Part shown: positions 1-64,000 of the stretch, piece by piece
Layout: each line of letters starts with the position of its first letter
Position numbering within the stretch: position 1 is the stretch's first letter
From: Prosthecobacter debontii
GTDB lineage: Bacteria; Verrucomicrobiota; Verrucomicrobiia; Verrucomicrobiales; Verrucomicrobiaceae
DNA: 64,000 nt
NCBI GenBank assembly: GCA_945869675.1
Contig: CAMBPS010000004.1
Location: 1-64,000 of the forward strand
Direction: 5' to 3'
Notes under the pieces: generated by a model
What the model was told of the DNA's origin: nothing
What the model saw: the letters and a program-made list of their open reading frames with translations, nothing else
Database searches by the model: none
Program-made: the position numbers and the translations under genes

Positions 1-244
1 GCCATTCCTCGTCCATTTGGGACATGGAATCGAGTTCATCCCGGTCCGCAGGATCTTCAGGGGCCGTGTCTTCTAGGGAGACCTCTGGACTCTCCAGTTC
101 CAAAACAGGATTGATATTGATCTCTTGCTGAATGATTTGGCGAAGATCCAGAGTCGGCGCCTGCAGAATCTGCAGGCTCTGCTGCATCTGTGGGCCGATA
201 GCTAGCTTTTGAGTCTGTGACTGATAGAGTCCTTGGTCGGCCAT
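1..244 (-). CDS. rpoN: RNA polymerase sigma-54 factor, N-terminal fragment (cut by window edge)
   Basis: Reading the minus strand from an ATG at 242-244 gives an 81-residue open frame that runs off the left edge. It contains QQSLQILQAPTLDL followed by an IIQQEININPVLE segment and then an acidic stretch. This is the typical glutamine-rich region I of sigma-54, which contacts the enhancer-binding ATPase and inhibits open-complex formation, followed by the acidic region II. Core-binding and RpoN-box regions lie outside the window. The frame stays open a little upstream of the ATG, but family alignment favours this start. Sigma-54 directs transcription from -24/-12 promoters; I recognised no such promoter here. 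Confidence 0.88.
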   Translation of the reverse strand, partial: MADQGLYQSQTQKLAIGPQMQQSLQILQAPTLDLRQIIQQEININPVLELESPEVSLEDTAPEDPADRDELDSMSQMDEEW

Positions 245-352
245 TGGTGAGGTAGCGGCAACCTTTTCACCGTTGACATAGGATGGCAAGCAAAGATCAG
301 GCCAAGATAGAATATTATTATTTCTAGAATGTTACTTGAGAGAATGAATCAA

Positions 353-384
353 AAGCCCACGCCATCCTAAGACGGCGTGGGCTT
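353..384 (-). terminator. Probable intrinsic terminator downstream of the 414-1949 gene
   Basis: An 11-bp perfect inverted repeat (AAGCCCACGCC at 353-363 and GGCGTGGGCTT at 374-384, 10-nt loop) lies 29 bases past the stop codon of the minus-strand oxidoreductase. On that strand it is followed by TTTTGATT, a short T tract. It sits between two same-strand genes and would separate the oxidoreductase from rpoN. Confidence 0.75.
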
Positions 385-413
385 CTAAATACGGAGGTGA
401 TCCGTTATGGGCT

Positions 414-1949
414 CTAGCTGATTTTTGGAAGCTCAAAGCCCGCAGCGTATTCGTCTTGGGCAAGTTTGTTGGCCTCATCAGCGAATTCACCTGTGAATTT
501 CTCAGAAACTGGATCGAAGTCGAGCCAAGGTCCAACCGCGGCTTGCTGGGCTTTGGTGTCGATTTGATTGGCTTCTAGGTTGGCAATGAAGTGTTCCAAG
601 GTTTCTTGAGCAGCCTTGCTTTGGCTCAGGCGTTCTTTGATTTCTTCGTTGGAAAGTTTCTTGCCAAGGCGGAAAGAAACGTTGGCCATCTGTGACAGCG
701 CTGCTGCATGGAAACCGTGGGAGACGTGAAGATTGCTGTTGACCAGCTTTCCTGCACGAACGGATTCGATGAAGTTCTTCATGTGGTTTGGACCTTCGAG
801 AATTTCGAATTTCTGAATGGTTTTACCCTCATTATCGTAGGCTTTTGATTCGGCAATATAACCACCTTCGCAATGAACGACGTTGCCAATACGCGGAGCG
901 GAGGTTTTGCCGTTGATGCGATAAACAGGTTCTGCGCCCTTGCTCCAATTCATGTCTTTTAATGGCAGACCACGATTATCAAAGAGCATCGGAGCACCTT
1001 CGGGGTATTCAAAATAGGCCATTTGGTTGTTGGCGGTCTGACCATCGTCGTCGTAACCCCAGCGACCACCTAAGCTCATGACACGCTTTGGCAGACCAGG
1101 ATTGCCGAGCATCCAGCGAGCCACGTCGAGTTGATGTGGCCCTTGATTGCCAATATCGCCGTTGCCGTAAGCCCACTGCCAATGCCAGTCGTAATGCATT
1201 TGTTCACGCTGAACAGGAGCGACAGGGCGTGGGGCCGACCAAAGCTTGTAATCGAGATCCACGATCTGTGGCTTGCCACCTGTATCGCGGAAAGTCCCGA
1301 CCATGCGGCCATTAGCATCTGGCTGAACAGCTGCGGAGACTTTGCCAATGCTCTTACGGGCTTTGTAGTTGATGCCACGGCTGAGATTCGTTTTACCAAT
1401 CTGACCACTCTTTAAGTACTCACTGGCGGCGGCCCATCCGAGGTCGGATCGGCGCTGCATACCATGCTGCACAACGATTCCTTTCTTTTCAGCGATGAGG
1501 GCGGCATCGAGGAGCTGGCGGCCTTCCCACATATTGTGGGAAACGGGTTTCTCAACATAAACATGTTTGCCATTGGCAATACCAGTCATGGCAATCAGGG
1601 TGTGGCTATGATTCGGCGTCGCAATGGTGATCGCGTCGATGTCTTTGTCGGCGCAGCAGTCGCGGAAATCTTTGTACTGCTTCACCTCAATGCCCTTCTT
1701 GGCTAAGGAAGCGACCTGCTTGGCCATGACCTTGTCATCCACATCGCAGAGAGCGACGAGACGCACGCCTTTGATCGCCAAAAGGCTGCCAATGTGACCA
1801 CCTCCGCGGCCATTAAAGCCGATGACTGCGACGCGAACGTCGTCATTAGCACCAATGGTTTTTGCCCAAGTTGGTAGGGTGGCGATACCGGCGGCGCCGG
1901 CGATGGTGCCGCGCAGGAAAGTGCGGCGTGTGGATGGCTGTGAGTTCAT
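414..1949 (-). CDS. Tat-exported Gfo/Idh/MocA family oxidoreductase
   Basis: This 511-residue protein starts with a twin-arginine signal (RRTFLRG at about residues 8-14, then a hydrophobic Ala/Gly-rich stretch), so it is probably folded with its nucleotide and exported. The Rossmann domain follows, with VIGFNGRGGGH near residue 42 in place of GxGxxG and the EKPVSHN catalytic-lysine motif near residue 132. The C-terminal part has the Gfo/Idh/MocA substrate domain with GDIGNQGPHQLDVARW. Exported members of this type are abundant in Verrucomicrobia and Planctomycetes and are linked to oxidation or deglycosylation of sugars; the substrate here is unknown. It ends before a hairpin terminator and is separated by 133 bases from the upstream acetyltransferase, so it is probably a single-gene unit. 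Confidence 0.88.
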   Translation of the reverse strand: MNSQPSTRRTFLRGTIAGAAGIATLPTWAKTIGANDDVRVAVIGFNGRGGGHIGSLLAIKGVRLVALCDVDDKVMAKQVASLAKKGIEVKQYKDFRDCCADKDIDAITIATPNHSHTLIAMTGIANGKHVYVEKPVSHNMWEGRQLLDAALIAEKKGIVVQHGMQRRSDLGWAAASEYLKSGQIGKTNLSRGINYKARKSIGKVSAAVQPDANGRMVGTFRDTGGKPQIVDLDYKLWSAPRPVAPVQREQMHYDWHWQWAYGNGDIGNQGPHQLDVARWMLGNPGLPKRVMSLGGRWGYDDDGQTANNQMAYFEYPEGAPMLFDNRGLPLKDMNWSKGAEPVYRINGKTSAPRIGNVVHCEGGYIAESKAYDNEGKTIQKFEILEGPNHMKNFIESVRAGKLVNSNLHVSHGFHAAALSQMANVSFRLGKKLSNEEIKERLSQSKAAQETLEHFIANLEANQIDTKAQQAAVGPWLDFDPVSEKFTGEFADEANKLAQDEYAAGFELPKIS

Positions 1950-2082
1950 GGCAGGGATTTTACACTACGGGTTCTCTGTTTTCGCCAGCGGTTAGTAGGC
2001 TGGTAAATAGGAAGGTTATCTGATACGATGTCTTCGATGCAAACTTTCTTTTGAGTGCATTCAGACCTTTTAAAGATGGGCT

Positions 2083-2691
2083 TCAATCCTTCTCGTCTTC
2101 ATCGTCCTCTTGGACATCGTTGAGGAGGATGCGGATGCTGCGCTCTTCTAGGGCATCGCGCACATCCAGAATGTCTTGCCCGTCGATGCTTAGCCAGAGT
2201 TTCGCCTGATTGCGGGAACGTCCATTGTGATCGGCATTGTAAGTGAACCCAAATCGCCCATAAAACGGCATCGAAGTCACATTCGTCTGCGCCCAAACAT
2301 CGACAGGGCGATCATCGACCTCAAGCAGAGCTAAACGCGCAGCGAGAAGCGTGGCGCCAAAGCCACGGCGATGATACTCGCCATGAACCATGCCATGAAC
2401 GAGTGTGGCTGCATCTGAATCACCGACGAGCTCCAGCCCACCACAACCCACGATCTCTCCGTCATGCTCGATCACAAGATAATACGAGGTGCCCAGTTCC
2501 AGAAACTCGGTGAAATTTGCCAGTCCGTCAGGGCTGAGAAAGTCCGGTGTATTGGAGCGATACACTTCTAGGCAGGCCTCGAGATCGTCTGCTTGATACT
2601 CGCGGATGCGGCAGGCGATGAGTTTTGGCACGATCGCTTCCATGAGAGGAGAGAGATCTTCCAGTTCAAGATCATCTTCGTTGTAATGCAT
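2083..2691 (-). CDS. GNAT family N-acetyltransferase
   Basis: The 202-residue product has the order expected for a GNAT domain: CRIREYQADDLEACLEVY strand-helix near residues 27-44, a YYLVIEHDGEIVGCGGLEL beta hairpin near 70-90, then the acetyl-CoA loop HRRGFGATLL near 111-120 and SMPFYGRFGF near 144-153. A first stretch of 25 residues and the last 12 (ILLNDVQEDDEDEKD) are strongly acidic and lie outside the fold. The substrate cannot be told from sequence. It lies in the same direction as its neighbours, 50 bases downstream of the AEC transporter, so the two could be co-transcribed. Confidence 0.85.
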   Translation of the reverse strand: MHYNEDDLELEDLSPLMEAIVPKLIACRIREYQADDLEACLEVYRSNTPDFLSPDGLANFTEFLELGTSYYLVIEHDGEIVGCGGLELVGDSDAATLVHGMVHGEYHRRGFGATLLAARLALLEVDDRPVDVWAQTNVTSMPFYGRFGFTYNADHNGRSRNQAKLWLSIDGQDILDVRDALEERSIRILLNDVQEDDEDEKD

Positions 2692-2741
2692 AGCTTTGAA
2701 AAAGGGGGGTGGGGGTTAGAAAGTAGAACCGCAAGTTTTTC

Positions 2742-3683
2742 TCACACGCCGATGGCCTTACCCGCCCAGGCGATAACAAGCGGTGTAGTGATGATGCTAA
2801 CGAGTGTCGTGGCAATCACACACTGCACTGCGGTTGAGGCGTGGCCACCATAATGGCGGGCGATCATGATGCTAAAAACGGCACTCGGCATGGCTCCTTG
2901 AACGATCAGGATGCGCTTTAACTCGACGGTCAGAGGCAGATACCAAGCCGCTGCAAAAAAAGCAATCGGGATCAGAGCCAGCCTTAGCAGCGGCGCTAGA
3001 ATGGCGATGGACCATTTCATGCGTTCTTGGCCCCAAATATCAGCGATGGAAGCGCCGATGATCAGCACTGAAAGAGGCACCGCGCAGGCACCCAGCATGG
3101 CAAAGGTGTTGTGCATGACCTTAGGAATATAACCATGCAGACCTGTGAAATTCAGCAGCAAAGAAAAGAGGATCGTCAGCACGGGCGGATTCAGCGCCAG
3201 CTTCCAAGGAGCTTGACTGAGACCGGTCAACAGGCCGACTCCGACTGTCCAGCAGGCAAGCTCGACACCGAGGGTAAAGGTGAACAGAACGCCTAGAGTG
3301 CCATTGTCAGGAAAGAGGGCTGTGACGATGGGGATGGCTACAAAACCATAATTTTGTAAGCCACAAGATACGGCAAAGCTACGTCTGCCAGCATGTTTGC
3401 GCAGGCCGATCAGCGGCGCGGCAAAGTAGGAAAAGGTGATGCCCAGCGCTACCAATGCAAAGCCTAAACCGGCTGCAATCAGCACTGGCAGCGGATGCAT
3501 GACCGTTTCGTTACCGACGACACGCTCAATGATCAGGCAGGGCGTCAGAAGCAGCACGCAGAGACGCATCACACCGGCATCCACCTCTGTGGGTAGCAGG
3601 CCCGTTTTCCGCACAGTAAAGCCCGCCGCCATCGTGAGATACACGGGCAGAACAACGCTAAGAATACTGGCAAAGTCGAGCAT
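2742..3683 (-). CDS. AEC family transporter (auxin efflux carrier-like permease)
   Basis: The 313-residue protein is very hydrophobic, with about ten transmembrane segments starting at residue 5 and ending near 310. Features of the AEC/BART superfamily include the GLQNYGFVAIPIV segment near residues 107-119, the SVLIIGASIADIW segment near 205-217 and the PSAVFSIMIARHYGG motif near 266-280. Bacterial members export small organic anions such as malate or malonate; the solute here is not predictable. It lies 74 bases downstream of the last gene of the manganese uptake operon on the same strand, without an obvious terminator between, so read-through is possible. Confidence 0.85.
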   Translation of the reverse strand: MLDFASILSVVLPVYLTMAAGFTVRKTGLLPTEVDAGVMRLCVLLLTPCLIIERVVGNETVMHPLPVLIAAGLGFALVALGITFSYFAAPLIGLRKHAGRRSFAVSCGLQNYGFVAIPIVTALFPDNGTLGVLFTFTLGVELACWTVGVGLLTGLSQAPWKLALNPPVLTILFSLLLNFTGLHGYIPKVMHNTFAMLGACAVPLSVLIIGASIADIWGQERMKWSIAILAPLLRLALIPIAFFAAAWYLPLTVELKRILIVQGAMPSAVFSIMIARHYGGHASTAVQCVIATTLVSIITTPLVIAWAGKAIGV

Positions 3684-3757
3684 AGGAATGGCCTACGGTG
3701 GCGCGTTCAATGAGTCAGGCAAGGATGGAACGCTGGAACATCCACTCCAATTATCAG

Positions 3758-4573
3758 CTAGACAGAGCGAGTTCGCCATTTGGAGGTGGCGAAGGCTAAT
3801 AGGAATAACAGTGTTTGAGCCAAGACGATGCAGGCACCGGTAGTGCCGTTGATGAAAAAACTAACGTAAACGCCCAGGCAACTCGCGAGCACCGAGGAGG
3901 CCGTGGCAATCATTAACATCCGATCAAAGCGGTCGGTCAGCAACCTGGCCGTGCAGCCTGGCGTGACAAGCATGGCCACGACCAGAAGGATGCCGACGGC
4001 CTGCATGGAGGCAACGATGGTCCCAGAAAGCAAAGACAGCAGCACATAGTGCATGAGCGTGGTGTTCAAACCGATGGCACGGGCATGAGCGGGATCAAAG
4101 CAGAAGAGCATCAGGTCTTTGCGCATGATCAAAACAACACTGAGGGTAATCACAGCAGCGATGATGGTTTGCAGAAGGTCAGCGCGCTCAATGCCGAGGA
4201 TGTTGCCAAAGAGGATGTGATTCAGGTGGGCATCTGTCTGGACTTTCGTGAAGAGAACGAGCCCAAAGGCAAACATGCCAGTAAAGACAATGCCCATCAC
4301 AGTGTCTTCTTTGATCCGTGTGCAGGCCTTGATCCAGCCAGTAGCCATAGCGCAGAACAATCCAGCGGCAAAGGCTCCAACGGCGAGCGGCAACCCGAGC
4401 ATGTAGGCGATGACAATGCCGGGGAGCACGGCATGTGAAATCGCATCACCCATCAGTGACCAACCTTTCAACACGAGGTAGCAGGAAAGCACCGCACACA
4501 CACTGCCGATCAGCACACTAATCAGGAGTGCTTCGACCATGAAGGGGTATTGCAATGGGGTCAGCCAATTCAT
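3758..4573 (-). CDS. mntD: Manganese ABC transporter permease (second subunit)
   Basis: This is an ABC-3 family (ZnuB/MntC-type) inner-membrane permease of 271 residues with about eight membrane segments. I placed the start at the ATG at 4573, which overlaps the stop of the preceding permease as ATGA; a longer frame exists upstream but is only out-of-frame sequence of that neighbour. The first residues, MNWLTPLQYPFMVEALLIS, match the family N-terminus, followed by LKGWSLMGDAISHAVLPGI (family hallmark) and a late LLVVAMLVTPGCTARLLTDRF segment. It is a paralogue of the adjacent upstream gene, and the two would form a heterodimeric channel energised by the ATPase at 5598-6512. Confidence 0.9.
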   Translation of the reverse strand: MNWLTPLQYPFMVEALLISVLIGSVCAVLSCYLVLKGWSLMGDAISHAVLPGIVIAYMLGLPLAVGAFAAGLFCAMATGWIKACTRIKEDTVMGIVFTGMFAFGLVLFTKVQTDAHLNHILFGNILGIERADLLQTIIAAVITLSVVLIMRKDLMLFCFDPAHARAIGLNTTLMHYVLLSLLSGTIVASMQAVGILLVVAMLVTPGCTARLLTDRFDRMLMIATASSVLASCLGVYVSFFINGTTGACIVLAQTLLFLLAFATSKWRTRSV

Positions 4574-5460
4574 GACGCAGCGCCAGCTTTTTCCATGCTG
4601 GTTGGAGTGAAGCTCTGTGTGGCCAGACGACGCAGTCGGCGTGTGGCCAGCAGACCATGCTTGGGCGCAAAAATGAGCGCAGTGAGGAACACAAGCGTTT
4701 GCAGCACCACGATGCAGCCGCCGGTGCTGCCATTGATGAAATAGCTGGCATAGGCACCTGTGATGCCACACAGCGCTCCAGTGAGGGTGGCAATGACGAG
4801 CATCCTGCCAAAACGATCGGTCAATAAATAAGCCGTGGCCCCCGGAGTCACGAGCATGGCGACGACGAGGCAGGCGCCCACAGTTTGCAATGCGGCAACG
4901 GCCGTCGCCGCAAGCAAGGAGAGGAGGAGAAAGTGCAGAAACCCAGTATTTAGACCGATCGCGCGTGCATGGGCTTCATCGAAGCAATAAAGCAGTAAAT
5001 CCCGCCACTTGATCGTGAGCACGATGATGGAGAGACCGGCAATCGTGAGGACTTGCAGGATATCAGGATCAGAGATGGCAAGGATGTTGCCAAAGATGAT
5101 GGTCTTGAGATTCAGATGGCTCGGATAAAGGGAGAGTAGCAGCAGGCCCAGTGCGAACCAGCTCGTAAAGACCACGCCGATCACGGCATCCTCACGCAGT
5201 GCAGATTTTCTTTTGATCCAGCCCATGGTCAGTGCTGCGAGAATCCCTGTGATGAAGGCACCGACTGAAAAAGGCAATCCGATGATCCAAGCCAGTGAAA
5301 CACCGGGAACCACGGCATGAGAGAGGGCATCACCCATGAGTGACCAGCCTTTCAGCGTGATGAAGCAGGATAAAAAAGCACATACACCTCCGATCAAGCC
5401 ACTCACGAGAATGGCTTTCAACATGTAGTCGTATTCGAAAGGAGTAAGGAGGTCAGTCAT
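4570..5460 (-). CDS. mntC: Manganese ABC transporter permease (first subunit)
   Basis: A 296-residue ABC-3 permease. The start at 5460 (MTDLLTPFEYDYMLKAILVSG) matches its paralogue and the family; the 28 extra upstream residues available are encoded by the dispersed repeat and unlikely to be translated. Hallmarks are LKGWSLMGDALSHAVVPGV near residues 40-58 and LVVAMLVTPGATAYLLTDRFG near 195-216. The C-terminus has a basic tail (KHGLLATRRLRRLATQSF) not found in the partner. It is separated from the ATPase gene by 137 bases that carry an inverted pair of repeats, which may affect relative expression within the operon. Confidence 0.9.
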   Translation of the reverse strand: MTDLLTPFEYDYMLKAILVSGLIGGVCAFLSCFITLKGWSLMGDALSHAVVPGVSLAWIIGLPFSVGAFITGILAALTMGWIKRKSALREDAVIGVVFTSWFALGLLLLSLYPSHLNLKTIIFGNILAISDPDILQVLTIAGLSIIVLTIKWRDLLLYCFDEAHARAIGLNTGFLHFLLLSLLAATAVAALQTVGACLVVAMLVTPGATAYLLTDRFGRMLVIATLTGALCGITGAYASYFINGSTGGCIVVLQTLVFLTALIFAPKHGLLATRRLRRLATQSFTPTSMEKAGAAS

Positions 5461-5477
5461 ACAAAGGAGCCTTTTCA

Positions 5478-5609
5478 AATGACGAATGAGCAAGCACGAA
5501 TGACGAAGGAATGACGAATCCCAAAGGTCGAAAAATTTGGCCAAATCTGCTCAGTTCGTTGTGCGGACTTCATTCTCATTTCGTCATTCGTGCTTACTCA
5601 TTCATCATT
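5478..5609. repeat. Inverted pair of a dispersed ~30-bp intergenic repeat
   Basis: The plus strand at 5478-5507 reads AATGACGAATGAGCAAGCAC and continues GAATGACGAA. The minus strand over 5580-5609 gives the same 30 bases with two C/T differences (28 of 30 identical). The arms are 72 bases apart and could form a long stem in the operon mRNA. A further partial unit (GGAATGACGAAT) follows the left arm at 5509-5519, and a perfect 12-bp palindrome, ATTTGGCCAAAT, is at 5535-5546. The right arm supplies the last codons and the TGA stop of the ATPase gene. A third degenerate copy is at 62429-62461. Confidence 0.85.
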
Positions 5610-6512
5610 CACCCGGCCATCTTCTATCTTCTCTCGTTGCTTCACCAGTTCCTCACGCTCGGAGCGGTCCTTGTATTCGAGATGCCCGTCTTTGCCAAAC
5701 ACCAGGGGCCGTTCGTCGTCGGTGAGTAGTTTGACGGTTTTTCCATCATGATCCTGGATGGTGCTGCTTTCAAAATGGAACTGGCGGAGCACGCCGCCAA
5801 AGGCCCGACTAAGGTTATCCTCCGTGAAGACCTCTTCGAGTGGCCCAGCGGCTAAAACGGTCCGATTCACGAGTACGACCTGATCACAGAACTCGGGCAC
5901 ACTGCCCAGATTATGAGTGGAGACGAGAATGATGCGACCCTCGTCACGCAGAGCCCGCAGTAGTTCGATGATGGCTTCCTCAGTCGTGACATCGACGCCG
6001 GTGAAGGGCTCATCGAGCAGAATGATTTGACCATTTTGAGCCAGTGCTCGGGCCAGAAAAACGCGCTTCTTTTGGCCACCGCTGAGTTCGCCGATCTGGC
6101 GTTCTTGGAAGTCGGTCATACCGACCCTGGCCAGACTTTCCCGCACCATTCGCTTGTCTTCAGCACTGGGGATGCGCAGAAAGTTCATGTGCCCGTAGCG
6201 ACCCATCATGACCACATCCCAAACGCTAACGGGGAAGGTCCAATCCACTTCTTCACTCTGCGGCACATAGGCCACGAGCTTGTGTTTTCGTGATTCTTTG
6301 ACCGTGTCACCAGCAAGCCGGATGCTACCGCTGACGGGCTGAACAAAGCCCATGATGGCTTTGAAAAGGGTGCTCTTGCCGCTGCCGTTCACGCCGACGA
6401 GAGCAGCAATGGTTCCCTGCTTCAGAGTGAAAGTGGCATCACTCAGCGCTGTAAGGCCGTTCGGATAGGCGACGGTGACATTGGAAACTTCGATGGAAAG
6501 GGGGGGTGTCAT
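5598..6512 (-). CDS. mntB: Manganese ABC transporter ATP-binding protein
   Basis: A 304-residue ABC ATPase: Walker [10 protein letters not shown] at residues 40-48, Q-loop VPQSEEVDW near 83-91, signature LSGGQ at 143-147, Walker B ILLDEP at 164-169 and switch His200. The [24 protein letters not shown] stretch is characteristic of metal-chelate (Mn/Zn/Fe) importers. It overlaps mntA by four bases (ATGA at 6509-6512), indicating translational coupling. The family usually ends near residue 250, whereas this protein carries a charged tail of about 55 residues whose last codons and stop lie in a dispersed repeat, suggesting the repeat's insertion reshaped the C-terminus. Confidence 0.93.
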
Positions 6513-7411
6513 TGGTCAGTAAACGCCTTCGCAATCGTGTCGGCGTTGGTTTCGATTAGCTTCATATACGTCGGTGCCGCGCCGCTGGCGTCGGTGAGTG
6601 AGTCCACATAGAGCACGCCACCATAACGAGCCCCGGTTTCTTTGGCGACTTGTTGCATGGCTTTGTCACTGATCGTGCTTTCACTAAAGACGACAGGGAT
6701 CCGGTTGCGACGTATGGTATCGACGACTTTTTGAACCTGCTGCGGAGTGCCTTCCTGATCCGCGTTTACGGGCCAGAGATAGAGTTCTTTCATGCCGTAA
6801 TCATTGGCAAGATAGGAAAAGGCGCCCTCACAACTGACGAGCCATCTTTGCGCGGCTGAGATGGTTCCCAATTTTTCCCGGACAGGTTGATCTACAGCCT
6901 TCAACTTGGTGGTGTAAGCGGCTGCATTGGCGTTGTATGTCGCTGCATTGTTAGGATCGATTTTTACCAGCGCCTCACGAATATTTTCGACATAGCGAAT
7001 GGCGTTTGCTGGCGACATCCAGGCATGGGGATTGGCCTTTCCGTTGTAGGGACCTTCGCCGATACTCATGGGCTGGATGCCTGCGCTAATCACGGCAGAT
7101 GGCACGTCACGCACTTGCTGAAGGAATTTCTCAAACCACCGCTCCAATCCAAGCCCGTTCCAGAGCACTAAGTCAGCATCCTGGGCTTTAACGAGATCGA
7201 GTGGCGTAGGTTCGTAGTCGTGAATCTCTGCACCTGGCTTGGTAATGGAATCGACCACCGCTGCATCACCTGCCACGTTTTGGGCGATGTCCTGAATGAT
7301 GGTGAACGTGGTGAGAATACGCTTTTTCCCATCTGCACGCACGGAAGATGGCCTCTCGCAGGAGGTCAGCAGCGCAAAGACTAAGACTAGAGAAATAAGA
7401 GGGCGAAACAC
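6509..7411 (-). CDS. mntA: Manganese-binding lipoprotein of ABC importer
   Basis: This 300-residue cluster A-I (ZnuA/PsaA/TroA) solute-binding protein has a lipoprotein signal with lipobox LLTSC, making Cys18 the lipidation site. The four expected metal ligands are His64 (AEIHDYEP), His129 (NPHAWMSP), Glu195 (SCEGAF) and Asp270 (YVDSLTD). A Glu at the third position is the Mn/Fe pattern (PsaA-like) as opposed to the His of zinc binders, and a long His-rich loop is absent. Start is a GTG at 7411, 12 bases after the stop of the outer-membrane gene. Together with mntR and its operator-like sites this argues for manganese as substrate. Confidence 0.92.
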
Positions 7412-7423
7412 GGATGAGAAAAT

Positions 7424-8206
7424 TTAAAACCGAACACTCATGCCCGTGAACAGGCCGATGTCCGGCGCAACTCGGTTGAGTCCGAGGCGCAGGCCTGCAT
7501 CGAGAACGAGTTCCGGTGTCATAGCATAGGTCAGGCCAGCATCGAAGAGCGCTTGAAAGGCGGTGTCTTCTCCTAAAATGCCGACGACTTCCATAAAGGC
7601 ACCCCATTTCTCTGTGAAGCTGAAGCCGAGAGTCGCCGAATGCAGCCACTCGAGGTCATAGCCGTCGGTTGCAGCATCATGAACCACATCCATCTCAGAC
7701 ATCAGACCAAGGGATACTTGATCTGAGAGTGTCATGGCAAAGGGCATGATCAGTCCGCCTGACAAGGCCTGCTCACTGACATGAGTGTGAGTGGGGACTG
7801 TCACATAGGGCATGATGGCCAAAGCGGTGCTGCCCTGATCATTTCCCCAAAGATTTTTTTTGAGTCGTAGGGTGATGTCGCCAAAGCCGGAGGTTCTTGT
7901 GGCATCACCCCGCTCGGATTCACCGGCAATGGCGTGACTGTTGACGATCATCTGAAGATCTATGTCCGAGGAAAGCCCGGTCTTAAAGTTCACTTGGCCA
8001 TAAATCCACTGCTCTGAAACAGCGCCAGGATGGGAATCGCGGCTGTAATCGAAAAAGCTCATCTCGATCTGAACCATCCCAGCAGGCACAGAGTAAGCGG
8101 ACTCTGTCGTGTCAGGCCGGTCCGTGCTCATCTCCCGCGCCGTTTCGGTACTAAAACTGTGGCTTAGCGCCAGCAGCAAAAGTGGGAAAAGAAGTGGGAC
8201 ACGCAT
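7424..8206 (-). CDS. Outer-membrane beta-barrel protein, first gene of the manganese operon
   Basis: The 260-residue protein has an N-terminal signal (hydrophobic LLFPLLLLALSHSFS) and then mature sequence STDRPDTTESAYSVPAGMVQIE, the start of the 'transporter / MetA-pathway of phenol degradation' family (PF13557-like). Alternating hydrophobic strands follow, ending in Phe (MSVRF), the usual outer-membrane barrel terminus. It is the promoter-proximal gene of the operon, 12 bases before mntA, and an operator-like palindrome lies 8 bases upstream of its ATG. I infer a role in passage of manganese, or of a manganese-related compound, across the outer membrane, in the way MnoP serves rhizobia; the family itself is poorly characterised. 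Confidence 0.8.
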   Translation of the reverse strand: MRVPLLFPLLLLALSHSFSTETAREMSTDRPDTTESAYSVPAGMVQIEMSFFDYSRDSHPGAVSEQWIYGQVNFKTGLSSDIDLQMIVNSHAIAGESERGDATRTSGFGDITLRLKKNLWGNDQGSTALAIMPYVTVPTHTHVSEQALSGGLIMPFAMTLSDQVSLGLMSEMDVVHDAATDGYDLEWLHSATLGFSFTEKWGAFMEVVGILGEDTAFQALFDAGLTYAMTPELVLDAGLRLGLNRVAPDIGLFTGMSVRF

Positions 8207-8213
8207 GGGAAAG

Positions 8214-8227
8214 TTAGCCTAGACTAA
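8214..8227. promoter_or_regulatory. Putative MntR operator, proximal to the manganese operon
   Basis: TTAGCCTAGACTAA, 12 of 14 positions symmetric, has the TTAG...CTAA arms of DtxR-family sites. It lies 8 bases upstream of the outer-membrane gene's ATG, where a bound repressor would block transcription of the uptake operon. A related copy is 48 bases further on. Confidence 0.7.
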
Positions 8228-8261
8228 GAACATCAGCCCAGACTGTTGAGCAAGCGGAAGT

Positions 8262-8275
8262 TTAGCCTGAGCTAA
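8262..8275. promoter_or_regulatory. Putative MntR operator, proximal to mntR
   Basis: TTAGCCTGAGCTAA shares TTAGCCT and CTAA with the site at 8214-8227. It lies 63 bases before the mntR start codon, so MntR may regulate itself and the divergent operon from one 131-base region. Confidence 0.7.
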
Positions 8276-8337
8276 CTATTTTGCCGTGACCCAAGATTGG
8301 ACTTTGCCACCGCTCCGTTCTGGCTACTTCTCCGCTG

Positions 8338-8778
8338 ATGCCAACCAAGCGCCAAGAAACCACCGCGCATGTCCATTCACCGGCCATCGAGGATTATCTG
8401 GAGCAGATTCATAACCTGATCGAGGCGAAAGGCTACGCCCGCGTCGTCGATATTGCCAAGAATCTGCGGATTTCCCAAGCGAGTGTGACCAACATGATCC
8501 AGCGCTTGGATGCCGAAGGCTACGTGATTTACGAGCGCTATCGCGGAGTCATCATGACCGACGCAGGCCGGAAGATTGGCCAAGAAATCGCCCGGCGTCA
8601 TGAGGTGCTCACGCGCTTGTTGGCGAGTTTTGGACTCGACCCACAAACCGTGCATGAAGATGTGGAAGGCATGGAGCACCACATCAGCCGCCAAACCCTG
8701 GAAGTTCTGACTCTGCTCATGGAGGAGTTGGAGGGAAATCCTGAATTGCTCATGAAACTGAAGCGCCAATTGGGCTAG
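8338..8778 (+). CDS. mntR: Manganese-responsive DtxR-family regulator MntR
   Basis: The 146-residue protein aligns throughout with Bacillus subtilis MntR: IEDYLEQIHNLIEAKGYARVVDIAKNL wing-helix start, ASVTNMIQRLDAEGYVIYERYRG recognition helix and wing, then the dimerisation helices. All metal ligands known from B. subtilis MntR can be placed: Asp19, Glu22, His88, Glu110, Glu113 and His114. The first 15 residues are an extra N-terminal extension. It lacks the SH3-like third domain of DtxR/IdeR, as MntR does. Mn(II)-bound MntR represses manganese importers; the divergent uptake operon and the two operator-like palindromes fit this exactly. The start ATG at 8338 has no obvious Shine-Dalgarno sequence. 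Confidence 0.93.
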   Translation: MPTKRQETTAHVHSPAIEDYLEQIHNLIEAKGYARVVDIAKNLRISQASVTNMIQRLDAEGYVIYERYRGVIMTDAGRKIGQEIARRHEVLTRLLASFGLDPQTVHEDVEGMEHHISRQTLEVLTLLMEELEGNPELLMKLKRQLG

Positions 8779-8852
8779 GGCTAGGAAATTTCGTCCGACC
8801 GATTGCACACCTCCCTCAGCGTGCTAGTCTACTCATTCACCACTAAAAAATC

Positions 8853-10268
<1,416 letters not shown>

Positions 10269-10316
10269 GTCCGATTTTAGGATAATCTAGGAGGGTTTGC
10301 GCTCAACGCATGCCTT

Positions 10317-13300
10317 TCACCTAACCGCCACACCCGCAGCTTTTCGAATCTTCAACAAGATCGGAAAGCTCGTCTGCAAGCTGGCGCTGTCGTGTTCATT
10401 TCTCGCTGAACTGAGGGCTGCGTGGATAAGTTTGTCTTGGTCTTTCACCCAGCTGGCGGCGCGGAAGAAGATGGGGCGCTCGGTTTCCTTTTCGCGAATC
10501 TGCACGCCATTGAGGCCGATGTCATCAACGATGACGCCGTGCGGCAGCCCATGCACATCGAGGTTAATGATACCCTCGTCTTTGAGGCGCACGGCGCGAA
10601 TCCAGGCTTTGACAGTCTGACCAGGAACAAGGGTGATTTCGAGAGGCTTGGTCTCGTCTTTGATCTCGCGCATGACGGCTTTGCCGCCGTTGTCGGGTTC
10701 CATGACAATGATGAACTTCGGCGCGGCTCCGAGCGTGACCTTGCCGAAGGTTCCAGCTTCGTGGGTGATACTCTTACCCTTCGCGGTGATCTTGAGTTTG
10801 CTCCAATCAGCATCCGCTTTGGCATCGGGCGTGGCGTGAAGTGATCCGCTGATCAAATCGTGCCCGGCTTCGATGAGGAGTGGTGAGGAGGCGAAATAAC
10901 CTGCGGGCAGGCCGGTGATGTCGATCTGGATCGGATCATCAAAACCATCGACGCGATCCGCACGGAAGGAAAAGCCAACGGAAGCTCCGGGCATCACGGT
11001 TGGGTTCATGCCGGCTAATTTGACGCTGAAATCGGGCTTCGGTTCACGAATGGTCAGCGCATACACAAAACGGTCGCCGCTCCAACCGCGGGTATCGGTG
11101 ACCTTGATGACGTATCGACCCTCAGCAGGCGCGGTGAAGGTGAGGCGCGAGTCGCTGCCGAGCCTGCGATCGCCACTGTCGTCGTTGCTGTAGTTCAAGG
11201 TAAAGACGGGAAGGCCGTTTGGCACGATCTGGCTACCAATGGACCGTGGCTCAACAATGTAGCAGGGCTCATCGAGTGAATGAGAGGTGGCGCTGGTGTC
11301 GAAATAAGCGCTGCGTTTGCCGCCTGAAGTGTAAAAGAAGCAGCCACCGTCAGGGCCGCGTGGCATGCGGAAAATCTTCATCACGTCGCCATTAAAATAG
11401 GCGAACTCATTGAGCTCCATCTCCTCCCAGTTCTGCAGGCGAATGTCCGGGTTGTTGGCATCGACGCTGCGGAAGTTGTTGTAACTGTCGCGCACCGCCT
11501 GGAGCAGCACGCGTTGCACGGGCTGGCCATCAGCGTGGAGGATGTCGAGCTTCGTGTCGGCAGGTGAACCGGCTTGGGCAGCGAGCGTCTCGATGATCCA
11601 CGTTTGGCCTTTTTTGGCGGTGAAGTAGAACGAACGTCCAAGCACGCCATTCACCGTCACGGGGGCAGTCACTTCATGCGTTGTCGTGCCATCGACATGC
11701 GTGCGGGCACTCACACGCAGAACCGGCATGGAGCGGAAGCGCAGCGTCTTCGCATCCAGCGGCACATTCATCATGCCTTCTTTGTCAGCCTTCATTATCA
11801 CACTGGCATTGTCGCCGAGATGATGGCCGATGAGAGTGACTTTGGTGTCCTGGCCGATCTGCACGGCGAGCGGCGACCAAGCGGTGACATACGGCAATGC
11901 GCCGATGCTGAGGCGATAGATATGATCCGCGCTGCCATCCATCGTGGTGTTGCTCACGAGCACGATGTAATCGCCATCGGCAGGTGCTTTCCACGCGAGA
12001 AAAGGATCGCTGCCGCTGTCGAGGCCGCGATTGACGGCGAGCACGGTGCGTTTCGTGTCCATGATCTCAAGCGTCGGCGATTTCGCCGTGCTGCCGACCT
12101 GCGCCACGGCGAGATCGAGTACAAGTTCCTCGCCCGCCTTCGCGGTGAAACGATATGCGTCGTGCTGGCCGATTTCCGTGAGCGTGCCCCAAAGACTCGC
12201 GGGCAGTTTGGCGACAACGACCGGCGCAGCTTTGAAATCAGCAGCGGTGGAAGTTGTGGGAGAGATGTCATCGGCAAAGAGTTTCACTTTCGCCGTCTCG
12301 CCCTGAGCGGTGCGCGCGGAAACTTCATAACCACCACGCGGCAGGTCAGCGGGCACTTTGACTTTGAACACGAGCTTCGTCGGCGAACTGGCGGCGGCAT
12401 CGACGGCAGGTTTGAGACGTGCATCGGTGAACAGCACCGTGGCGTTGGCGAGTTCTTTGCCCGTGATGACCAACTGCTGCTCCATGCCGTTGTGCAAACC
12501 ACGTGGCGTGACGGCTGTGATCGTTGGTTTAGCTGCCATCCCGGCTTTGGCGGCGGCTTTTTTTGCGACAGCGGGCTTGGCTGGCGCGGGTGCCATCACG
12601 GTCTTGCCGGTGGTCGATTCGTAGACGCTGAAGCTGCCGTCGATGCGACCGGCGACCAGCTGCGCTTTGTCGGTGAAGGCGAGCGCGGAGGACCAATCGG
12701 GCTGTTTTTCGAGCGGGAGTATTTCGGTGAGATCGGCGGTGCTCCAGAGCTTGAGCGATTTATCGGTCGAGGTGGAGGCGAGCAGTTTGCCGTCGAGAGA
12801 TAGCGCGAGCCGCAAGATGCCGCCTTCATGCGCAAAGCGGCTGGTGACGATCTTGTTCGTACCTTCCTTGGCATCGGCGCTGATGTTCCAAAGGCGGATG
12901 CGATTGTCGGAACCGGCGGCGAAGAGCTGCTTGCCATCGGCGCTGAAGACGACGCTCGTTTGCTCCTTCGTCGGCTGCGAGAGAGTTTCGAGTCGTAAGC
13001 CAGTCGGAATGCTCCAGAGCTTCACCGTTCGGTCTGCGCTGGCGCTGGCGAGCACTTTACCATCGGGGCGAAACGAGAGGCCGTTCACGGCACCGTTGTG
13101 ACCTTTGAGCAGGGCGACTTCCCTGCCAGTCGCTGTGTCCCAGAGACGGATTTTTTGATCGTAGGCTCCCGTGGCGATCAGTTTGCCATCGGGCGAAACG
13201 GCGAGCGAATACGCGGCATCGAGATGACCTTCAAACGACTGCTGCAAAGAGCCGTCGCTCGTCCTCCAGCGCTTCACCTCGCCCACGATGCCCGCCTCGC

Positions 13301-13913
13301 CGCCTGCGGCATACACAGCCTCACCATCCGGCGAAAATGCGACCGCATTGGCCTTGCCCTTGATGCCGGTGAGCTTGCGAATCACCGCCCGCGTGACCGG
13401 ATTGAGCAGTTCTACCTCGCCGTAACGTCCCACCGCGATCAGCTGCGCCTTAGGGGAGAACGCCACTGCTTGAATCGAGCGCTTCGGCGGCACCGTGGGC
13501 ATGATCTTCGGCGTGATGACCTCCTTCGGCATCGGTTTGCCTTCCGCAATGATCGGACCTTTCGCACCCGCATTGATCCACGTTTTGATCAGCGCGATCT
13601 CCTCAGGCTTCAGCTTCTCGCGCTTGCCCGGCGGCATGAATTCGTTCTTCCCACCGCGCCCGGAACGCCCTTCGAGGAATTTCACCAGCATACTCTCGTT
13701 GCCTTTGCCAGCGGTGATAGCGGCGCCTTCCTTACCGCCTTTCATGAGCGCCGCGAAGGAGTCTAAGACCAACTCGCCATCCGCATCATCGGCGCTGTGG
13801 CAGTCGATGCAGTAAGTGTCCCAAAGCGGGGCGATCTGCTTTGTGTAGTCCACACTTTGAGCGTGGGTGATCGCCGTTTGCAGTAAGAGAAAAATTAGAA
13901 GGATGAGACGCAT
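10317..13913 (-). CDS. Secreted c-type cytochrome/WD40/PPC multidomain protein
   Basis: A 1198-residue exported protein. After a signal peptide (about residues 1-19) comes a planctomycete-type cytochrome domain with CIDCH at 35-39. About seven WD40 repeats span roughly 145-440 (e.g. HLDAAYSLAVSPDGKLIATG and GHNGAVNGLSFRPDGKVLAS). A Lys/Ala linker leads to an IPT/TIG-like domain (PTITAVTPRGLHNGMEQQLV) and repeated pre-peptidase C-terminal beta domains to the end. Such proteins are paired with DUF1549/DUF1553 and DUF1501 partners in this phylum; their role is unknown, with polysaccharide breakdown or redox chemistry at the cell surface often proposed. It lies 34 bases downstream of its DUF1549 partner. 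Confidence 0.88.
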   Translation of the reverse strand: MRLILLIFLLLQTAITHAQSVDYTKQIAPLWDTYCIDCHSADDADGELVLDSFAALMKGGKEGAAITAGKGNESMLVKFLEGRSGRGGKNEFMPPGKREKLKPEEIALIKTWINAGAKGPIIAEGKPMPKEVITPKIMPTVPPKRSIQAVAFSPKAQLIAVGRYGEVELLNPVTRAVIRKLTGIKGKANAVAFSPDGEAVYAAGGEAGIVGEVKRWRTSDGSLQQSFEGHLDAAYSLAVSPDGKLIATGAYDQKIRLWDTATGREVALLKGHNGAVNGLSFRPDGKVLASASADRTVKLWSIPTGLRLETLSQPTKEQTSVVFSADGKQLFAAGSDNRIRLWNISADAKEGTNKIVTSRFAHEGGILRLALSLDGKLLASTSTDKSLKLWSTADLTEILPLEKQPDWSSALAFTDKAQLVAGRIDGSFSVYESTTGKTVMAPAPAKPAVAKKAAAKAGMAAKPTITAVTPRGLHNGMEQQLVITGKELANATVLFTDARLKPAVDAAASSPTKLVFKVKVPADLPRGGYEVSARTAQGETAKVKLFADDISPTTSTAADFKAAPVVVAKLPASLWGTLTEIGQHDAYRFTAKAGEELVLDLAVAQVGSTAKSPTLEIMDTKRTVLAVNRGLDSGSDPFLAWKAPADGDYIVLVSNTTMDGSADHIYRLSIGALPYVTAWSPLAVQIGQDTKVTLIGHHLGDNASVIMKADKEGMMNVPLDAKTLRFRSMPVLRVSARTHVDGTTTHEVTAPVTVNGVLGRSFYFTAKKGQTWIIETLAAQAGSPADTKLDILHADGQPVQRVLLQAVRDSYNNFRSVDANNPDIRLQNWEEMELNEFAYFNGDVMKIFRMPRGPDGGCFFYTSGGKRSAYFDTSATSHSLDEPCYIVEPRSIGSQIVPNGLPVFTLNYSNDDSGDRRLGSDSRLTFTAPAEGRYVIKVTDTRGWSGDRFVYALTIREPKPDFSVKLAGMNPTVMPGASVGFSFRADRVDGFDDPIQIDITGLPAGYFASSPLLIEAGHDLISGSLHATPDAKADADWSKLKITAKGKSITHEAGTFGKVTLGAAPKFIIVMEPDNGGKAVMREIKDETKPLEITLVPGQTVKAWIRAVRLKDEGIINLDVHGLPHGVIVDDIGLNGVQIREKETERPIFFRAASWVKDQDKLIHAALSSARNEHDSASLQTSFPILLKIRKAAGVAVR

Positions 13914-13947
13914 GAAAAGGATGAGGTGAGAGCTGCGTGCTCGTGAT

Positions 13948-16152
13948 TTAGTGATTAAACAAAAACTCCTTTGATCCCATCAAACTCCAGAAGATATCTT
14001 CCAGCGTGGTGCGGCGGTCTTCGGGTTTGGCGGTGGCGAGGAGTTGGGTGGCTTTCGTGAGTTCGCGTTCGGTGGGTTCGCGAGTCAGCGTCAGCAGATA
14101 GGCTTCCTCGATGATCTTAGCGTCGGGTTGCTTGCTAGCGAGCAGGGCGTCGAGGCGGTTGTCTTTTTGCGCGAGCTTGAGATTCAGGGTCTCGCCATTG
14201 GCGATGTGGAGGGCCTGGGCCATGCTGGGTTCGTTGGTGCGCTCGCATTCGCAGGTGGCGACGCGATCGGCGCGGCCGAAGCTCTTCAGGAAGTAGCTGG
14301 CGATGTTGCTATCGGGCAGTTGCAGAGCGCGGAAGCCCATAGGGTAACTTTCGCTGGTGCCTTTGTTGGCGTTGCGTTTGTCGATCTTGAACGTGGTGGG
14401 CGCGGCGGTGACCTCGCTAATGGTGTCGAGTAGGATTTCGGCCTTGAGTCGGCGCGGGACGTAATGCGAGCCATAGCGCAGGTCATGAATGTTTTCAGGC
14501 AGGGTGATGCTGCTGCGCTGATAGGTCTCGCTTTGCAGGATGGTTCGCATGAGGGCCTTCAGATCGAAGTTCTGCTGCACGAGATGATCGCACGCGGCGA
14601 CGAAGAGCGGCTCGTTGCTTGCAGCATTGGTGACGCGGAGATCATCGACGGCTTCGACGAGGCCTGAGCCAAAGAAATTGGCCCACACGCGGTTGACGAT
14701 GGCGCGCTGGAAAAGTTTGTTGTCCGCGCTGGTGAGCCAGTTGGCGAGCACGATGCGACGATCTTCGGTGGAAGTAACAGCGATTGGCGTGGTTACATCC
14801 AGTGGACGCGGGGGCGGTGGTTGACCTGTGAGCGGTGCGATCAGATCGCCCTGCGTGTCGGAAAAGAGCACGCGCTCGTCGGCCTGCGTGCCATTCTTGC
14901 TACGGACGCGAGCAAAGAGATTGGCGAAGCCGTAATACTGCTCGTTGGTCCACTTTTCCATCGGGTGGTTGTGGCACTTTGCGCAGCCGATGGAGGTGCC
15001 GAGGAAGGCGATGCTAACGGTTTCAGCGCATTTAGTGGGTTCGTCGTTGAGGACGAAAAAATTGCCCGCACCATTTTCTAACGTGCTACCAGTCGTGGTG
15101 AGAAGATCGCGCACCATGGCATCCCACGGCGTATTCGCGGCGACGTGACGGCGGATCCAATTGTAATAGGACCACATTGCCGTGGGCGCAAGTTTATCGC
15201 CATTCACGAGCAGTAGATCGCTCCAGCGGTGCGACCAGTAATCGACGAACTCAGGCCGTTGCAGCAGCGCGTCGATGAGACGATCGCGTTTGTCAGCCGC
15301 TTTGTTGGCAAGGAAGGCGCGCGTTTCATCGAGCGTGGGTAACACGCCGATGGCGTCAAGAAAAGCGCGGCGCATGAACGCTTGGTCCTCGGCGCGGCCG
15401 GAGGGCGGGATGTTCAGCTCACGCAATTTTTCAAGGGTGAGTTCGTCGATGAAGTTGCGCGGCTTCAGAGCAGCGAAGGCGGCGGGTTCGACGTTGCTGG
15501 CGTTTGGAATCGTGATAGTAGCAAGCGCAAGCTGGCTCAGATACCACACGCTGACCGTGCCCTCGCCGCTACCGGTAGTTTTGATAAGACCAGCGTCGTC
15601 AACGGTGGCCACACTAGCGTTTGTGGCGTTGAACTTTGAACAACGCGTCACGTCCTCGCTGTGGCCATCGCTGAATTTCCCGGTGACTTGAAGCTGAATG
15701 CTTTTCCCGGCCTGCATGACGAGATGCGGCTGAGCGAGGCTGATCGACACAATGCGCGGATCATCCGCCTTAGGCCCCGGCGCTCCGGCGGCGATCCAGT
15801 CGGAAATGACTTTATATTCCACTGAGTTCATCTCAAAGCGCTTATCGCCCTTGTGTGGCACCGCTTTGACCGCCTTCAGCAAAAACAAACTACGCGCCGG
15901 ATCTTCAAGCGTGAGCCTTCGGCCATTCGCACTGCGCGTGATGGAGATCCAGTCGCCCTCGTCATCAAAACCACGCAGTGAAAGGCGGAAACCACCCTGC
16001 CCTGCTGCAGCACCGTGGCACGCACCCATCGCGCAGCCGTAGCGCGTCAGGATCGGCTGGATGGTATTGCGGAAAGATGGGGATTCGGCAGCTGGCAAGG
16101 CCGGTCCAAAGGACAAAACACCGGCAATAAGGCTGGTCAGGGCGCGTTTCAT
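13948..16152 (-). CDS. Secreted DUF1549/DUF1553 protein with Big-2 domain
   Basis: A 734-residue exported protein with a signal peptide (residues 1-22). An atypical haem-binding motif, C40-AMGA-C45-H46, has four residues between the cysteines in place of two. A bacterial Ig-like (Big-2) domain is near 150-220 (QVTGKFSDGHSEDVTRCSKF). DUF1549 starts about residue 235 (FIDELTLEKLRELNIPPSGRAEDQAFMRRAFLDAIGVLPT) and holds CAKCHNHPMEKW near 395; DUF1553 occupies the C-terminal third (ANWLTSADNKLFQRAIVNRVWANFFGSGLVE). It is probably co-transcribed with the cytochrome/WD40 gene 34 bases downstream. The histidine kinase ends 86 bases upstream. Confidence 0.9.
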   Translation of the reverse strand: MKRALTSLIAGVLSFGPALPAAESPSFRNTIQPILTRYGCAMGACHGAAAGQGGFRLSLRGFDDEGDWISITRSANGRRLTLEDPARSLFLLKAVKAVPHKGDKRFEMNSVEYKVISDWIAAGAPGPKADDPRIVSISLAQPHLVMQAGKSIQLQVTGKFSDGHSEDVTRCSKFNATNASVATVDDAGLIKTTGSGEGTVSVWYLSQLALATITIPNASNVEPAAFAALKPRNFIDELTLEKLRELNIPPSGRAEDQAFMRRAFLDAIGVLPTLDETRAFLANKAADKRDRLIDALLQRPEFVDYWSHRWSDLLLVNGDKLAPTAMWSYYNWIRRHVAANTPWDAMVRDLLTTTGSTLENGAGNFFVLNDEPTKCAETVSIAFLGTSIGCAKCHNHPMEKWTNEQYYGFANLFARVRSKNGTQADERVLFSDTQGDLIAPLTGQPPPPRPLDVTTPIAVTSTEDRRIVLANWLTSADNKLFQRAIVNRVWANFFGSGLVEAVDDLRVTNAASNEPLFVAACDHLVQQNFDLKALMRTILQSETYQRSSITLPENIHDLRYGSHYVPRRLKAEILLDTISEVTAAPTTFKIDKRNANKGTSESYPMGFRALQLPDSNIASYFLKSFGRADRVATCECERTNEPSMAQALHIANGETLNLKLAQKDNRLDALLASKQPDAKIIEEAYLLTLTREPTERELTKATQLLATAKPEDRRTTLEDIFWSLMGSKEFLFNH

Positions 16153-16238
16153 GGAATGGTTCTACCTACGCACCAATTTCATTTATTCTAAATGGACGAT
16201 TCCGCCGTTTTTTTGAGCCTATCCCGCCCCGTGGGTGA

Positions 16239-18470
16239 TTAAGATTCGGCGAGGTAATGGGAGATCTTGGCGAGGAGCGATGACTTCTGGACCGGTTTGC
16301 TCAGGTGATCGCTCATGCCCGATGCATAACACTCTGCGATGAACCCAGTCTCGACATTGGCGGTGAGAGCGATGATAGGGACCCTGCTGCGCTTGCCCGG
16401 CAGCTTTCGAATGCGCCGTGTGGCTTCGTAACCGTCCATGCCTGGCATCTGGCAGTCCATGAGGATGGCATCGTAATGACCTTTTTTGACCTTGCTGACG
16501 GCCTCCATACCATCGCAAGCAAGATCCACCGTCAATCCAGCTGGCTCCATCATGAGCTGCGCCACCGTGCGGCTTGTCTGACTGTCATCCACGACGAGAA
16601 CTCGTCCTGTGAGCCGTTCAGGAATGCTGGTAGGCAGATCGTTTGCCGCAAAAAGCGCTAATTTGCTATAGCTCGCACGGGGCAACGTTAAAACGAAACG
16701 GAATTCAGCGCCAACACCCTTCACACTGGTCACCGTAATGTCACCCCCCATCAGCCGGACGATTGACTGAGAGATGGCAAGCCCGAGGCCAGTGCCGGTA
16801 TTGGTACAAGTGTTGGTACGGCCGTTGTCATGAGCGTCACCTTGATTGAACGGCTCAAACAAATGCTCCAAGGCCTGCGATGAGATGCCGATGCCCGTGT
16901 CCGTGATGCGGAAGCTGAACGAATGCCGATGAATGGTTCCACGGCCCTTTTCGACCAAAAGCTTCACACTGCCGCGGTCGGTGAACTTGATGGCGTTGCC
17001 AATCAGATTGATCAGAACTTGGCGCAGCCGCCCTTCATCGCCTAGGACGATGCACTCTCGTTGCTCCGGCATATGGCATTCAAGAAGGATGCCCTTGGCC
17101 TCAGCACGATGGCACATGAGCTCGATGACATTTTTCACGAGGACTTGGAGGTCGAAGGGCTTCTGTTGGATCTCCACCCTACCCGCCTCGACCTTGGAGA
17201 TGTCGAGAATGTCGCCGATGATGTTAAGAAGCGCTGTGGCGGATTGCTCCGCAATTGTGACGAGGGAAGACTGGGCTGGTGAAAGTGTGGTATCCTGAAG
17301 CAATTGCAGCATGCCGATGACGCCATTCATCGGTGTACGGATCTCATGACTCATGCTAGCCACGAAGATGCTTTTTGCCTGGCTAGCGGATTCAGCTTGT
17401 TGACGCGCCTGGCGCTGAAGCTCCTCCGCTTCGCGCAGCCGTTCTTCCAGGGCCTTCTGGCGTGAGATGTCAAGATGCGTACCCACAAAACGCCGAGCTT
17501 GACCTTTTTCATCTCGGAGAGCACGACCACGAGCCATGATCCACACATAATAGCCGTCCTTGTGACGAAGGCGGTGCAGATTCTCGTAAGTTTCCGTCAT
17601 ACCGGCAATGTGATCAGCCACGAACTGCAAGCTGCGCTCCATATCTTCAGGGTGAATTCGAGAATGCCAGGCCTCTGGATTATCGACGATCTCCTCATCG
17701 CGATAACCCAGCATTGCCTTCCACTCGTGGGAGAGAACGATGGTGCCTTCATCCACAAACCAATCCCAGAAACCGATTTCACTGCCTTTAACAGCGAGGG
17801 TTAGCCGCTCCTCCGACTCATGCAGGTCGATCATCTGCGTCTGTATGATCGCGGCGCTGGCACGGTTCGCATAAAAGGCGGCCACCTGCGACGTGAAGAC
17901 ACGGAATGACTGCGCTTCATTCTCGCTCAGCGCCTCGTGAAAATCTGCGGCCGCCTTCGTGATACCGGTAATCAGCAGCGCGAGTGGTTTCCCGCTAGGA
18001 TGCCTACAACAGCCAGCGAGCATGTGAGTGAAATCGAGTCCTGCCTGCTGGAGCTCGACGCTCTCCGCGGCAAAAAAGCAGCTCTTCTCCTGTTGGACCG
18101 TGATGCGCGAGTCGAGCCAGGAACGAATGCTCGCAAAGGACACGTGGCCTGCTCGAAAACCTGATGAGGCGACAGGCTCTGGCAGCAGGTGACCTTGCTC
18201 GTCAAAGAGCCAAAACAAGCCCACTTCGAGCTCGAAGACATCGAGGAGTGCATCGGCCACCAGGATGGCGAAGGCCTCATCAGAGGTTGCCTGAAGTGCC
18301 TGAGTGCTGAAGGCGTGAATGCGACCAAAACGCCCGAGCTCACAGTCGAGCCTGTTGCGCGTGTCGATGAGCTCCTGCTCGACCACGGAGAACCGCGTCA
18401 CACGGCGCTGCAACTCCTCGTAGCGTTGCTTCAGCGCCTCAAGGGCAGGCATTTCTTCGTTATCAGCCAT
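16239..18470 (-). CDS. PAS-containing hybrid sensor histidine kinase/response regulator (NahK-like)
   Basis: I start this at the ATG at 18470 (MADNEEMPALEALKQRYEEL), 4 bases after the FIST stop; a longer frame would overlap the FIST gene by 119 bases. The 743 residues contain an N-terminal coiled coil (about 8-45), a GAF-like sensory region (about 45-195), a PAS/PAC domain (about 210-340), HisKA with phosphoacceptor His375 (SMSHEIRTPMNG), HATPase with NLIGNAIKFTD and DTGIGI, and a C-terminal receiver with Asp672 (LMDCQMPGMDG). No membrane segment is evident, so it is cytoplasmic. Tight linkage to a FIST gene parallels NosP/NahK pairs, where a haem-bound FIST protein senses nitric oxide and controls the kinase. 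Confidence 0.88.
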   Translation of the reverse strand: MADNEEMPALEALKQRYEELQRRVTRFSVVEQELIDTRNRLDCELGRFGRIHAFSTQALQATSDEAFAILVADALLDVFELEVGLFWLFDEQGHLLPEPVASSGFRAGHVSFASIRSWLDSRITVQQEKSCFFAAESVELQQAGLDFTHMLAGCCRHPSGKPLALLITGITKAAADFHEALSENEAQSFRVFTSQVAAFYANRASAAIIQTQMIDLHESEERLTLAVKGSEIGFWDWFVDEGTIVLSHEWKAMLGYRDEEIVDNPEAWHSRIHPEDMERSLQFVADHIAGMTETYENLHRLRHKDGYYVWIMARGRALRDEKGQARRFVGTHLDISRQKALEERLREAEELQRQARQQAESASQAKSIFVASMSHEIRTPMNGVIGMLQLLQDTTLSPAQSSLVTIAEQSATALLNIIGDILDISKVEAGRVEIQQKPFDLQVLVKNVIELMCHRAEAKGILLECHMPEQRECIVLGDEGRLRQVLINLIGNAIKFTDRGSVKLLVEKGRGTIHRHSFSFRITDTGIGISSQALEHLFEPFNQGDAHDNGRTNTCTNTGTGLGLAISQSIVRLMGGDITVTSVKGVGAEFRFVLTLPRASYSKLALFAANDLPTSIPERLTGRVLVVDDSQTSRTVAQLMMEPAGLTVDLACDGMEAVSKVKKGHYDAILMDCQMPGMDGYEATRRIRKLPGKRSRVPIIALTANVETGFIAECYASGMSDHLSKPVQKSSLLAKISHYLAES

Positions 18471-18474
18471 CCGA

Positions 18475-19665
18475 TCAACGGCGGTAAACGGCATAAATGG
18501 CGGTGGTATAGTTGTGGTAGGTGTTGACACCGCCCAACCGTGCGAACTCTCCAAAGCCGTACATACCGAGCCAGGGCGGCACGACATTGTCACTGCTTAG
18601 CGGGAACTGCATTCGGCCGACGAGTTCCTCTTTCATCACGCGATCGAAGAGGTAGCGGCCCCGCGCGAGGCAGTCGGCATGAAAGACAGCCACCGGCCTG
18701 CGCCCGTTCGCACGCTCCGTCATCGCGGCCATCATTCGATCCATATCAGCAAAAATACGTTCCTCATCGCGAACGGTCAGCCAAAGTCGTGTTCCCTCGC
18801 AGATCGTCGTCGCATAGTGCATGGTTCCGTCGGCATCGCGTTTGGTCACCACACGGAGGATGTGCGGGTTACCGTACTCCTCAGCCAGCGCGGATGGAAG
18901 TTCCTCGGCCAGCGCACCCACAGGGATGGAGTCACCACAGGTGGCTTTTTCAACATCCAGACCCAGGCGGCTGGTGTATTCCTGCCACGCTGGGCGGCCG
19001 TTCAATTCCAGAATGCGCGTGCCTTCGGCCCGCGTCACCACCATCGGCTCACCCACGGCTAAGAAGCCGTGCGTAGCCTGGGTGTCCACTTCCAGGGATA
19101 AATCGGCAAATCCTACAGCCCACGCACCATGCTCAAAAACCTGATCATCGACGATTTGATAACTGACCAAGCCGCGCATGTTGTCCGAGGAAGTCGCGCC
19201 AAAGATCGTCACCTGCGTTCCAAAGACCGATTCAATGCCCGCAATAGCCCTGTCATTGGCAATGTCGATGCCTGAGGCTAGAAAATGAATCATGGTGATA
19301 CCGGGCTGCTGGGCCTTGAGCTGCTGGGCCAGCTCCACCGCTTTTTCGAAGGAATTATGGCCATTGATGCCGTCCACATGGGCGACGGCCAGTTCCGGAC
19401 CGCGGATCGCCATCAGTGCCACGTCCTTCATCGACTCGCTCACGCCTTCGCTACCCACGATCCCACAACAGGAGGCTCCTACGACACGAACGCCTGGAAT
19501 CTGCCGTCTTACCTCATTCGCCAAGGTTTGATAATCATGCCCGATCGAGGCATGCAACATGACAAGGTCACACTTTTTATTGGATCCTAGGGCCGCTTCG
19601 AGGCATTCCAAGATAGCATGCCTTGAATTGACCATGCGAGTACTGGCAGAAAAGAATTCGAGCAT
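18475..19665 (-). CDS. FIST-domain sensor protein (NosP-like)
   Basis: The 396-residue soluble protein carries FIST N (about residues 25-220, VVGASCCGIVGSEGVSES and IFGATSSDNMRG) and FIST C (about 221-375, ELNGRPAWQEYTSRLGLDVE and VAVFHADCLARGRYLFDR, ending GFGEFARLGGVNTYHNYTT). FIST proteins bind small ligands, and some (NosP) bind haem and nitric oxide. The gene ends 4 bases before a hybrid histidine kinase that would read out its state. I did not identify a specific haem ligand, so ligand assignment is inference from context. The promoter is probably in the 170-base gap upstream, which holds a perfect palindrome. Confidence 0.88.
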   Translation of the reverse strand: MLEFFSASTRMVNSRHAILECLEAALGSNKKCDLVMLHASIGHDYQTLANEVRRQIPGVRVVGASCCGIVGSEGVSESMKDVALMAIRGPELAVAHVDGINGHNSFEKAVELAQQLKAQQPGITMIHFLASGIDIANDRAIAGIESVFGTQVTIFGATSSDNMRGLVSYQIVDDQVFEHGAWAVGFADLSLEVDTQATHGFLAVGEPMVVTRAEGTRILELNGRPAWQEYTSRLGLDVEKATCGDSIPVGALAEELPSALAEEYGNPHILRVVTKRDADGTMHYATTICEGTRLWLTVRDEERIFADMDRMMAAMTERANGRRPVAVFHADCLARGRYLFDRVMKEELVGRMQFPLSSDNVVPPWLGMYGFGEFARLGGVNTYHNYTTAIYAVYRR

Positions 19666-19770
19666 AGGAAGATAGCTTTGAGGATTGAGCGGGAAGGAGA
19701 GCGTTGCATTGATGACACGCTCATGACTTCGTTAACCTAGCTTAATGCAGCCTAGGAGAGTTAATCTTTT

Positions 19771-19784
19771 TTGGGTTAACCCAA
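19771..19784. promoter_or_regulatory. Perfect 14-bp palindrome upstream of FIST-kinase genes
   Basis: TTGGGTTAACCCAA is fully symmetric and lies 106 bases upstream of the FIST start codon and 52 bases past the DUF1501 stop. Size and symmetry suit a dimeric repressor or activator; no T tract follows on the minus strand, so a terminator is less likely. The regulator is unknown. Confidence 0.4.
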
Positions 19785-19835
19785 TTTGGAGTATATTCCC
19801 TCATTTTCAATGAAGCCAGATCTCCCGCGCCACGA

Positions 19836-21215
19836 TCAAGCAAAGAGTTCCTTGATAGCCTGCGTGCCGAAATCGACGACGGGGTAAGGCCTGCCCTGTG
19901 GGCCTGGGAGTTCGGTGTGGAGATCAACGCCAAGGGCTTGATAGATGGTGGCGACGATTTCTTTTGGGGCGACGGGGCGCTCTGTTGGGTAGCCGCCAAT
20001 ATCGTCACTTTTTCCGACGACTTCGCCACCTTTGATGCCACCACCGGCAAAATTGACCGTCCAGCAGTTCGGCCAGTGGTCACGACCGCCAGCGGGATTG
20101 ATCTTCGGCGTGCGGCCGAATTCGGCAAGACAGGTGACCATGGTGTCATCGAGCATGCCGCGCTGAAAGAGATCCTCAATGAGGGCGCTGTAGCCTTGGT
20201 CATACATCGGCGCGACGATGTCTCTCATGCCTTCGATGCTGGTGAAGGGTTTAGAGCCATGAATGTCCCAGGTAATCTCGCCAAAGACCGTGATGAAGGT
20301 GTTCACGGTGACAAAACGCACACCGCGCTCGACAAGGCGACGCGCGAGCAGGCAACTCTGGCCGAAGCGGTTCAGTCCATAACGTTCGCGCACTTTGAGC
20401 GGTTCTTTCGCTAGATCAAAGGCCTCGCGAGCCTGCGTGCTGGTCATGATGCGGTAGGCGGACTCGAAGTTGGAATCCATGAGCTTTGCCTGCTCGCTGT
20501 ATTCGAAATTCCGCACACTGCTGTCCACCAACTCACGCATTTCGCGACGGCGCTCCATCCGCACCTCGCTAATCTCTTTCGGCGGCAGCAAATCCGGGAC
20601 TTTGAAGTCCTTCTCCGAAGGATTCGCGTTCAGGACAAAAGGATCATAAGCTTTACCAAGAAAGCCAGCATCTTGACCATGCGGCATGTTCCCGCCGGTG
20701 GGTCCCATGGATTCAGGCAAGATGATATGGGCTGGTAAATCGCTGCGACGGCCTTGGAGGAATTCCAAAGCGCTCCCTACGTGGGGGGTGTTCACCCCCC
20801 CGGTGAAAAGACGGCCCGTCTGCATCATCTGATGCCCCGTGTCATGCACGGCAGCAGCCGTGTGGTAGCAGGAGCGGACAAGGCTAAATTTATCAGCGAT
20901 CTTTGCATGCATCGGCAGGATCTCGGAGATTTCGAAGGCATTACTCTTGGTGCGAATCGGTTTGAATGGGCCACGAATCTCACTTGGCGCATCCGGCTTC
21001 ATGTCCCAGAGATCCTGCTGGCTCGGCGCACCGAGGTTGAAGATCATGATGCAGGCTTTGTTGCTCTTCTTTGGATCTACTTTGCCCTCTGCCTTTAGCT
21101 TGGCAAAGCCGGGCATCGTCAGGCCAATGGCGCTCAAAGTTCCAGCGGACAGGAAATCACGACGCGTGATGCCATCGCAGGTCGTGACGGCGGCTTTATC
21201 GGTGAAAGTGAACAT
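19836..21215 (-). CDS. Tat-exported DUF1501 family protein
   Basis: The 459-residue product has a twin-arginine signal (RRDFLSAGTLSAIGLTMPG at about 18-36), then the DUF1501 (sulfatase-like alkaline phosphatase fold) core: CIMIFNLGAPSQQDLWDMKPDAP near 54-76, HDTGHQMMQTGRLFTGGVNTPHVGS near 124-148, and the late LAEFGRTPKINPAGGRDHWPNCWTVNFAGGG block near 366-396. The conserved metal-binding Asp/His pattern (GRDHW) is present. In this phylum DUF1501 genes sit beside DUF1549/DUF1553 cytochrome genes; here the partner genes at 10317-16152 are on the same strand but separated by the FIST and kinase genes. Function of the family is unproven. Confidence 0.92.
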   Translation of the reverse strand: MFTFTDKAAVTTCDGITRRDFLSAGTLSAIGLTMPGFAKLKAEGKVDPKKSNKACIMIFNLGAPSQQDLWDMKPDAPSEIRGPFKPIRTKSNAFEISEILPMHAKIADKFSLVRSCYHTAAAVHDTGHQMMQTGRLFTGGVNTPHVGSALEFLQGRRSDLPAHIILPESMGPTGGNMPHGQDAGFLGKAYDPFVLNANPSEKDFKVPDLLPPKEISEVRMERRREMRELVDSSVRNFEYSEQAKLMDSNFESAYRIMTSTQAREAFDLAKEPLKVRERYGLNRFGQSCLLARRLVERGVRFVTVNTFITVFGEITWDIHGSKPFTSIEGMRDIVAPMYDQGYSALIEDLFQRGMLDDTMVTCLAEFGRTPKINPAGGRDHWPNCWTVNFAGGGIKGGEVVGKSDDIGGYPTERPVAPKEIVATIYQALGVDLHTELPGPQGRPYPVVDFGTQAIKELFA

Positions 21216-21243
21216 AGGCGTGAAAAGTAAACTGGTGAAAGAG

Positions 21244-21483
21244 CTAAACGGAGTGAGATGCAGACTTTGATTCAGAACTTGAACTCAAGTCTTCAGCTTT
21301 TGCCGGTTTGCTGGAATCATACGTCGCGAAGATGAAATGTTGAATGGAGAATCCCGCTTTCTTGAATGGTTCTTTCAAATAGGCAAAACCAAGCACAAAC
21401 CGACACTTTGAACAATTCCGCTCACATTTTAGCAGGTCGTGGTACTCCGACAGTTGCCAAAGATACTCAGAGGCCGCATTCAT
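21244..21483 (-). CDS. Doubtful small open reading frame
   Basis: An ATG at 21483 opens a 79-residue frame (MNAASEYLWQLSEYHD...) with three cysteines in the segment LKCERNCSKCRF and a Ser/Lys-rich tail. It resembles nothing I know. Only 6 bases separate its start from the divergent MazG-like gene, leaving no promoter room, and it overlaps the likely promoter region of the DUF1501 gene. It may be spurious or a remnant. Confidence 0.18.
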   Translation of the reverse strand: MNAASEYLWQLSEYHDLLKCERNCSKCRFVLGFAYLKEPFKKAGFSIQHFIFATYDSSKPAKAEDLSSSSESKSASHSV

Positions 21484-21489
21484 CAAGTC

Positions 21490-21840
21490 ATGACTATTGA
21501 AGAAATCACTGCGCGCATATGTGCCTTTCGCGATGCACGCGACTGGCAGCAATTTCACAATCCCAAGGACATGGCCGTCGCCATCGCCGCCGAGGCTGGG
21601 GAATTGATGCAGCATTTTGTCTGGAAGACGCCAGAACAGATCCCACAGGTGATTATCGACAAACGTGCTGAAATCATCGATGAAATTGCAGATGTAGCGA
21701 TCCTACTGTTTGAATTAGCCCACAATTTAGACGTCCCGCTTGCCGAGGCCATGCAGGCAAAATTGGATCGCAATGAAAAGCGTTACCCAGCCGATAAGGC
21801 ACGCGGCAATAATCTAAAATACAATGAGCTCGGAGCCTGA
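21490..21840 (+). CDS. MazG-like nucleotide pyrophosphohydrolase (dCTPase type)
   Basis: The 116-residue protein is an all-helical MazG-fold enzyme of the short RS21-C6/dCTP-pyrophosphatase type. The Mg2+-binding acidic residues are in IAAEAGELMQHF (about residues 30-41, ExxE) and in EIIDEIADVAILL (about 60-72, ExxD). RDARDWQQFHNPKDMA at the N-terminus is characteristic of the nucleoside-binding region. I chose MTIEEITARI at 21490 over a start 17 codons earlier because family members begin here. It probably cleaves non-canonical or excess nucleoside triphosphates to monophosphates. Its last 17 bases overlap the rsmH start, so the two are translationally linked. Confidence 0.88.
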   Translation: MTIEEITARICAFRDARDWQQFHNPKDMAVAIAAEAGELMQHFVWKTPEQIPQVIIDKRAEIIDEIADVAILLFELAHNLDVPLAEAMQAKLDRNEKRYPADKARGNNLKYNELGA

Positions 21841-22885
21841 GTCTAGCCCCTCACCAGTCCACAAACGGCGGGTCCGCTACAGCGGTAAAAACCCGCGCCG
21901 GTTTGATCAGAAGTACAAGGAGCTGAATGCGGAGCAGTATCCGGATGAAGTCGCCAAAGTCCTCGCTTCTGGCAAAACACCAGCAGGTCAGCATGTGCCC
22001 ATCATGGTGAATGAGGTGCTGGAATGTCTGCGGACACAAGCCGGTGATCAAGTGGTGGACTGCACACTAGGCTACGGCGGGCACAGCCGGGCACTCTGGC
22101 AGGCATGTCAGCCCGCTGGGCATTTACTGAGCTTGGATGTGGACCCCATTGAACTCGCACGCACGGAAGCAAGACTGCGCACGTCGGGTCTGAGTGAAGA
22201 CTCATTCACCACACGACGCTGCAACTTTGCGGGCTTACCCAAAGCGTTAGCTGAGCAAGGTTGGCATGAGGGCGTGAATGTCATTTTTGCCGACCTTGGG
22301 TTATCTTCGATGCAGATCGATAATCCAGCGCGCGGCTTTACCTTCAAAGTAGATGGCCCTTTGGACATGCGCATGAATCCCGAGCGCGGTGTTTCCGCCG
22401 CGCAATGGTTGGCGGATGTGTCGGTAATGAAGCTGACCACTTTACTCCAAGAAAACGCGGATGAACCGAACGCCGCACTTTTAGCGGAAGTCCTGACAAA
22501 AAGAGTCTCTCAATCACCGCTCAACTCCACGCGGGCATTAGCAGAAGCGATCAAACAAGCTCTGCCTGAACGCACCAGCCTCGATGAGGTCGATGCAACG
22601 GTGAGACGAGTTTTTCAAGCCATCCGCATCGCAGTGAATGAGGAGTTCAGTGCACTGGACAGTCTGATGCGTGCCATTCCCGCCGCCTTAAAGAGTGGCG
22701 GACGTGTGGCCATCCTGACCTTTCACTCTGGCGAAGATCGCCGAGTCAAAAAAGCCTTTCAGGAAGGCTTACGCGCAGGTGTATTTTCTGCGATTTCACA
22801 GGAAGTCATTCGTGCCAGTAGGGAAGAACAGCGTGCGAACCCAAGATCTTCCTCCGCCAAGTTGCGCTGGGCGATCAAAGCCTAG
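21824..22885 (+). CDS. rsmH: 16S rRNA m4C1402 methyltransferase RsmH
   Basis: The 353-residue protein transfers a methyl group from S-adenosylmethionine to N4 of C1402 in the ribosomal decoding centre. Recognisable motifs are HVPIMVNEVLECL near 57-69, the SAM loop DCTLGYGGHSRALW near 78-91, DVDPIELARTEARL near 103-116, ADLGLSSMQIDNPARGFTF near 154-172, and the C-terminal LTFHSGEDRRVKKAF plus NPRSSSAKLRWAIK. The first 55 residues (basic, KRRVRYSGKNPRRFDQKY) are an extension absent from most homologues. The gene is outside a dcw cluster, coupled to a MazG-like gene, and converges with the isomerase gene with 2 bases between stops. Confidence 0.95.
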   Translation: MSSEPESSPSPVHKRRVRYSGKNPRRFDQKYKELNAEQYPDEVAKVLASGKTPAGQHVPIMVNEVLECLRTQAGDQVVDCTLGYGGHSRALWQACQPAGHLLSLDVDPIELARTEARLRTSGLSEDSFTTRRCNFAGLPKALAEQGWHEGVNVIFADLGLSSMQIDNPARGFTFKVDGPLDMRMNPERGVSAAQWLADVSVMKLTTLLQENADEPNAALLAEVLTKRVSQSPLNSTRALAEAIKQALPERTSLDEVDATVRRVFQAIRIAVNEEFSALDSLMRAIPAALKSGGRVAILTFHSGEDRRVKKAFQEGLRAGVFSAISQEVIRASREEQRANPRSSSAKLRWAIKA

Positions 22886-22887
22886 AA

Positions 22888-23811
22888 TTATCCAAAAAAC
22901 GGAGAAAGAACATTTCGCGCTACTTTCAACGCCGTGATGCGACCTTCCAGCGTTTTACCGAAGGTGTCATCTTCGACTTCGATGCAGAGAGGTACCTCAT
23001 AACCGATGCGCATCAGTTCAGCCATGAAGGCCGCCCAGTTGATGTCGCCATAGCCAGGAATACGCGGCTGATGCCAGTTAAGCGGGAAATCAAAACGACC
23101 CACTTCGTTAAGCGCAGCATGGTTGATCTTCACATCTTTGGCGTGCAGATGAAAGAGCTTGGACTTGAACTCAGCCAATGGACTCAGTGGGTCCATGCCT
23201 TGCAAGATAAAGTGCGAGGGGTCGTAATTCAGTCCGAAATTCGGTGAATCAATATCATTAAATGCTCTGCGCCAGATGGCTGGTGTAGTCATGAGGTTTT
23301 TGCCACCTGGCCATTCATCCCGCGTGAATGACATGGGACAATTTTCGATGCCGATCTTCACGTCATGCGCTTCCGCATATTCAATGATCGGCTTCCAGAT
23401 CTTCAGGAAACGAGGCCAGTTTTCATCCACCGTTTTTGTCCAGTCACGACCGACGAATCCATTGACGTTTTTTAAGCCCAGCAGCGGCGCGGCTTTGATC
23501 ACCTTTTTAAAATGAGCGACAGCTTGGCGGGAAACTTCAGGATTTGGATCCAGCATGTTGGGATAATACCCGAGAGCGCTGATCTCCACGCCTTGATCCT
23601 GACAGCGTGCCAGAATGTCCTGCGCCAGAGTCTTGGTCAGTGAAGTCACATCGATATGAGTAACACCAGCGTATTTGCGCTCGGCCTGCCCAACGGGCCA
23701 ACACATCACTTCAATGCAGTGAAAGCTTTCGTGGCGTGCAAAAGAGAGAACATTTTCGAAATCAAGTTCAGGTAGGATGGCAGTAACAAATCCAAGTTTC
23801 ATCAGTAGCAT
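22888..23811 (-). CDS. Sugar phosphate isomerase/epimerase-like TIM barrel protein
   Basis: A 307-residue xylose isomerase-like TIM barrel (AP endonuclease 2 superfamily) without a signal peptide. Likely metal ligands are the Glu of KIGIENCPM (near 154), the Asp/His of NYDPSHFIL (near 199), the His of FHLHAKDVKI (near 225) and the Glu of LCIEVEDDTF (near 286). The start may be the fourth codon (MKLGFVTAILPELDFE). In this phylum such proteins accompany Gfo/Idh/MocA oxidoreductases in sugar or inositol catabolism; one of those is 1.4 kb upstream on the same strand, but a DUF4143 ATPase separates them. Confidence 0.87.
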   Translation of the reverse strand: MLLMKLGFVTAILPELDFENVLSFARHESFHCIEVMCWPVGQAERKYAGVTHIDVTSLTKTLAQDILARCQDQGVEISALGYYPNMLDPNPEVSRQAVAHFKKVIKAAPLLGLKNVNGFVGRDWTKTVDENWPRFLKIWKPIIEYAEAHDVKIGIENCPMSFTRDEWPGGKNLMTTPAIWRRAFNDIDSPNFGLNYDPSHFILQGMDPLSPLAEFKSKLFHLHAKDVKINHAALNEVGRFDFPLNWHQPRIPGYGDINWAAFMAELMRIGYEVPLCIEVEDDTFGKTLEGRITALKVARNVLSPFFG

Positions 23812-23914
23812 CCTGGACAGCTTTTAGATTCTGACAACCATTCATCACAAATAAGCTCGACCATACACCCCTGCTAACCTTGGGAAAACGGCAATGATCA
23901 CCTCCTGCGCAAAT

Positions 23915-23947
23915 TGAGGAATCTAAACTGGCAGTTTAGATTCCTCA
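23915..23947. repeat. Palindromic repeat, copy downstream of DUF4143 ATPase
   Basis: The arm TGAGGAATCTAAACT (23915-23929) is perfectly complementary to 23933-23947 with a GGC loop. The same palindrome occurs just upstream of the ATPase gene (25159-25197). This copy starts 31 bases past the ATPase stop codon and could also act as a transcription terminator, though no T tract is clear. Confidence 0.9.
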
Positions 23948-23978
23948 TAATCAATAGGGGCAGTTGATGTGAGCTTAG

Positions 23979-25160
23979 CTAGACCTCAAACCTTGTAGCG
24001 ATCTCTTTCCAGGAGATCACTTGTACATCCTCGGCGATAGCTTTGGAAGCAACCGTAGCACGCGCTGGACGGTGAACGAGTGTCGATGTCACAGCGCGTT
24101 TTTCTCCGAAGTGCGACTTCCAGGCCTTGCTGAGCTTACGCATGGGAATCACCATTTCCGGCTTGGCCGTTTTGGATGCTTTGGCTTTGAGAAGATGCAT
24201 TGCGCCATTTTTACCAGGCACCACAAAATCCACCTCCAATCCTTGCTGATCACGGAAGTAATAAAGCTCACGGCGAAGGCCCGAGTTTACCTGTGCTTTG
24301 ATGATTTCCGAAGCCACAAGGCCCTCGAAGAGCGCACCGAGAAAGGGTGATTTTTCAAGCTCCGCCTCTGTGTCGATACCCAGCAAGTGACAGGCTAGCC
24401 CTGGGTCCGAAATATAGATGCGTGGTGCCCGGATGATACGCTTGCCCATGTTTTCAAAGAAGGGCTGAATAATGAATATCTGTGCGGTGGTTTCCAAAAT
24501 ATCCAGCCACTTGCCAATGCCAGGCACACTCATCCCGAGCGGACCTGCGAGATCGGTCTTGTTTAAAATCTGGCCGTGACGCGTGGAGAGCAGCGAAAGA
24601 AATCGACGAAAGACGCCGAGATCCTGCACCGCAGAAATGGCGCGCACATCACGTTCCAAATAAGTTTGGAGGTAAGAACTGTACCAGAGGCGCGCGGCTT
24701 TAGGGCGCGCGAGGACTTCGGGATAGCCGCCACTGAGGATGGAGACTTTCGGCGCTTCACTGACACTGAGCGGCAGTAACTGAAGCACAGCGGCACGGCC
24801 AGCCATGGACTCTGTGACATTACGCATCAAGCCTGCTTCCTGTGATCCGGTGAGAAACCAAAGTCCTGTCTTCCGAGGCTGCGCGTCGATACGAGTCCTC
24901 ACATAGTTGAAGACTTCGGGTAGATTCTGAATCTCGTCAAAGATCACGGGCGGTTTCACACCATCTAAAAAGCCCTGCGGGTCCTGACGGAACCGAGAGA
25001 TGATGTCTGGATCTTCAAAAAGATAGTACTCAGCCTTTGGGAAAAGGTGCCTGAGTAAGAACGTCTTCCCTGAACGACGTGGCCCTGTGATCACGACCGC
25101 CGGAAAGTTTTTGGCCGCCGTGAGGATGTGTTTTTTGATGTTTCGGTCGATGGTCCGCAT
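23979..25160 (-). CDS. AAA-type ATPase with DUF4143 domain, bracketed by palindromes
   Basis: A 393-residue protein of the widespread AAA_14/DUF4143 family. Walker A is GPRRSGKT (26-33) and Walker B is VIFDEIQN (72-79), followed by WFLTGSQEAGL (sensor-like, near 101-111). DUF4143 covers about 195-360 with LQTYLERDVRAISAVQDLGVF and GKWLDILETTAQIFIIQPFF. The C-terminal EVDFVVPG...LLKAK segment resembles a restriction-nuclease-like core, but the usual Glu of ExK is replaced. Members are found in many copies per genome and have no settled role. The start codon overlaps the last two bases of one palindrome and a second copy follows the stop, so gene plus palindromes form a discrete unit of about 1.28 kb. 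Confidence 0.92.
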   Translation of the reverse strand: MRTIDRNIKKHILTAAKNFPAVVITGPRRSGKTFLLRHLFPKAEYYLFEDPDIISRFRQDPQGFLDGVKPPVIFDEIQNLPEVFNYVRTRIDAQPRKTGLWFLTGSQEAGLMRNVTESMAGRAAVLQLLPLSVSEAPKVSILSGGYPEVLARPKAARLWYSSYLQTYLERDVRAISAVQDLGVFRRFLSLLSTRHGQILNKTDLAGPLGMSVPGIGKWLDILETTAQIFIIQPFFENMGKRIIRAPRIYISDPGLACHLLGIDTEAELEKSPFLGALFEGLVASEIIKAQVNSGLRRELYYFRDQQGLEVDFVVPGKNGAMHLLKAKASKTAKPEMVIPMRKLSKAWKSHFGEKRAVTSTLVHRPARATVASKAIAEDVQVISWKEIATRFEV

Positions 25161-25197
25161 TTGAGGAATCTAAACTAGCAGTTTAGATTCCTCAAAT
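25159..25197. repeat. Palindromic repeat, copy at the start of DUF4143 ATPase
   Basis: An 18-bp perfect inverted repeat, ATTTGAGGAATCTAAACT (25159-25176) and its complement (25180-25197), flanks an AGC loop. It shares its inner 15-bp arms with the copy at 23915-23947. Its end overlaps the ATPase ATG (25158-25160), so in RNA it would place a hairpin directly at the start codon, and in DNA it could be an autoregulatory operator. Confidence 0.92.
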
Positions 25198-25219
25198 TTT
25201 CAATTTCAGTATTTCAACG

Positions 25220-26398
25220 TTAGACTTTGACCCAAGTCTTCGATTGGCTGCTTTGAAGAATGGCTTCGCAGAGTTTCACTTCGTGGTGGCCATCCTGCGC
25301 GTTAGCAAAAAGAGCGGGTGTTTTTTTACCGCTTGCGATGTGCTCATAGACGGCACGGTAATGCATCTTATGCGCGTCGCTAAAGCCTTCGGGATGACCT
25401 CCTGGGTAGTCGGTGAAGTTGGCGACATCTTCTAGGAAACCGGGGGTGCCACGTTGAAGAATTTGGTTGGGTTCATCACGGCGACCCAGCGTGATTTCAT
25501 TGGGTTGCTGGAGATCCCACTGCACACTGCCCTTGGTTCCATAAATACCAAGTCCAAGGCTGCATTTCCAGCCTGCGGCCACTTGCGAGATGCTGGCATT
25601 GGCATGGACTCCATTCACATAGCCGTGCTTGGCTTTGCCAAACTTTAAAAGCACACTGCCAAAGTCTTCAGTATCGACCTTGTAAGGAACCAAGGTCTTT
25701 GGATCGACCTTGGCAAAAGTTTTTACCTCGCCTTTCGGACGCAGACGCTCTTTGTGAAAGGTTTCAATATGAGCAAAGACGTTTGTCGCTTTGGCACCGA
25801 GAATGAAGCTCACCGCATCGATCCAGTGCGTGCCGATGTCACCCACCGCGCGCAATTTGCCGCCTTCACTAGCGAGGACACGCCAGTTGTAATCGGTCTG
25901 ATGCAGGAGCCAGTCCTGAAAGAAATGTCCCTGGACATGGATGATTTCTCCGAGGTCTCCACGCTCCACCATGGCACGCATTTGAAGCACCGCAGGGAAG
26001 AAGCGGCACATGTAATTGACGGCAAAGACGGGTCCGTTTTTGCCACCTTTTTTGACAGCCGCAACGACAAGTTCTGTCTCTGCCGTGGTCATGCCCAAAG
26101 GCTTTTCGCAAATGACATGCTTGCCCATTTCTAACGCTTGCAGGCACTGCTCAACGTGTACTTTATTGGGGGATGTGATGTGCACAACATCGACATTCGG
26201 GCTGGCGTACATGGCTTCATGATCATAGTCGCCATAGGCTTCTGGGATACCCCACATTTCTGCCGTTTGAACGGCGCTCTTGGATGATCCGCAAATGGCG
26301 GTGACTTGAATACCGAGACGTTTCAAAGCCTCGATATGCACTGGGCCGATAAAACCGGTGCCGATAATGCCTGCGCGGAGATGGTGGAGTGGAGTCAT
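25220..26398 (-). CDS. Gfo/Idh/MocA family oxidoreductase (cytoplasmic)
   Basis: This 392-residue NAD(P)-dependent oxidoreductase lacks an export signal. The Rossmann motif AGIIGTGFIGPVHIEAL is at about 9-25, the catalytic-lysine motif CEKPLGMT near 97-104 and the substrate-domain GDIGTHWIDA near 186-195. Members oxidise sugars or cyclitols; the proximity of the TIM-barrel isomerase gene at 22888-23811 suggests shared sugar catabolism, interrupted by the palindrome-flanked ATPase. It starts 59 bases after the stop of the DUF1549/DUF1553 gene. Confidence 0.9.
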   Translation of the reverse strand: MTPLHHLRAGIIGTGFIGPVHIEALKRLGIQVTAICGSSKSAVQTAEMWGIPEAYGDYDHEAMYASPNVDVVHITSPNKVHVEQCLQALEMGKHVICEKPLGMTTAETELVVAAVKKGGKNGPVFAVNYMCRFFPAVLQMRAMVERGDLGEIIHVQGHFFQDWLLHQTDYNWRVLASEGGKLRAVGDIGTHWIDAVSFILGAKATNVFAHIETFHKERLRPKGEVKTFAKVDPKTLVPYKVDTEDFGSVLLKFGKAKHGYVNGVHANASISQVAAGWKCSLGLGIYGTKGSVQWDLQQPNEITLGRRDEPNQILQRGTPGFLEDVANFTDYPGGHPEGFSDAHKMHYRAVYEHIASGKKTPALFANAQDGHHEVKLCEAILQSSQSKTWVKV

Positions 26399-26457
26399 GA
26401 AGGAAGCTCCCCAGCTAGGATGAGATGTCGCTGCAGAACAATGACGAATGCACTTTT

Positions 26458-29400
26458 TTATCGACGCATGAGGAACTCGTCCAGGTTCATGACGACGTTA
26501 GCGACAGTGGTCCAGGCGGCTAACTCAGCTATATCGGCATCTTTTGGCGCTGGACCGATTGGGTCGGTGGCCATTTGTGTGGCTGACGCTTGATCTTGTT
26601 TGTAGGAGGCTAGACTTTCAGCGTGGAGTTTCATCAAAGCTGCGCGCTCTTTGGCGCTGGGCTCGCGGGCGACGCATAGGCGATACATGAGACTGATTTT
26701 GTCAGCAGCATTCATGACTTTACGGGCCATGGCCTGATGGGTTTCGATGAAGACGGGATCGTTGAGGGTCACAAAGGCTTGCAACGGGGTGTTGGTTCGA
26801 CCTCGACGAATCATGCAGACTTCACGGTTGCCAGCATCAAAGGTGGAGAAGCTTGGGTAAGGGCTGTTGCGACGAATCTCGGTGTATAGACTGCGGCGGT
26901 GTTTGTCTTCTCCTTCACTGAGAGTCCAGTCGTTGCTGCGACCAAAGGCAGTGCTTAAGCCAATATTCGGAGCAATGGGGCGAACGCCTGGACCATACAT
27001 TTTTGCGCTCAATAGACCACTCACCGCTAGCGCCTGATCGCGCAGCAATTCGCCCGTGGGTCTGAAACGAGGTCCGCGCGCTAGCAGCCGATTATCAGGA
27101 TCACGCTCGGCGAGATCAGCAGAGGTGATCGATGTTTGGCGATAGGCACGAGTCATCACCATGAGTTTGATCATGTGTTTCATATTCCATCCGCTGTCCA
27201 TGAATTCTGCGGCGAGCCAATCAAGCAATTCAGAATGAAAGGGTAGATCTCCTTGGCTGCCAAACTCCTCGCTGGTGCGGACGATACCGACTCCAAAAAG
27301 CGTTTCCCACAAACGATTCACTTGGACTCGTGCAGTGAGAGGATTGTCACGACTCACGAGCCAGTTAGCCATGCTGAGCCGATTCTTGGGGGCATCTTTA
27401 GGCAAAGGATGAAACACAGCAGGCGTTGCCTCATTCACTTCATCACCGAGCGCCTGCCAGTTGCCGCGAAGTTGTACTTTCGTGACTCGGCGCTGTTTGG
27501 GATCCAGATCACGCATGATCGGCACGGTGACAGGTTTGATGGCAGCAAGTTCTTGGTTCGCAGCTGCAAGGCGCTTGCGCTCAGAGGCGGATTCCTTAGC
27601 CAGGTTTCGCACATAGTAGTCGGTGACGAGTTTTTGCTGGTCTGGTGTGCGTTTGGACGATGTGAGAGCCGCAATGACATTGGCAGGTGTTTTTGCCGCC
27701 AGCTGCACGCGGGCGTCACCGCTGACGCTGAGGCGGAAGTTGCCGAGTGTGTGCCGCTTGTGCTCACTCTTCTGGTCCAGCGTGACCCGTAGCATCGCTC
27801 CTGTAGGCACGGCGATGGGTGAACTGGTCAAAAGGGTAAGCGTGTGCGGTTTGCCATGAGCTCCGCCGACGGCCCATCCTTTGCTTTTCGGCGACAGGAA
27901 GTTTGACGCCTCAAAACCGCTCTGTTCATCATCCGCCAAAGCCGCAGTGAAGCTTATCGGCACTGGGCCGGCAGTTGCAAAAACCCTATCTTTCTCGGGC
28001 GCGGGCGTGGGGCTGCTCTTCCACAGAGTCTGCCGCTTTTCATCAAGCAGCAAGACCTGAAAGCCATCTAGTCGGCTGCGTACAGCTCCGTCTGTGCGGT
28101 TCCACACCACGATGCGCTCGATGGGCACCGTCGCTTCCAAACGCACTTCCCAGTAGGTCACTGTGTCCTCACCGCCTGTATGAGCCACGCTACCTTTCTG
28201 ATAATCGCCGTCAGTGTTGTTATCGATGGCGCGGCGGGCCACGGCACTCGTATAGGTGCTGCTTTGACTTGCCTTACCGGCTGGCGCGATGTTTTTGCCA
28301 CGGCTGAAAACTTGCACCTCGGCCAATTGCAGCATCTTTTTAGCACCTGGAAGCTCCACGCGAACAATTCTGGCCAGCGGAGCCGCTTTCAAATCCGGCG
28401 GCACGACTTCAGCTTTGAGGCCGGTGAGCACAAAATTGCCGAACCCAGCCTGCGGGGCTGTTTCGAGCCTGACAGCACTCAGTTTATCGTCCGTGAGCGG
28501 TAATTCGACCGTGTAGCTTGCGGTGTCCTTGTTCTTTGCAATCAAGACTCGACCATCGTTTTCGATCCTCGCATCGCTTTCGCTCATTTTGGATGGCTTC
28601 GGACTCTGCCAGCCCAAATCACGCGCAAAACCGCGGTCCCAAGCTTCGAGACCTGCGAGCCACTTTGTGTCCGGTTGAGTGAATTTCGATTCCAGTGCAG
28701 CGATCTCCGCCTTGAGCGAGTCACGCAGTTTTTTTAGATCTGGCGTTTCGAAGGCATGATAAGGAGCTTCGTCCTTTTTGTCCGCATCGGCGCTTTGATT
28801 GAGGAAGGCATAGAATTGAAAGTATTCATTGATCGTGAGCGGATCGTATTTGTGCGTGTGGCACTGCGCACAGGCCATGGTGGTGCCCATCCACACGGCA
28901 AAGGTGGTATTCACTCGATCAATCACTGCTGCATTGCGGAACTCTTCGTCATCTGTGCCGCCCTCGTTTTGGGTCATCGTATTGCGATGAAACGCAGTAG
29001 CGATGAGTTGATCATCGGTTGGATGTGGCAGCAGGTCACCTGCGATCTGTTCGATGGTGAATTGATCAAAGCGCATGTTGGAATTTAGAGCGCGAATGAC
29101 CCAATCACGATAAGCCCAGATCTCACGCGGTTGATCACTCGGATAGCCAGAACTGTCCGCATAACGGGCGAGATCTAGCCATTGAGAAGCCCAGTGTTCG
29201 CCAAAGGTTGGTTTGGCTAGGAAGTGATCGACGAGTTCGGCGTAAGTTTTGGGCGATAAGTTTTGAGTGTTTAAATCGGGGCGAAAGCGTGCAAGCTCAT
29301 CAAGTGTCGGAGGCAAGCCGGTAAGATCGAGGGCGACACGCCGAACCAAGACGGCAGCATCAGCTTCCGGTGAAAAGGTGAGCTTTTCTTGGCTTAACCG

Positions 29401-29850
29401 CTGACCCAAAAAAGCATCAACGGGCGCAATATCCTCGGACTTCCCGCTTGGTTCCAGCACTGGCACCGCTGGTCGCTTCACCACTTCATAACTCCAATGC
29501 TTTCCCCAGGGTGCGCCTTGTTGGATCCATTGCTTCAATAAAGCGATCTGAGCCGCTGAGATCGTTTTGTGTTGCTTGGGTGGCGGCATGATCTCATCTG
29601 GATCTGTCGAAACAATGCGCTGGATTAGCGCACTTTTTTCTGGATCACCAGGAACCACGGCGATGACGCCCTTGTTGTCAGCCTTAGCTGAGGCCTCCTC
29701 ATCGAGGCGCAGTCCAGCTTCACGTTTTTTCTCATCGGGCCCATGACAGAAGAAACAGTTCTCTGACAAGATCGGCCTGATCTCACGAGAGAAATCAACA
29801 GCTCCAGCAAAGCCTGCAAAGGTGAAGAAAAGAACGATGGCGTGACGCAT
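26458..29850 (-). CDS. Secreted planctomycete-type cytochrome with DUF1549, F5/8C-like and DUF1553 domains
   Basis: From the ATG at 29850 (MRHAIVLFFTFAGFAGAVDF, a clean signal peptide; six more upstream codons are possible) the protein has 1130 residues. The order is PSCyt1 with haem motif C32-FF-C35-H36, DUF1549 (LGQRLSQEKLTFSPEADAAVLVRRVALDLTGLPPT near 125-160, CAQCHTHKYDPLT near 327), a discoidin-like galactose-binding region (KASQSSTYTSAVARRAIDNNTDGDY), a coiled segment, and DUF1553 (MANWLVSRDNPLTARVQVNRLW, then RRGRTNTPLQAFVTLNDP). The carbohydrate-binding-like module supports a role on polysaccharides. It differs from the 13948-16152 protein by combining cytochrome and insert domains in one chain. 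Confidence 0.9.
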   Translation of the reverse strand: MRHAIVLFFTFAGFAGAVDFSREIRPILSENCFFCHGPDEKKREAGLRLDEEASAKADNKGVIAVVPGDPEKSALIQRIVSTDPDEIMPPPKQHKTISAAQIALLKQWIQQGAPWGKHWSYEVVKRPAVPVLEPSGKSEDIAPVDAFLGQRLSQEKLTFSPEADAAVLVRRVALDLTGLPPTLDELARFRPDLNTQNLSPKTYAELVDHFLAKPTFGEHWASQWLDLARYADSSGYPSDQPREIWAYRDWVIRALNSNMRFDQFTIEQIAGDLLPHPTDDQLIATAFHRNTMTQNEGGTDDEEFRNAAVIDRVNTTFAVWMGTTMACAQCHTHKYDPLTINEYFQFYAFLNQSADADKKDEAPYHAFETPDLKKLRDSLKAEIAALESKFTQPDTKWLAGLEAWDRGFARDLGWQSPKPSKMSESDARIENDGRVLIAKNKDTASYTVELPLTDDKLSAVRLETAPQAGFGNFVLTGLKAEVVPPDLKAAPLARIVRVELPGAKKMLQLAEVQVFSRGKNIAPAGKASQSSTYTSAVARRAIDNNTDGDYQKGSVAHTGGEDTVTYWEVRLEATVPIERIVVWNRTDGAVRSRLDGFQVLLLDEKRQTLWKSSPTPAPEKDRVFATAGPVPISFTAALADDEQSGFEASNFLSPKSKGWAVGGAHGKPHTLTLLTSSPIAVPTGAMLRVTLDQKSEHKRHTLGNFRLSVSGDARVQLAAKTPANVIAALTSSKRTPDQQKLVTDYYVRNLAKESASERKRLAAANQELAAIKPVTVPIMRDLDPKQRRVTKVQLRGNWQALGDEVNEATPAVFHPLPKDAPKNRLSMANWLVSRDNPLTARVQVNRLWETLFGVGIVRTSEEFGSQGDLPFHSELLDWLAAEFMDSGWNMKHMIKLMVMTRAYRQTSITSADLAERDPDNRLLARGPRFRPTGELLRDQALAVSGLLSAKMYGPGVRPIAPNIGLSTAFGRSNDWTLSEGEDKHRRSLYTEIRRNSPYPSFSTFDAGNREVCMIRRGRTNTPLQAFVTLNDPVFIETHQAMARKVMNAADKISLMYRLCVAREPSAKERAALMKLHAESLASYKQDQASATQMATDPIGPAPKDADIAELAAWTTVANVVMNLDEFLMRR

Positions 29851-29952
29851 GAGTACGGTTAAGGGCAAAAGATACGGACTACTGCATCGATTCTTAACTC
29901 ACAAAATAAATGCCTCACGCTTGATTCGCTCGATCTTTGGTAAGATAGCCTC

Positions 29953-30390
29953 TCACTTCTTCTCAGCCTCGGGTTTGCATTTGCAGAGCCATTCGGCATT
30001 GGAACATTCTTCACAGATGGCCGTGTTGTATTCCAGACGGGCAGTGATGGCTTTAGTCTCAGGCGTTTTCTTGAATTGCAGGATAAGCCACTCACCCGCC
30101 TTGACGACTGGAATAACAAACCCTTTGGCATCCTTTTCCACGGTCAACTTTTGCGGTGCGGCACGATCTCCGGTCACAGCAGTGAGCGTCTGCTCATTCA
30201 TCGTGACGGGTTTCATGTTTTTATCCAGCACGGCAATGTGAAATAGGTCTCCCTTCACGATGACTTCACCATGCATGGTTTCGTCTTTACTGAACTCTAA
30301 AATTCGACCCCCATTGGGGCCAAGTTCGACGCCTTCATGAGCAAAGGATAGTGTGGTGATTAGGCAAAAGAGGAGGAGTTTGGTTTTCAT
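29953..30390 (-). CDS. Small periplasmic accessory protein of the heavy-metal efflux operon
   Basis: A 145-residue exported protein (signal peptide about 1-17, then HEGVELGPNGGRILEFS). The middle has beta strands typical of a small sandwich (EVIVKGDLFHIAVLDKNMKPV). The C-terminus has four Cys in ICEECSNAEWLCKCKPE, a plausible metal-binding site. The start overlaps the end of the RND pump gene by four bases (ATGA), making it the last gene of the operon. It may be a periplasmic metal chaperone by analogy with CusF, but I see no true CusF motif, so this is inference from position and composition. Confidence 0.75.
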   Translation of the reverse strand: MKTKLLLFCLITTLSFAHEGVELGPNGGRILEFSKDETMHGEVIVKGDLFHIAVLDKNMKPVTMNEQTLTAVTGDRAAPQKLTVEKDAKGFVIPVVKAGEWLILQFKKTPETKAITARLEYNTAICEECSNAEWLCKCKPEAEKK

Positions 30391-33300
30391 GGGTTTGCGG
30401 GTTGGGTTTGGATGTAGCTAAGCGCGGCCTTTTGGCCGAAAAGATAAAAGACAGCGGGCGTGACCATCAGATCAAGCAAGGTACTGCTGACGAGTCCACC
30501 GACAATGACGACGGCGACGGGATGAAGGATTTCTTTGCCGGGTTCATGGGCTGCCAGCAACAAAGGGATGAGTGCAATGCCAGCACTGAGCGCCGTCATT
30601 AAAACGGGGACCAGCCGTTCAAGCGTTCCACGCACAATCATCTGTCGCGTAAAGCCTTCTCCTTCACGCTCCATCAAATGCAGATAGTGACCAATCATCA
30701 TGATGCCATTGCGGGCAGCGACACCACCCACAGCGATGAAGCCTACAATCGTGGCAATGCTGATGTTGTTGATCAGCATCCAGGTCAGCGCTAACCCCCC
30801 CATGAGAGCTAGCGGGATGTTTAGCATGACTTGCAAGGCTAGTGATAAACTGCGGAAGTAGCTGTAAAGCAATACAGCAACCGCGATGAGTACAAGGCTG
30901 AAGTAGAAGATGATGCGTTTGGCAGCGGCTTGCTGAGCTTGAAACTCGCCTTCGAATCGCAGGAAGTAGCCTTCGGGTAAAATGACTTTTTCTTGCACCA
31001 GCGACTGCCATTGCTGGACGAGTGATTCCAAATTTCGGTCGCTCGTATTGGCTCCAATGACGATTCGACGCTGGGTGTTTTCACGATTGATGACATTGGG
31101 GCCTTTGCCTTCGCGGATCTCTGCCACTAGGCGCAAAGGGATGCGTTGCCCGCCATTGGTTTCGATGAGTAGCTCGCCTATCTTTTCCGCTGAATCCCGC
31201 CATGATTCTGGCAATCGCATCACGAGATCAATGGTACGCTGTCCCTCACGAAGTTCCGCAAGGGTTTTGCCGCCGAGTAATGTGGAGACTTGCTCATTCA
31301 GGGCACCAGGCTGGACGCCATAGGCGAGGGCTCGTTCGCGATTAATCTCAATCTTGATTTGTGGAATCGGCACCTGCGCTTCCAGATTCACATCGGTCAA
31401 CCCAGGGACCAGTTTTGCCAAATCGCGGACTTGGGCACCTTTCTCACGCAGCACCGATAAATCGGGGCCAAAGATCTTTACGGCGATCTTTGCCGAGACA
31501 CCGCTGAGCATGTGTGAGAGGCGATGACTGATGGGCTGACCAACGTTGACAAAGGTTCCAGGAATCGTTTTCAGCAGACTGCGGATCTCCGCAAAAACGA
31601 GTTCACGCGATCTGCCGCCATCATGGAACTCGACATCAAATTCATTCACACTCACGGGCATCACGTGATCGTCTTTTTCAGCACGACCTGCACGACGTCC
31701 GACGCTTTTTACTTCAGGGATGCTCATGAGAAGACGCGTGCCGACTTCGCCAATTTCGTTGGATTGAGCTAAGGAGGTGCCGGGAGCGCTGGCCAGAGAG
31801 ATGGTGGCACTGCCTTCGTTAAAAGTTGGCAGGAACTCTTTTCCCATCATTGGAACCAGCATCAATGAGCCGAGCAATAAAGTGCCTGCAAATGCCATCA
31901 CGAGCATCGGTGCACCAAGAGCCACTCGAAGGAAGGTGTGACGCACGACCCATTTCATGCCACGAACTAAAACTCCATCCGAATGCACGCCAGCCTTTGG
32001 TTTTAAAAGCAGGGAGCAAAGCACAGGAATGACCGTGAGACTGACGATGAATGAAGCTGCCATGCTGGTGATCGTGGCAATGGCGATGGGTATAAAGAGA
32101 CGGCCTTCAATCCCCTCTAAACCCAGGAGAGGCAGGAAGACCATGATGATCAAGACGGTGGCATAAAGAATGGAATTTCGCACCTCCGCCGAGGCGCTGG
32201 CGATCACTTCAAGAATGGAACGTGGCTGTGGATCACTTCGGCTTTCACGCAATCTGCGCCAAACGTTTTCGACATCGACAATGGCATCATCGACGACCAT
32301 GCCGATGGCAACAGCCAGCCCACCGAGGGTCATGGAATTGACGCTGACACCCAAGGCTTTGAAGATCAGAATCGTTACGGCAAAAGACAATGGCATGGCC
32401 ATCAGCGTGATGGCTGTTGTCCTGAAATTGAGCAAAAAGAGAAACAAGATCATTGCGACCATGATCGCACCATCACGAATGGCTTCCTTGAGATTACCGA
32501 TGGCATGTTCGATGAAGTCGCCCTGGCGAAATAGGATCTCCGCAGTCACTCCAGCAGGCAGGGTTGGGCGCAGTTCTGCCAAGGCTTCTTCGATGCTGCG
32601 AGTGAGTAGTAGAGTATCAAATCCCGGTGCTTTATCGATGCTAAGCACGACCCCCATGCTGCCATTCACACTAGCATCTCCGCGCATGGGTTGCACAGCG
32701 TTTTTGATTTCTGCCACGTCACTGATGAGCACAGGCCGATCTTCAACCATCTTGATGACGGTTTTGGCGATATCTTCAAGCCGGGTCGTCATGCCGAGAT
32801 TACGCACCATGATTTCACGCGGTCCGGCTTGCAGGTAGCCACTGGTGGCATTGCCCGCTGACTTACTAACGGCTGCCTCGACTTCTTCAAAGGTGATGCC
32901 AAAGGCGGCCAAACGCTTTGGATTTGGCTGCACCTGAATCTGTTTCACACCGCCACCAATGGTCAGGACTTCGGCAACACCGCGAATGCTTTGCAGACGG
33001 CGTTTGATGGTCCAGTCAGCCAGTGTCCGCAAGTCCACAGGAGCAACCTTTCCATCCTGACTGCGCAGCCCTACGAGCAGGATCTCACCCATCAGCGATG
33101 AAACGGGGGTCAAGCCTGACTTGGCTTCTTTAGGCAAGGAACTAAGCACCGACTGCATTCGCTCCTGTACCAGCTGCCTGGCCCGATAGATGTCTGTGCC
33201 CCAGCCAAATTCTGCAAACACAAGTGACAGACCAACATCCGAATTGGAGCGCAAGCGATCCAGACCACCGACTCCTTGAACGGCACTTTCCAATGGCTGC

Positions 33301-33497
33301 GTGACCAGTGTTTCCACCTCCTCGGGAGCCAGGCCTGGTGCTTCGGTTAAAAGGGTGACCGTCGGCTTCGTCATGTCTGGCAGGACTTCGACAGGCAACT
33401 GGGTCAGCGTTTGCCAACCAAACACAAGCACGACTAAAGCCACCATCAGAACTAGGGGTCGATGATGGAGAGAGAACCGAATGAGATGATTTAACAT
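30387..33497 (-). CDS. Heavy-metal efflux RND pump, CusA/CzcA family
   Basis: The 1036-residue inner-membrane proton antiporter has full RND architecture: TM1 at about 15-30, a first periplasmic loop, a central TM bundle, a second loop (MMGKEFLPTFNEGSATISLASAPGTSL near 555) and a final TM bundle. The charged TM4 motif reads AIGMVVDDAIVDVEN, unlike the DFGxxxDGA of zinc/cobalt CzcA, so the transported ion may not be the CzcA set; I do not assign it. It exports metal with the adaptor (upstream, 7-base overlap) and the TolC-like protein at 34982-36184. Confidence 0.93.
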   Translation of the reverse strand: MLNHLIRFSLHHRPLVLMVALVVLVFGWQTLTQLPVEVLPDMTKPTVTLLTEAPGLAPEEVETLVTQPLESAVQGVGGLDRLRSNSDVGLSLVFAEFGWGTDIYRARQLVQERMQSVLSSLPKEAKSGLTPVSSLMGEILLVGLRSQDGKVAPVDLRTLADWTIKRRLQSIRGVAEVLTIGGGVKQIQVQPNPKRLAAFGITFEEVEAAVSKSAGNATSGYLQAGPREIMVRNLGMTTRLEDIAKTVIKMVEDRPVLISDVAEIKNAVQPMRGDASVNGSMGVVLSIDKAPGFDTLLLTRSIEEALAELRPTLPAGVTAEILFRQGDFIEHAIGNLKEAIRDGAIMVAMILFLFLLNFRTTAITLMAMPLSFAVTILIFKALGVSVNSMTLGGLAVAIGMVVDDAIVDVENVWRRLRESRSDPQPRSILEVIASASAEVRNSILYATVLIIMVFLPLLGLEGIEGRLFIPIAIATITSMAASFIVSLTVIPVLCSLLLKPKAGVHSDGVLVRGMKWVVRHTFLRVALGAPMLVMAFAGTLLLGSLMLVPMMGKEFLPTFNEGSATISLASAPGTSLAQSNEIGEVGTRLLMSIPEVKSVGRRAGRAEKDDHVMPVSVNEFDVEFHDGGRSRELVFAEIRSLLKTIPGTFVNVGQPISHRLSHMLSGVSAKIAVKIFGPDLSVLREKGAQVRDLAKLVPGLTDVNLEAQVPIPQIKIEINRERALAYGVQPGALNEQVSTLLGGKTLAELREGQRTIDLVMRLPESWRDSAEKIGELLIETNGGQRIPLRLVAEIREGKGPNVINRENTQRRIVIGANTSDRNLESLVQQWQSLVQEKVILPEGYFLRFEGEFQAQQAAAKRIIFYFSLVLIAVAVLLYSYFRSLSLALQVMLNIPLALMGGLALTWMLINNISIATIVGFIAVGGVAARNGIMMIGHYLHLMEREGEGFTRQMIVRGTLERLVPVLMTALSAGIALIPLLLAAHEPGKEILHPVAVVIVGGLVSSTLLDLMVTPAVFYLFGQKAALSYIQTQPANP

Positions 33498-34615
33498 GGG
33501 GGCATCTCCTTCCGCTTTATGATCGCTAGGATCAAAAGAACCAGGAGCAGACCACTGGTGCCTGCAAAGAAGATCGTGAGATTAGTCGAGTTCTGGCTGC
33601 CGTGTTCATGAGCATGGTCTTCATCATCGCCATTCGCCGCGAGTTGTTCTTTGGTCATTTCTGAGCCATCTTCATTGTGTGCATGGCCATGAGCGGCATC
33701 CAGTGCTTCTTTGAGTGAAACGCTGCCTTTGCCTGCAAAGGCAAGGGCATACGCACCGCGGGTAACCACCTCATCTCCGGGGAAGAGGCCTTTCACGACT
33801 TCGACATACTGGTCATTTTGCGCGCCGATTTCAATGCTGGTTTTGACAAAAGCATTTTTTAAATCGTAGTCTTTAATGTACACAAAACGCTCTGCCGCAT
33901 CGCCCTGAACAGCTGAGCGTGGAATGGACATCACGCCTTCACGCTGATTCACGACGAGACTAAACTCGGCTTTCATTCCTGGGCGTAAGAGCTTATCGGG
34001 ATTGGGCACGTGGAAAGCGGCTTCGAGCGTTCCAGCCACTTCATCTGCTATGGCCGCAGTGTGCACAAGCTTGGCTTCAAAGACTTGCTCGGGCAGGGCA
34101 TTAACGCGGATATGCGCTTTGTTACCGATCTTTAATTTACCCGCCAAATGCTGAGGCACATGAGCCACGGCTTCGACGGTATTGAGATCCATGATTTCGA
34201 TGAGCTCTTGGTCCGGCGAGACAGGCTGACCTTGGGCGATGTTTACTTTGGAAACAAGGCCGCTGATCGGTGCGACAAGCTTGATGACTGGCGGTGGATC
34301 GCCCGGCTGACGGCTCTCCACCCAAGCAACTTCAGCATCCACTTCGACCTCTTGATGAGGTATGACCAAGACTGAAAAGGCCCGCCCTGGAATACGGCTG
34401 CTGACAATGGCGCGATTGCCCGGCAAGACCTCAATGTGACCAAGGGAAAAGACGGTTTCTTCAAACGTGGTCTCTTCGGCTTCGACAAACTCCAGTTGCA
34501 GATTGACCACCGCAGCGGGTTCAAGAATGACGGTATTGTCCAAGCGTGCAGAATCAGCAGCCTGTAATACGACAGCCGACAGTAGTGCCAAAGGGAAAAG
34601 AGATTTTAAAGACAT
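33491..34615 (-). CDS. RND efflux periplasmic adaptor with His-rich, membrane-anchored C-terminus
   Basis: A 374-residue CusB/CzcB-type membrane-fusion protein: signal peptide (1-20), first beta-barrel strands and lipoyl-like region (VAPISGLVSKVNIAQGQPVSPDQELIEI near 114-142), a barrel domain, and a membrane-proximal domain (SIPRSAVQGDAAERFVYI). Unusually it continues into a metal-binding-like stretch (AHGHAHNEDG and DDEDHAHEHG, about 305-340) and then a hydrophobic helix (FFAGTSGLLLVLLILAII), so it may be anchored at both ends of maturation and hand metal to the pump. It overlaps the pump gene by 7 bases. Confidence 0.9.
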   Translation of the reverse strand: MSLKSLFPLALLSAVVLQAADSARLDNTVILEPAAVVNLQLEFVEAEETTFEETVFSLGHIEVLPGNRAIVSSRIPGRAFSVLVIPHQEVEVDAEVAWVESRQPGDPPPVIKLVAPISGLVSKVNIAQGQPVSPDQELIEIMDLNTVEAVAHVPQHLAGKLKIGNKAHIRVNALPEQVFEAKLVHTAAIADEVAGTLEAAFHVPNPDKLLRPGMKAEFSLVVNQREGVMSIPRSAVQGDAAERFVYIKDYDLKNAFVKTSIEIGAQNDQYVEVVKGLFPGDEVVTRGAYALAFAGKGSVSLKEALDAAHGHAHNEDGSEMTKEQLAANGDDEDHAHEHGSQNSTNLTIFFAGTSGLLLVLLILAIIKRKEMPPC

Positions 34616-34625
34616 GAGGAGACCA

Positions 34626-34976
34626 TTAAAGATTCACACCTGCAATTTTCAGCAGGCGCATGGTGAGGAAGTAGAGAACCACGGTGAGGATGACGCCCGA
34701 GCCAAAGGCGGGCCAGAAGCCGCCGAGTTTTTTGATCAGCCAAGGCATCATGATGAACATGGGTAGCGTGGGCAGGACGAACCAAAAGGTGCCAAAGGCA
34801 TGTCTGCCGATAAGCGCTGAATCCTTGGTTTCTGCATAGAGCCAGATGAAGGCTAGAAGTGATGTCAGGGGCAATGAGTGGATGATGCTGGCCGCGGCGT
34901 TGTTACGCTTGGCAATTTCGGTCACGAGGACGATGACCCCTGCACTGAGGAAGAGTTTGATCAGGTAGTAGCTCAT
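34626..34976 (-). CDS. DUF3147 family small membrane protein
   Basis: The 116-residue protein has four hydrophobic helices and the family pattern LLSAG..VLVTEIAKRNNAAASIIHSLPLTSLLAFIWLYAETKDS. DUF3147 proteins have no known function but are common in metal or multidrug efflux loci. Here it lies between the outer-membrane gene (5-base gap) and the adaptor gene (10-base gap), so it is part of the metal efflux operon. Confidence 0.8.
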   Translation of the reverse strand: MSYYLIKLFLSAGVIVLVTEIAKRNNAAASIIHSLPLTSLLAFIWLYAETKDSALIGRHAFGTFWFVLPTLPMFIMMPWLIKKLGGFWPAFGSGVILTVVLYFLTMRLLKIAGVNL

Positions 34977-34981
34977 AGGAT

Positions 34982-36184
34982 TTAAGGATGACCGATAGCG
35001 GATTCGTAGCGGATGCGGGCGAGATGAAAGTCCCGCGCTGCGTCCAGAGCGGCGGATTCAAGTTGCAGGCGTTGATCACGGGCGCGGAGCACGGTGAGCA
35101 GATCCGTTTGGCCGGACTCATAGGCTTTCTCTAGCTTGCTGGTTTGCTCGATGACGAGAGGCAGCAGTTTGTCTCGGGTGTCACTGACAAGCCCAGCATT
35201 CGCCTCCATCTCACGGCGTGCCGTATCGGCTTCGCCAGTGATTTGCACCGCTAGAGCTTCCGATTCAAGCCTGGCACGTTCGGCACTTGCTGCCTTCTCT
35301 GCGATCTCTCCCTGATTGCGATTCCAAAACGGCAATGGGATGGAGAAACGGAAACCGACAAAGCCTGTGCGTTCCGTATGTCGCGGTGTCACATCTTGCT
35401 GCTCGCGCGAGGCGAAGAAACCAGCACTAACGTCGGACATGCGCCGAGCATTGGCGAGTGCTGAGTCGGTTTGTGCGGCTTCAACTTTGGTTTGCGCAAG
35501 CTGGTAATCCGCACGCTTCTGCCAAGCTTTCGATGGTGGCAGTGTGAGCGTTGGCAAGTCGCCGCTGAGGGTCAGGGTGGCTTGGGGATTGAGGCCGAGC
35601 ATGGGTTTGAGCTCACCGCGCAGACTCACGCTTTCGATCTCGATGCGGCGCGCTTCCAGCAACAGGCGCTGGGTGTCCACTTGTGCCTGCGCGGCATCGA
35701 GCGGCGATAGCTCACCGGCTTTGGCGCGGTCTTTGGCGAAGTCGGAGAGCTTCTGTGCCAGCGCCGTCTGTTGCTGGCGTAGAGCACGTTGCTTTTCCAA
35801 AGCAAGCAGCTTCACAGCTAAGCTACGTGCGGCGGCGATGTAGCGCCTTTCGACATCACGCACTTCATGTTCAGCAGCGGTGACAAGTTGCGAGGTGAGC
35901 TTCTTTTCTAGAGTGAGACGATTGGTCAGCGGAAAAGACTGATCAATGCCAAACACGGTGGTGCGAGGACTGACACGGCTTTCGTTTTGGAAGCTGGTAT
36001 CGAGGGTCGGATTGCTGAGCCGACCAGCCCCGAGTTGGCGTCCACGAGCTTCGTCAATGCTCAGACGGGCTGCTTTAAGTGCGGGATGGTGAGCGCTCAC
36101 GCGCGGGGCAATATCCGACAATGAAAGAGTGATGGAGGACGCCACCAGTGGACAAAAAAGAAGAATGCAAAAGACACGAACCAT
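34982..36184 (-). CDS. TolC/CzcC-like outer-membrane efflux protein
   Basis: A 400-residue outer-membrane channel of the TolC family with a signal peptide (about 1-17) and the two long repeated helical hairpins of the family (ALKAARLSIDEARGRQLGAGRLSNPTLDTSF near 36-66; LEKAYESGQTDLLTVLRARDQRLQLESAALDAARDFHLARIRYESAIG at the end). CzcC-type proteins are a little shorter than TolC, as here. It forms the exit duct of the metal pump and is the second gene of the operon after the His-rich protein at 36281-36712. Confidence 0.9.
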   Translation of the reverse strand: MVRVFCILLFCPLVASSITLSLSDIAPRVSAHHPALKAARLSIDEARGRQLGAGRLSNPTLDTSFQNESRVSPRTTVFGIDQSFPLTNRLTLEKKLTSQLVTAAEHEVRDVERRYIAAARSLAVKLLALEKQRALRQQQTALAQKLSDFAKDRAKAGELSPLDAAQAQVDTQRLLLEARRIEIESVSLRGELKPMLGLNPQATLTLSGDLPTLTLPPSKAWQKRADYQLAQTKVEAAQTDSALANARRMSDVSAGFFASREQQDVTPRHTERTGFVGFRFSIPLPFWNRNQGEIAEKAASAERARLESEALAVQITGEADTARREMEANAGLVSDTRDKLLPLVIEQTSKLEKAYESGQTDLLTVLRARDQRLQLESAALDAARDFHLARIRYESAIGHP

Positions 36185-36280
36185 GAGACAAAAGCTAAAG
36201 AGTTAAGGGCACGAAAATGATGCCTGTGGTGAGAACAAAAACCAGCCACCATCGTCGTGGGTGGCGGCGGCAGATGAATC

Positions 36281-36712
36281 TTAAACTCTCAATGCGATGC
36301 TGCGTGTGAGCACCTGCGGCCATCGTCGTTTCAGAATTGTATCCCAGCCATGAGACAAGCTCGCGACTGGCATCTGAAGCACGATGACTGGGCGATGACC
36401 AACCACCGCCATCTCTGTGACGAACAATGGACTGGTGAAGATTTGTGAAAATGAAAGGAGCTGTGAATCTAAGCTTTCCTTAAGCAAGGCATGCTCGTGA
36501 GTGCTTTCATTTTCATGATCTTCATGAGTGTGCAACGGCTCATCTTCGTGGTGGCAGCCAAAGCCTTCCAAGCTGTGACAGTGATCAAACTGCGTGATTT
36601 CCTGCGTGCCAGAGCAACTACAGACATAACCGCGTGTCAGGCCAAAGACTTGAGCCCAGCAAAGCGCAAGCATCGCGAAAGCGATGAAGCATGAGTGGGC
36701 TCGGCGTGACAT
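36281..36712 (-). CDS. His/Cys-rich exported protein leading the metal efflux operon
   Basis: The 143-residue protein has a signal peptide (about 1-25) and then a dense cluster of potential metal ligands: CSCSGTQE, DHCHSLEGFGCHHEDE and HTHEDHENESTHEHA within about residues 30-75. The remainder is a hydrophobic, non-repetitive tail. No homologous family comes to mind. Its position as first gene of the RND operon, 96 bases before the TolC-like gene, suggests a periplasmic metal scavenger or sensor. A weak 6-bp inverted repeat (GCCACC/GGTGGC) lies in the gap downstream. Confidence 0.72.
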   Translation of the reverse strand: MSRRAHSCFIAFAMLALCWAQVFGLTRGYVCSCSGTQEITQFDHCHSLEGFGCHHEDEPLHTHEDHENESTHEHALLKESLDSQLLSFSQIFTSPLFVTEMAVVGHRPVIVLQMPVASLSHGWDTILKRRWPQVLTRSIALRV

Positions 36713-36758
36713 AGGGCAACGATGCTAACTATCCAGAGTTTCGTCAATGGCTAAATCC

Positions 36759-37844
36759 TTACTTTAGAGCTGCTGGCTTGGGTGCAGGTGCTGGAGATGT
36801 TTTCTCTGGCAGAGCTGGCAGCCAAGTGTCTGGGGCACCCGCTTTTGTAAGCACTTCACGGATCTGCACTGCTTTACCATTTTGACGTTGGCTCTCCTGA
36901 GCGGCTTCCATGAAAGCGTATATCTCCAGCGTCTGCTTAGCCGTCAGCGGTGGCTGTTTGGTTTGGAAGAACTTCACGATCTCACGAAGCAGTGGCGTGT
37001 AGTCACCTTGGCTTTTTTGTTCCGTGATCGTCTCCTGGCCAAAGCGGATCAGCTTGTAACTCGTTGAGCCCATCGGCAGCGTATGTAAAGCATGGACGGT
37101 GCCGAGTCGCCCGCCTTGCCAAGTGCCGGTGCAGACGGAAGTATCAGGAGTTGAGGTGCGCTCAACAGTCAGGCAACCAGAGCCCATGACGGTGAACAAC
37201 GCCTCGACGGAATGGACGCCGTAAAAGAACAGGTCTGGATGAAAGGGCAATTCAGGTGAAGGTCCGTAAACCAGAGCGGATCGCGCAGGAAGTGGATCTA
37301 CTGTGGCGACCTCGATCACCCCAGGCCACCAGCGCGTAGCGCTAGCACTAAAGAAAGGCACGTTGGCTTTTTCTGCTAATTGATAAATCTCTACCGCATC
37401 TTTCAGACTTGCCGCTACAGGTTTATCGAGAAAGAAAGGCTTCCCACTGGCGATGACGCTGATTGCCTGATCGAGATGGGGTCGGCCATCCACGCTGAGG
37501 ATCATCACCGCATCTACCGCCGCACACACTTCTTGAATGGTTGGCATGATCTTCACACCATATTTATCACGGAGTGTGGTGGTAAAGCCTTCGACGCGAG
37601 TGGCGCTCTCTGGCAGATCAGGACTGCCACCGGCAAAAGCAGCGATCACACGTGCTCCGGGAATGTGATTCGGATTAGCCGGATCATTGAGTCTGAGGGT
37701 GAATTGCTCCGAGTGAGAGGAATCCAATCCCACGATGCCGATACGAAGATTGTCAGCCATGAGAGGAAGAGGGGAAAACAAACCTGCTGCCATCGTCAAG
37801 ACGAGAGCAGAAGAGCGATGGATGTTGAATGGCCCCAGCCGCAT
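36759..37844 (-). CDS. Exported Gfo/Idh/MocA family oxidoreductase
   Basis: A 361-residue oxidoreductase with an N-terminal hydrophobic signal (ALVLTMAAGLFSPLPLMA, about 13-30) but no twin-arginine motif, so export would be by Sec or the segment may be a membrane anchor. The Rossmann loop IGIVGLDSSHSEQF near 35-48 departs from GxGxxG, and FLDKPVAAS near 138-146 carries the usual lysine. A Pro/Ala-rich tail (SPAPAPKPAALK) ends the protein. The altered nucleotide loop makes catalysis uncertain. It starts 7 bases after the stop of the aminopeptidase gene, so the two probably form an operon. Confidence 0.82.
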   Translation of the reverse strand: MRLGPFNIHRSSALVLTMAAGLFSPLPLMADNLRIGIVGLDSSHSEQFTLRLNDPANPNHIPGARVIAAFAGGSPDLPESATRVEGFTTTLRDKYGVKIMPTIQEVCAAVDAVMILSVDGRPHLDQAISVIASGKPFFLDKPVAASLKDAVEIYQLAEKANVPFFSASATRWWPGVIEVATVDPLPARSALVYGPSPELPFHPDLFFYGVHSVEALFTVMGSGCLTVERTSTPDTSVCTGTWQGGRLGTVHALHTLPMGSTSYKLIRFGQETITEQKSQGDYTPLLREIVKFFQTKQPPLTAKQTLEIYAFMEAAQESQRQNGKAVQIREVLTKAGAPDTWLPALPEKTSPAPAPKPAALK

Positions 37845-37851
37845 GACGTGA

Positions 37852-38949
37852 TCAGTTAAGCGGCTTGAGTTCTGGGGCTAGAAACTTACCGTTTTTCCGG
37901 ATGAGCTGGTCATCAAACCAGATTTCTCCACCTCCGTAATCTGCACGTTGGATATTCACCAAGTCCCAGTGAACCTGACTGCGATTGCCATTGTCAGCCA
38001 CACCTTCATAAGCCTGCCCAGGCGTGAAGTGGAAGCTACCAGCGATCTTTTCATCAAACAGAATGTCGCGCATCGGCTCTTTGATCTCGCTATTAAAACC
38101 AATGGCAAACTCACCGATGTAGCGAGCGCCTTCATCACTGTCGAAGATCTTATTGATAGCAGCCGTATTGTTAGCTGTGGCCTTGATGATTTTGCCTTTG
38201 GAAAATTCCAATTTCACGCTGTCAAACGCGATGCCCTGATAAATGGTTGGTGCATTGTAGCTGATTACGCCCTCCACGCTGTCCTTCACTGGGGCACTGA
38301 AAACTTCACCATCGGGAATGTTATGGCGGCCACCACAAACGATGGACTTCAGGCCTTTTAAGCTAAAGCGCAGATCTGTGCCTGGGCCTTTGATGTGCAC
38401 ATTTTTGGCCTTATCCATCAGCTTTTTGAGCTGATTCATCGCGGGGATAAGTGCCGCATAGTCCAACAGACAGACTTTGAAGTAGAAGTCTTCAAAGGCT
38501 TGGGTGCTCATGCCTGCTTGCTGGGCCATGGCAGAGGTCGGCCAGCGCAGCACACACCAGCGTGTTTCATTCACGCGCTGATTTTGCAGTGGTCGCAATT
38601 TTGCCATGATCATCTTCATCTGCTCCGCAGGCACGTCGCTGTTTTCAGTGATGTTGTTACTGCCGCGAATAGCGATGTAGCAGTCCATCTTTTTCATCAA
38701 CTCCAGTTGATGATGACCGATCAATTCATACTGCGCTTCCTGCCCATGAATCATCATTTCCCGAGTGACGGTCGTATCATGCAGATGGACCAGTGGATGC
38801 GCTTTGACGGCGACGACGGCCCGGATCATGGCCTGAGCAACACTGGCGGGCACATCAAAGCAATCGATCCAAACATAATCCCCTTTCTTCACTTGGGTGG
38901 AATAATGGACAAGCTGACGGGCGAGTTGGTCGATACGGGGGTCGTGCAT
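37852..38949 (-). CDS. M29 family aminopeptidase
   Basis: The 365-residue protein matches the thermophilic metallopeptidase (M29, AmpS/PepS) family. The dinuclear metal site can be placed in GGRHNIPDGEVFSAP (Glu near 249), ARYIGEFAIGFN (Glu near 313) and the SQVHWDLV motif near 341 (His and Asp). N-terminal half: LVHYSTQVKKGDYVWID and YIAIRGSNNITENSDVP. It is cytoplasmic and removes N-terminal residues from peptides. It precedes the oxidoreductase gene by 7 bases, with an unclear functional link. Confidence 0.92.
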   Translation of the reverse strand: MHDPRIDQLARQLVHYSTQVKKGDYVWIDCFDVPASVAQAMIRAVVAVKAHPLVHLHDTTVTREMMIHGQEAQYELIGHHQLELMKKMDCYIAIRGSNNITENSDVPAEQMKMIMAKLRPLQNQRVNETRWCVLRWPTSAMAQQAGMSTQAFEDFYFKVCLLDYAALIPAMNQLKKLMDKAKNVHIKGPGTDLRFSLKGLKSIVCGGRHNIPDGEVFSAPVKDSVEGVISYNAPTIYQGIAFDSVKLEFSKGKIIKATANNTAAINKIFDSDEGARYIGEFAIGFNSEIKEPMRDILFDEKIAGSFHFTPGQAYEGVADNGNRSQVHWDLVNIQRADYGGGEIWFDDQLIRKNGKFLAPELKPLN

Positions 38950-39019
38950 GATTGCTTATAAACGTCACTGACCTCTAGCAGCAAACATGTTTTTCACCCA
39001 GTCCCCGCTTTCTAGTCAT

Positions 39020-40177
39020 TTATCCGCGCTTTAAACCTGCCAAGAACTTCTCGCCAGCCGCTTGTAACGTTTCTTCTTTTTTGGCAAAGTGGAAGCGGAT
39101 GTAGCGGTGCTCAGGCTCGCGGAAAAAGCTGCTCCCTGGCACACCTGTGATACCGACTTCGCGGGTCATCCACTCTGCAGCTGCCGTATCGTTTTTAAAA
39201 CCAAGAGACGAGATGTCCAGTAGCGTGTAGTAGGCCCCTTGGGGCTCCGTAAAGGGCAGCCCGGTCTGGCGCAGGTAGCCGAGAAAGAGATCACGTTTAG
39301 CGTCATATTCGCGCTGAAGGTCAGCGTAATAAGAGTCAGGAAATTGCAAAGCCGTCACCGCCGCCTCCTGCAAGGGAGCCGCAGCCCCTACGGTCAGGAA
39401 ATCATGCACCTTTCGGGCACGGGCGATCAAATGCTCTGGAGCAATGACATGACCCAGTCGCCAGCCAGTGATGGAGTAGGTCTTGGATAGCGAACCACAG
39501 GTCAGTGTGCGCTCCCACATGCCTGGTAGCGTGGCAAAATAAATATGCTCATGCGGAGCATAAACGATGTGCTCATAGACCTCGTCCATGAGAACAAACG
39601 CATCGTATTCCTCCGCCAATCCCGCAATGCAAAGCAGCTCGTCACGGGTGAAAACCTTGCCACTCGGGTTGGCCGGATTGCAGATGACGATGGCCTTTGC
39701 TCCACCAGCAAAAGCGCGACGCAGTTCCTCGCGATCAAAGGTGAAGTCTGGCGCATGCAGCGGCACATGCACGGGGATAGCACCCGTCAGGATCGCATCA
39801 GCCGCGTAGTTTTCATAAAAGGGGGAAAAGACGATCACCTTATCTCCAGGATCACAGGCAGTCATCATCGATACCATCATCGCCTCTGTGCTGCCACAGG
39901 TGACGACGAGGTGCCGGTCAGGATCTATCTCCAGTCCTGTGAAGTGCTGATGCTTGTGTGCCAAAGCCTGCCTGAAACGCGGCGCACCCCAAGTCACTGC
40001 ATACTGATGAAACGGACCACGAATCGCTACTGCCAGTGCTTCAATCAGTTCCTCGGGCGGATTAAAATCAGGGAAGCCCTGAGCCAGATTGATCGAACCA
40101 TGACGGTTCGAAAGACGTGTCATCTCGCGGATGACAGATTCAGTGAAAACTTCGAGTCGGCGGGCTGGCTGAGGCAT
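39020..40177 (-). CDS. Class I/II pyridoxal-phosphate aminotransferase
   Basis: A 385-residue fold-type I aminotransferase. SINLAQGFPDFNPP at 28-41 is the hallmark of the kynurenine/methionine aminotransferase branch, NPANPSGKVF near 167-176 and DEVYEHIVY near 198-206 bind the cofactor, and Lys232 in GSLSKTYSITGWRLGH forms the Schiff base. The C-terminal RYIRFHFAKKEETLQAA includes the substrate-carboxylate Arg. The amino acid substrate (methionine, glutamine, aromatic) cannot be fixed by sequence. The gene is divergent from the RarD-like gene at 40264. Confidence 0.92.
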   Translation of the reverse strand: MPQPARRLEVFTESVIREMTRLSNRHGSINLAQGFPDFNPPEELIEALAVAIRGPFHQYAVTWGAPRFRQALAHKHQHFTGLEIDPDRHLVVTCGSTEAMMVSMMTACDPGDKVIVFSPFYENYAADAILTGAIPVHVPLHAPDFTFDREELRRAFAGGAKAIVICNPANPSGKVFTRDELLCIAGLAEEYDAFVLMDEVYEHIVYAPHEHIYFATLPGMWERTLTCGSLSKTYSITGWRLGHVIAPEHLIARARKVHDFLTVGAAAPLQEAAVTALQFPDSYYADLQREYDAKRDLFLGYLRQTGLPFTEPQGAYYTLLDISSLGFKNDTAAAEWMTREVGITGVPGSSFFREPEHRYIRFHFAKKEETLQAAGEKFLAGLKRG

Positions 40178-40263
40178 AGTGGATTCCTTTTTAAAACAGG
40201 ATTTCAGGAATAACAGGATTGAAGTTTGAACTTTTCTTCAGGCGGGTCGAAAAGACTAGGTCC

Positions 40264-41139
40264 ATGCAGCGCCTTCCTATCTCAGCCATTCTCAGTGCCG
40301 TTTTTGCTTTTGGCTTTTGGGGTTTGTTGCCGATTTACTGGAAGCAACTCGGCCATCTCGGCTCAGACGTTGCCGTGGCACAGCGAGTGATTTGGACGCT
40401 ACTTGTAACGACTCTTCTACTCCTGTGGAAGGGCGAGACTCGGTCTTGGTGGCGTGATTTAAGACAGCCTGCCGTTTTGCGAGCTCACGCTCTCTCTGCT
40501 GCACTCCTCGGTGTCAATTGGGGCCTCTTTGTTTGGGGCGCACAGCATGGTCGCATCTTGGAGTGCAGTCTCGGTTACTTTTTGAATCCGCTGCTGAATG
40601 TCCTCATCGGCTGCCTGCTTTTAGGCGAGAAACTCAACCGCACGCAGAGGGTCAGCATCACGCTAGCTGGCCTGGGTGTTGGCATTCAAATGATCGCCGT
40701 GGGTCGTCCGCCATGGATCGCTTTACTTTTGGCTTTCACCTTCGGTTTTTACGGACTCGTTCGCCGCCGTTCAACCTTGGGACCGCTAGCTGGACTCGCC
40801 ACGGAGTCCATCATTGCCCTGCCAATCTCCTGCTGCTTCCTCAGCTTCTGGATCGCTCAGGGCCAGCCCATCTTTGGCAGCGGCTCAGGGCGGGACGTGT
40901 CTCTGATTCTCGGCCTTGGCATCATCACTGCAGCTCCCCTTCTCGGCTTCGCCAATGCCGCGCGAAAGCTGCCCTTTAGTCTACTCGGCTTTTTGCAGTT
41001 CCTCGCCCCTACCGGCCAATTCATCATCGGCTTCTTCGTGTATGATGAACCACTGGCCCCTTGGTCTCTCGCTGCCTTTGCCTTCATCTGGAGCGCCATT
41101 GCGCTGTTTTGCGTGAACTTGGTTCGATCTAGAAATTGA
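40264..41139 (+). CDS. rarD: RarD-like EamA family permease
   Basis: From MQRLPISAILSAVFAFGFWG the protein has 291 residues and about ten membrane helices forming two EamA repeats. The N-terminal WGLLPIYWKQLGHLGSDVAVAQRVIWTLL and NWGLFVWGAQHGRILECSLGYFLNPLLNVLIG are typical of RarD, an uncharacterised drug/metabolite transporter. A start 15 codons upstream (MKFELFF) is possible but would add a charged non-family extension. The ATG at 40264 is preceded by GGTCC with no good Shine-Dalgarno match. Substrate unknown. Confidence 0.88.
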   Translation: MQRLPISAILSAVFAFGFWGLLPIYWKQLGHLGSDVAVAQRVIWTLLVTTLLLLWKGETRSWWRDLRQPAVLRAHALSAALLGVNWGLFVWGAQHGRILECSLGYFLNPLLNVLIGCLLLGEKLNRTQRVSITLAGLGVGIQMIAVGRPPWIALLLAFTFGFYGLVRRRSTLGPLAGLATESIIALPISCCFLSFWIAQGQPIFGSGSGRDVSLILGLGIITAAPLLGFANAARKLPFSLLGFLQFLAPTGQFIIGFFVYDEPLAPWSLAAFAFIWSAIALFCVNLVRSRN

Positions 41140-41217
41140 ATTGCTACAAGCCGTTGAGGAGGTGCCGTCATGAACAAACATGAACTGGATGGCTGCAAGG
41201 CGGTAATTTGCCTTTGA

Positions 41218-42156
41218 TCAGCTGATGACCACGACATCACTGTTGGGATTGATTTCGAAATCAGCGCTGCACAGCTTATACCGCTCCATCTCCTGCCCCC
41301 AGCGGGCACGGCTCAAAAGATGGATAGGAGTGGTTTCGGTGTCATGTTCCCCTTCATCCCAGCCGTGATCGATCTGGATGCCTCCACGGTCCGTGAGCAA
41401 GTAGCGCGGATGCATCTTCTCTCGGCCTCGACTCCAGAGGTGGGCACGAAGACTCCAGCCTGACCTCAGCAGAGGGGAAAGTTGCTGCTTCAGTTCGGAA
41501 ATGGTGAAGTTTAATGGGCTCGTGTCCTGCGGATCATTGTCTTCGGGATGCCTCACATGCAGCTCGATCTCACGGATAGAAGCGCCTTCGACGTGCAACC
41601 GTTCTAAAAGTGCTTCCAGCACATCGCGAAACCGGGGTTTACGAGGATTGAAATGCGGCTCGACCAGCTTCACCACTTTGGAGTCGCGTAGGAGCGGCCA
41701 GACACAGTCGATCATCGGCTGGCACCTGCGCTGGATGGTTCTTTGGGTTTCCACAGCAAATTTCGGGTCCCGCTCGTACTCGCGGTCTTCATCCGCGAGG
41801 ATAGCGTTCTTCGTTTCGATCTCCTGGTGGGAGAGGATAGCATCGAAGGACTTCCAGGCATCGGCAGCATTGAGGTGCCAGGCTTTGGTTCCATCGTAGC
41901 TAGCCTTGTTGCCGACCACGCGGAGGTCTGGGGCACCCATGGGCACGTCCAGCCAGGTTCGCAGACTATTGGCCTTTACTGGTCCGATCTCGCCGGCGGC
42001 TTCAAGGCGAGTCACTTCCTCCCGCACATGGCCCCGCCACTTCTTGGGAAAGGCAGAGATGACGCGGCCTTTCTCCACTCCAAAGGAATCTCGCAAGGCC
42101 AGATGATGCTGCCATTGAGCGAAGAGGCAGGGATCGAGGGCAATCTCTTTGATCAT
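41218..42156 (-). CDS. Degenerate PLD-like protein, third gene of the ATPase operon
   Basis: A 312-residue protein with no assigned family. Its C-terminal half resembles phospholipase D-like (PLDc/MIT_C-type) domains: VVKLVEPHFNPRKPRFRDVLEALL at about 161-184 corresponds to the DPYF strand-helix, and MHPRYLLTDRGGIQIDHGWDE at 248-268 to the His-x-Arg/Lys catalytic strand, giving His249, Arg251 and Asp256. Only one such half-motif exists, as in single-HxK enzymes that dimerise. The N-terminal 160 residues (KKWRGHVREEVTRLE; QEIETKNAILADEDREYERD) are helical and unrecognised. It follows the ATPase by 8 bases; I infer a nuclease or phosphodiesterase effector. Confidence 0.7.
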   Translation of the reverse strand: MIKEIALDPCLFAQWQHHLALRDSFGVEKGRVISAFPKKWRGHVREEVTRLEAAGEIGPVKANSLRTWLDVPMGAPDLRVVGNKASYDGTKAWHLNAADAWKSFDAILSHQEIETKNAILADEDREYERDPKFAVETQRTIQRRCQPMIDCVWPLLRDSKVVKLVEPHFNPRKPRFRDVLEALLERLHVEGASIREIELHVRHPEDNDPQDTSPLNFTISELKQQLSPLLRSGWSLRAHLWSRGREKMHPRYLLTDRGGIQIDHGWDEGEHDTETTPIHLLSRARWGQEMERYKLCSADFEINPNSDVVVIS

Positions 42157-42164
42157 GAGGTAAG

Positions 42165-43973
42165 TCAGAAGAGTTCAGCGCTGCGTTCCGCAAAGAATCC
42201 ATTTGGCCAGGGACGACTGAAGTCACCGTCTGGAGTCACAGGCAGTTCGATGACCTCACTACCTTGATCTCCAGGCTGTACATAAAGCACGCAAAGATCC
42301 TCTGGATAAAGTGGAAGTCTTCCAGGTTCAAGTTGGCCGTCGTTGGTTTCCCGAACACGACGCAGGAGTCGTAGGATCAAATGCTCGCTGTGAGTTTCGA
42401 TGAGGAAGCGGTTGCCGCGCTCTTTGGCTGATTGGATGAAGAGGTCGGCCAACTCAGTTTGCAGGGCGGGATGAACGTGAAGTTCCGGTTGTTCGATGGC
42501 GATCAGACTTTTTTCTGAACCAAAAGCAGAAGCTACAAGAGGCATCATCTGACTGAATCCAATTCCCATATTCGTGGGGGAAACAGACTGTGAGGATGTA
42601 GTGGAACTAAAGCGAACCTTGGCTGAATCAAAGCCGCCTGGCGTTTTGTTTCCTCTGCCTTGTCGAACTGACTCCAACATGCCTCGCAGGTCGGCCAGAG
42701 TTCGATTGAAGCCCCCGAGCAAGAAGCTTTCGATTTCATCAACGTCAGAATCTGCGAGCAATGAGTTATAATGATCAATTCCTCGGCGCCTAGCATCGTC
42801 ATAGATGATGTCGTGCGCTTGTTGCCGCAAGCTGGTGGTGAGTTCAGCTTCATCCTCTTTTTCATAATTCAAGCACCCCTTCAGACCAGACACTACCTGG
42901 TCTATTTGCGATTCATAAAATGCATTATCTGTATTCAGTTTTGCGTCAAAAGCCACTTCAACGAGCGCTTCAATATTGTGCTCGCCTGAGAGTGCTCGAA
43001 GAAGCTGCTGAAGTGACGAGTCTGGGAATAGACGATCAAACTCTAGGCGATACTTAGTTTTGAAGATATCACTAGCCAGCCATATGTTCACTTTGGCAAG
43101 AAGCTTTTGGTCTGCCGCGAGGTTCCACCATTCCGTCATCCCTGGCTCTGATTGCTGTGCTTTGGTAATCTCATCACAAATCGGGCGAATCGGCCCGTGG
43201 TAGATGAGGTTGGTCAGGACATCTCTCAGAGATGTATTCCCCATTTTGATTTGCTTCGATATCGACGACTTGAGCGCATCGACGACTATGTTAGACTTCT
43301 GTATCAATTCCTGAAACAACTCTGCATATTTACCTTGGTCGTGCGACGCCTCGATCGCGCTGAAGAAATCGAATTCATCCAAGTTTCTGTCCTCGATTCT
43401 AAAATGGTCCTCATCCGTGCCAGGAATCGCTACATTTCTTTGCAGGGATAATCTTTTTTTGATCGAGTTTTGAACGGCTTCATCCAAAATGCCTTTGGCA
43501 TCCGAATCCAACCTTGAGTAAGCCATAAGCTCTTGAAGCGTTTTCCCCAGGTTGTGAATTTGGAGGTGCTTTGAGTCGCAGTTGGTCGAGTAGGTTACCA
43601 CCTCGGAGTGCATTTGCCTCACAGACAGTGCCACCGTTTCAAGGTTGCCAGGAAGACTTTCTTTCCAAGCCAGCCCGAGTTCAAGAGCCTCCCCACAATT
43701 TTCGCCCTCAGGTTGAACCGTGAAGCCAAAGGAAATGGGATTCGTGTTCCCGTTCCGAACAATGTCAGCATAGGAGCCTGGATGGCGCTCACCCGCGCCC
43801 TCACTTTTCGAAAGCTTACCATTCAAAATAGCATGACGAGCGACGAGGAGCGAACGAAGCAGGGCCGACTTGCCAGCGCTGTTGGGGCCAAAAATGAGGG
43901 TGATGGGCTTGAGCGGCACCCGTTGAGGTGTGTTGAACGCTTGATAATTGCCGATGGAAAATTCGGTGAGCAT
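42165..43973 (-). CDS. DUF3696-type AAA ATPase (OLD/ABC-like), core of the 3-gene operon
   Basis: The 602-residue protein has the ABC-like head of OLD/RecF-type ATPases: Walker A GPNSAGKS at 29-36, a long charged middle (about 110-430) forming coils and inserts, then the signature-like NMGIGFSQMMPLV near 478, Walker B LIAIEQPELHVHP near 500-512 and switch IETHSEHLILRLLRR near 537. The final VTPDGDFSRPWPNGFFAERSAELF is the DUF3696 tail. No TOPRIM nuclease follows, unlike OLD. It starts 4 bases after the 204-aa gene and ends 8 bases before the PLD-like gene. By eye its central third is richer in A+T than neighbouring genes, suggesting acquisition. Confidence 0.9.
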   Translation of the reverse strand: MLTEFSIGNYQAFNTPQRVPLKPITLIFGPNSAGKSALLRSLLVARHAILNGKLSKSEGAGERHPGSYADIVRNGNTNPISFGFTVQPEGENCGEALELGLAWKESLPGNLETVALSVRQMHSEVVTYSTNCDSKHLQIHNLGKTLQELMAYSRLDSDAKGILDEAVQNSIKKRLSLQRNVAIPGTDEDHFRIEDRNLDEFDFFSAIEASHDQGKYAELFQELIQKSNIVVDALKSSISKQIKMGNTSLRDVLTNLIYHGPIRPICDEITKAQQSEPGMTEWWNLAADQKLLAKVNIWLASDIFKTKYRLEFDRLFPDSSLQQLLRALSGEHNIEALVEVAFDAKLNTDNAFYESQIDQVVSGLKGCLNYEKEDEAELTTSLRQQAHDIIYDDARRRGIDHYNSLLADSDVDEIESFLLGGFNRTLADLRGMLESVRQGRGNKTPGGFDSAKVRFSSTTSSQSVSPTNMGIGFSQMMPLVASAFGSEKSLIAIEQPELHVHPALQTELADLFIQSAKERGNRFLIETHSEHLILRLLRRVRETNDGQLEPGRLPLYPEDLCVLYVQPGDQGSEVIELPVTPDGDFSRPWPNGFFAERSAELF

Positions 43974-43977
43974 GAAA

Positions 43978-44592
43978 TCAGTGGGTGGGATTGGGAATCA
44001 TCTTGGCGGTTACAGTGCCAAGAGGCAGGGAGAGCAGAGAGCAGACTTTTTCGATTTGATCGAGCTTCGTGCTGTTGGCGGTATGGGTGTGCACGAACCA
44101 GCCTGTAGCACCGACTGGCTGATGACCATAGATTTCACCCGTGACCGGATTGATGAAATCCATCTCAGGTTGGCGGGAGACGAGGCCCGCACTCCCAACA
44201 GGCAGCGCCTTTAGCTTTGGGAAAATGTCCGTGCCGAGGACGCGTGCCAGGGCATCCATGAATCTGGCAAGTGTCTTGGCCGCAGTACTTTCTTGGAGAG
44301 TCAATGATTCCAACGAACGGCCAGCCGCCCGCCAGTTGATGACGATTTGAAGCCGGGTCACGGCGCTGCGGGTGCCCGAGCTGCTGAGATGGCTCTGAAT
44401 GGCTTCCATTTGCCGCTGCCAGCAACGCCTGGACTCGATCAAAGTGTCCAGCGTGCCTTGAAGAGGTGATAGGGATTCAGTTAGCGTTCGCACCATCGTG
44501 AGGTTTCCCTCGATTGCTGCATCTGCAATGGCCTCACGCACACGAAGTGTGAGGTTCTGGGTTTGTTCGCGCCATTCTTGGAGTTCACTCAT
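43978..44592 (-). CDS. Unrecognised 204-residue protein, first gene of the ATPase operon
   Basis: I do not recognise this family. The first 150 residues are predicted mostly helical (SELQEWREQTQNLTLRVREAI; TRLQIVINWRAAGRSLESLTL). The C-terminal 55 residues form a compact beta/alpha region, MDFINPVTGEIYGHQPVGATGWFVHTHTANSTKLDQIEKVCSLLSLPLGTVTAKMI, containing a His-x-His (HTH) and a Lys-initiated helix. No signal peptide or membrane segment. It precedes the ATPase by 4 bases and is transcribed divergently from a LysR-type gene, with 74 bases between. Likely a partner or sensor in the same complex. Confidence 0.7.
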   Translation of the reverse strand: MSELQEWREQTQNLTLRVREAIADAAIEGNLTMVRTLTESLSPLQGTLDTLIESRRCWQRQMEAIQSHLSSSGTRSAVTRLQIVINWRAAGRSLESLTLQESTAAKTLARFMDALARVLGTDIFPKLKALPVGSAGLVSRQPEMDFINPVTGEIYGHQPVGATGWFVHTHTANSTKLDQIEKVCSLLSLPLGTVTAKMIPNPTH

Positions 44593-44644
44593 ATCTGGTG
44601 TTAGGTTTAACGGATGCTTGGAAGAATTGCCAGCAGGACGATTC

Positions 44645-44655
44645 CATGTAACATG
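44645..44655. promoter_or_regulatory. Short dyad in LysR/ATPase-operon divergent promoter
   Basis: CATGT-A-ACATG, 5-bp arms around one base, lies 12 bases before the LysR start codon and 53 bases before the start of the divergent operon. It is a possible half of a LysR-type binding site; the short arms make chance occurrence plausible. Confidence 0.35.
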
Positions 44656-44666
44656 ACTACACAGCC

Positions 44667-45584
44667 ATGTTCAAATATCTCGCCAATCAATCCGGTTTTT
44701 CCCTCGAACGTCTCGCTTCGCTCTGTGAAGTGGCGGAGGCGGGGAGCATTGGGCAGGCTTCGCGCGGGGATGCGAACCGGCAGAGTCAGCTCAGCCGACA
44801 GATCGCGGAGCTGGAGGCAGTATTTGGGATCGCGCTGCTGGCGCGGCAGAGTCGACCCTTTCGACTGACGGTGCAGGGGCAGGAGCTAGCACAGGCAGCA
44901 CGGCAGTTTTTTCAGAGCGTGGATGATCTCCAAAAGCGTGCTGGCAATGAGGCGCAGAGAGTCGTGTTGGGTGGCGGTGAGGCGCTGATCCAATGGTTGT
45001 TATTCCCGGCCTGTGAGGTGGTGAAGACGGAAGTCGGTGAAGTGCTTTTTGCCTTCAAGAACCTGGACAGTGCTCGGCTGGTGGGTGGGCTTCAGCGAGG
45101 CGAGTTGGATGTAGCACTGATCCGTGCGGGTGAGGCGGTACCAAGTCTTTCCACAGCAGGTCAATGGCACTATGCTTATGCGCCGTTTGTTCCCAAGAAA
45201 CTCTCCCGTTCTTTTGCAGAGCTGGGCGTGGAGGATCTGGGACACCTGCCATGGGCACTGCTTGAAGGTCGTGGTCATTTCCGCCAGTTCCTAGAAGAGG
45301 CGGCGCGGCAAAGCGGAACAGAGATTCAATGCGCTCTGGAGTGCTCGTCTTACACCCAGGTGGCGATGGCGATCCAAACGGGCAAGTATGCGGGATTTCT
45401 TCCCGAGTTTGCCTTGGGCTCAGCTTTTGCCTCCAATGCTGCCGTGAACCAACGCCCCCTAATTAAAGCACTGCGCTATGAACGCTCGCTGACTCTGGCT
45501 TGGCGTGAAGCCACTCTTCGCGCGAGGCCTGTACTAGAGAAAGTGATCGAGGAACTGAAGCAGGAGCTTTCCAAACGAATGTAA
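44667..45584 (+). CDS. LysR-type transcriptional regulator divergent from ATPase operon
   Basis: A 305-residue LysR-family protein. The winged helix is at about 14-75 (LASLCEVAEAGSIGQASRGDANRQSQLSRQIAELEAVFGIALLARQSRPFRLTVQG); the usual Ala-Ala and Val-Ser of the recognition helix are altered to QAS and RQSQLSRQI. The effector domain (about 95-290) has RLVGGLQRGELDVALIRAGEAV and a second lobe (ECSSYTQVAMAIQTGKYAGFLPE). LysR regulators usually control a divergent operon in response to a small molecule; here the neighbour is the three-gene ATPase system. Confidence 0.9.
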   Translation: MFKYLANQSGFSLERLASLCEVAEAGSIGQASRGDANRQSQLSRQIAELEAVFGIALLARQSRPFRLTVQGQELAQAARQFFQSVDDLQKRAGNEAQRVVLGGGEALIQWLLFPACEVVKTEVGEVLFAFKNLDSARLVGGLQRGELDVALIRAGEAVPSLSTAGQWHYAYAPFVPKKLSRSFAELGVEDLGHLPWALLEGRGHFRQFLEEAARQSGTEIQCALECSSYTQVAMAIQTGKYAGFLPEFALGSAFASNAAVNQRPLIKALRYERSLTLAWREATLRARPVLEKVIEELKQELSKRM

Positions 45585-45691
45585 GAGTTCGGGAGCCGCA
45601 GTTAAGTTAAGAGCCTTGTCTCGCCCCCTCAGGTGCACGCTTTCGAATCATTTTGATGCCTTATTCTGACTGTTGAATGCACGCACATTTT

Positions 45692-48600
45692 CTAATGCTC
45701 ATCTTTGTCTTTTTTCGCAGCCGCTTTTTTTAGACTGCTTAGATAGGCGACGACGTCACGAATCTCACGTGGGGTGAGGATGCCGAGCATGGGAGGCATC
45801 ATGGAGACGGGTGGGGTCTGCATGGCGATCTCGGGACGCGCGACCTTCTTTTGAGTGCCATCGCCAAGGCGCAGGGTGACGGTGGTTTTATCCTCTTGAT
45901 AAAGAGCGCCAGCGAGGTTGCTACCATCTTTGAGGGTGATGGAGACGAGGCCATAACCTGGGGCGATTTTCGCAATGGGATTGACGAGAGACTCCAGGAG
46001 TTCGGCGCGTGTGCGCTGACTGCCGATGGTTTTTAAAAGGGGACCCACTTGACTGCCTTCTTTAGCTTCGACGGTGTGGCAGGCAATGCAGTTGGCACCA
46101 AGATGGTTGGTCACGATGTCCTTGCCGTTGCTACTGCTGCCGCCTTCGATCAAATCATCGCGCGGAGCGGTGCGGCGGCTTTGCTGGTAGGTGGCCAGGC
46201 GCTCCGCCAAAGCAGAATGTTCTTGAGCTGCTTCGAGCACATCGAGTTTCAGGCTGGGCTCGACTTTGCCAGCGGCTAGCCGTTGCAACCAGCTGTCCAA
46301 GAGGGTTGCTGCTTCTTGGCTCTTATCGCTGCCGAGAAGTTTGAGCGCGGCCTGCTTTTCTGGCACGCTACTTTGCTCGAGAACTCGTGAGGCCTCACTC
46401 ACCGCACGAGTGGGTTGGTGAGTGAAGGTCTGAACGAGAGATTCCATGCGCAAGGCAACAGGTGACGTTTTTGCCGAAGCAGAGGCCAAGGTTTCTGCAA
46501 AGGCGACATCACGGTGATGCTGGGCAGCCATGAGTCGTAGTGCGCCGACGCGCTGCTCTGATTTGGCTTGAGAGTCTTTGATGATTGCCTGAAGTGCTGG
46601 AGCCTCAACCTGCAGTTCTAGTTTGACCATTAACTCGATGGCTGCCGCTTTGAGATCTGGGTTGGCGAGACTCAGCATGGCTGCCACATGGGGCTGAATG
46701 ACAGCAACGATGGCTTGGGACTCTCTTGGTTCGTCATGACGTGCCATGCCATCAACTCGGTCCAATGTTGGAGGTTCCGTGAAGGCCAGTAACGCTTGGA
46801 AGGCCTCGCTGACCATCTCTGATTTGGCCTGGGGAAGCATCGCCAGAGCGACGAGACGGTGTGCATTTTCAACGGCACCGAGTCGTAAGTTGGCATTGAT
46901 CGCTCGGCGCAGAGTCATGCTAGTGAGCCCACTCTGTGAATCGGCGAGGGCAGCTAGCTGCGGCCAAGCTTCTGGAATGCCCTGATCATCATGAATCGCG
47001 CGGGCAGCTTCATCGACGATGCTTGTTTCGGCATCCTTGAGAGCAGGAGCGATGAGCGGTGAATGCTGCCGTCCTAAGGCCAAGATCGCAGCGAGTCGAA
47101 CCGTCCGCGATGGATCCGCTAAGTGCGTGGCTAGGCCTTCAGCACTCACGGCACCTGCTAGACCTGTGACCACGGCATGGCGCAGCCAGGCATCATTCGC
47201 ATCTTTGCCTGCCATTTCCCAAAGCGCAGATTCTGCACGAGCCACTTTCAGTTTGCCGATGGCGATTGCTGCAAAAAAACGCACGCGGCTATGCGTGGAA
47301 GATAGAAGCTTAATGATGGCCTTTTGATTGATCTCGCTTGTGCGACCTTCACTGAGCACTTTAGCGAACTGCGCCAGCATTTCAGGATCTGTTTCAGTAG
47401 CAAGCACGCTTTGCAGCCCCTCATCCGAGACGTCCCCGCGGCGCAGTCCGATTCCATAACCCCAGAGTGCATGTGCACGCTGTAGAAGAGGTGCCTTGTT
47501 ATCAGCAATAATGCTCACGAATGCCGTCCAAGCCTGCTGTTTCACCAAGGCCAGCTGTGCACCGAGGCGGACACGCTGGTCGGCATGACCTAACAGCGTT
47601 TGGAGTTCGGTGTTTTCCCGATGATCAAATCCGGCACCGAGAAGCTTTTGCGTTTCAATGCGTGCAGGGCTCGGCTTACCAGGCTCATCGACACGCCAGA
47701 TGGCGCCTTTTTCATCGGTGGGATAACCACCAGACCAGTCGGCTAAATAGAGACCACCGTCGGGGCCAAAGCTGAGACCAATGCCCATGATGCCTGCATT
47801 GATGAGGCGCGCGCGGCTCATTTCAAAAGCGCTGCCTTTAGGCTGGATGGTAAACGCCTCCATCTTGCCAGAAGGAAACTGATCCAAGATGAAATGACCC
47901 CGCAAACGCTCGCCAAGCGCCGTGCCAGGCTCATGCGCCAAGCCTGCTGGTCCATTGGAATAATTGGCTAGCGGCGGTGTGATAAAGAGCGGCGTAGCCG
48001 CGCCCGCCAGGGCGTGGTCTGGAGACTTCGCTGACCACGGGCTTGCGCCCGCGGCTACGGCCTGCCAAATGCCTTCACGCATCCAGCGACTTTCCGATTT
48101 CATGTATTGGTGGCCACAACGCCAGCCGGAATCGCTCTGCTCAGTGATGTAAACGAAGCGCTCTTGTTCACCCGGCATGTCAGCGTCATTATCCACACCG
48201 AAGATGTTTCCAAAGTCATCAAAGGCGATCTCTTGGACATTGCGCAGACCATGGGCAAAGACCTCAAAGCCTTGACCATCCGGCTCACAGCGCAAGACAC
48301 AGCCTTCATGCGGGTAGAACCACTTTTGGCCTTCCTTACTGATGACGTTCACGCCTTTGTCGCCAATGCTCCAATAGATACGCCCATCTGGACCTAGACG
48401 AGGCCCATGCATGTCGTGCCCTGCATAGGCAATGTGCATGCCGAAGCCGGTCGCCACGACCTCCCTCACATCAGCGACACCGTCGTCATCCGTATCTTTG
48501 AGCCGCCAAAGATCTGGCGCAATGGTGGCATAGACCCAGCCATCATGATAAAGAATGCCGGCAGCGATGCCCGTGACTTCGGTGTTAAAGCCTTCTGCAA

Positions 48601-49009
48601 AAACAGTCATCTTATCTGCTGTGCCGTCGCTATCGGTGTCGCGAAGCTGGTAGATGCGTTCGCTATGAACGGTCAGGTCTTTCCAGTCGATCGAGCCATC
48701 TTTATTATGGTCCTTCAGTCCGCCACGAGGCAGGCGCATTTTCCCTGGGGCCAGTTCTTTTTTGAGAAACGCCTGCTTCTCTTCCACACTCGTTAAACCC
48801 ACATCATCTGCGGTCCACATGGGATGCTCGCGAATGTCTAGATCCGCCACCTTTCGCCGAGTCGTCGCAGACACATAAACGCGACCCTTTTCATCAACGG
48901 TGCAAGCGACCGGATCAGGCACATTTAAGGCACCAGACCAACGATGAAGATTAACCTCAGCCGCAGAGACTAAGGTCGTTATGAGAAGACAGAGCGCAAA
49001 GGATCGCAT
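45692..49009 (-). CDS. PVC-type haem-binding/HEAT-repeat exported protein
   Basis: From MRSFALCLLITTLVSA (signal peptide; ten further upstream codons are possible) the protein has 1105 residues. The N-terminal half is a six-bladed propeller-like glucose-dehydrogenase-type domain (VDEKGRVYVSATTR; GLRNVQEIAFDDFGNIFGVDNDAD; MGIGLSFGPDGGLYLADWSGGY). The middle (about 480-900) consists of HEAT-like helical repeats, and the C-terminus holds a cytochrome c domain with C974-IA-C977-H978 and MMPPMLGILTPREIRDVVAYLSSL, typical of Verrucomicrobia/Planctomycetes. Residues about 318-340 are encoded by a REP-like palindrome. Probably an exported sugar dehydrogenase-like oxidase; substrate unknown. Confidence 0.9.
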   Translation of the reverse strand: MRSFALCLLITTLVSAAEVNLHRWSGALNVPDPVACTVDEKGRVYVSATTRRKVADLDIREHPMWTADDVGLTSVEEKQAFLKKELAPGKMRLPRGGLKDHNKDGSIDWKDLTVHSERIYQLRDTDSDGTADKMTVFAEGFNTEVTGIAAGILYHDGWVYATIAPDLWRLKDTDDDGVADVREVVATGFGMHIAYAGHDMHGPRLGPDGRIYWSIGDKGVNVISKEGQKWFYPHEGCVLRCEPDGQGFEVFAHGLRNVQEIAFDDFGNIFGVDNDADMPGEQERFVYITEQSDSGWRCGHQYMKSESRWMREGIWQAVAAGASPWSAKSPDHALAGAATPLFITPPLANYSNGPAGLAHEPGTALGERLRGHFILDQFPSGKMEAFTIQPKGSAFEMSRARLINAGIMGIGLSFGPDGGLYLADWSGGYPTDEKGAIWRVDEPGKPSPARIETQKLLGAGFDHRENTELQTLLGHADQRVRLGAQLALVKQQAWTAFVSIIADNKAPLLQRAHALWGYGIGLRRGDVSDEGLQSVLATETDPEMLAQFAKVLSEGRTSEINQKAIIKLLSSTHSRVRFFAAIAIGKLKVARAESALWEMAGKDANDAWLRHAVVTGLAGAVSAEGLATHLADPSRTVRLAAILALGRQHSPLIAPALKDAETSIVDEAARAIHDDQGIPEAWPQLAALADSQSGLTSMTLRRAINANLRLGAVENAHRLVALAMLPQAKSEMVSEAFQALLAFTEPPTLDRVDGMARHDEPRESQAIVAVIQPHVAAMLSLANPDLKAAAIELMVKLELQVEAPALQAIIKDSQAKSEQRVGALRLMAAQHHRDVAFAETLASASAKTSPVALRMESLVQTFTHQPTRAVSEASRVLEQSSVPEKQAALKLLGSDKSQEAATLLDSWLQRLAAGKVEPSLKLDVLEAAQEHSALAERLATYQQSRRTAPRDDLIEGGSSSNGKDIVTNHLGANCIACHTVEAKEGSQVGPLLKTIGSQRTRAELLESLVNPIAKIAPGYGLVSITLKDGSNLAGALYQEDKTTVTLRLGDGTQKKVARPEIAMQTPPVSMMPPMLGILTPREIRDVVAYLSSLKKAAAKKDKDEH
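47993..48059. repeat. REP-like palindromic element inside the haem-binding gene
   Basis: The left arm 47993-48019 (CGTAGCCGCGCCCGCCAGGG then CGTGGTC) and the reverse complement of the right arm 48033-48059 match at 22 of 27 bases, with a 13-base loop. It is GC-rich and unlike surrounding coding sequence. On the minus strand the element reads in frame as an Ala-rich peptide (VAAGASPWSAKSPDHALAG) between IWQA and TPLFITPPLA, a spot where family members I know run without such an insert. Confidence 0.82.
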
Positions 49010-49133
49010 TGGGGGGCAATAAAATGGCGAGACAACCACTGTTTGCCAACTTTCAAATAACTACGTATTGTCCATTCTAGCTGACGAAGCAAAACCAAGG
49101 TCAGACGCCACCGTCACGAATGTCCGGACTGAC

Positions 49134-50054
49134 TCAACCACGCGCTGCCAATGACAGCTCAATGATGCGGACGCAGAGTTCGGGGAACTCGATGCCGAGG
49201 GCTCTGGCGGCTTTGGGGAGGAGGCTGCTGCTGGTCATGCCGGGGATGGTGTTGATTTCCAAGACGAAGGGCGAACCGTCGGCGCGGAGCATGACATCAA
49301 CGCGACCATAGACTTCCGTACCGCAACTCTTGAAAGCAGCCATGGCGGCGGCTTGGACTCTCTGGGTGGTTTCGGCATCGAGTTCGGCCGGGCAATGGTA
49401 GAGCGTTTTACCAGTGCCATTCATCCACGGGTATTTGTTGTTCATGTCGTAAAAGCCATCCACTGGCTCAATGTGGATGACGGGCAGCACCTGATCTCCG
49501 AGAATACCGACCGTGAGTTCTTTGCCTTCGATGAATTCTTCGACCAAGGTCTCAGTGCCGTATTTTTTAGCCAGTTCGATGGCTTGGTGCCATTCTTCTT
49601 CGGAACGGCAGATGTTGACGCCGACGCTGGATCCTTCACGAGGGGGTTTGGAAACAAGGGGAATGGAAATCGCTAAGGGTTCGCTGCCGTCGAGTTTGTA
49701 GATTTGTGAACGGGGTGTGGGGACACCTGCGGCGATGAACTTCTCTTTGCTTAGCGCTTTATCAAAAGCGATGCGGCTGGTGATAACGCCAGCGCCTGTG
49801 TAGCGCGTGCCGCGTGCTTCGAGGATGGCTTGGATCTCGCCATCTTCACCAAAGGTGCCGTGAATCAGATTCATCGCGATGAAGACATCCTCAGGCATGT
49901 CGAACTCGGGTCCCGTGACATCGACCTCGACAACGTCTGCACCCACGGAGCGTAGTGCTTCAGCGACGCTTTCAGCTGTTTTGAGAGAGACGTGGCGTTC
50001 GTTGCCAGGGCCGCCTTTGAGCAATGCAATTTTTTTTCCGGTGATGTCGAGCAT
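49134..50054 (-). CDS. ddl: D-alanine--D-alanine ligase
   Basis: The 306-residue ATP-grasp enzyme joins two D-alanines for peptidoglycan precursors. I start at 50054 (MLDITGKKIALLKGGPGNERHVSLKTAESVAEAL), the family N-terminus; 18 further upstream codons encode unrelated residues. Motifs: GTFGEDGEIQAILEARGTRYTGAGV near 64-88, KPPREGSSVGV near 137-147, GKELTVGIL near 185-193 and the Mg-binding RVDVMLRADGSPFVLEINTIPGMTSSSLLPKAA near 255-287. The gene is not in a dcw cluster. It follows the purine phosphorylase by 149 bases on the same strand. Confidence 0.95.
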   Translation of the reverse strand: MLDITGKKIALLKGGPGNERHVSLKTAESVAEALRSVGADVVEVDVTGPEFDMPEDVFIAMNLIHGTFGEDGEIQAILEARGTRYTGAGVITSRIAFDKALSKEKFIAAGVPTPRSQIYKLDGSEPLAISIPLVSKPPREGSSVGVNICRSEEEWHQAIELAKKYGTETLVEEFIEGKELTVGILGDQVLPVIHIEPVDGFYDMNNKYPWMNGTGKTLYHCPAELDAETTQRVQAAAMAAFKSCGTEVYGRVDVMLRADGSPFVLEINTIPGMTSSSLLPKAARALGIEFPELCVRIIELSLAARG

Positions 50055-50203
50055 GGTTTTGAGTAATGGCGCGAATGCTTGAGTAGCGCAAAGGCAAGAT
50101 GGCATCAATTTGCGAAAGCCTCATGAACGGAAAGCTACCGTCAAATCCATTCCAATCTCTAAGGCAAGGCCAAAGTCAGGATCTGAGAAAACCTCAACAC
50201 GCG

Positions 50204-50962
50204 TTAGAGGGTCGCCTTGAGCAGAGTTGCTAGTCCGAAGGATGCTTGTTGTCCCACAGTAACCACCTCCGCATGATCGAGGGGTTGTGGCTTCAACCCA
50301 GCGGCCCAATTGGTGAGCATCGAAATTCCGGCTACCTCCATGCCGAGAGCACGGGCTTGAATGGCCTCGGGCACGGTGGACATGCCAACCGCATCGGCAC
50401 CCAAGGTCCGCAGCATGCGGATCTCTGCGGGTGTCTCATACTGAGGCCCGAGAAGTGCGGCATAGACTCCCTCGTGCAAGGGCAGTTGTAGCTCTTTGGC
50501 CGCTTGATGAAAGCGCTGACGCCAACTTGCGGAATACACTTCACTCATGTCATGAAAGTGAGCGCCACCGAGCAGCGGTGTGGTTCCTTGTAAATTCAGA
50601 TGATCGCTAATCAGCATGAGTTCACCGACTGCCATGGATTCTTTGATGGCCCCGGCAGCATTGGTGAGCACCACCCGCCGAATCCCGAGATCGTGCATGA
50701 ACCGAATGCTGGCGGTAACGTCAAAAGCACTGAGGCCTTCATACAAATGCCGTCTTCCCTGCGCGAAGAGCACGGGTTTTCCAGCGACCCTCCCAAGAAC
50801 AAAGCGACCAGTATGACCGGGAACCGTGGACGCACTTAAGCCTGACACTTCTGCAAACGAGACCTCCGCTTCGACACCAAAGGCATCCACCACACCACCC
50901 AATCCAGATCCAAGAATCACGGCGGTTTGAGGACAGGTTTTTTTAATCAGAAGGAGACTCAT
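50204..50962 (-). CDS. punA: Purine nucleoside phosphorylase (trimeric PNP type)
   Basis: From MSLLLIKKTCPQTAVILGSGLGG the protein has 252 residues. The phosphate-binding loops LGSGLGG (about 17-23) and QGRRHLYEG (about 68-76), the NAAGAIKESM segment near 101-110, LLGPQYETPAEIRML near 167-181 (Glu for base binding) and SMLTNWAAG near 216-224 (Asn) identify the low-molecular-mass trimeric family, which cleaves inosine and guanosine with phosphate. A start 46 codons earlier is open but encodes a Cys/Arg-rich stretch foreign to the family. It could instead be a methylthioadenosine phosphorylase, a close relative. Confidence 0.9.
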   Translation of the reverse strand: MSLLLIKKTCPQTAVILGSGLGGVVDAFGVEAEVSFAEVSGLSASTVPGHTGRFVLGRVAGKPVLFAQGRRHLYEGLSAFDVTASIRFMHDLGIRRVVLTNAAGAIKESMAVGELMLISDHLNLQGTTPLLGGAHFHDMSEVYSASWRQRFHQAAKELQLPLHEGVYAALLGPQYETPAEIRMLRTLGADAVGMSTVPEAIQARALGMEVAGISMLTNWAAGLKPQPLDHAEVVTVGQQASFGLATLLKATL

Positions 50963-51124
50963 GTTTAATTGATCGTTGGAACAAGATCGTCTTTCAATCG
51001 CAGATTCGAAAGACAAATAGCACTGGACCTGCATGTCTCTCGATTCTGGATACGATGGACGATCCTTGTTGCGGTCTGGAAAAACAACGTCATTTGCCAA
51101 CTCAACAAGAGTGACCGAACAAGC

Positions 51125-51778
51125 TCATGGGCTTAGTCGGTCGATGGTCCAATCATCCCCGATCCGTGTGTAGCGGAGTCGATCGTGCAAGCGACTGATC
51201 CGCCCTTGCCAAAACTCAATCTGAGTTGGCCTCAATGCATAACCGCCCCAAAACGGCGGGCACGGGATATCCTTGTCGGCAAAACGTGCCTCCATCTCCA
51301 ATTGGCGGGCTTCCAGCCACTCGCGCCCGGGAATCACCTTACTTTGTTCAGACACCCAAGCCCCAATTTGATGCCCACGAGGGCGACTCGCAAAGTAGCT
51401 CTCCGCTTCGGCTGGCGGCAGTTTCTCAATCAATCCACGAATGCTCACTTGATGATGTCTTTGTGTCCATAGAAAGACCGCACTCGCGGCTGGATTAGCA
51501 GCCATCTCCTGACCTTTCCGGCTATCGTAATTCGTGTAAAAATGAAAACCCTGTGCATCCAAGCCTTTGAGAAGAACCGTGCGCGCTGTTGGAGCGCCAT
51601 CTAAACCGATCGTGCCAAGAGTCATCGCATTGGGTTCAGGCAATTGATGGACGAGCGCATCTTCTAACCAAGCCTGAAACAGGACTTGCGGATCAGCCGG
51701 GGCTTTAGCCTCGGTCAGGTTGTCGAGATCATAACTGACGCGAAGGTCACGAAGAGTGGTTGGCGGAAAATCGATCAT
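51125..51778 (-). CDS. pdxH: Pyridoxamine/pyridoxine 5'-phosphate oxidase
   Basis: The 217-residue FMN enzyme makes pyridoxal 5'-phosphate. I start at 51778 (MIDFPPTTLRDLRVSYDLDNLTE), the family N-terminus. Key segments are RTVLLKGLDAQGFHFYTNYDSRKGQEM (about 66-92, FMN binding), QVSIRGLIEKLP, SYFASRPRGHQIGAWVSEQS (near 127-146, substrate phosphate) and the C-terminal FWQGRISRLHDRLRYTR. The start codon is 73 bases from the divergent hpt start, so both are likely driven from this small shared region. Confidence 0.95.
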   Translation of the reverse strand: MIDFPPTTLRDLRVSYDLDNLTEAKAPADPQVLFQAWLEDALVHQLPEPNAMTLGTIGLDGAPTARTVLLKGLDAQGFHFYTNYDSRKGQEMAANPAASAVFLWTQRHHQVSIRGLIEKLPPAEAESYFASRPRGHQIGAWVSEQSKVIPGREWLEARQLEMEARFADKDIPCPPFWGGYALRPTQIEFWQGRISRLHDRLRYTRIGDDWTIDRLSP

Positions 51779-51851
51779 GGTCTGAGAAGAAACGCGCGTC
51801 AGACCATTGCGGCAATCCCTTGTTTGCGCCTTGATGCATGATTCTTGTCCC

Positions 51852-52394
51852 ATGACCTCATTTACCGGAATTTTGAGCGATCTCGACCGCGTGCTGCTCA
51901 GCGCGGAGGAAATCCATGATCGCGTGGCTACGATGGCCGCGCAGATCCAGCAAGATTATGCTGGCAGGGTCATCACCGTTGTTGTTCTCATGGATGGTGC
52001 TCTTTTCTTCGTCGCTGATCTTTTACGCCAAATTGATCTACCGATTCGGCTCGTTACTCTTGGGGCCAGCAGTTACCATGGCGGTACCCAGTCCACAGGC
52101 CAAGTGGCGATCCAGTGGCCAGCCGGGGCTGATTTTGTCAACCAGGACATTCTACTCTTAGACGACATCTTAGATACAGGACTCACCCTCAGCGCCCTCA
52201 GAGAGCGACTCATGGCAGAGAAACCAGCCACTCTGCACACAGCCGTCTTATTGGATAAAAAGCGCCCTCGCTCCCATGATTGTCCGCTCGACTATTGCGG
52301 CTTTGAAATTGCTGATGAGTTCGTCGTCGGTTACGGCATGGACTATCAGGGCCGCTTTCGTAATCTACCCTGCATCGGGATTCTCAAGCCATGA
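51852..52394 (+). CDS. hpt: Hypoxanthine(-guanine) phosphoribosyltransferase
   Basis: A 180-residue purine salvage enzyme that adds ribose-5-phosphate from PRPP to hypoxanthine or guanine. The start MTSFTGILSDLDRVLLSAEEI is preferred over a codon 15 positions upstream. Hallmarks are VVVLMDGALFFVADLLRQI near 37-55, the PRPP motif ILLLDDILDTGLTLSAL near 98-114, the DKKRPRSHD loop and the ending EFVVGYGMDYQGRFRNLPCIGIL. Its stop overlaps the moaD start in ATGA, indicating co-translation with a molybdopterin gene. Confidence 0.94.
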   Translation: MTSFTGILSDLDRVLLSAEEIHDRVATMAAQIQQDYAGRVITVVVLMDGALFFVADLLRQIDLPIRLVTLGASSYHGGTQSTGQVAIQWPAGADFVNQDILLLDDILDTGLTLSALRERLMAEKPATLHTAVLLDKKRPRSHDCPLDYCGFEIADEFVVGYGMDYQGRFRNLPCIGILKP

Positions 52395-52636
52395 AACTGC
52401 AACTCCTTTTCTTTTCCGTTCTACAAGACATCACCGGAACCGCGGAGTTGGCTTGGACAAGTGCTCCAGATACACAAGTCACAGATCTACTCAACAGCCT
52501 CTACGAGCGCTGGCCGAAACTTCGCGACTGGGATAGCAGCTTGCTCGTCGCCATCAATCAAACGTATGTCAAACGAGAGGCTTGCCTGATCGACAACGCC
52601 GAAGTCGCCATCATGCCACCCGTGCAGGGCGGCTAG
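52391..52636 (+). CDS. moaD: MoaD-like sulfur carrier protein
   Basis: An 81-residue ubiquitin-fold protein ending in Gly-Gly (MPPVQGG), the residue pair that is adenylated and thiocarboxylated. KLQLLFFSVLQDITGTAEL at the N-terminus and LLVAINQTYVKREACLIDNAEVAIMPPVQGG at the C-terminus match molybdopterin synthase small subunits. It overlaps hpt by 4 bases, an unusual partner, and no moaE or other molybdopterin genes lie nearby. It could serve another sulfur transfer pathway (ThiS-like), but the sequence looks like MoaD. Confidence 0.88.
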   Translation: MKLQLLFFSVLQDITGTAELAWTSAPDTQVTDLLNSLYERWPKLRDWDSSLLVAINQTYVKREACLIDNAEVAIMPPVQGG

Positions 52637-52678
52637 TTTCGCCTTTGATCTTTTGAGAATCGACCTTTCAATCCAACC

Positions 52679-53734
52679 ATGGAAGACAGCCACGACCAAC
52701 CTGACCGACTCACTCTGACTCAACTTCGTCAGGTAGCGGGCCCTTCACCTCAGCCTTATCGGGTGCATGTTCAAGTCGATCAACGCAGTGAAAAGCAGAC
52801 GTCCGGTGGTGCTCCGTTTCTTGAGATCAAGCTGGCTGATGCCGGTGAATCCATGGTTTGGCGTGTGTTTGACAATAACCCGCTTTTCGCTGACGCCCGC
52901 GCTTTGCAGCGAGGGCACTTTGTTGAGTTAACGGCTCAATGGATGGATACAGGGAAATATGGAATCGAACCTAGGCAACCGCAGATGCGGTCTTTGAGCG
53001 AGGAAGAAAAACTCCTCGTTCTCGATGGCGATCCTGATCTGGCGAGTCGTCAGCAAACAGACTTTACCGACATCATGAGCTTTGTAGAGGCGATTCATGA
53101 TCCGCGTCTGCGCTGTTTAAGCAGCCTCTTTTTAGAAAAGCATGGCGAGCGTTTTCGTCGAACAGCAGCTGCACGGGAAAATCATCATGCTAGGCGTGGA
53201 GGTCTCGTCGAGCATGTAGCTCAGATGATGCGCTGTGCGGTGGCAATCTCTGGCGTGTATCCACATCTGAATCAAGATCTACTCATCGCTGGAGTGCTCT
53301 TTCATGATTGCGGAAAGCTCTGGGAAAACGTCTATCCTGAAAACAGTTTTGCCATGCCGTATCAGCTTCATGGTGAGATGCTTGGTCACATCACGTTAGG
53401 ACTGGAGTTGGTCAATAAACTCTGGCGTGACATGCATGATCGACCTGAAGCAGCCGAATGGACAATGCTGGAACCCGCCAGCGATCTAGTGCGCTTACAC
53501 CTGTTGCACCTCATCGCCTCCCATCATGGCCAATATGAGTTTGGATCTCCTGTCCTGCCAAAAACACCGGAAGCTCTGGCACTGCATCATGTGGATAACA
53601 TCGACGCGAAGATGGAAATGATGCGTCGTGGTTATGAAACCTCTAAAGAATTAGCCCCTGGCATTTTCGAGCGCTTTCGTCCATTAAACATCCAAGTGAT
53701 TGCTCCGTTGACCAAAGTGGTTCCTACAGAATAA
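52679..53734 (+). CDS. OB-fold/HD-domain protein, YhaM-like 3'-5' exoribonuclease
   Basis: A 351-residue soluble protein: an N-terminal OB-like fold (about 25-105, PYRVHVQVDQRSEKQTSGG... GHFVELTAQWMDTGKYG), then a helical linker and an HD domain (about 160-330) with LVEHVAQMM, LFHDCGKLWE (His-Asp pair near 210), YQLHGEMLGH and LIASHHGQYEFGSPVLPKTPEALALHHVDNIDAKME. This order is that of YhaM/CvfA-like exoribonucleases. It is 42 bases downstream of moaD and converges with the 53737 gene with 2 bases between stops. A phosphohydrolase activity is also possible. Confidence 0.87.
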   Translation: MEDSHDQPDRLTLTQLRQVAGPSPQPYRVHVQVDQRSEKQTSGGAPFLEIKLADAGESMVWRVFDNNPLFADARALQRGHFVELTAQWMDTGKYGIEPRQPQMRSLSEEEKLLVLDGDPDLASRQQTDFTDIMSFVEAIHDPRLRCLSSLFLEKHGERFRRTAAARENHHARRGGLVEHVAQMMRCAVAISGVYPHLNQDLLIAGVLFHDCGKLWENVYPENSFAMPYQLHGEMLGHITLGLELVNKLWRDMHDRPEAAEWTMLEPASDLVRLHLLHLIASHHGQYEFGSPVLPKTPEALALHHVDNIDAKMEMMRRGYETSKELAPGIFERFRPLNIQVIAPLTKVVPTE

Positions 53735-53736
53735 AT

Positions 53737-55452
53737 TCAGAGTTCATCCGCCCAGAGAAGGTGGATGACAAGCTTTTTGGTCGTGAGCGGATGCTGATCT
53801 GAGGGCAAGGAAAGTGGCCTGCCCAGGAGTGACGCGAGTTGAGTGACAAAACCAGCGTGCTGAGCTTGACCCGCAACATTCCCAAAGCTTGCTTCTGCAG
53901 ATTCAAAGATCTCAATGAGATCATCACCATAAATGACAATGGGAGAACTCGGATCATTGCCCAGTCCTGCAATGGAAACGAGTTGTGCCGTTTCTTCCCC
54001 GAACTTTTTTTGCCCCAAAGGGAAAAGTTTTCTCACCAAATCACCAGATTCAATGCGCTCCAGAATGGTGGCTTGAATCAACGGTGTCTCCGATTGATGC
54101 AGTTCAGGCCAGCGTTTGCGGATCTCTTTCGCAGTCATATTCGCCACGACCTTCATGGTATCATCGGTCCAGTGACTATCATTCTGATAAAAAGCCTGCT
54201 CTTTCAGTAAACGATCCCAAAGTGGCTGAGCAGGATCGACGACTGATATGCCCGCAGCAATGAGTTGATCGATTTTAGCCTTCTGTCCCGGGGGCATCAA
54301 AGGCTGCTGATAATCACCGCGGAAAAAGTGCTGTGGGTACAACGCCACCTTGCTCGGCATAGGAATCACCATCATGCCAACCCCCATTGATTTTAAGGTA
54401 TGAGCCTGTTTGACGAATTCCTCTGTTTTTCCCGATGCTTCACGGCGCAGTGTCAAGCGATCCAGTTCACGCATGGGATAGAACCAGCCATTGTAACCGA
54501 GGTGCACTTGGGCATTCCCCTCATCAAAAATCCACGTCACTGGCCACTGCGCGATCTGCTTGATAATAGCAGGTGCATTGAAGCTATCACGAAATGGATA
54601 AAGCACAGCAAGCGGCAACAGCGCAAAACCCAGAATGCGCCACGTTTTGATCTGCATTTGCAAGAGCCATGGCAGCCTCGGTAAACCAACACTCGTCAGG
54701 AGTGCGATGAATTGAATGCTCTGCAACCAACCACTCGTCATGCGCTTTTCCAACATGGCGGCATAAATCGAGCTAGAGCTCATGGTGAACATCCTTTGCC
54801 AGCCATTCACGGCTGCCATCAAATCAGGGGTCACGAGCAGCACATTCGTGACTACAAAGAGCAGCATTGTTCCGATGACTCTGAATGGCATGGGCAATGG
54901 AGCAAAGAGACTTTTTTTGCGCCAAACTTCTACAGAAAGAATGACGAACTGGATGAGAAACCAGACTGAAACAGAGCTCAGATTTCCATGCCACAGGACT
55001 GCGACACCGCCCACCAAAACCACAATCGGCAACACCTGTCCTAAAGTTGGCCCCGCAGGCTTCGAGAGCCCAAACTGAAGATGCTTCCAAAGTCCTAAAA
55101 AGCTGCCTTGTCGATAGGGTGCATCACACAGCTCACCACGTGGCTGCCCCTTTAACATCGAAATCGCTATCAGAATATCCGCCAAGCCAGAGATGGCTAG
55201 ATAGAGCTGACTTGTCTGGGCTAAAGCAGCCATCCAGAAGGCTTTTCCCGTTAAGGCCGCAGGCTCAGCTTGCTGGAACAAATGAATCATCCATTCCAAC
55301 GGCAAAAGGAGCAGACTTAATTTAGCTAAACCAAAGCCAAGCCTAGCAAGGCTGCGTGAACGATCGGACTTTATGATCGGTGGTGTCCGCGTGCTGTAAT
55401 GCACCAGAAAAAAAACGATGAAGACTGGGATCAATGGTTTGGCGTAAAGCAT
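53737..55452 (-). CDS. MBOAT fragment fused to AlgJ/AlgX-like SGNH domain, probable pseudoenzyme
   Basis: A 571-residue membrane protein. Residues about 70-180 align with the second half of AlgI-type MBOAT proteins: QLYLAISGLADILIAISML for the YFDFSGYSDMAIG block, then LWKHLQFGLS, and AVLWHGNLSSVSVWFLIQFV for the LWHG...WGLLHG block. The WHG His (155) is kept, but the following catalytic His is Gln168. The usual first ~200 residues are missing. After more membrane helices, residues 305-560 form an AlgJ/AlgX-like domain (VHLGYNGWFYPMREL; NDSHWTDD with Asp425/His427), where the nucleophile Ser of GDS is Asp511 (YGDDLIEIF). Polysaccharide O-acetylation context is inferred. Confidence 0.72.
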   Translation of the reverse strand: MLYAKPLIPVFIVFFLVHYSTRTPPIIKSDRSRSLARLGFGLAKLSLLLLPLEWMIHLFQQAEPAALTGKAFWMAALAQTSQLYLAISGLADILIAISMLKGQPRGELCDAPYRQGSFLGLWKHLQFGLSKPAGPTLGQVLPIVVLVGGVAVLWHGNLSSVSVWFLIQFVILSVEVWRKKSLFAPLPMPFRVIGTMLLFVVTNVLLVTPDLMAAVNGWQRMFTMSSSSIYAAMLEKRMTSGWLQSIQFIALLTSVGLPRLPWLLQMQIKTWRILGFALLPLAVLYPFRDSFNAPAIIKQIAQWPVTWIFDEGNAQVHLGYNGWFYPMRELDRLTLRREASGKTEEFVKQAHTLKSMGVGMMVIPMPSKVALYPQHFFRGDYQQPLMPPGQKAKIDQLIAAGISVVDPAQPLWDRLLKEQAFYQNDSHWTDDTMKVVANMTAKEIRKRWPELHQSETPLIQATILERIESGDLVRKLFPLGQKKFGEETAQLVSIAGLGNDPSSPIVIYGDDLIEIFESAEASFGNVAGQAQHAGFVTQLASLLGRPLSLPSDQHPLTTKKLVIHLLWADEL

Positions 55453-55510
55453 AGGTTTTAGTCAGTGAAGGCAGTGTATGAAAAATTAACTTGGGGCCAC
55501 AGCTTCTTCA

Positions 55511-57187
55511 TTAAAAGCCTGAGGCCTTGCCTGGAACTCGGGGGTCGTGAGCAGGCACCAAGAGCTTTCGGTTGTCGTCCCACATCACACACTGACAGGC
55601 ACCAAATCCAGTTGATCGATCAAGGTGATGCCCGAGCGCTTCAACTCGCTTCAGCGTAGCCTCATCAAAAGTCGTTTCAATCTTAAGCTCGTCTGGCTGC
55701 CATTGCTGATGAAAGCGTGGCTGTTTCAACGCGGCATTCGGCTCCATCCCCTGATCAATGATGTTGGAGATAAGCAATAACGTTTGTGTAATGATCGTCG
55801 GACCGCCAGCGGCACCCACCGTTAATAGGGGCCTCCCATCTTTAAAAACTAAAGTTGGGCTCATGCTGGAAAGGGGGCGCTTGCCTGGAGCGATGCTGTT
55901 AGCTTCTGCTCCAATCAGCTTAAAGGCATTGGGCACTCCCGGCTGCACGGCAAAGTCATCCATCTCATCATTGAGTAAAACACCTGTTCCAGGAACAATG
56001 ACCTTACTACCAAATGCGGTATTGATCGTCTGATTCAGGGCCACCCAGTTTCCTTCTGCATCGGCAGTGCTCAGATGTGTCGTGTGTTTGCCATAGATAT
56101 CGCCTTCCCAGCGTGGTGGTGTGCCATGAGCAGGCACAGGGGTCGTATGATCTAGGTTAATCTTTGCGGCCAGTTCTTTGGCATAAGCAGGATCGATTAA
56201 ACCTCGTGGCACATGGACAAAGTCAGGATCACCCAGCCAATAAGCGCGATCCGCAAAAGCTAACTTCATAGCTTCTGTGATCACATGCACTCGACTGCTG
56301 GCACGGAAATGACGAACAGGAAACTGCTCTAGCATGCTCAAGATCTGGGCCACATGAACGCCACCACTGCTGGGCGGCGGCATGGCGACAATGTCGTAAC
56401 CTCGATAAGTCGCGCGCACTGGTTCACGTTCGATAGCCTTGTAATTGGCAAAGTCTGCCGCACTTGCAATGCCGCCATTGGCCTGCATCCATGCATCGAC
56501 TTTGTGGGCATATTCACCCTCATAAAACCAGGTGATTCCATGCTCTGCGATAGCGCGATACGTTTTAGCCAAATCTTTTTGAATCAGCAAATCACCTTTC
56601 TGCAAAGGCAAGCCATCAGCTTTAAAGAAAATCTCACGTGAAGCAGGAAATAGCTTCAGCTTTTCCGCCGTCGCCGCTAGTTTGCGAGCATAGACCTCAT
56701 CAATCGGAAAGCCCTTTTCAGCGATGTCCGCAGCCGGCAGCAGTAGATCCGCCAGTTTTAATTTACCATGCTTTTGGATGGCTAAATCATAGGCTTTTAG
56801 TGCACCGGGTATCCCTGAGGCCAAAGCCCCCGTCTTGCTAGCTTCATGATCCAACTGGCCGCCAATCACATACATATCACGACTGGCTTTAGCTGGAGCC
56901 ATCTCCCGCCCATCAATCGCAGTCACGGTGCCATGAGCCGTCCGAATCACCAGGAAACAACCGCCGCCAATCCCAGAATTATGGCCATCCACCACGCCCA
57001 GAGTCAGAGCTGCGGCCACGGCGGCATCCACGGCATTACCACCCTTCTTTGCCGCGTTCACCGCTGCATCTGTTGCCAGTGGTTGAACCGTTGCTGCCGC
57101 AAAGTGTGGAAAACCTAGCTCGGCAGCTGTGGATTGAGCCAACAGACCACTTAGCAAAGAGACCAAAAGAAAAAAGCAGCGGTTCAT
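55511..57187 (-). CDS. ggt: Gamma-glutamyltransferase
   Basis: From MNRCFFLLVSLLSGLLAQSTA (signal peptide) the precursor has 558 residues. It is a self-cleaving N-terminal nucleophile hydrolase of the periplasm that transfers or hydrolyses the gamma-glutamyl group of glutathione. Large-subunit motifs are GGNAVDAAVAAALTLGVVDGHNSGIGGG near 50-77 and DGREMAPAKAS near 92-102 (substrate Arg). The cleavage site and nucleophile Thr lie in KHTTHLSTADAEGNW; PLSSMSPTLVF and GAAGGPTIITQ follow in the small subunit. Upstream codons available before this Met are not consistent with a signal peptide. Confidence 0.93.
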   Translation of the reverse strand: MNRCFFLLVSLLSGLLAQSTAAELGFPHFAAATVQPLATDAAVNAAKKGGNAVDAAVAAALTLGVVDGHNSGIGGGCFLVIRTAHGTVTAIDGREMAPAKASRDMYVIGGQLDHEASKTGALASGIPGALKAYDLAIQKHGKLKLADLLLPAADIAEKGFPIDEVYARKLAATAEKLKLFPASREIFFKADGLPLQKGDLLIQKDLAKTYRAIAEHGITWFYEGEYAHKVDAWMQANGGIASAADFANYKAIEREPVRATYRGYDIVAMPPPSSGGVHVAQILSMLEQFPVRHFRASSRVHVITEAMKLAFADRAYWLGDPDFVHVPRGLIDPAYAKELAAKINLDHTTPVPAHGTPPRWEGDIYGKHTTHLSTADAEGNWVALNQTINTAFGSKVIVPGTGVLLNDEMDDFAVQPGVPNAFKLIGAEANSIAPGKRPLSSMSPTLVFKDGRPLLTVGAAGGPTIITQTLLLISNIIDQGMEPNAALKQPRFHQQWQPDELKIETTFDEATLKRVEALGHHLDRSTGFGACQCVMWDDNRKLLVPAHDPRVPGKASGF

Positions 57188-57271
57188 GGGAAAGTAAGCT
57201 GTCATCATGATATGTTTGCCGCAGACTGCCCTCTTTTTTTCCATGAATCGCCTCATCAAAACACGTGCGCT

Positions 57272-58684
57272 TTACTTCCAACCTCCGCCGAGCGCGCGGA
57301 TCAACTGGACAGTCGCCGTCAGACGCTGACCATCCAACTGGGCCTGTAGCAAGCGTGTGGTGAGCACCGTTCGGTCCGCATCCACCACCTCAAAATAGCT
57401 GGCCAGTCCCTTGTCATAGCGCAGTCGGGCGAGTTTGCTGGTTTCTTGAGAAGCAGCCACTGCAGCGCCCACCGCCTCACGCTGACGACCGTACGCTTTG
57501 ACATCCAGCATTGCATTTTCGACTTCTCCCAGAGCTGTCAAAATCGACTTACGATAGGCTGCCACGGTTTCTTCGTGCTTGGCCTGGGCACTGCGCAGGT
57601 TCCCACCCAGGCGACCTCCTTGAAACAAGGGAATGCTAAGCTGTGGACCAATGTTCGCCGTGCGGCTTTTCCATTCTAGAAAATCCTCTGCTCCCACGCT
57701 TTCTAAGCCACCATTGCCAAGAAGGCTAAAAGCTGGATAAAAATTGGCTTTGGCCACGCCAACATTGGCATTGGCCTCACGCATGGCCTGCTCTGAAGCA
57801 CGAATATCCGGCCGGCGCTGAAGCAGTGTGCTCGGTACTCCAACGGATAAGCGTGGCGGAGTCGGCAAATGGCGGTTTTGAGCCAATCGAAACGCTGACG
57901 GAAGCTCCCCACACAGCACCGCCAGCGCGTTCTCCACATTGCCGCGCTGACGTTCGATGTTGATCTTATCGTTCTTGGCCAATGCCAACTCGGTGCGTGA
58001 TCGGGCCACATCCATTTCATTGGCCAGGCCGCCTTGGAATCGCGATTGCTGGAGGGACAGTGATTCTTGCCGCAAACCGATGGTTTCCTGCAAAATAGCC
58101 TCCTGAGCATCCAAGGAGGTGAGCTGAAAATAGCTACGCGAGACCTCGGCAGCAACGATGAGGCGTTGAGCGGTCAGATGGTCCACCGAGGCTGATTCAC
58201 GCGCCTTTGAGGCCTCCACACTGCGTCGTACCTTACCCCAGAGATCGAGCTCATAACTCAGATTTCCGAAAGCCTGATGACGATCACGCTCCAGCGCTGG
58301 CAGTGGCACACCAGCAGGTAAATTAGCTCCGATACTATTGGCAGAGAGTTGCTCATAAGTCGCACGATTTTCCATGCTTAACTGTGGAAACCAAGCCGCA
58401 CGGTCGACGCCTAGCATGGCCCTTGCCGTGGCTACGCGGGCCTCCGCACTAGCCAAATCCTGATTGTATAAAAGCGCCCGATTCATCAAGTCATCGAGCG
58501 TGGGGTTCTCAAAGAGCGTCCACCAAGCATCTGGCAAAGCTAAGTCGGAAACGTCCGCCTGCTGCTTCCAATGTGTTGTGAGCTTCATCTCGGGCAGTTT
58601 AAAATCAGGCCCCACAGTGCAGGATGTGCTGATCAGACTGCTCAAGACGCAGAAAAGAGGTAAAAGATTGCTTCGAATAAGCAT
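57272..58684 (-). CDS. Outer-membrane efflux lipoprotein, NodT/OprM type (orphan)
   Basis: The 470-residue TolC-family protein has a lipoprotein signal (LISTSC, Cys22), then SCTVGPDFKLPEM, the usual start of RND outer-membrane factors. Two helical repeats are visible (NQDLASAEARVATARAMLGVDRAAWFPQL near 75-103; RRPDIRASEQAMREANANVGVAKANFYPAFSLLG near 285-318), ending DADRTVLTTRLLQAQLDGQRLTATVQLIRALGGGW. No pump or adaptor gene adjoins it, so the inner-membrane partner is elsewhere. It is 84 bases upstream of the gamma-glutamyltransferase start. Confidence 0.92.
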   Translation of the reverse strand: MLIRSNLLPLFCVLSSLISTSCTVGPDFKLPEMKLTTHWKQQADVSDLALPDAWWTLFENPTLDDLMNRALLYNQDLASAEARVATARAMLGVDRAAWFPQLSMENRATYEQLSANSIGANLPAGVPLPALERDRHQAFGNLSYELDLWGKVRRSVEASKARESASVDHLTAQRLIVAAEVSRSYFQLTSLDAQEAILQETIGLRQESLSLQQSRFQGGLANEMDVARSRTELALAKNDKINIERQRGNVENALAVLCGELPSAFRLAQNRHLPTPPRLSVGVPSTLLQRRPDIRASEQAMREANANVGVAKANFYPAFSLLGNGGLESVGAEDFLEWKSRTANIGPQLSIPLFQGGRLGGNLRSAQAKHEETVAAYRKSILTALGEVENAMLDVKAYGRQREAVGAAVAASQETSKLARLRYDKGLASYFEVVDADRTVLTTRLLQAQLDGQRLTATVQLIRALGGGWK

Positions 58685-58821
58685 GGGCTAGTAGAATCCA
58701 TCATGAGTCAATTGCCATGATTCATTCTGCAAACGTTAGATGTCTGGATTGTGGATGCAGACTTGCTCCATCCATAGGCAGCCGTTTATCTTTAACGGAC
58801 CCTTCTTTTCTCTAAAATACC

Positions 58822-60327
58822 ATGAGCACAATAACACTCCAGGAACTCCAGACGGCCCTTGTGGCCGTGCAAATGGAACTCAACCGAGTCAAGAGTCGGC
58901 TCAATGAGCTGGAAAAGGTGGTCACTATCGAAAATGATCCTGAAGGCATCCGCCGAGTGTATTTGGAATGCACGGATTTTGTCATCCGACCTGCTGAGGA
59001 TCAGCGTCACATCGCCGTGCAGCTCGGCTCAGATGCAGAGGGGGGCTACATCCATTTGCATTATCCTGGAACGGGAATTCCAGCTGTGGATATAGGATTT
59101 GATTCGCCGGGAGAGCCACACATGCAGTTGAAGGGTAAGGACTTTAAATCGCGCACGGACCTCTTCATTCGGGACAATTGTGGCTGTGTCGCCGTCCTGT
59201 CCGAGGCTGGTCAACCCGGTGCTCTGATGCGTGCTCAAGAGGATGGCGGCTCCATCGCCGTACTTCAAGAAGATGGTCAAGCTCGGGCAGTGCTCATCCA
59301 TGGCATTACCGAAATGCCGACGGTCGAGGGCCAAAAGACCGCAGCCAGCACAAACCTCATTTTTGCTGACGGCAATGGTCACACCATGCTAAAACTTCGC
59401 GCTGATGAAACGGGCGGTATGTTGACAGCTGGTATTGCCGGACAATCAGATGCCATTGCACTCGTGGCACGGGAAGATGGTCCCGCCTTGCTCATGCATA
59501 GTCCGGAAGAAGATCATAGCATTTCCATTCTAGCCATGACCGGCGCGGCTGAAATCTGTGTGCACGAGAACAAAATTCCTGGCACTGGCACCCAAGCTAG
59601 CCTGTCTGCAGGCGAATTTGGTAGCAGCCTGTGCCTGCGTGGTATTGGCGGTCAGAAATCGGTGGATCTCTCCGCTCTTGATGTCGCCAGCAGCCTGACT
59701 CTTCATGATGCCCAAGGTGACGTTCGTGTGATGCTGGCCCATCACTTCGGTAGTCATTCGGCGCTAACCTTGCAAAGCCTGACCGAGGAGGAAGGCCTAC
59801 GCGCTATCGCCAGTGCTGATGTCTCGTCCATTGAGATCATCTCACCCGTCGATCCAGAGACGAAGGTGCTTACCGCTGTGACGGCTGAAAAAGCCGTGAC
59901 CATCGTGCAAAAACATCATCGCCCCATCGTCATGCTGGGCGAGGGGGATCAAGGCGGCATTGTCTGTGCCTATGGTCCTTCGGCAGAGAGTGCAGGCATC
60001 GCCTCTCTGTCAGGCGGGCCAGTCGCGGGCTCCGTCGTTCTAGCCACCGTCGATGGTACGGCTCAGCTCACCTTGGATGCTACGGATCATGGTGGCCGCG
60101 TGCTTATCAATAATGACCTCGGCTTCCAACGTGTGGCCATAGGTGTCTATGAAGAAGCTGGTGGTCTGCATCTGAATAATACGGGCAGCACGGGCATCCA
60201 GGCCGTGGCCACACCTAAAGGTGGCGTCGTTACCGTCAGTAATCATGATGGCCGTCCCATCGCTAGCCTCCCAGAAAGTGATGGTGAAGACACTGGCGAC
60301 TGGGGTAAGCTGCCGGATAGTTTCTGA
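58822..60327 (+). CDS. Unrecognised repeat protein with N-terminal coiled coil
   Basis: This 501-residue protein is not of a family I recognise. Residues 5-35 form a coiled coil (LQELQTALVAVQMELNRVKSRLNELE). The rest consists of short beta-rich repeats of about 20-40 residues with patterns such as GGSIAVLQEDGQARAVL, GGVVTVSNHDGRPIASL and GGRVLINNDLGFQRVAI, suggesting a beta-solenoid or stacked-sandwich fold like that of tail-fibre or surface proteins. There is no signal peptide, so it is probably cytoplasmic or exported by a special route. It lies 3 bases upstream of the sensor kinase gene, suggesting a structural or sensory partner of that signalling pair. Confidence 0.72.
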   Translation: MSTITLQELQTALVAVQMELNRVKSRLNELEKVVTIENDPEGIRRVYLECTDFVIRPAEDQRHIAVQLGSDAEGGYIHLHYPGTGIPAVDIGFDSPGEPHMQLKGKDFKSRTDLFIRDNCGCVAVLSEAGQPGALMRAQEDGGSIAVLQEDGQARAVLIHGITEMPTVEGQKTAASTNLIFADGNGHTMLKLRADETGGMLTAGIAGQSDAIALVAREDGPALLMHSPEEDHSISILAMTGAAEICVHENKIPGTGTQASLSAGEFGSSLCLRGIGGQKSVDLSALDVASSLTLHDAQGDVRVMLAHHFGSHSALTLQSLTEEEGLRAIASADVSSIEIISPVDPETKVLTAVTAEKAVTIVQKHHRPIVMLGEGDQGGIVCAYGPSAESAGIASLSGGPVAGSVVLATVDGTAQLTLDATDHGGRVLINNDLGFQRVAIGVYEEAGGLHLNNTGSTGIQAVATPKGGVVTVSNHDGRPIASLPESDGEDTGDWGKLPDSF

Positions 60328-60330
60328 TCC

Positions 60331-62370
60331 GTGATTCTCCGTAACGCTTTTCTCTCTCTTCTGCTGCTTTCTCAGGCTGCTGGTCAAAGCTTGCTTACTC
60401 GTGTCGTCGACATTCGCACGCTACCCTACGAGCGCAGTTTGGAGAAATTGCCCGTCGAGCTCACGGCCGTCGTCGGCTTTGTCGAGAGTAGCGGCACGGC
60501 TTTTGTCCAAGACAACAGTGCGGGGACTCACCTGCATTTTAAACCTGCCCGCCGTGATCTGATTGTGGGTGATCAAGTGCGGGTCAAAGGCTTCACAATG
60601 GCTGGACTTTATCTGCCAGGGATTGATGTGACTGAGCTGCATATTCTAGGGCATGGACCCGCACCAGAGCCGGTAAAAGCAGGTTACGAGGACCTCACCA
60701 CCGGGCGCTTTCATTACCAACGAGTCAGCCTCGAAGGGCTGGGGCGCACACTCACTCCCATGGATGAAAACCGCAGCCTGCTCCGACTGGCCATCGGTAG
60801 TCGTGTGATCGAGGTCCGAATCGATGCAGCCCTGGCATCTGCGCCCAATCTCATCGATGCCCGCTTGCGCATCACCGCCCTCGCTGCTGGTGGCATCAAT
60901 GATCGGCGGCAACTCGTGTTCCCCTATTTATGTGTCACCGATTGGAGTGATGTCGTCGTGATCCATGTCCCGCCTGCTGCCGATTCGCTGCCCCTCAGCT
61001 CCGTCGCCGCACTATTGCCCTTTAGCTCTGCGGATGAGCCACAACACCGTGCCCGCATTCGTGGAACCGTGCTCGCGGCTTTCCCTGATGGTCGTGTTTT
61101 TCTGCGTGATTCCACACCACCTCCACCACCACGCGAAGCCCCAAAGGATAAGCCCGAAACACCACAGCTATCGCCTTCCATCGCCATCAGACTCAATACG
61201 CCGATGGATCTCACTTCGGGTCATTTAGCCGAGATCATCGGTTTTCCCATCATGGCTGGATTCAGCGCCTCATTGGCTGATGCGCTCTTGCTCAATACCG
61301 AGCCTGCGGACGCACCTGAGGCGGTCAATATTTCACTCCAAGATTTCCTAGATGGCTCACACGATGCCGATCTCGTGCATCTCACATCGCCCGCCGTGCT
61401 TCAGGATGTTTTACGCACTTCCGATGGCTTCGAGCTACGCTTCACCGCTGGCGGCACCCCCATCAGAGCTTTCTTGCTACAATCAAACGCACCGGACTTT
61501 GAACTCGGCTCTTCCTGCGCACTCACCGGCATCTGCCTCGTCGAATCTGCCAGCACTGACAAAGGCTTCCGTTCCGAGCCAGATCGCGCCTCGCTGCTCC
61601 TGCGTTCTATCTCGGATATTCGCATCCTCAGCAAAGCACCGTTTTGGGATGCCCAACGCCTTGTCATTACCATCAGCATTCTGGGTACCATCGTTTCGCT
61701 CAGCTTGTTCTGGATCACTCAGCAACGCCGCCAAATCACCCGACTCGAACGCAGGATTGTCGAACAAGCCACGCTCGAAGAACGCCAGCGCATCGCCCGC
61801 GAATTCCACGATAGCTTGGAACAGGAACTCACCGGCCTCTCCCTCCGGCTCGATGCCGCGAGCACCCGACCTCTCGAGGAAAAAGCCCGCACTCTGCTCG
61901 AAACCAGCCGCAGCCTCGTCTCCCGCATTCAGAGCGAAGCCCGCAACCTCGTCTCCGATCTCCGCGACGACACCGCGCGTGCCACCCTGCCCGAGGCTCT
62001 GCAACTCTTGGCCTCTCGTGCCCCCGAGGACATCGCCATCACCCTTGATCTCTGTCCCATCCCTGCCATCCCGCCGCCCATCACGCATCACCTCCGCATG
62101 ATCGCGCAGGAAGCCATCACCAACGCCCTCAAACACGCCCAACCCACCCACATCACCCTCCATCTCTCTGCATCTCCATCACTCCTAGCGCTGTGCATCG
62201 CCGACAACGGCCAAGGCTTCGACTCCATCGACCAAACCCATGGCCAACCCGGCCACTTCGGCTGCATCGGCATCCGCGAAAGAGCCCGGAAAATCGGTGC
62301 CGAGGTGAAGTGGGAAAGCGAGACAGGAAAGGGCACGACGGTGAGTGTCGAGCTGCCGCTTGGGAACTGA
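60331..62370 (+). CDS. NarL-type sensor histidine kinase with periplasmic OB-fold domains
   Basis: The 679-residue kinase starts with GTG, 3 bases after the preceding stop codon, and has a signal peptide (NAFLSLLLLSQAAGQS). The periplasmic part (about 20-440) contains repeated OB-like domains, the first reading VELTAVVGFVESSGTAFVQDNSAGTHL. One transmembrane helix lies near 449-470 (LVITISILGTIVSLSLFWI). The HisKA_3 dimerisation domain has phosphoacceptor His493 (AREFHDSLEQEL), and the ATPase domain has Asn598 (ITNALKHA) and DNGQGF. This is the membrane partner of the response regulator at 62463-63077. The ligand is unknown; Pro-rich insert PPPPPREAP lies near residue 268. Confidence 0.9.
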   Translation: MILRNAFLSLLLLSQAAGQSLLTRVVDIRTLPYERSLEKLPVELTAVVGFVESSGTAFVQDNSAGTHLHFKPARRDLIVGDQVRVKGFTMAGLYLPGIDVTELHILGHGPAPEPVKAGYEDLTTGRFHYQRVSLEGLGRTLTPMDENRSLLRLAIGSRVIEVRIDAALASAPNLIDARLRITALAAGGINDRRQLVFPYLCVTDWSDVVVIHVPPAADSLPLSSVAALLPFSSADEPQHRARIRGTVLAAFPDGRVFLRDSTPPPPPREAPKDKPETPQLSPSIAIRLNTPMDLTSGHLAEIIGFPIMAGFSASLADALLLNTEPADAPEAVNISLQDFLDGSHDADLVHLTSPAVLQDVLRTSDGFELRFTAGGTPIRAFLLQSNAPDFELGSSCALTGICLVESASTDKGFRSEPDRASLLLRSISDIRILSKAPFWDAQRLVITISILGTIVSLSLFWITQQRRQITRLERRIVEQATLEERQRIAREFHDSLEQELTGLSLRLDAASTRPLEEKARTLLETSRSLVSRIQSEARNLVSDLRDDTARATLPEALQLLASRAPEDIAITLDLCPIPAIPPPITHHLRMIAQEAITNALKHAQPTHITLHLSASPSLLALCIADNGQGFDSIDQTHGQPGHFGCIGIRERARKIGAEVKWESETGKGTTVSVELPLGN

Positions 62371-62428
62371 GACATGATGATCGAAAAAGAACGATTGGTA
62401 GTGGCAGTCATGGTGCGCGTTGCTTGGC

Positions 62429-62461
62429 TCGTCATTCGGGTTTACTCACTCGTTATTCCTT
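62429..62461 (+). repeat. Degenerate third copy of the dispersed intergenic repeat
   Basis: TCGTCATTCGGGTTTACTCA followed by CTCGTTATTCCTT matches the repeat in the manganese operon (right arm orientation, 5580-5609) with about four differences in 33 bases. It ends one base before the start codon of the response regulator and occupies the kinase-regulator gap. Confidence 0.65.
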
Positions 62462-62462
62462 C

Positions 62463-63077
62463 ATGATCACTCTTCTTCTCATCGACGATCACTTTGTCGT
62501 CCGCAGCGGACTCGTGGCTTCGCTGGAGCTTGAGAGTGACCTCCAGATCGTCGGTGAATCGGATCGTGGAGAAGAAACCTCACGACTCTTTGCCAAAGTG
62601 AAGCCTCATGTCGTGCTCATGGATCTCCAGCTTCCAGGCATCAGCGGCATTGAGGCCACCGCGTCTCTCTTGCGGGATCATCCCGCCGCCCGCGTGCTGA
62701 TTTTCTCCACGTTTGCCCGTGACGACGAAATCCAGGCCGCGTTAAAAGCCGGGGCCCTCGGCTACCTCCAAAAATCCTCCTCACGTGAAGCACTGCTTCA
62801 GGCCATTCGCACTGTGGCTAAAGGTGATTGTAGCTTGCCTGCTGATATCGCTCAACGCCTGAAGGATCGTCTTGCCGAACCCGAAATCACTCCGCGCGAG
62901 CTGGAAATCCTCAATCTGGTGACTCGTGGCAACGCCAACAAAGAAATCGCCGCCGCTCTTAGTATCTCCGAGGACACCGTGAAGCAGCACGTCAGCCGCA
63001 TTTTGATGAAATTGAAGGTCCACGACCGCGCCCAAGCCACGGCGGAGGCAATCCGTCGGGGATTGGTCAAGGTGTAG
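62463..63077 (+). CDS. NarL/FixJ-family response regulator
   Basis: A 204-residue two-domain regulator, starting at MITLLLIDDHFVVRSGL. The receiver has acidic pocket Asp8/Asp9, phosphoacceptor Asp54 (VLMDLQLPGISG) and Lys near 103 (YLQKSSS); the C-terminal LuxR-type helix-turn-helix reads ITPRELEILNLVTRGNANKEIAAALSISEDTVKQHVSRI. It is the expected output of the kinase encoded 92 bases upstream. Its start directly follows a dispersed repeat, and its last 11 bases overlap the convergent vapC-like gene. Confidence 0.93.
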   Translation: MITLLLIDDHFVVRSGLVASLELESDLQIVGESDRGEETSRLFAKVKPHVVLMDLQLPGISGIEATASLLRDHPAARVLIFSTFARDDEIQAALKAGALGYLQKSSSREALLQAIRTVAKGDCSLPADIAQRLKDRLAEPEITPRELEILNLVTRGNANKEIAAALSISEDTVKQHVSRILMKLKVHDRAQATAEAIRRGLVKV

Positions 63078-63465
63078 CCACTGTCTCGACAGCCAGCAAC
63101 TTCAGGCCATACGGGACAAACTTTTCAAAGTCGCTGATATTTCGTGTCGCTACTTGAACATCTTTTGACATCGCACACGCGGCGATCATGCAATCGAAAT
63201 GGGAGCCGCGTTTCCGGCCCGTGTAATGAAACAGGCGTGAAGCCTGCTCTGCCTCCTTGGCAGTGAAGTCGGCAATGCGACCCTCCAGAATGGCGTGCAC
63301 CGCGTCCTTTTGCGGTTTTGTGTGCGGGCCATTCAAAAACTCTGACCAAGCAATGGCTGAGACAGCTAGTTTCTCTCCGTTCTCCAGCCACTTTCGAATC
63401 ACTGAGAGAGATGGCGACCCGATGGTGACGAGGTCGATGAGAAGGTTGGTATCCAGATGGATCAT
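63067..63465 (-). CDS. vapC: PIN-domain toxin, VapC type
   Basis: A 132-residue PIN ribonuclease. From MIHLDTNLLIDL the acidic catalytic residues are Asp5, Glu42 (SEFLNG), Asp91 (FDCMIAA) and Asp112 (NISDFEKF). It overlaps the antitoxin gene by 4 bases (ATGA at 63462-63465), the usual toxin-antitoxin arrangement with antitoxin first. VapC toxins cleave specific tRNAs or rRNA. The stop lies inside the convergent response-regulator gene. Confidence 0.9.
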   Translation of the reverse strand: MIHLDTNLLIDLVTIGSPSLSVIRKWLENGEKLAVSAIAWSEFLNGPHTKPQKDAVHAILEGRIADFTAKEAEQASRLFHYTGRKRGSHFDCMIAACAMSKDVQVATRNISDFEKFVPYGLKLLAVETVATP

Positions 63466-63743
63466 ACTTCCCACCAATAGCGTTTGGCCTCGCGTTCAGC
63501 TTGCACCTCCTCGCGAAAAGCTTCGGTCTCCTGCAAGGAAAGTCCGCCACCGTTTTGCAACCAATCCAAGGCTTTGATGGGTTTGGGACATTGGTCTTTC
63601 ATGTCTTCCTCCTCCTTAATACGACGCACCGCTCTTCGCATAACCTCAGCTTTTGGGACACTCCATTTCTGCGCCAGCAAATCCAGTGCAGCTAAGGTAA
63701 AAGGATCCAAAGCCATGCTGGTTCGGGTGAGTGTGTATGCCAT
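63462..63743 (-). CDS. vapB: VapB-like antitoxin
   Basis: The 93-residue protein has a ribbon-helix-helix DNA-binding N-terminus (MAYTLTRTSMALDPFTLAALDLLAQKWSVPKAEVMRRAVRRIKEEED) and a flexible toxin-binding C-terminus ending EREAKRYWWEV. I start at 63743 rather than 11 codons earlier, because a perfect palindrome lies immediately upstream at 63746-63759. It should neutralise VapC and repress the operon. Confidence 0.85.
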   Translation of the reverse strand: MAYTLTRTSMALDPFTLAALDLLAQKWSVPKAEVMRRAVRRIKEEEDMKDQCPKPIKALDWLQNGGGLSLQETEAFREEVQAEREAKRYWWEV

Positions 63744-63745
63744 GT

Positions 63746-63759
63746 GGTAACATGTTACC
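63746..63759. promoter_or_regulatory. Palindromic operator of the vapBC-like operon
   Basis: GGTAACATGTTACC is a perfect 14-bp palindrome 2 bases upstream of the antitoxin start codon. Such sites are bound by VapB or VapBC for autoregulation. The rest of the right end (63760-64000) shows no gene I can support. Confidence 0.7.
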
Positions 63760-64000
63760 GCTGTTCTCGTTTTCAACTATTTTCTCGGCTCCTCCTTCTG
63801 TGACCCGTAAACCTTGAAACAGGAATGGAAGGTCGTTGAGTTGCGCTAGGGCTTGGTTTCACAAGGATTCTTCGACTCGAAGCGACTGTGTCTTGGGTGA
63901 CACTGCCCGAGAGGCGAAAAGCCTTGTGGAATCAATGACGGATGCAAATCGGCGGTCAACCATTCACGTTTTAAGGGTAAAAGAAACGGAAGTGGATGAG

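Follow-up and report, generated by a model that had tools for sequence, protein, structure and literature searches.

The window, a 64,000-nt stretch of Prosthecobacter debontii DNA, contains on its minus strand a gene for a DUF4143 ATPase of 393 amino acids (23979..25160), recognised by Pfam and PADLOC matches, conserved residues, an AlphaFold2 model and fold matches. It is located between the genes for a TIM-barrel isomerase and a Gfo/Idh/MocA oxidoreductase, and a palindrome of nearly the same sequence marks each of its ends. The start-side copy (25159..25197), ATTTGAGGAATCTAAACTAGCAGTTTAGATTCCTCAAAT, measures 39 bp with 18-bp arms around a 3-bp centre and overlaps the ATG at positions 25160-25158 of the minus strand; the stop-side copy (23915..23947), TGAGGAATCTAAACTGGCAGTTTAGATTCCTCA, measures 33 bp and starts 31 bases past the stop codon. 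Judging from these sequences and from the motif in related genomes we propose the former as an operator and the latter, probably, as a second one. The sequence-only reading of this DNA had described the bracketed gene, the position and arm length of its palindromes and the two neighbouring genes, and all this agrees with what we find. It had also stated that DUF4143 ATPases occur in many copies per genome, which is true of some relatives (up to 19 genes) but not of the genome at hand, where the gene of the window is the only one.

The protein scores well above the thresholds for the Pfam families AAA_14 (PF13173; 84.9 bits with a cut-off of 27, E = 6e-24) and DUF4143 (PF13635; 138.7 bits with a cut-off of 28.1, E = 2e-40). 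A sequence search of the PDB returned no relative of it, and searches of NCBIfam and PHROGs no match. In the AlphaFold2 model (mean pLDDT 88) an AAA+ domain is followed by a winged helix at about residues 181-250 and a C-terminal domain. The AAA+ domain, placed by Pfam and conservation at residues 1-135 (24756..25160, minus strand), carries the Walker A sequence GPRRSGKT, the Walker B pair DE75-76 and R122. The winged-helix region (24411..24620, minus strand) is modelled with helices at residues 181-193, 201-208 and 212-224 and strands at 228-231 and 247-250. The best VIA-align matches of these two parts together are the archaeal AAA+ ATPases 2qen (Z 15.1) and 2fna (Z 14.2), with plant NLRs and CED-4 coming next. 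Modelled alone, the C-terminal domain resembles McrC (Z 9.8) and Can2/Cdn1 (Z 8.5-9.4, the best being 9.4 for Cdn1 and 9.3 for Can2), and fold matches and conservation define a PD-(D/E)XK nuclease-like domain at residues 262-335 (24156..24377, minus strand) with E309, D311, K327 and a lysine in place of E325. With its Walker A and Walker B motifs and the adjacent winged helix, the protein is predicted to be an AAA+/STAND-like ATPase joined to a PD-(D/E)XK nuclease-like domain.

Residues G26, K32, D75, E76 and R122 are invariant, and across 212 family members the Walker and nuclease residues are nearly so. Position 325 is a glutamate in 78 of the 80 clade members and in 208 of the 212 family members, including a protein 98% identical to that of the window (L004), while codon 325 of the window gene (24186-24188) reads AAA, for lysine, so that the catalytic D ... 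ExK set is not complete. The window copy is possibly nuclease-dead, or its sequence in error at this codon; unless the latter applies, the nuclease is probably impaired since the catalytic glutamate is lost. PADLOC matches the protein to PDC-S01 (PDLC04790, E = 2.7e-91), and six further PDC-S01 models match as well. In the available passages of a 2026 survey (PMC12988326), PDC-S01 is an ATPase fused to a PD-(D/E)XK domain that is counted 29,494 times in bacteria and 9,986 times in archaea and ranks fourth among prokaryotic defences; experimental validation is said there to be pending for most PDCs, and a palindromic operator does not figure in these passages. By its match to these models the window gene is a candidate defence gene, although it differs from PDC-S01 by the changed nuclease motif (E325K) and has no evident defence island around it.

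Motif and gene are paired exclusively. We assembled 80 related loci with 55-98% protein identity from many phyla; most of them are metagenome assemblies, so their organism labels and contexts may hold errors, and their start codons were set by rule. Directly 5′ of the start codon, 77 of the 80 have a 33-bp motif, TGAGNNNNNTAAASTNNNASTTTANNNNNCTCA, and none has the reversed-motif control. The remaining three comprise a locus cut at a contig end (L025), one with the motif inside an over-extended match (L034) and one without it (L073). A second copy is present near the gene in 23 of the 80, in 19 cases downstream (4-145 bp past the matched region) and in four cases not downstream of the gene but 67-77 bp upstream of the first palindrome (L053, L068, L071 and L083). 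As it is missing in most relatives, the second copy is not essential to the family. Within the genus, however, all seven carriers, one of which is a decayed remnant, possess exactly two bracketing copies at one mismatch or fewer, and at this threshold the motif is found in none of the 41 non-carriers; sites with three mismatches were about as frequent in the genus as in the control, with no excess over chance.

The same pairing holds over wider distances. In 388 genomes of the phylum, a search allowing one mismatch yielded nine sites in seven genomes as against none for the reversed control, and those loci that were checked adjoin DUF4143 genes. At one of them, L118 (G431:C38, 1922-1954), the motif has one mismatch and lies ~300 bp before an AAA ATPase gene that resembles the DUF4143 class and belongs to another clade. 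The window's own 4.04-Mb assembly holds just two copies, both at the DUF4143 gene, and together with the nine phylum sites against a control of zero this places the pair far beyond chance. With up to two mismatches, 15 of 20 further genomes gave matches, every one of them at the gene of this clade, even though some of these genomes hold 13-19 other DUF4143 genes. The sequence-only reading had suggested following the palindrome through the genome and its relatives, and considered that its occurrence at many unrelated sites would speak against a link with the ATPase. The copies turned up at genes of this class; a scatter over unrelated sites was sought and did not appear.

The start-side palindrome overlaps what is putatively the gene's own promoter. 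On the minus strand it includes a -35-like hexamer, TTGAGG (25190..25195), which is separated by 17 bp from a -10-like hexamer, TAGATT (25167..25172), situated 6 nt before the ATG. In the relatives, the start-side copies have TTGAGT or TTGAGA at the first place in 61 of 77 cases and a TTGA-like sequence always, followed after 17 bp by a -10 hexamer that is most commonly TATATT, TATAAT, TAAAAT or TAGAAT, with the ATG ~6 nt further on. The promoter-like pattern of this clade can thus be written TTGAGT-N17-TATAWT, superimposed on the palindrome. Because the ATG is found ~6 nt after the -10 hexamer, where transcription would begin, the transcript is expected to be leaderless. Read in the direction of the gene, the start-side copies score 4.78 of 6 matches to TATAAT, as against 4.18 when read backwards and 4.0-4.1 for the second copies. 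It is the second copies, on the other hand, that are more symmetric, with 14.1 of 16 pairs formed as against 12.1 in the start-side copies. Such a contrast would be expected of a symmetric binding site that shares its place with a promoter in one copy and is relieved of this duty in the other. The two copies within one locus are also more alike than shuffled pairs (26.1 versus 23.8 of 30).

A palindrome at the start site appears to be a rule of the DUF4143 family, its sequence being specific to each clade. We sampled 210 DUF4143 genes, taken from bacterial genomes spread over many phyla, together with 473 uncurated open reading frames as controls, and found a palindrome scoring at least 10 and centred within 50 bp of the start in 33% of the former but only 3.6% of the latter; among the 129 DUF4143 genes outside the window's own clade the figure was 29%. 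Many DUF4143 genes have no clear palindrome by this score, which is conservative, as it passes just 40% of the own clade where the motif is nearly universal. The start-site palindromes of other clades differ from that of the window (e.g. CTTGCAAATTGGGATTAGTACTCCCAATTTGCAAG and TCCATGAAAATCCGCAATTGCATTGCGGATTTTCATGGA), and one is likewise found in members carried by plasmids of Moraxella, Wolbachia and Pseudomonas. Palindrome similarity tracks the protein and not the genome: its median is 0.76 between genomes for proteins of at least 60% identity and 0.47 between paralogues in one genome, with a shuffled null of 0.41. Five genomes (G088, G474, G467, G477 and G479; L151-L161, L211-L277) contain 13-19 DUF4143 genes each, and the clear palindromes among these are mostly unrelated to one another.

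Which part of the protein the palindrome follows was addressed by relating its variable columns to the three domains. Within the own clade the standardised weights were 0.36 for the winged helix, 0.05 for the AAA domain and −0.05 for the nuclease domain, and within the other clades 0.31, 0.07 and 0.16, respectively. A sliding scan of partial correlations, in which the identity of the rest of the protein was held constant, peaked at residues 201-245 in the own clade (0.28), inside the modelled winged helix, and at residues 186-215 in the others (0.15); these correlations are modest in size and were computed without tree correction. When all clades were pooled, the nuclease domain obtained a larger weight (0.42) than the winged helix (0.18), which probably reflects the own clade forming a single block. 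Since the pooled data give this lead to the nuclease domain, the evidence for the winged helix is suggestive and not proof, but it is likely that this region reads the palindrome.

From these comparisons we infer, and consider probable, that the ATPase binds its own palindromes via the winged helix, with the start-side copy serving as an operator over its own promoter and mediating autorepression; the sign of this regulation, looping of the DNA and a role in defence are inferred in the same way. The winged helix would recognise the palindrome, probably as a dimer or larger oligomer. As the start-side palindrome covers both the promoter and the start codon, the bound ATPase would block RNA polymerase and so keep a dangerous nuclease under negative autoregulation. 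The stop-side copy could strengthen repression, for example by looping across the 1.25-kb gene. A signal from an invader might then alter the ATP state of the protein, upon which the operator would be released, expression would rise and the nuclease would be set free. That the palindromes may be binding sites of the ATPase was among the suggestions of the sequence-only reading, and it gains support from a motif that is present only at the gene, specific to the clade, in step with the protein and linked to the winged helix.

Alternatively, the palindrome could be bound by a host regulator, or might merely be a strong sigma-70 promoter of symmetric sequence, the ATPase in both cases not being its reader. 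Indeed, the -35 and -10 hexamers are close to the bacterial consensus. However, the palindromes of paralogues within one genome are unrelated, whereas relatives from other phyla have theirs in common, and the motif is found at no other gene of these genomes. Furthermore, the second copies are even more symmetric although they are not promoters of the gene. We therefore consider this explanation unlikely.

A further suggestion was that the palindromes delimit a mobile element, whose transposase would then be the ATPase-nuclease. In related genomes (L027/L028, L029/L039 and L015/L018) palindrome and gene are indeed found in unrelated surroundings, and homology breaks off close to the stop codon on one side and close to the outer edge of the start-side palindrome on the other; presence of the gene is sporadic, empty sites exist, and the protein family is scattered across many phyla. 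Against this, all 21 genomes tested contain one copy per genome, and the locus is stable: in five of seven genus carriers the gene lies downstream of the same oxidoreductase gene, while L005 and L006/L012 share another locus. The empty sites between the isomerase and oxidoreductase genes, whose comparison the sequence-only reading had proposed, are provided by two close relatives (G023 and G037) with a 98% identical oxidoreductase. Here the flanking genes are 50 bp apart, without the ATPase gene or palindromes, and the junctions fall not at the palindromes but 17 bp and ~110 bp outside them, with no target-site duplication seen. The second palindrome is missing in most relatives and upstream of the first in four, and the promoter-like bias of the start-side copy would be unexpected for a mere element end. 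In another genome a remnant (L134; G009:C17:40014-40645) still has the same oxidoreductase and isomerase genes on either side; the ATPase gene has decayed while both palindromes are kept, the stop-side copy remaining a perfect palindrome with 18-bp arms, 24 bp before the isomerase start. Divergence of the gene among the genus carriers is similar to that of the adjoining oxidoreductase gene, and this, along with the location shared by five of the seven, indicates that within the genus the gene was mostly inherited and often lost. Over wider distances, its occurrence with the start-side palindrome in unrelated surroundings means that it has moved by horizontal transfer. Nothing we found ties this movement to the palindromes. 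We thus rejected the transposon, a very unlikely explanation given the relatives' loci, the palindrome-free empty sites, the copy number and the off-palindrome junctions.

The palindromes might also fold into RNA hairpins at the two ends of the mRNA, in its leader and its tail, and control its stability or translation, given that each has long inverted repeats and is transcribed, or nearly so. The start-side copy, however, carries the promoter-like hexamers, and a leaderless mRNA would exclude it. Roughly a fifth of the pairs in the start-side copies are broken, with G-T making up only 42 of the 246 breaks, as is expected for a double-stranded operator. That the palindrome tracks the winged helix likewise speaks against a hairpin. 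After the promoter and mismatch analysis we do not favour this explanation, which appears highly improbable. Of the autoregulatory hairpins considered in the sequence-only reading, autoregulation is retained, in accordance with a palindrome lying over promoter-like sequence and the start codon, while the RNA hairpin gives way to a double-stranded operator.

It is equally improbable that the sites are not mainly operators but docking places, at which the ATPase would recognise its own locus, keep its nuclease inactive on DNA, or process the sites when DNA is in an unusual state, as in cruciforms, replication or recombination. Two sites do bracket the gene in part of the clade, the second away from the promoter, and the nuclease domain resembles McrC and CRISPR-linked nucleases, but most relatives have the promoter copy only. 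A dispersed regulon was rejected since 21 genomes contain no other motif sites at up to two mismatches, and a phage target site since the exact motif and any close relative of the ATPase are absent from 2.9 million viral contigs; phage and plasmid records contain relatives of the ATPase only below 60% identity.

An operator read by the ATPase itself can be compared with several known systems. The AAA+ and winged-helix fold is shared with STAND/archaeal AAA+ ATPases (SSO1545, PAB2304), NLRs and MalT-type switches. STAND-type switches carry a sensor repeat, in place of which the window protein has its C-terminal nuclease-like domain, and its proposed target is its own gene only. IniR, an ATPase regulator of related type, binds a promoter (PMC5760070). 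In McrBC, too, an AAA+ ATPase works with a PD-(D/E)XK nuclease, and it is McrC whose fold the C-terminal domain matches best; the window system differs in being a single polypeptide with a putative sequence-specific winged helix and no known methylation dependence. Cdc6/Orc1 initiators likewise combine AAA+ with a winged helix (2qby is among the Foldseek matches) and bind repeated sites, the origin recognition boxes, often near their own gene. The sites described here differ in lying at a promoter in single or double copy, with no hint of an origin. Controller (C) proteins of restriction-modification systems and antitoxin autorepressors bind a palindromic operator over the promoter of their own gene; they belong to horizontally spread defence genes, sometimes with leaderless mRNA. 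In those systems a separate small protein reads the DNA, whereas here the effector itself appears to be the reader.

In the open-access journal literature covered, we found no report on DUF4143 genes together with palindromes. A cognate DNA site for each clade would offer biochemistry a binding target and a reporter for the trigger, as well as a means of sorting those paralogues that share a genome without cross-talk. How such genes might function in distant hosts would also be simply explained if a near-consensus promoter, a leaderless start and a self-supplied regulator travel together. A more far-reaching conjecture, doubtful as it stands, regards DUF4143/PDC-S01 ATPases as a large class of NLR-like defence switches made of a single gene each, where the sensor ATPase, the nuclease and the reading of the protein's own clade-specific palindrome would be united in one polypeptide. 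The operator would then be part of immunity: as long as paired palindromes are bound, the nuclease would stay silent, docked at its own gene, and undocking would both derepress the gene and release the nuclease.

Two further loci deserve mention. On the Emticicia plasmid pEMTOL02, a DUF4143 gene (L300, 1995-3161) lies between arabinose genes in opposite orientation to both, and splits a metabolic pair as does the gene in the window. In L007, an open frame just past the stop-side palindrome (3563-3913), which starts MKILLDENLDWRLGRDL, looks by eye like a PIN-like toxin of the DUF5615 type.
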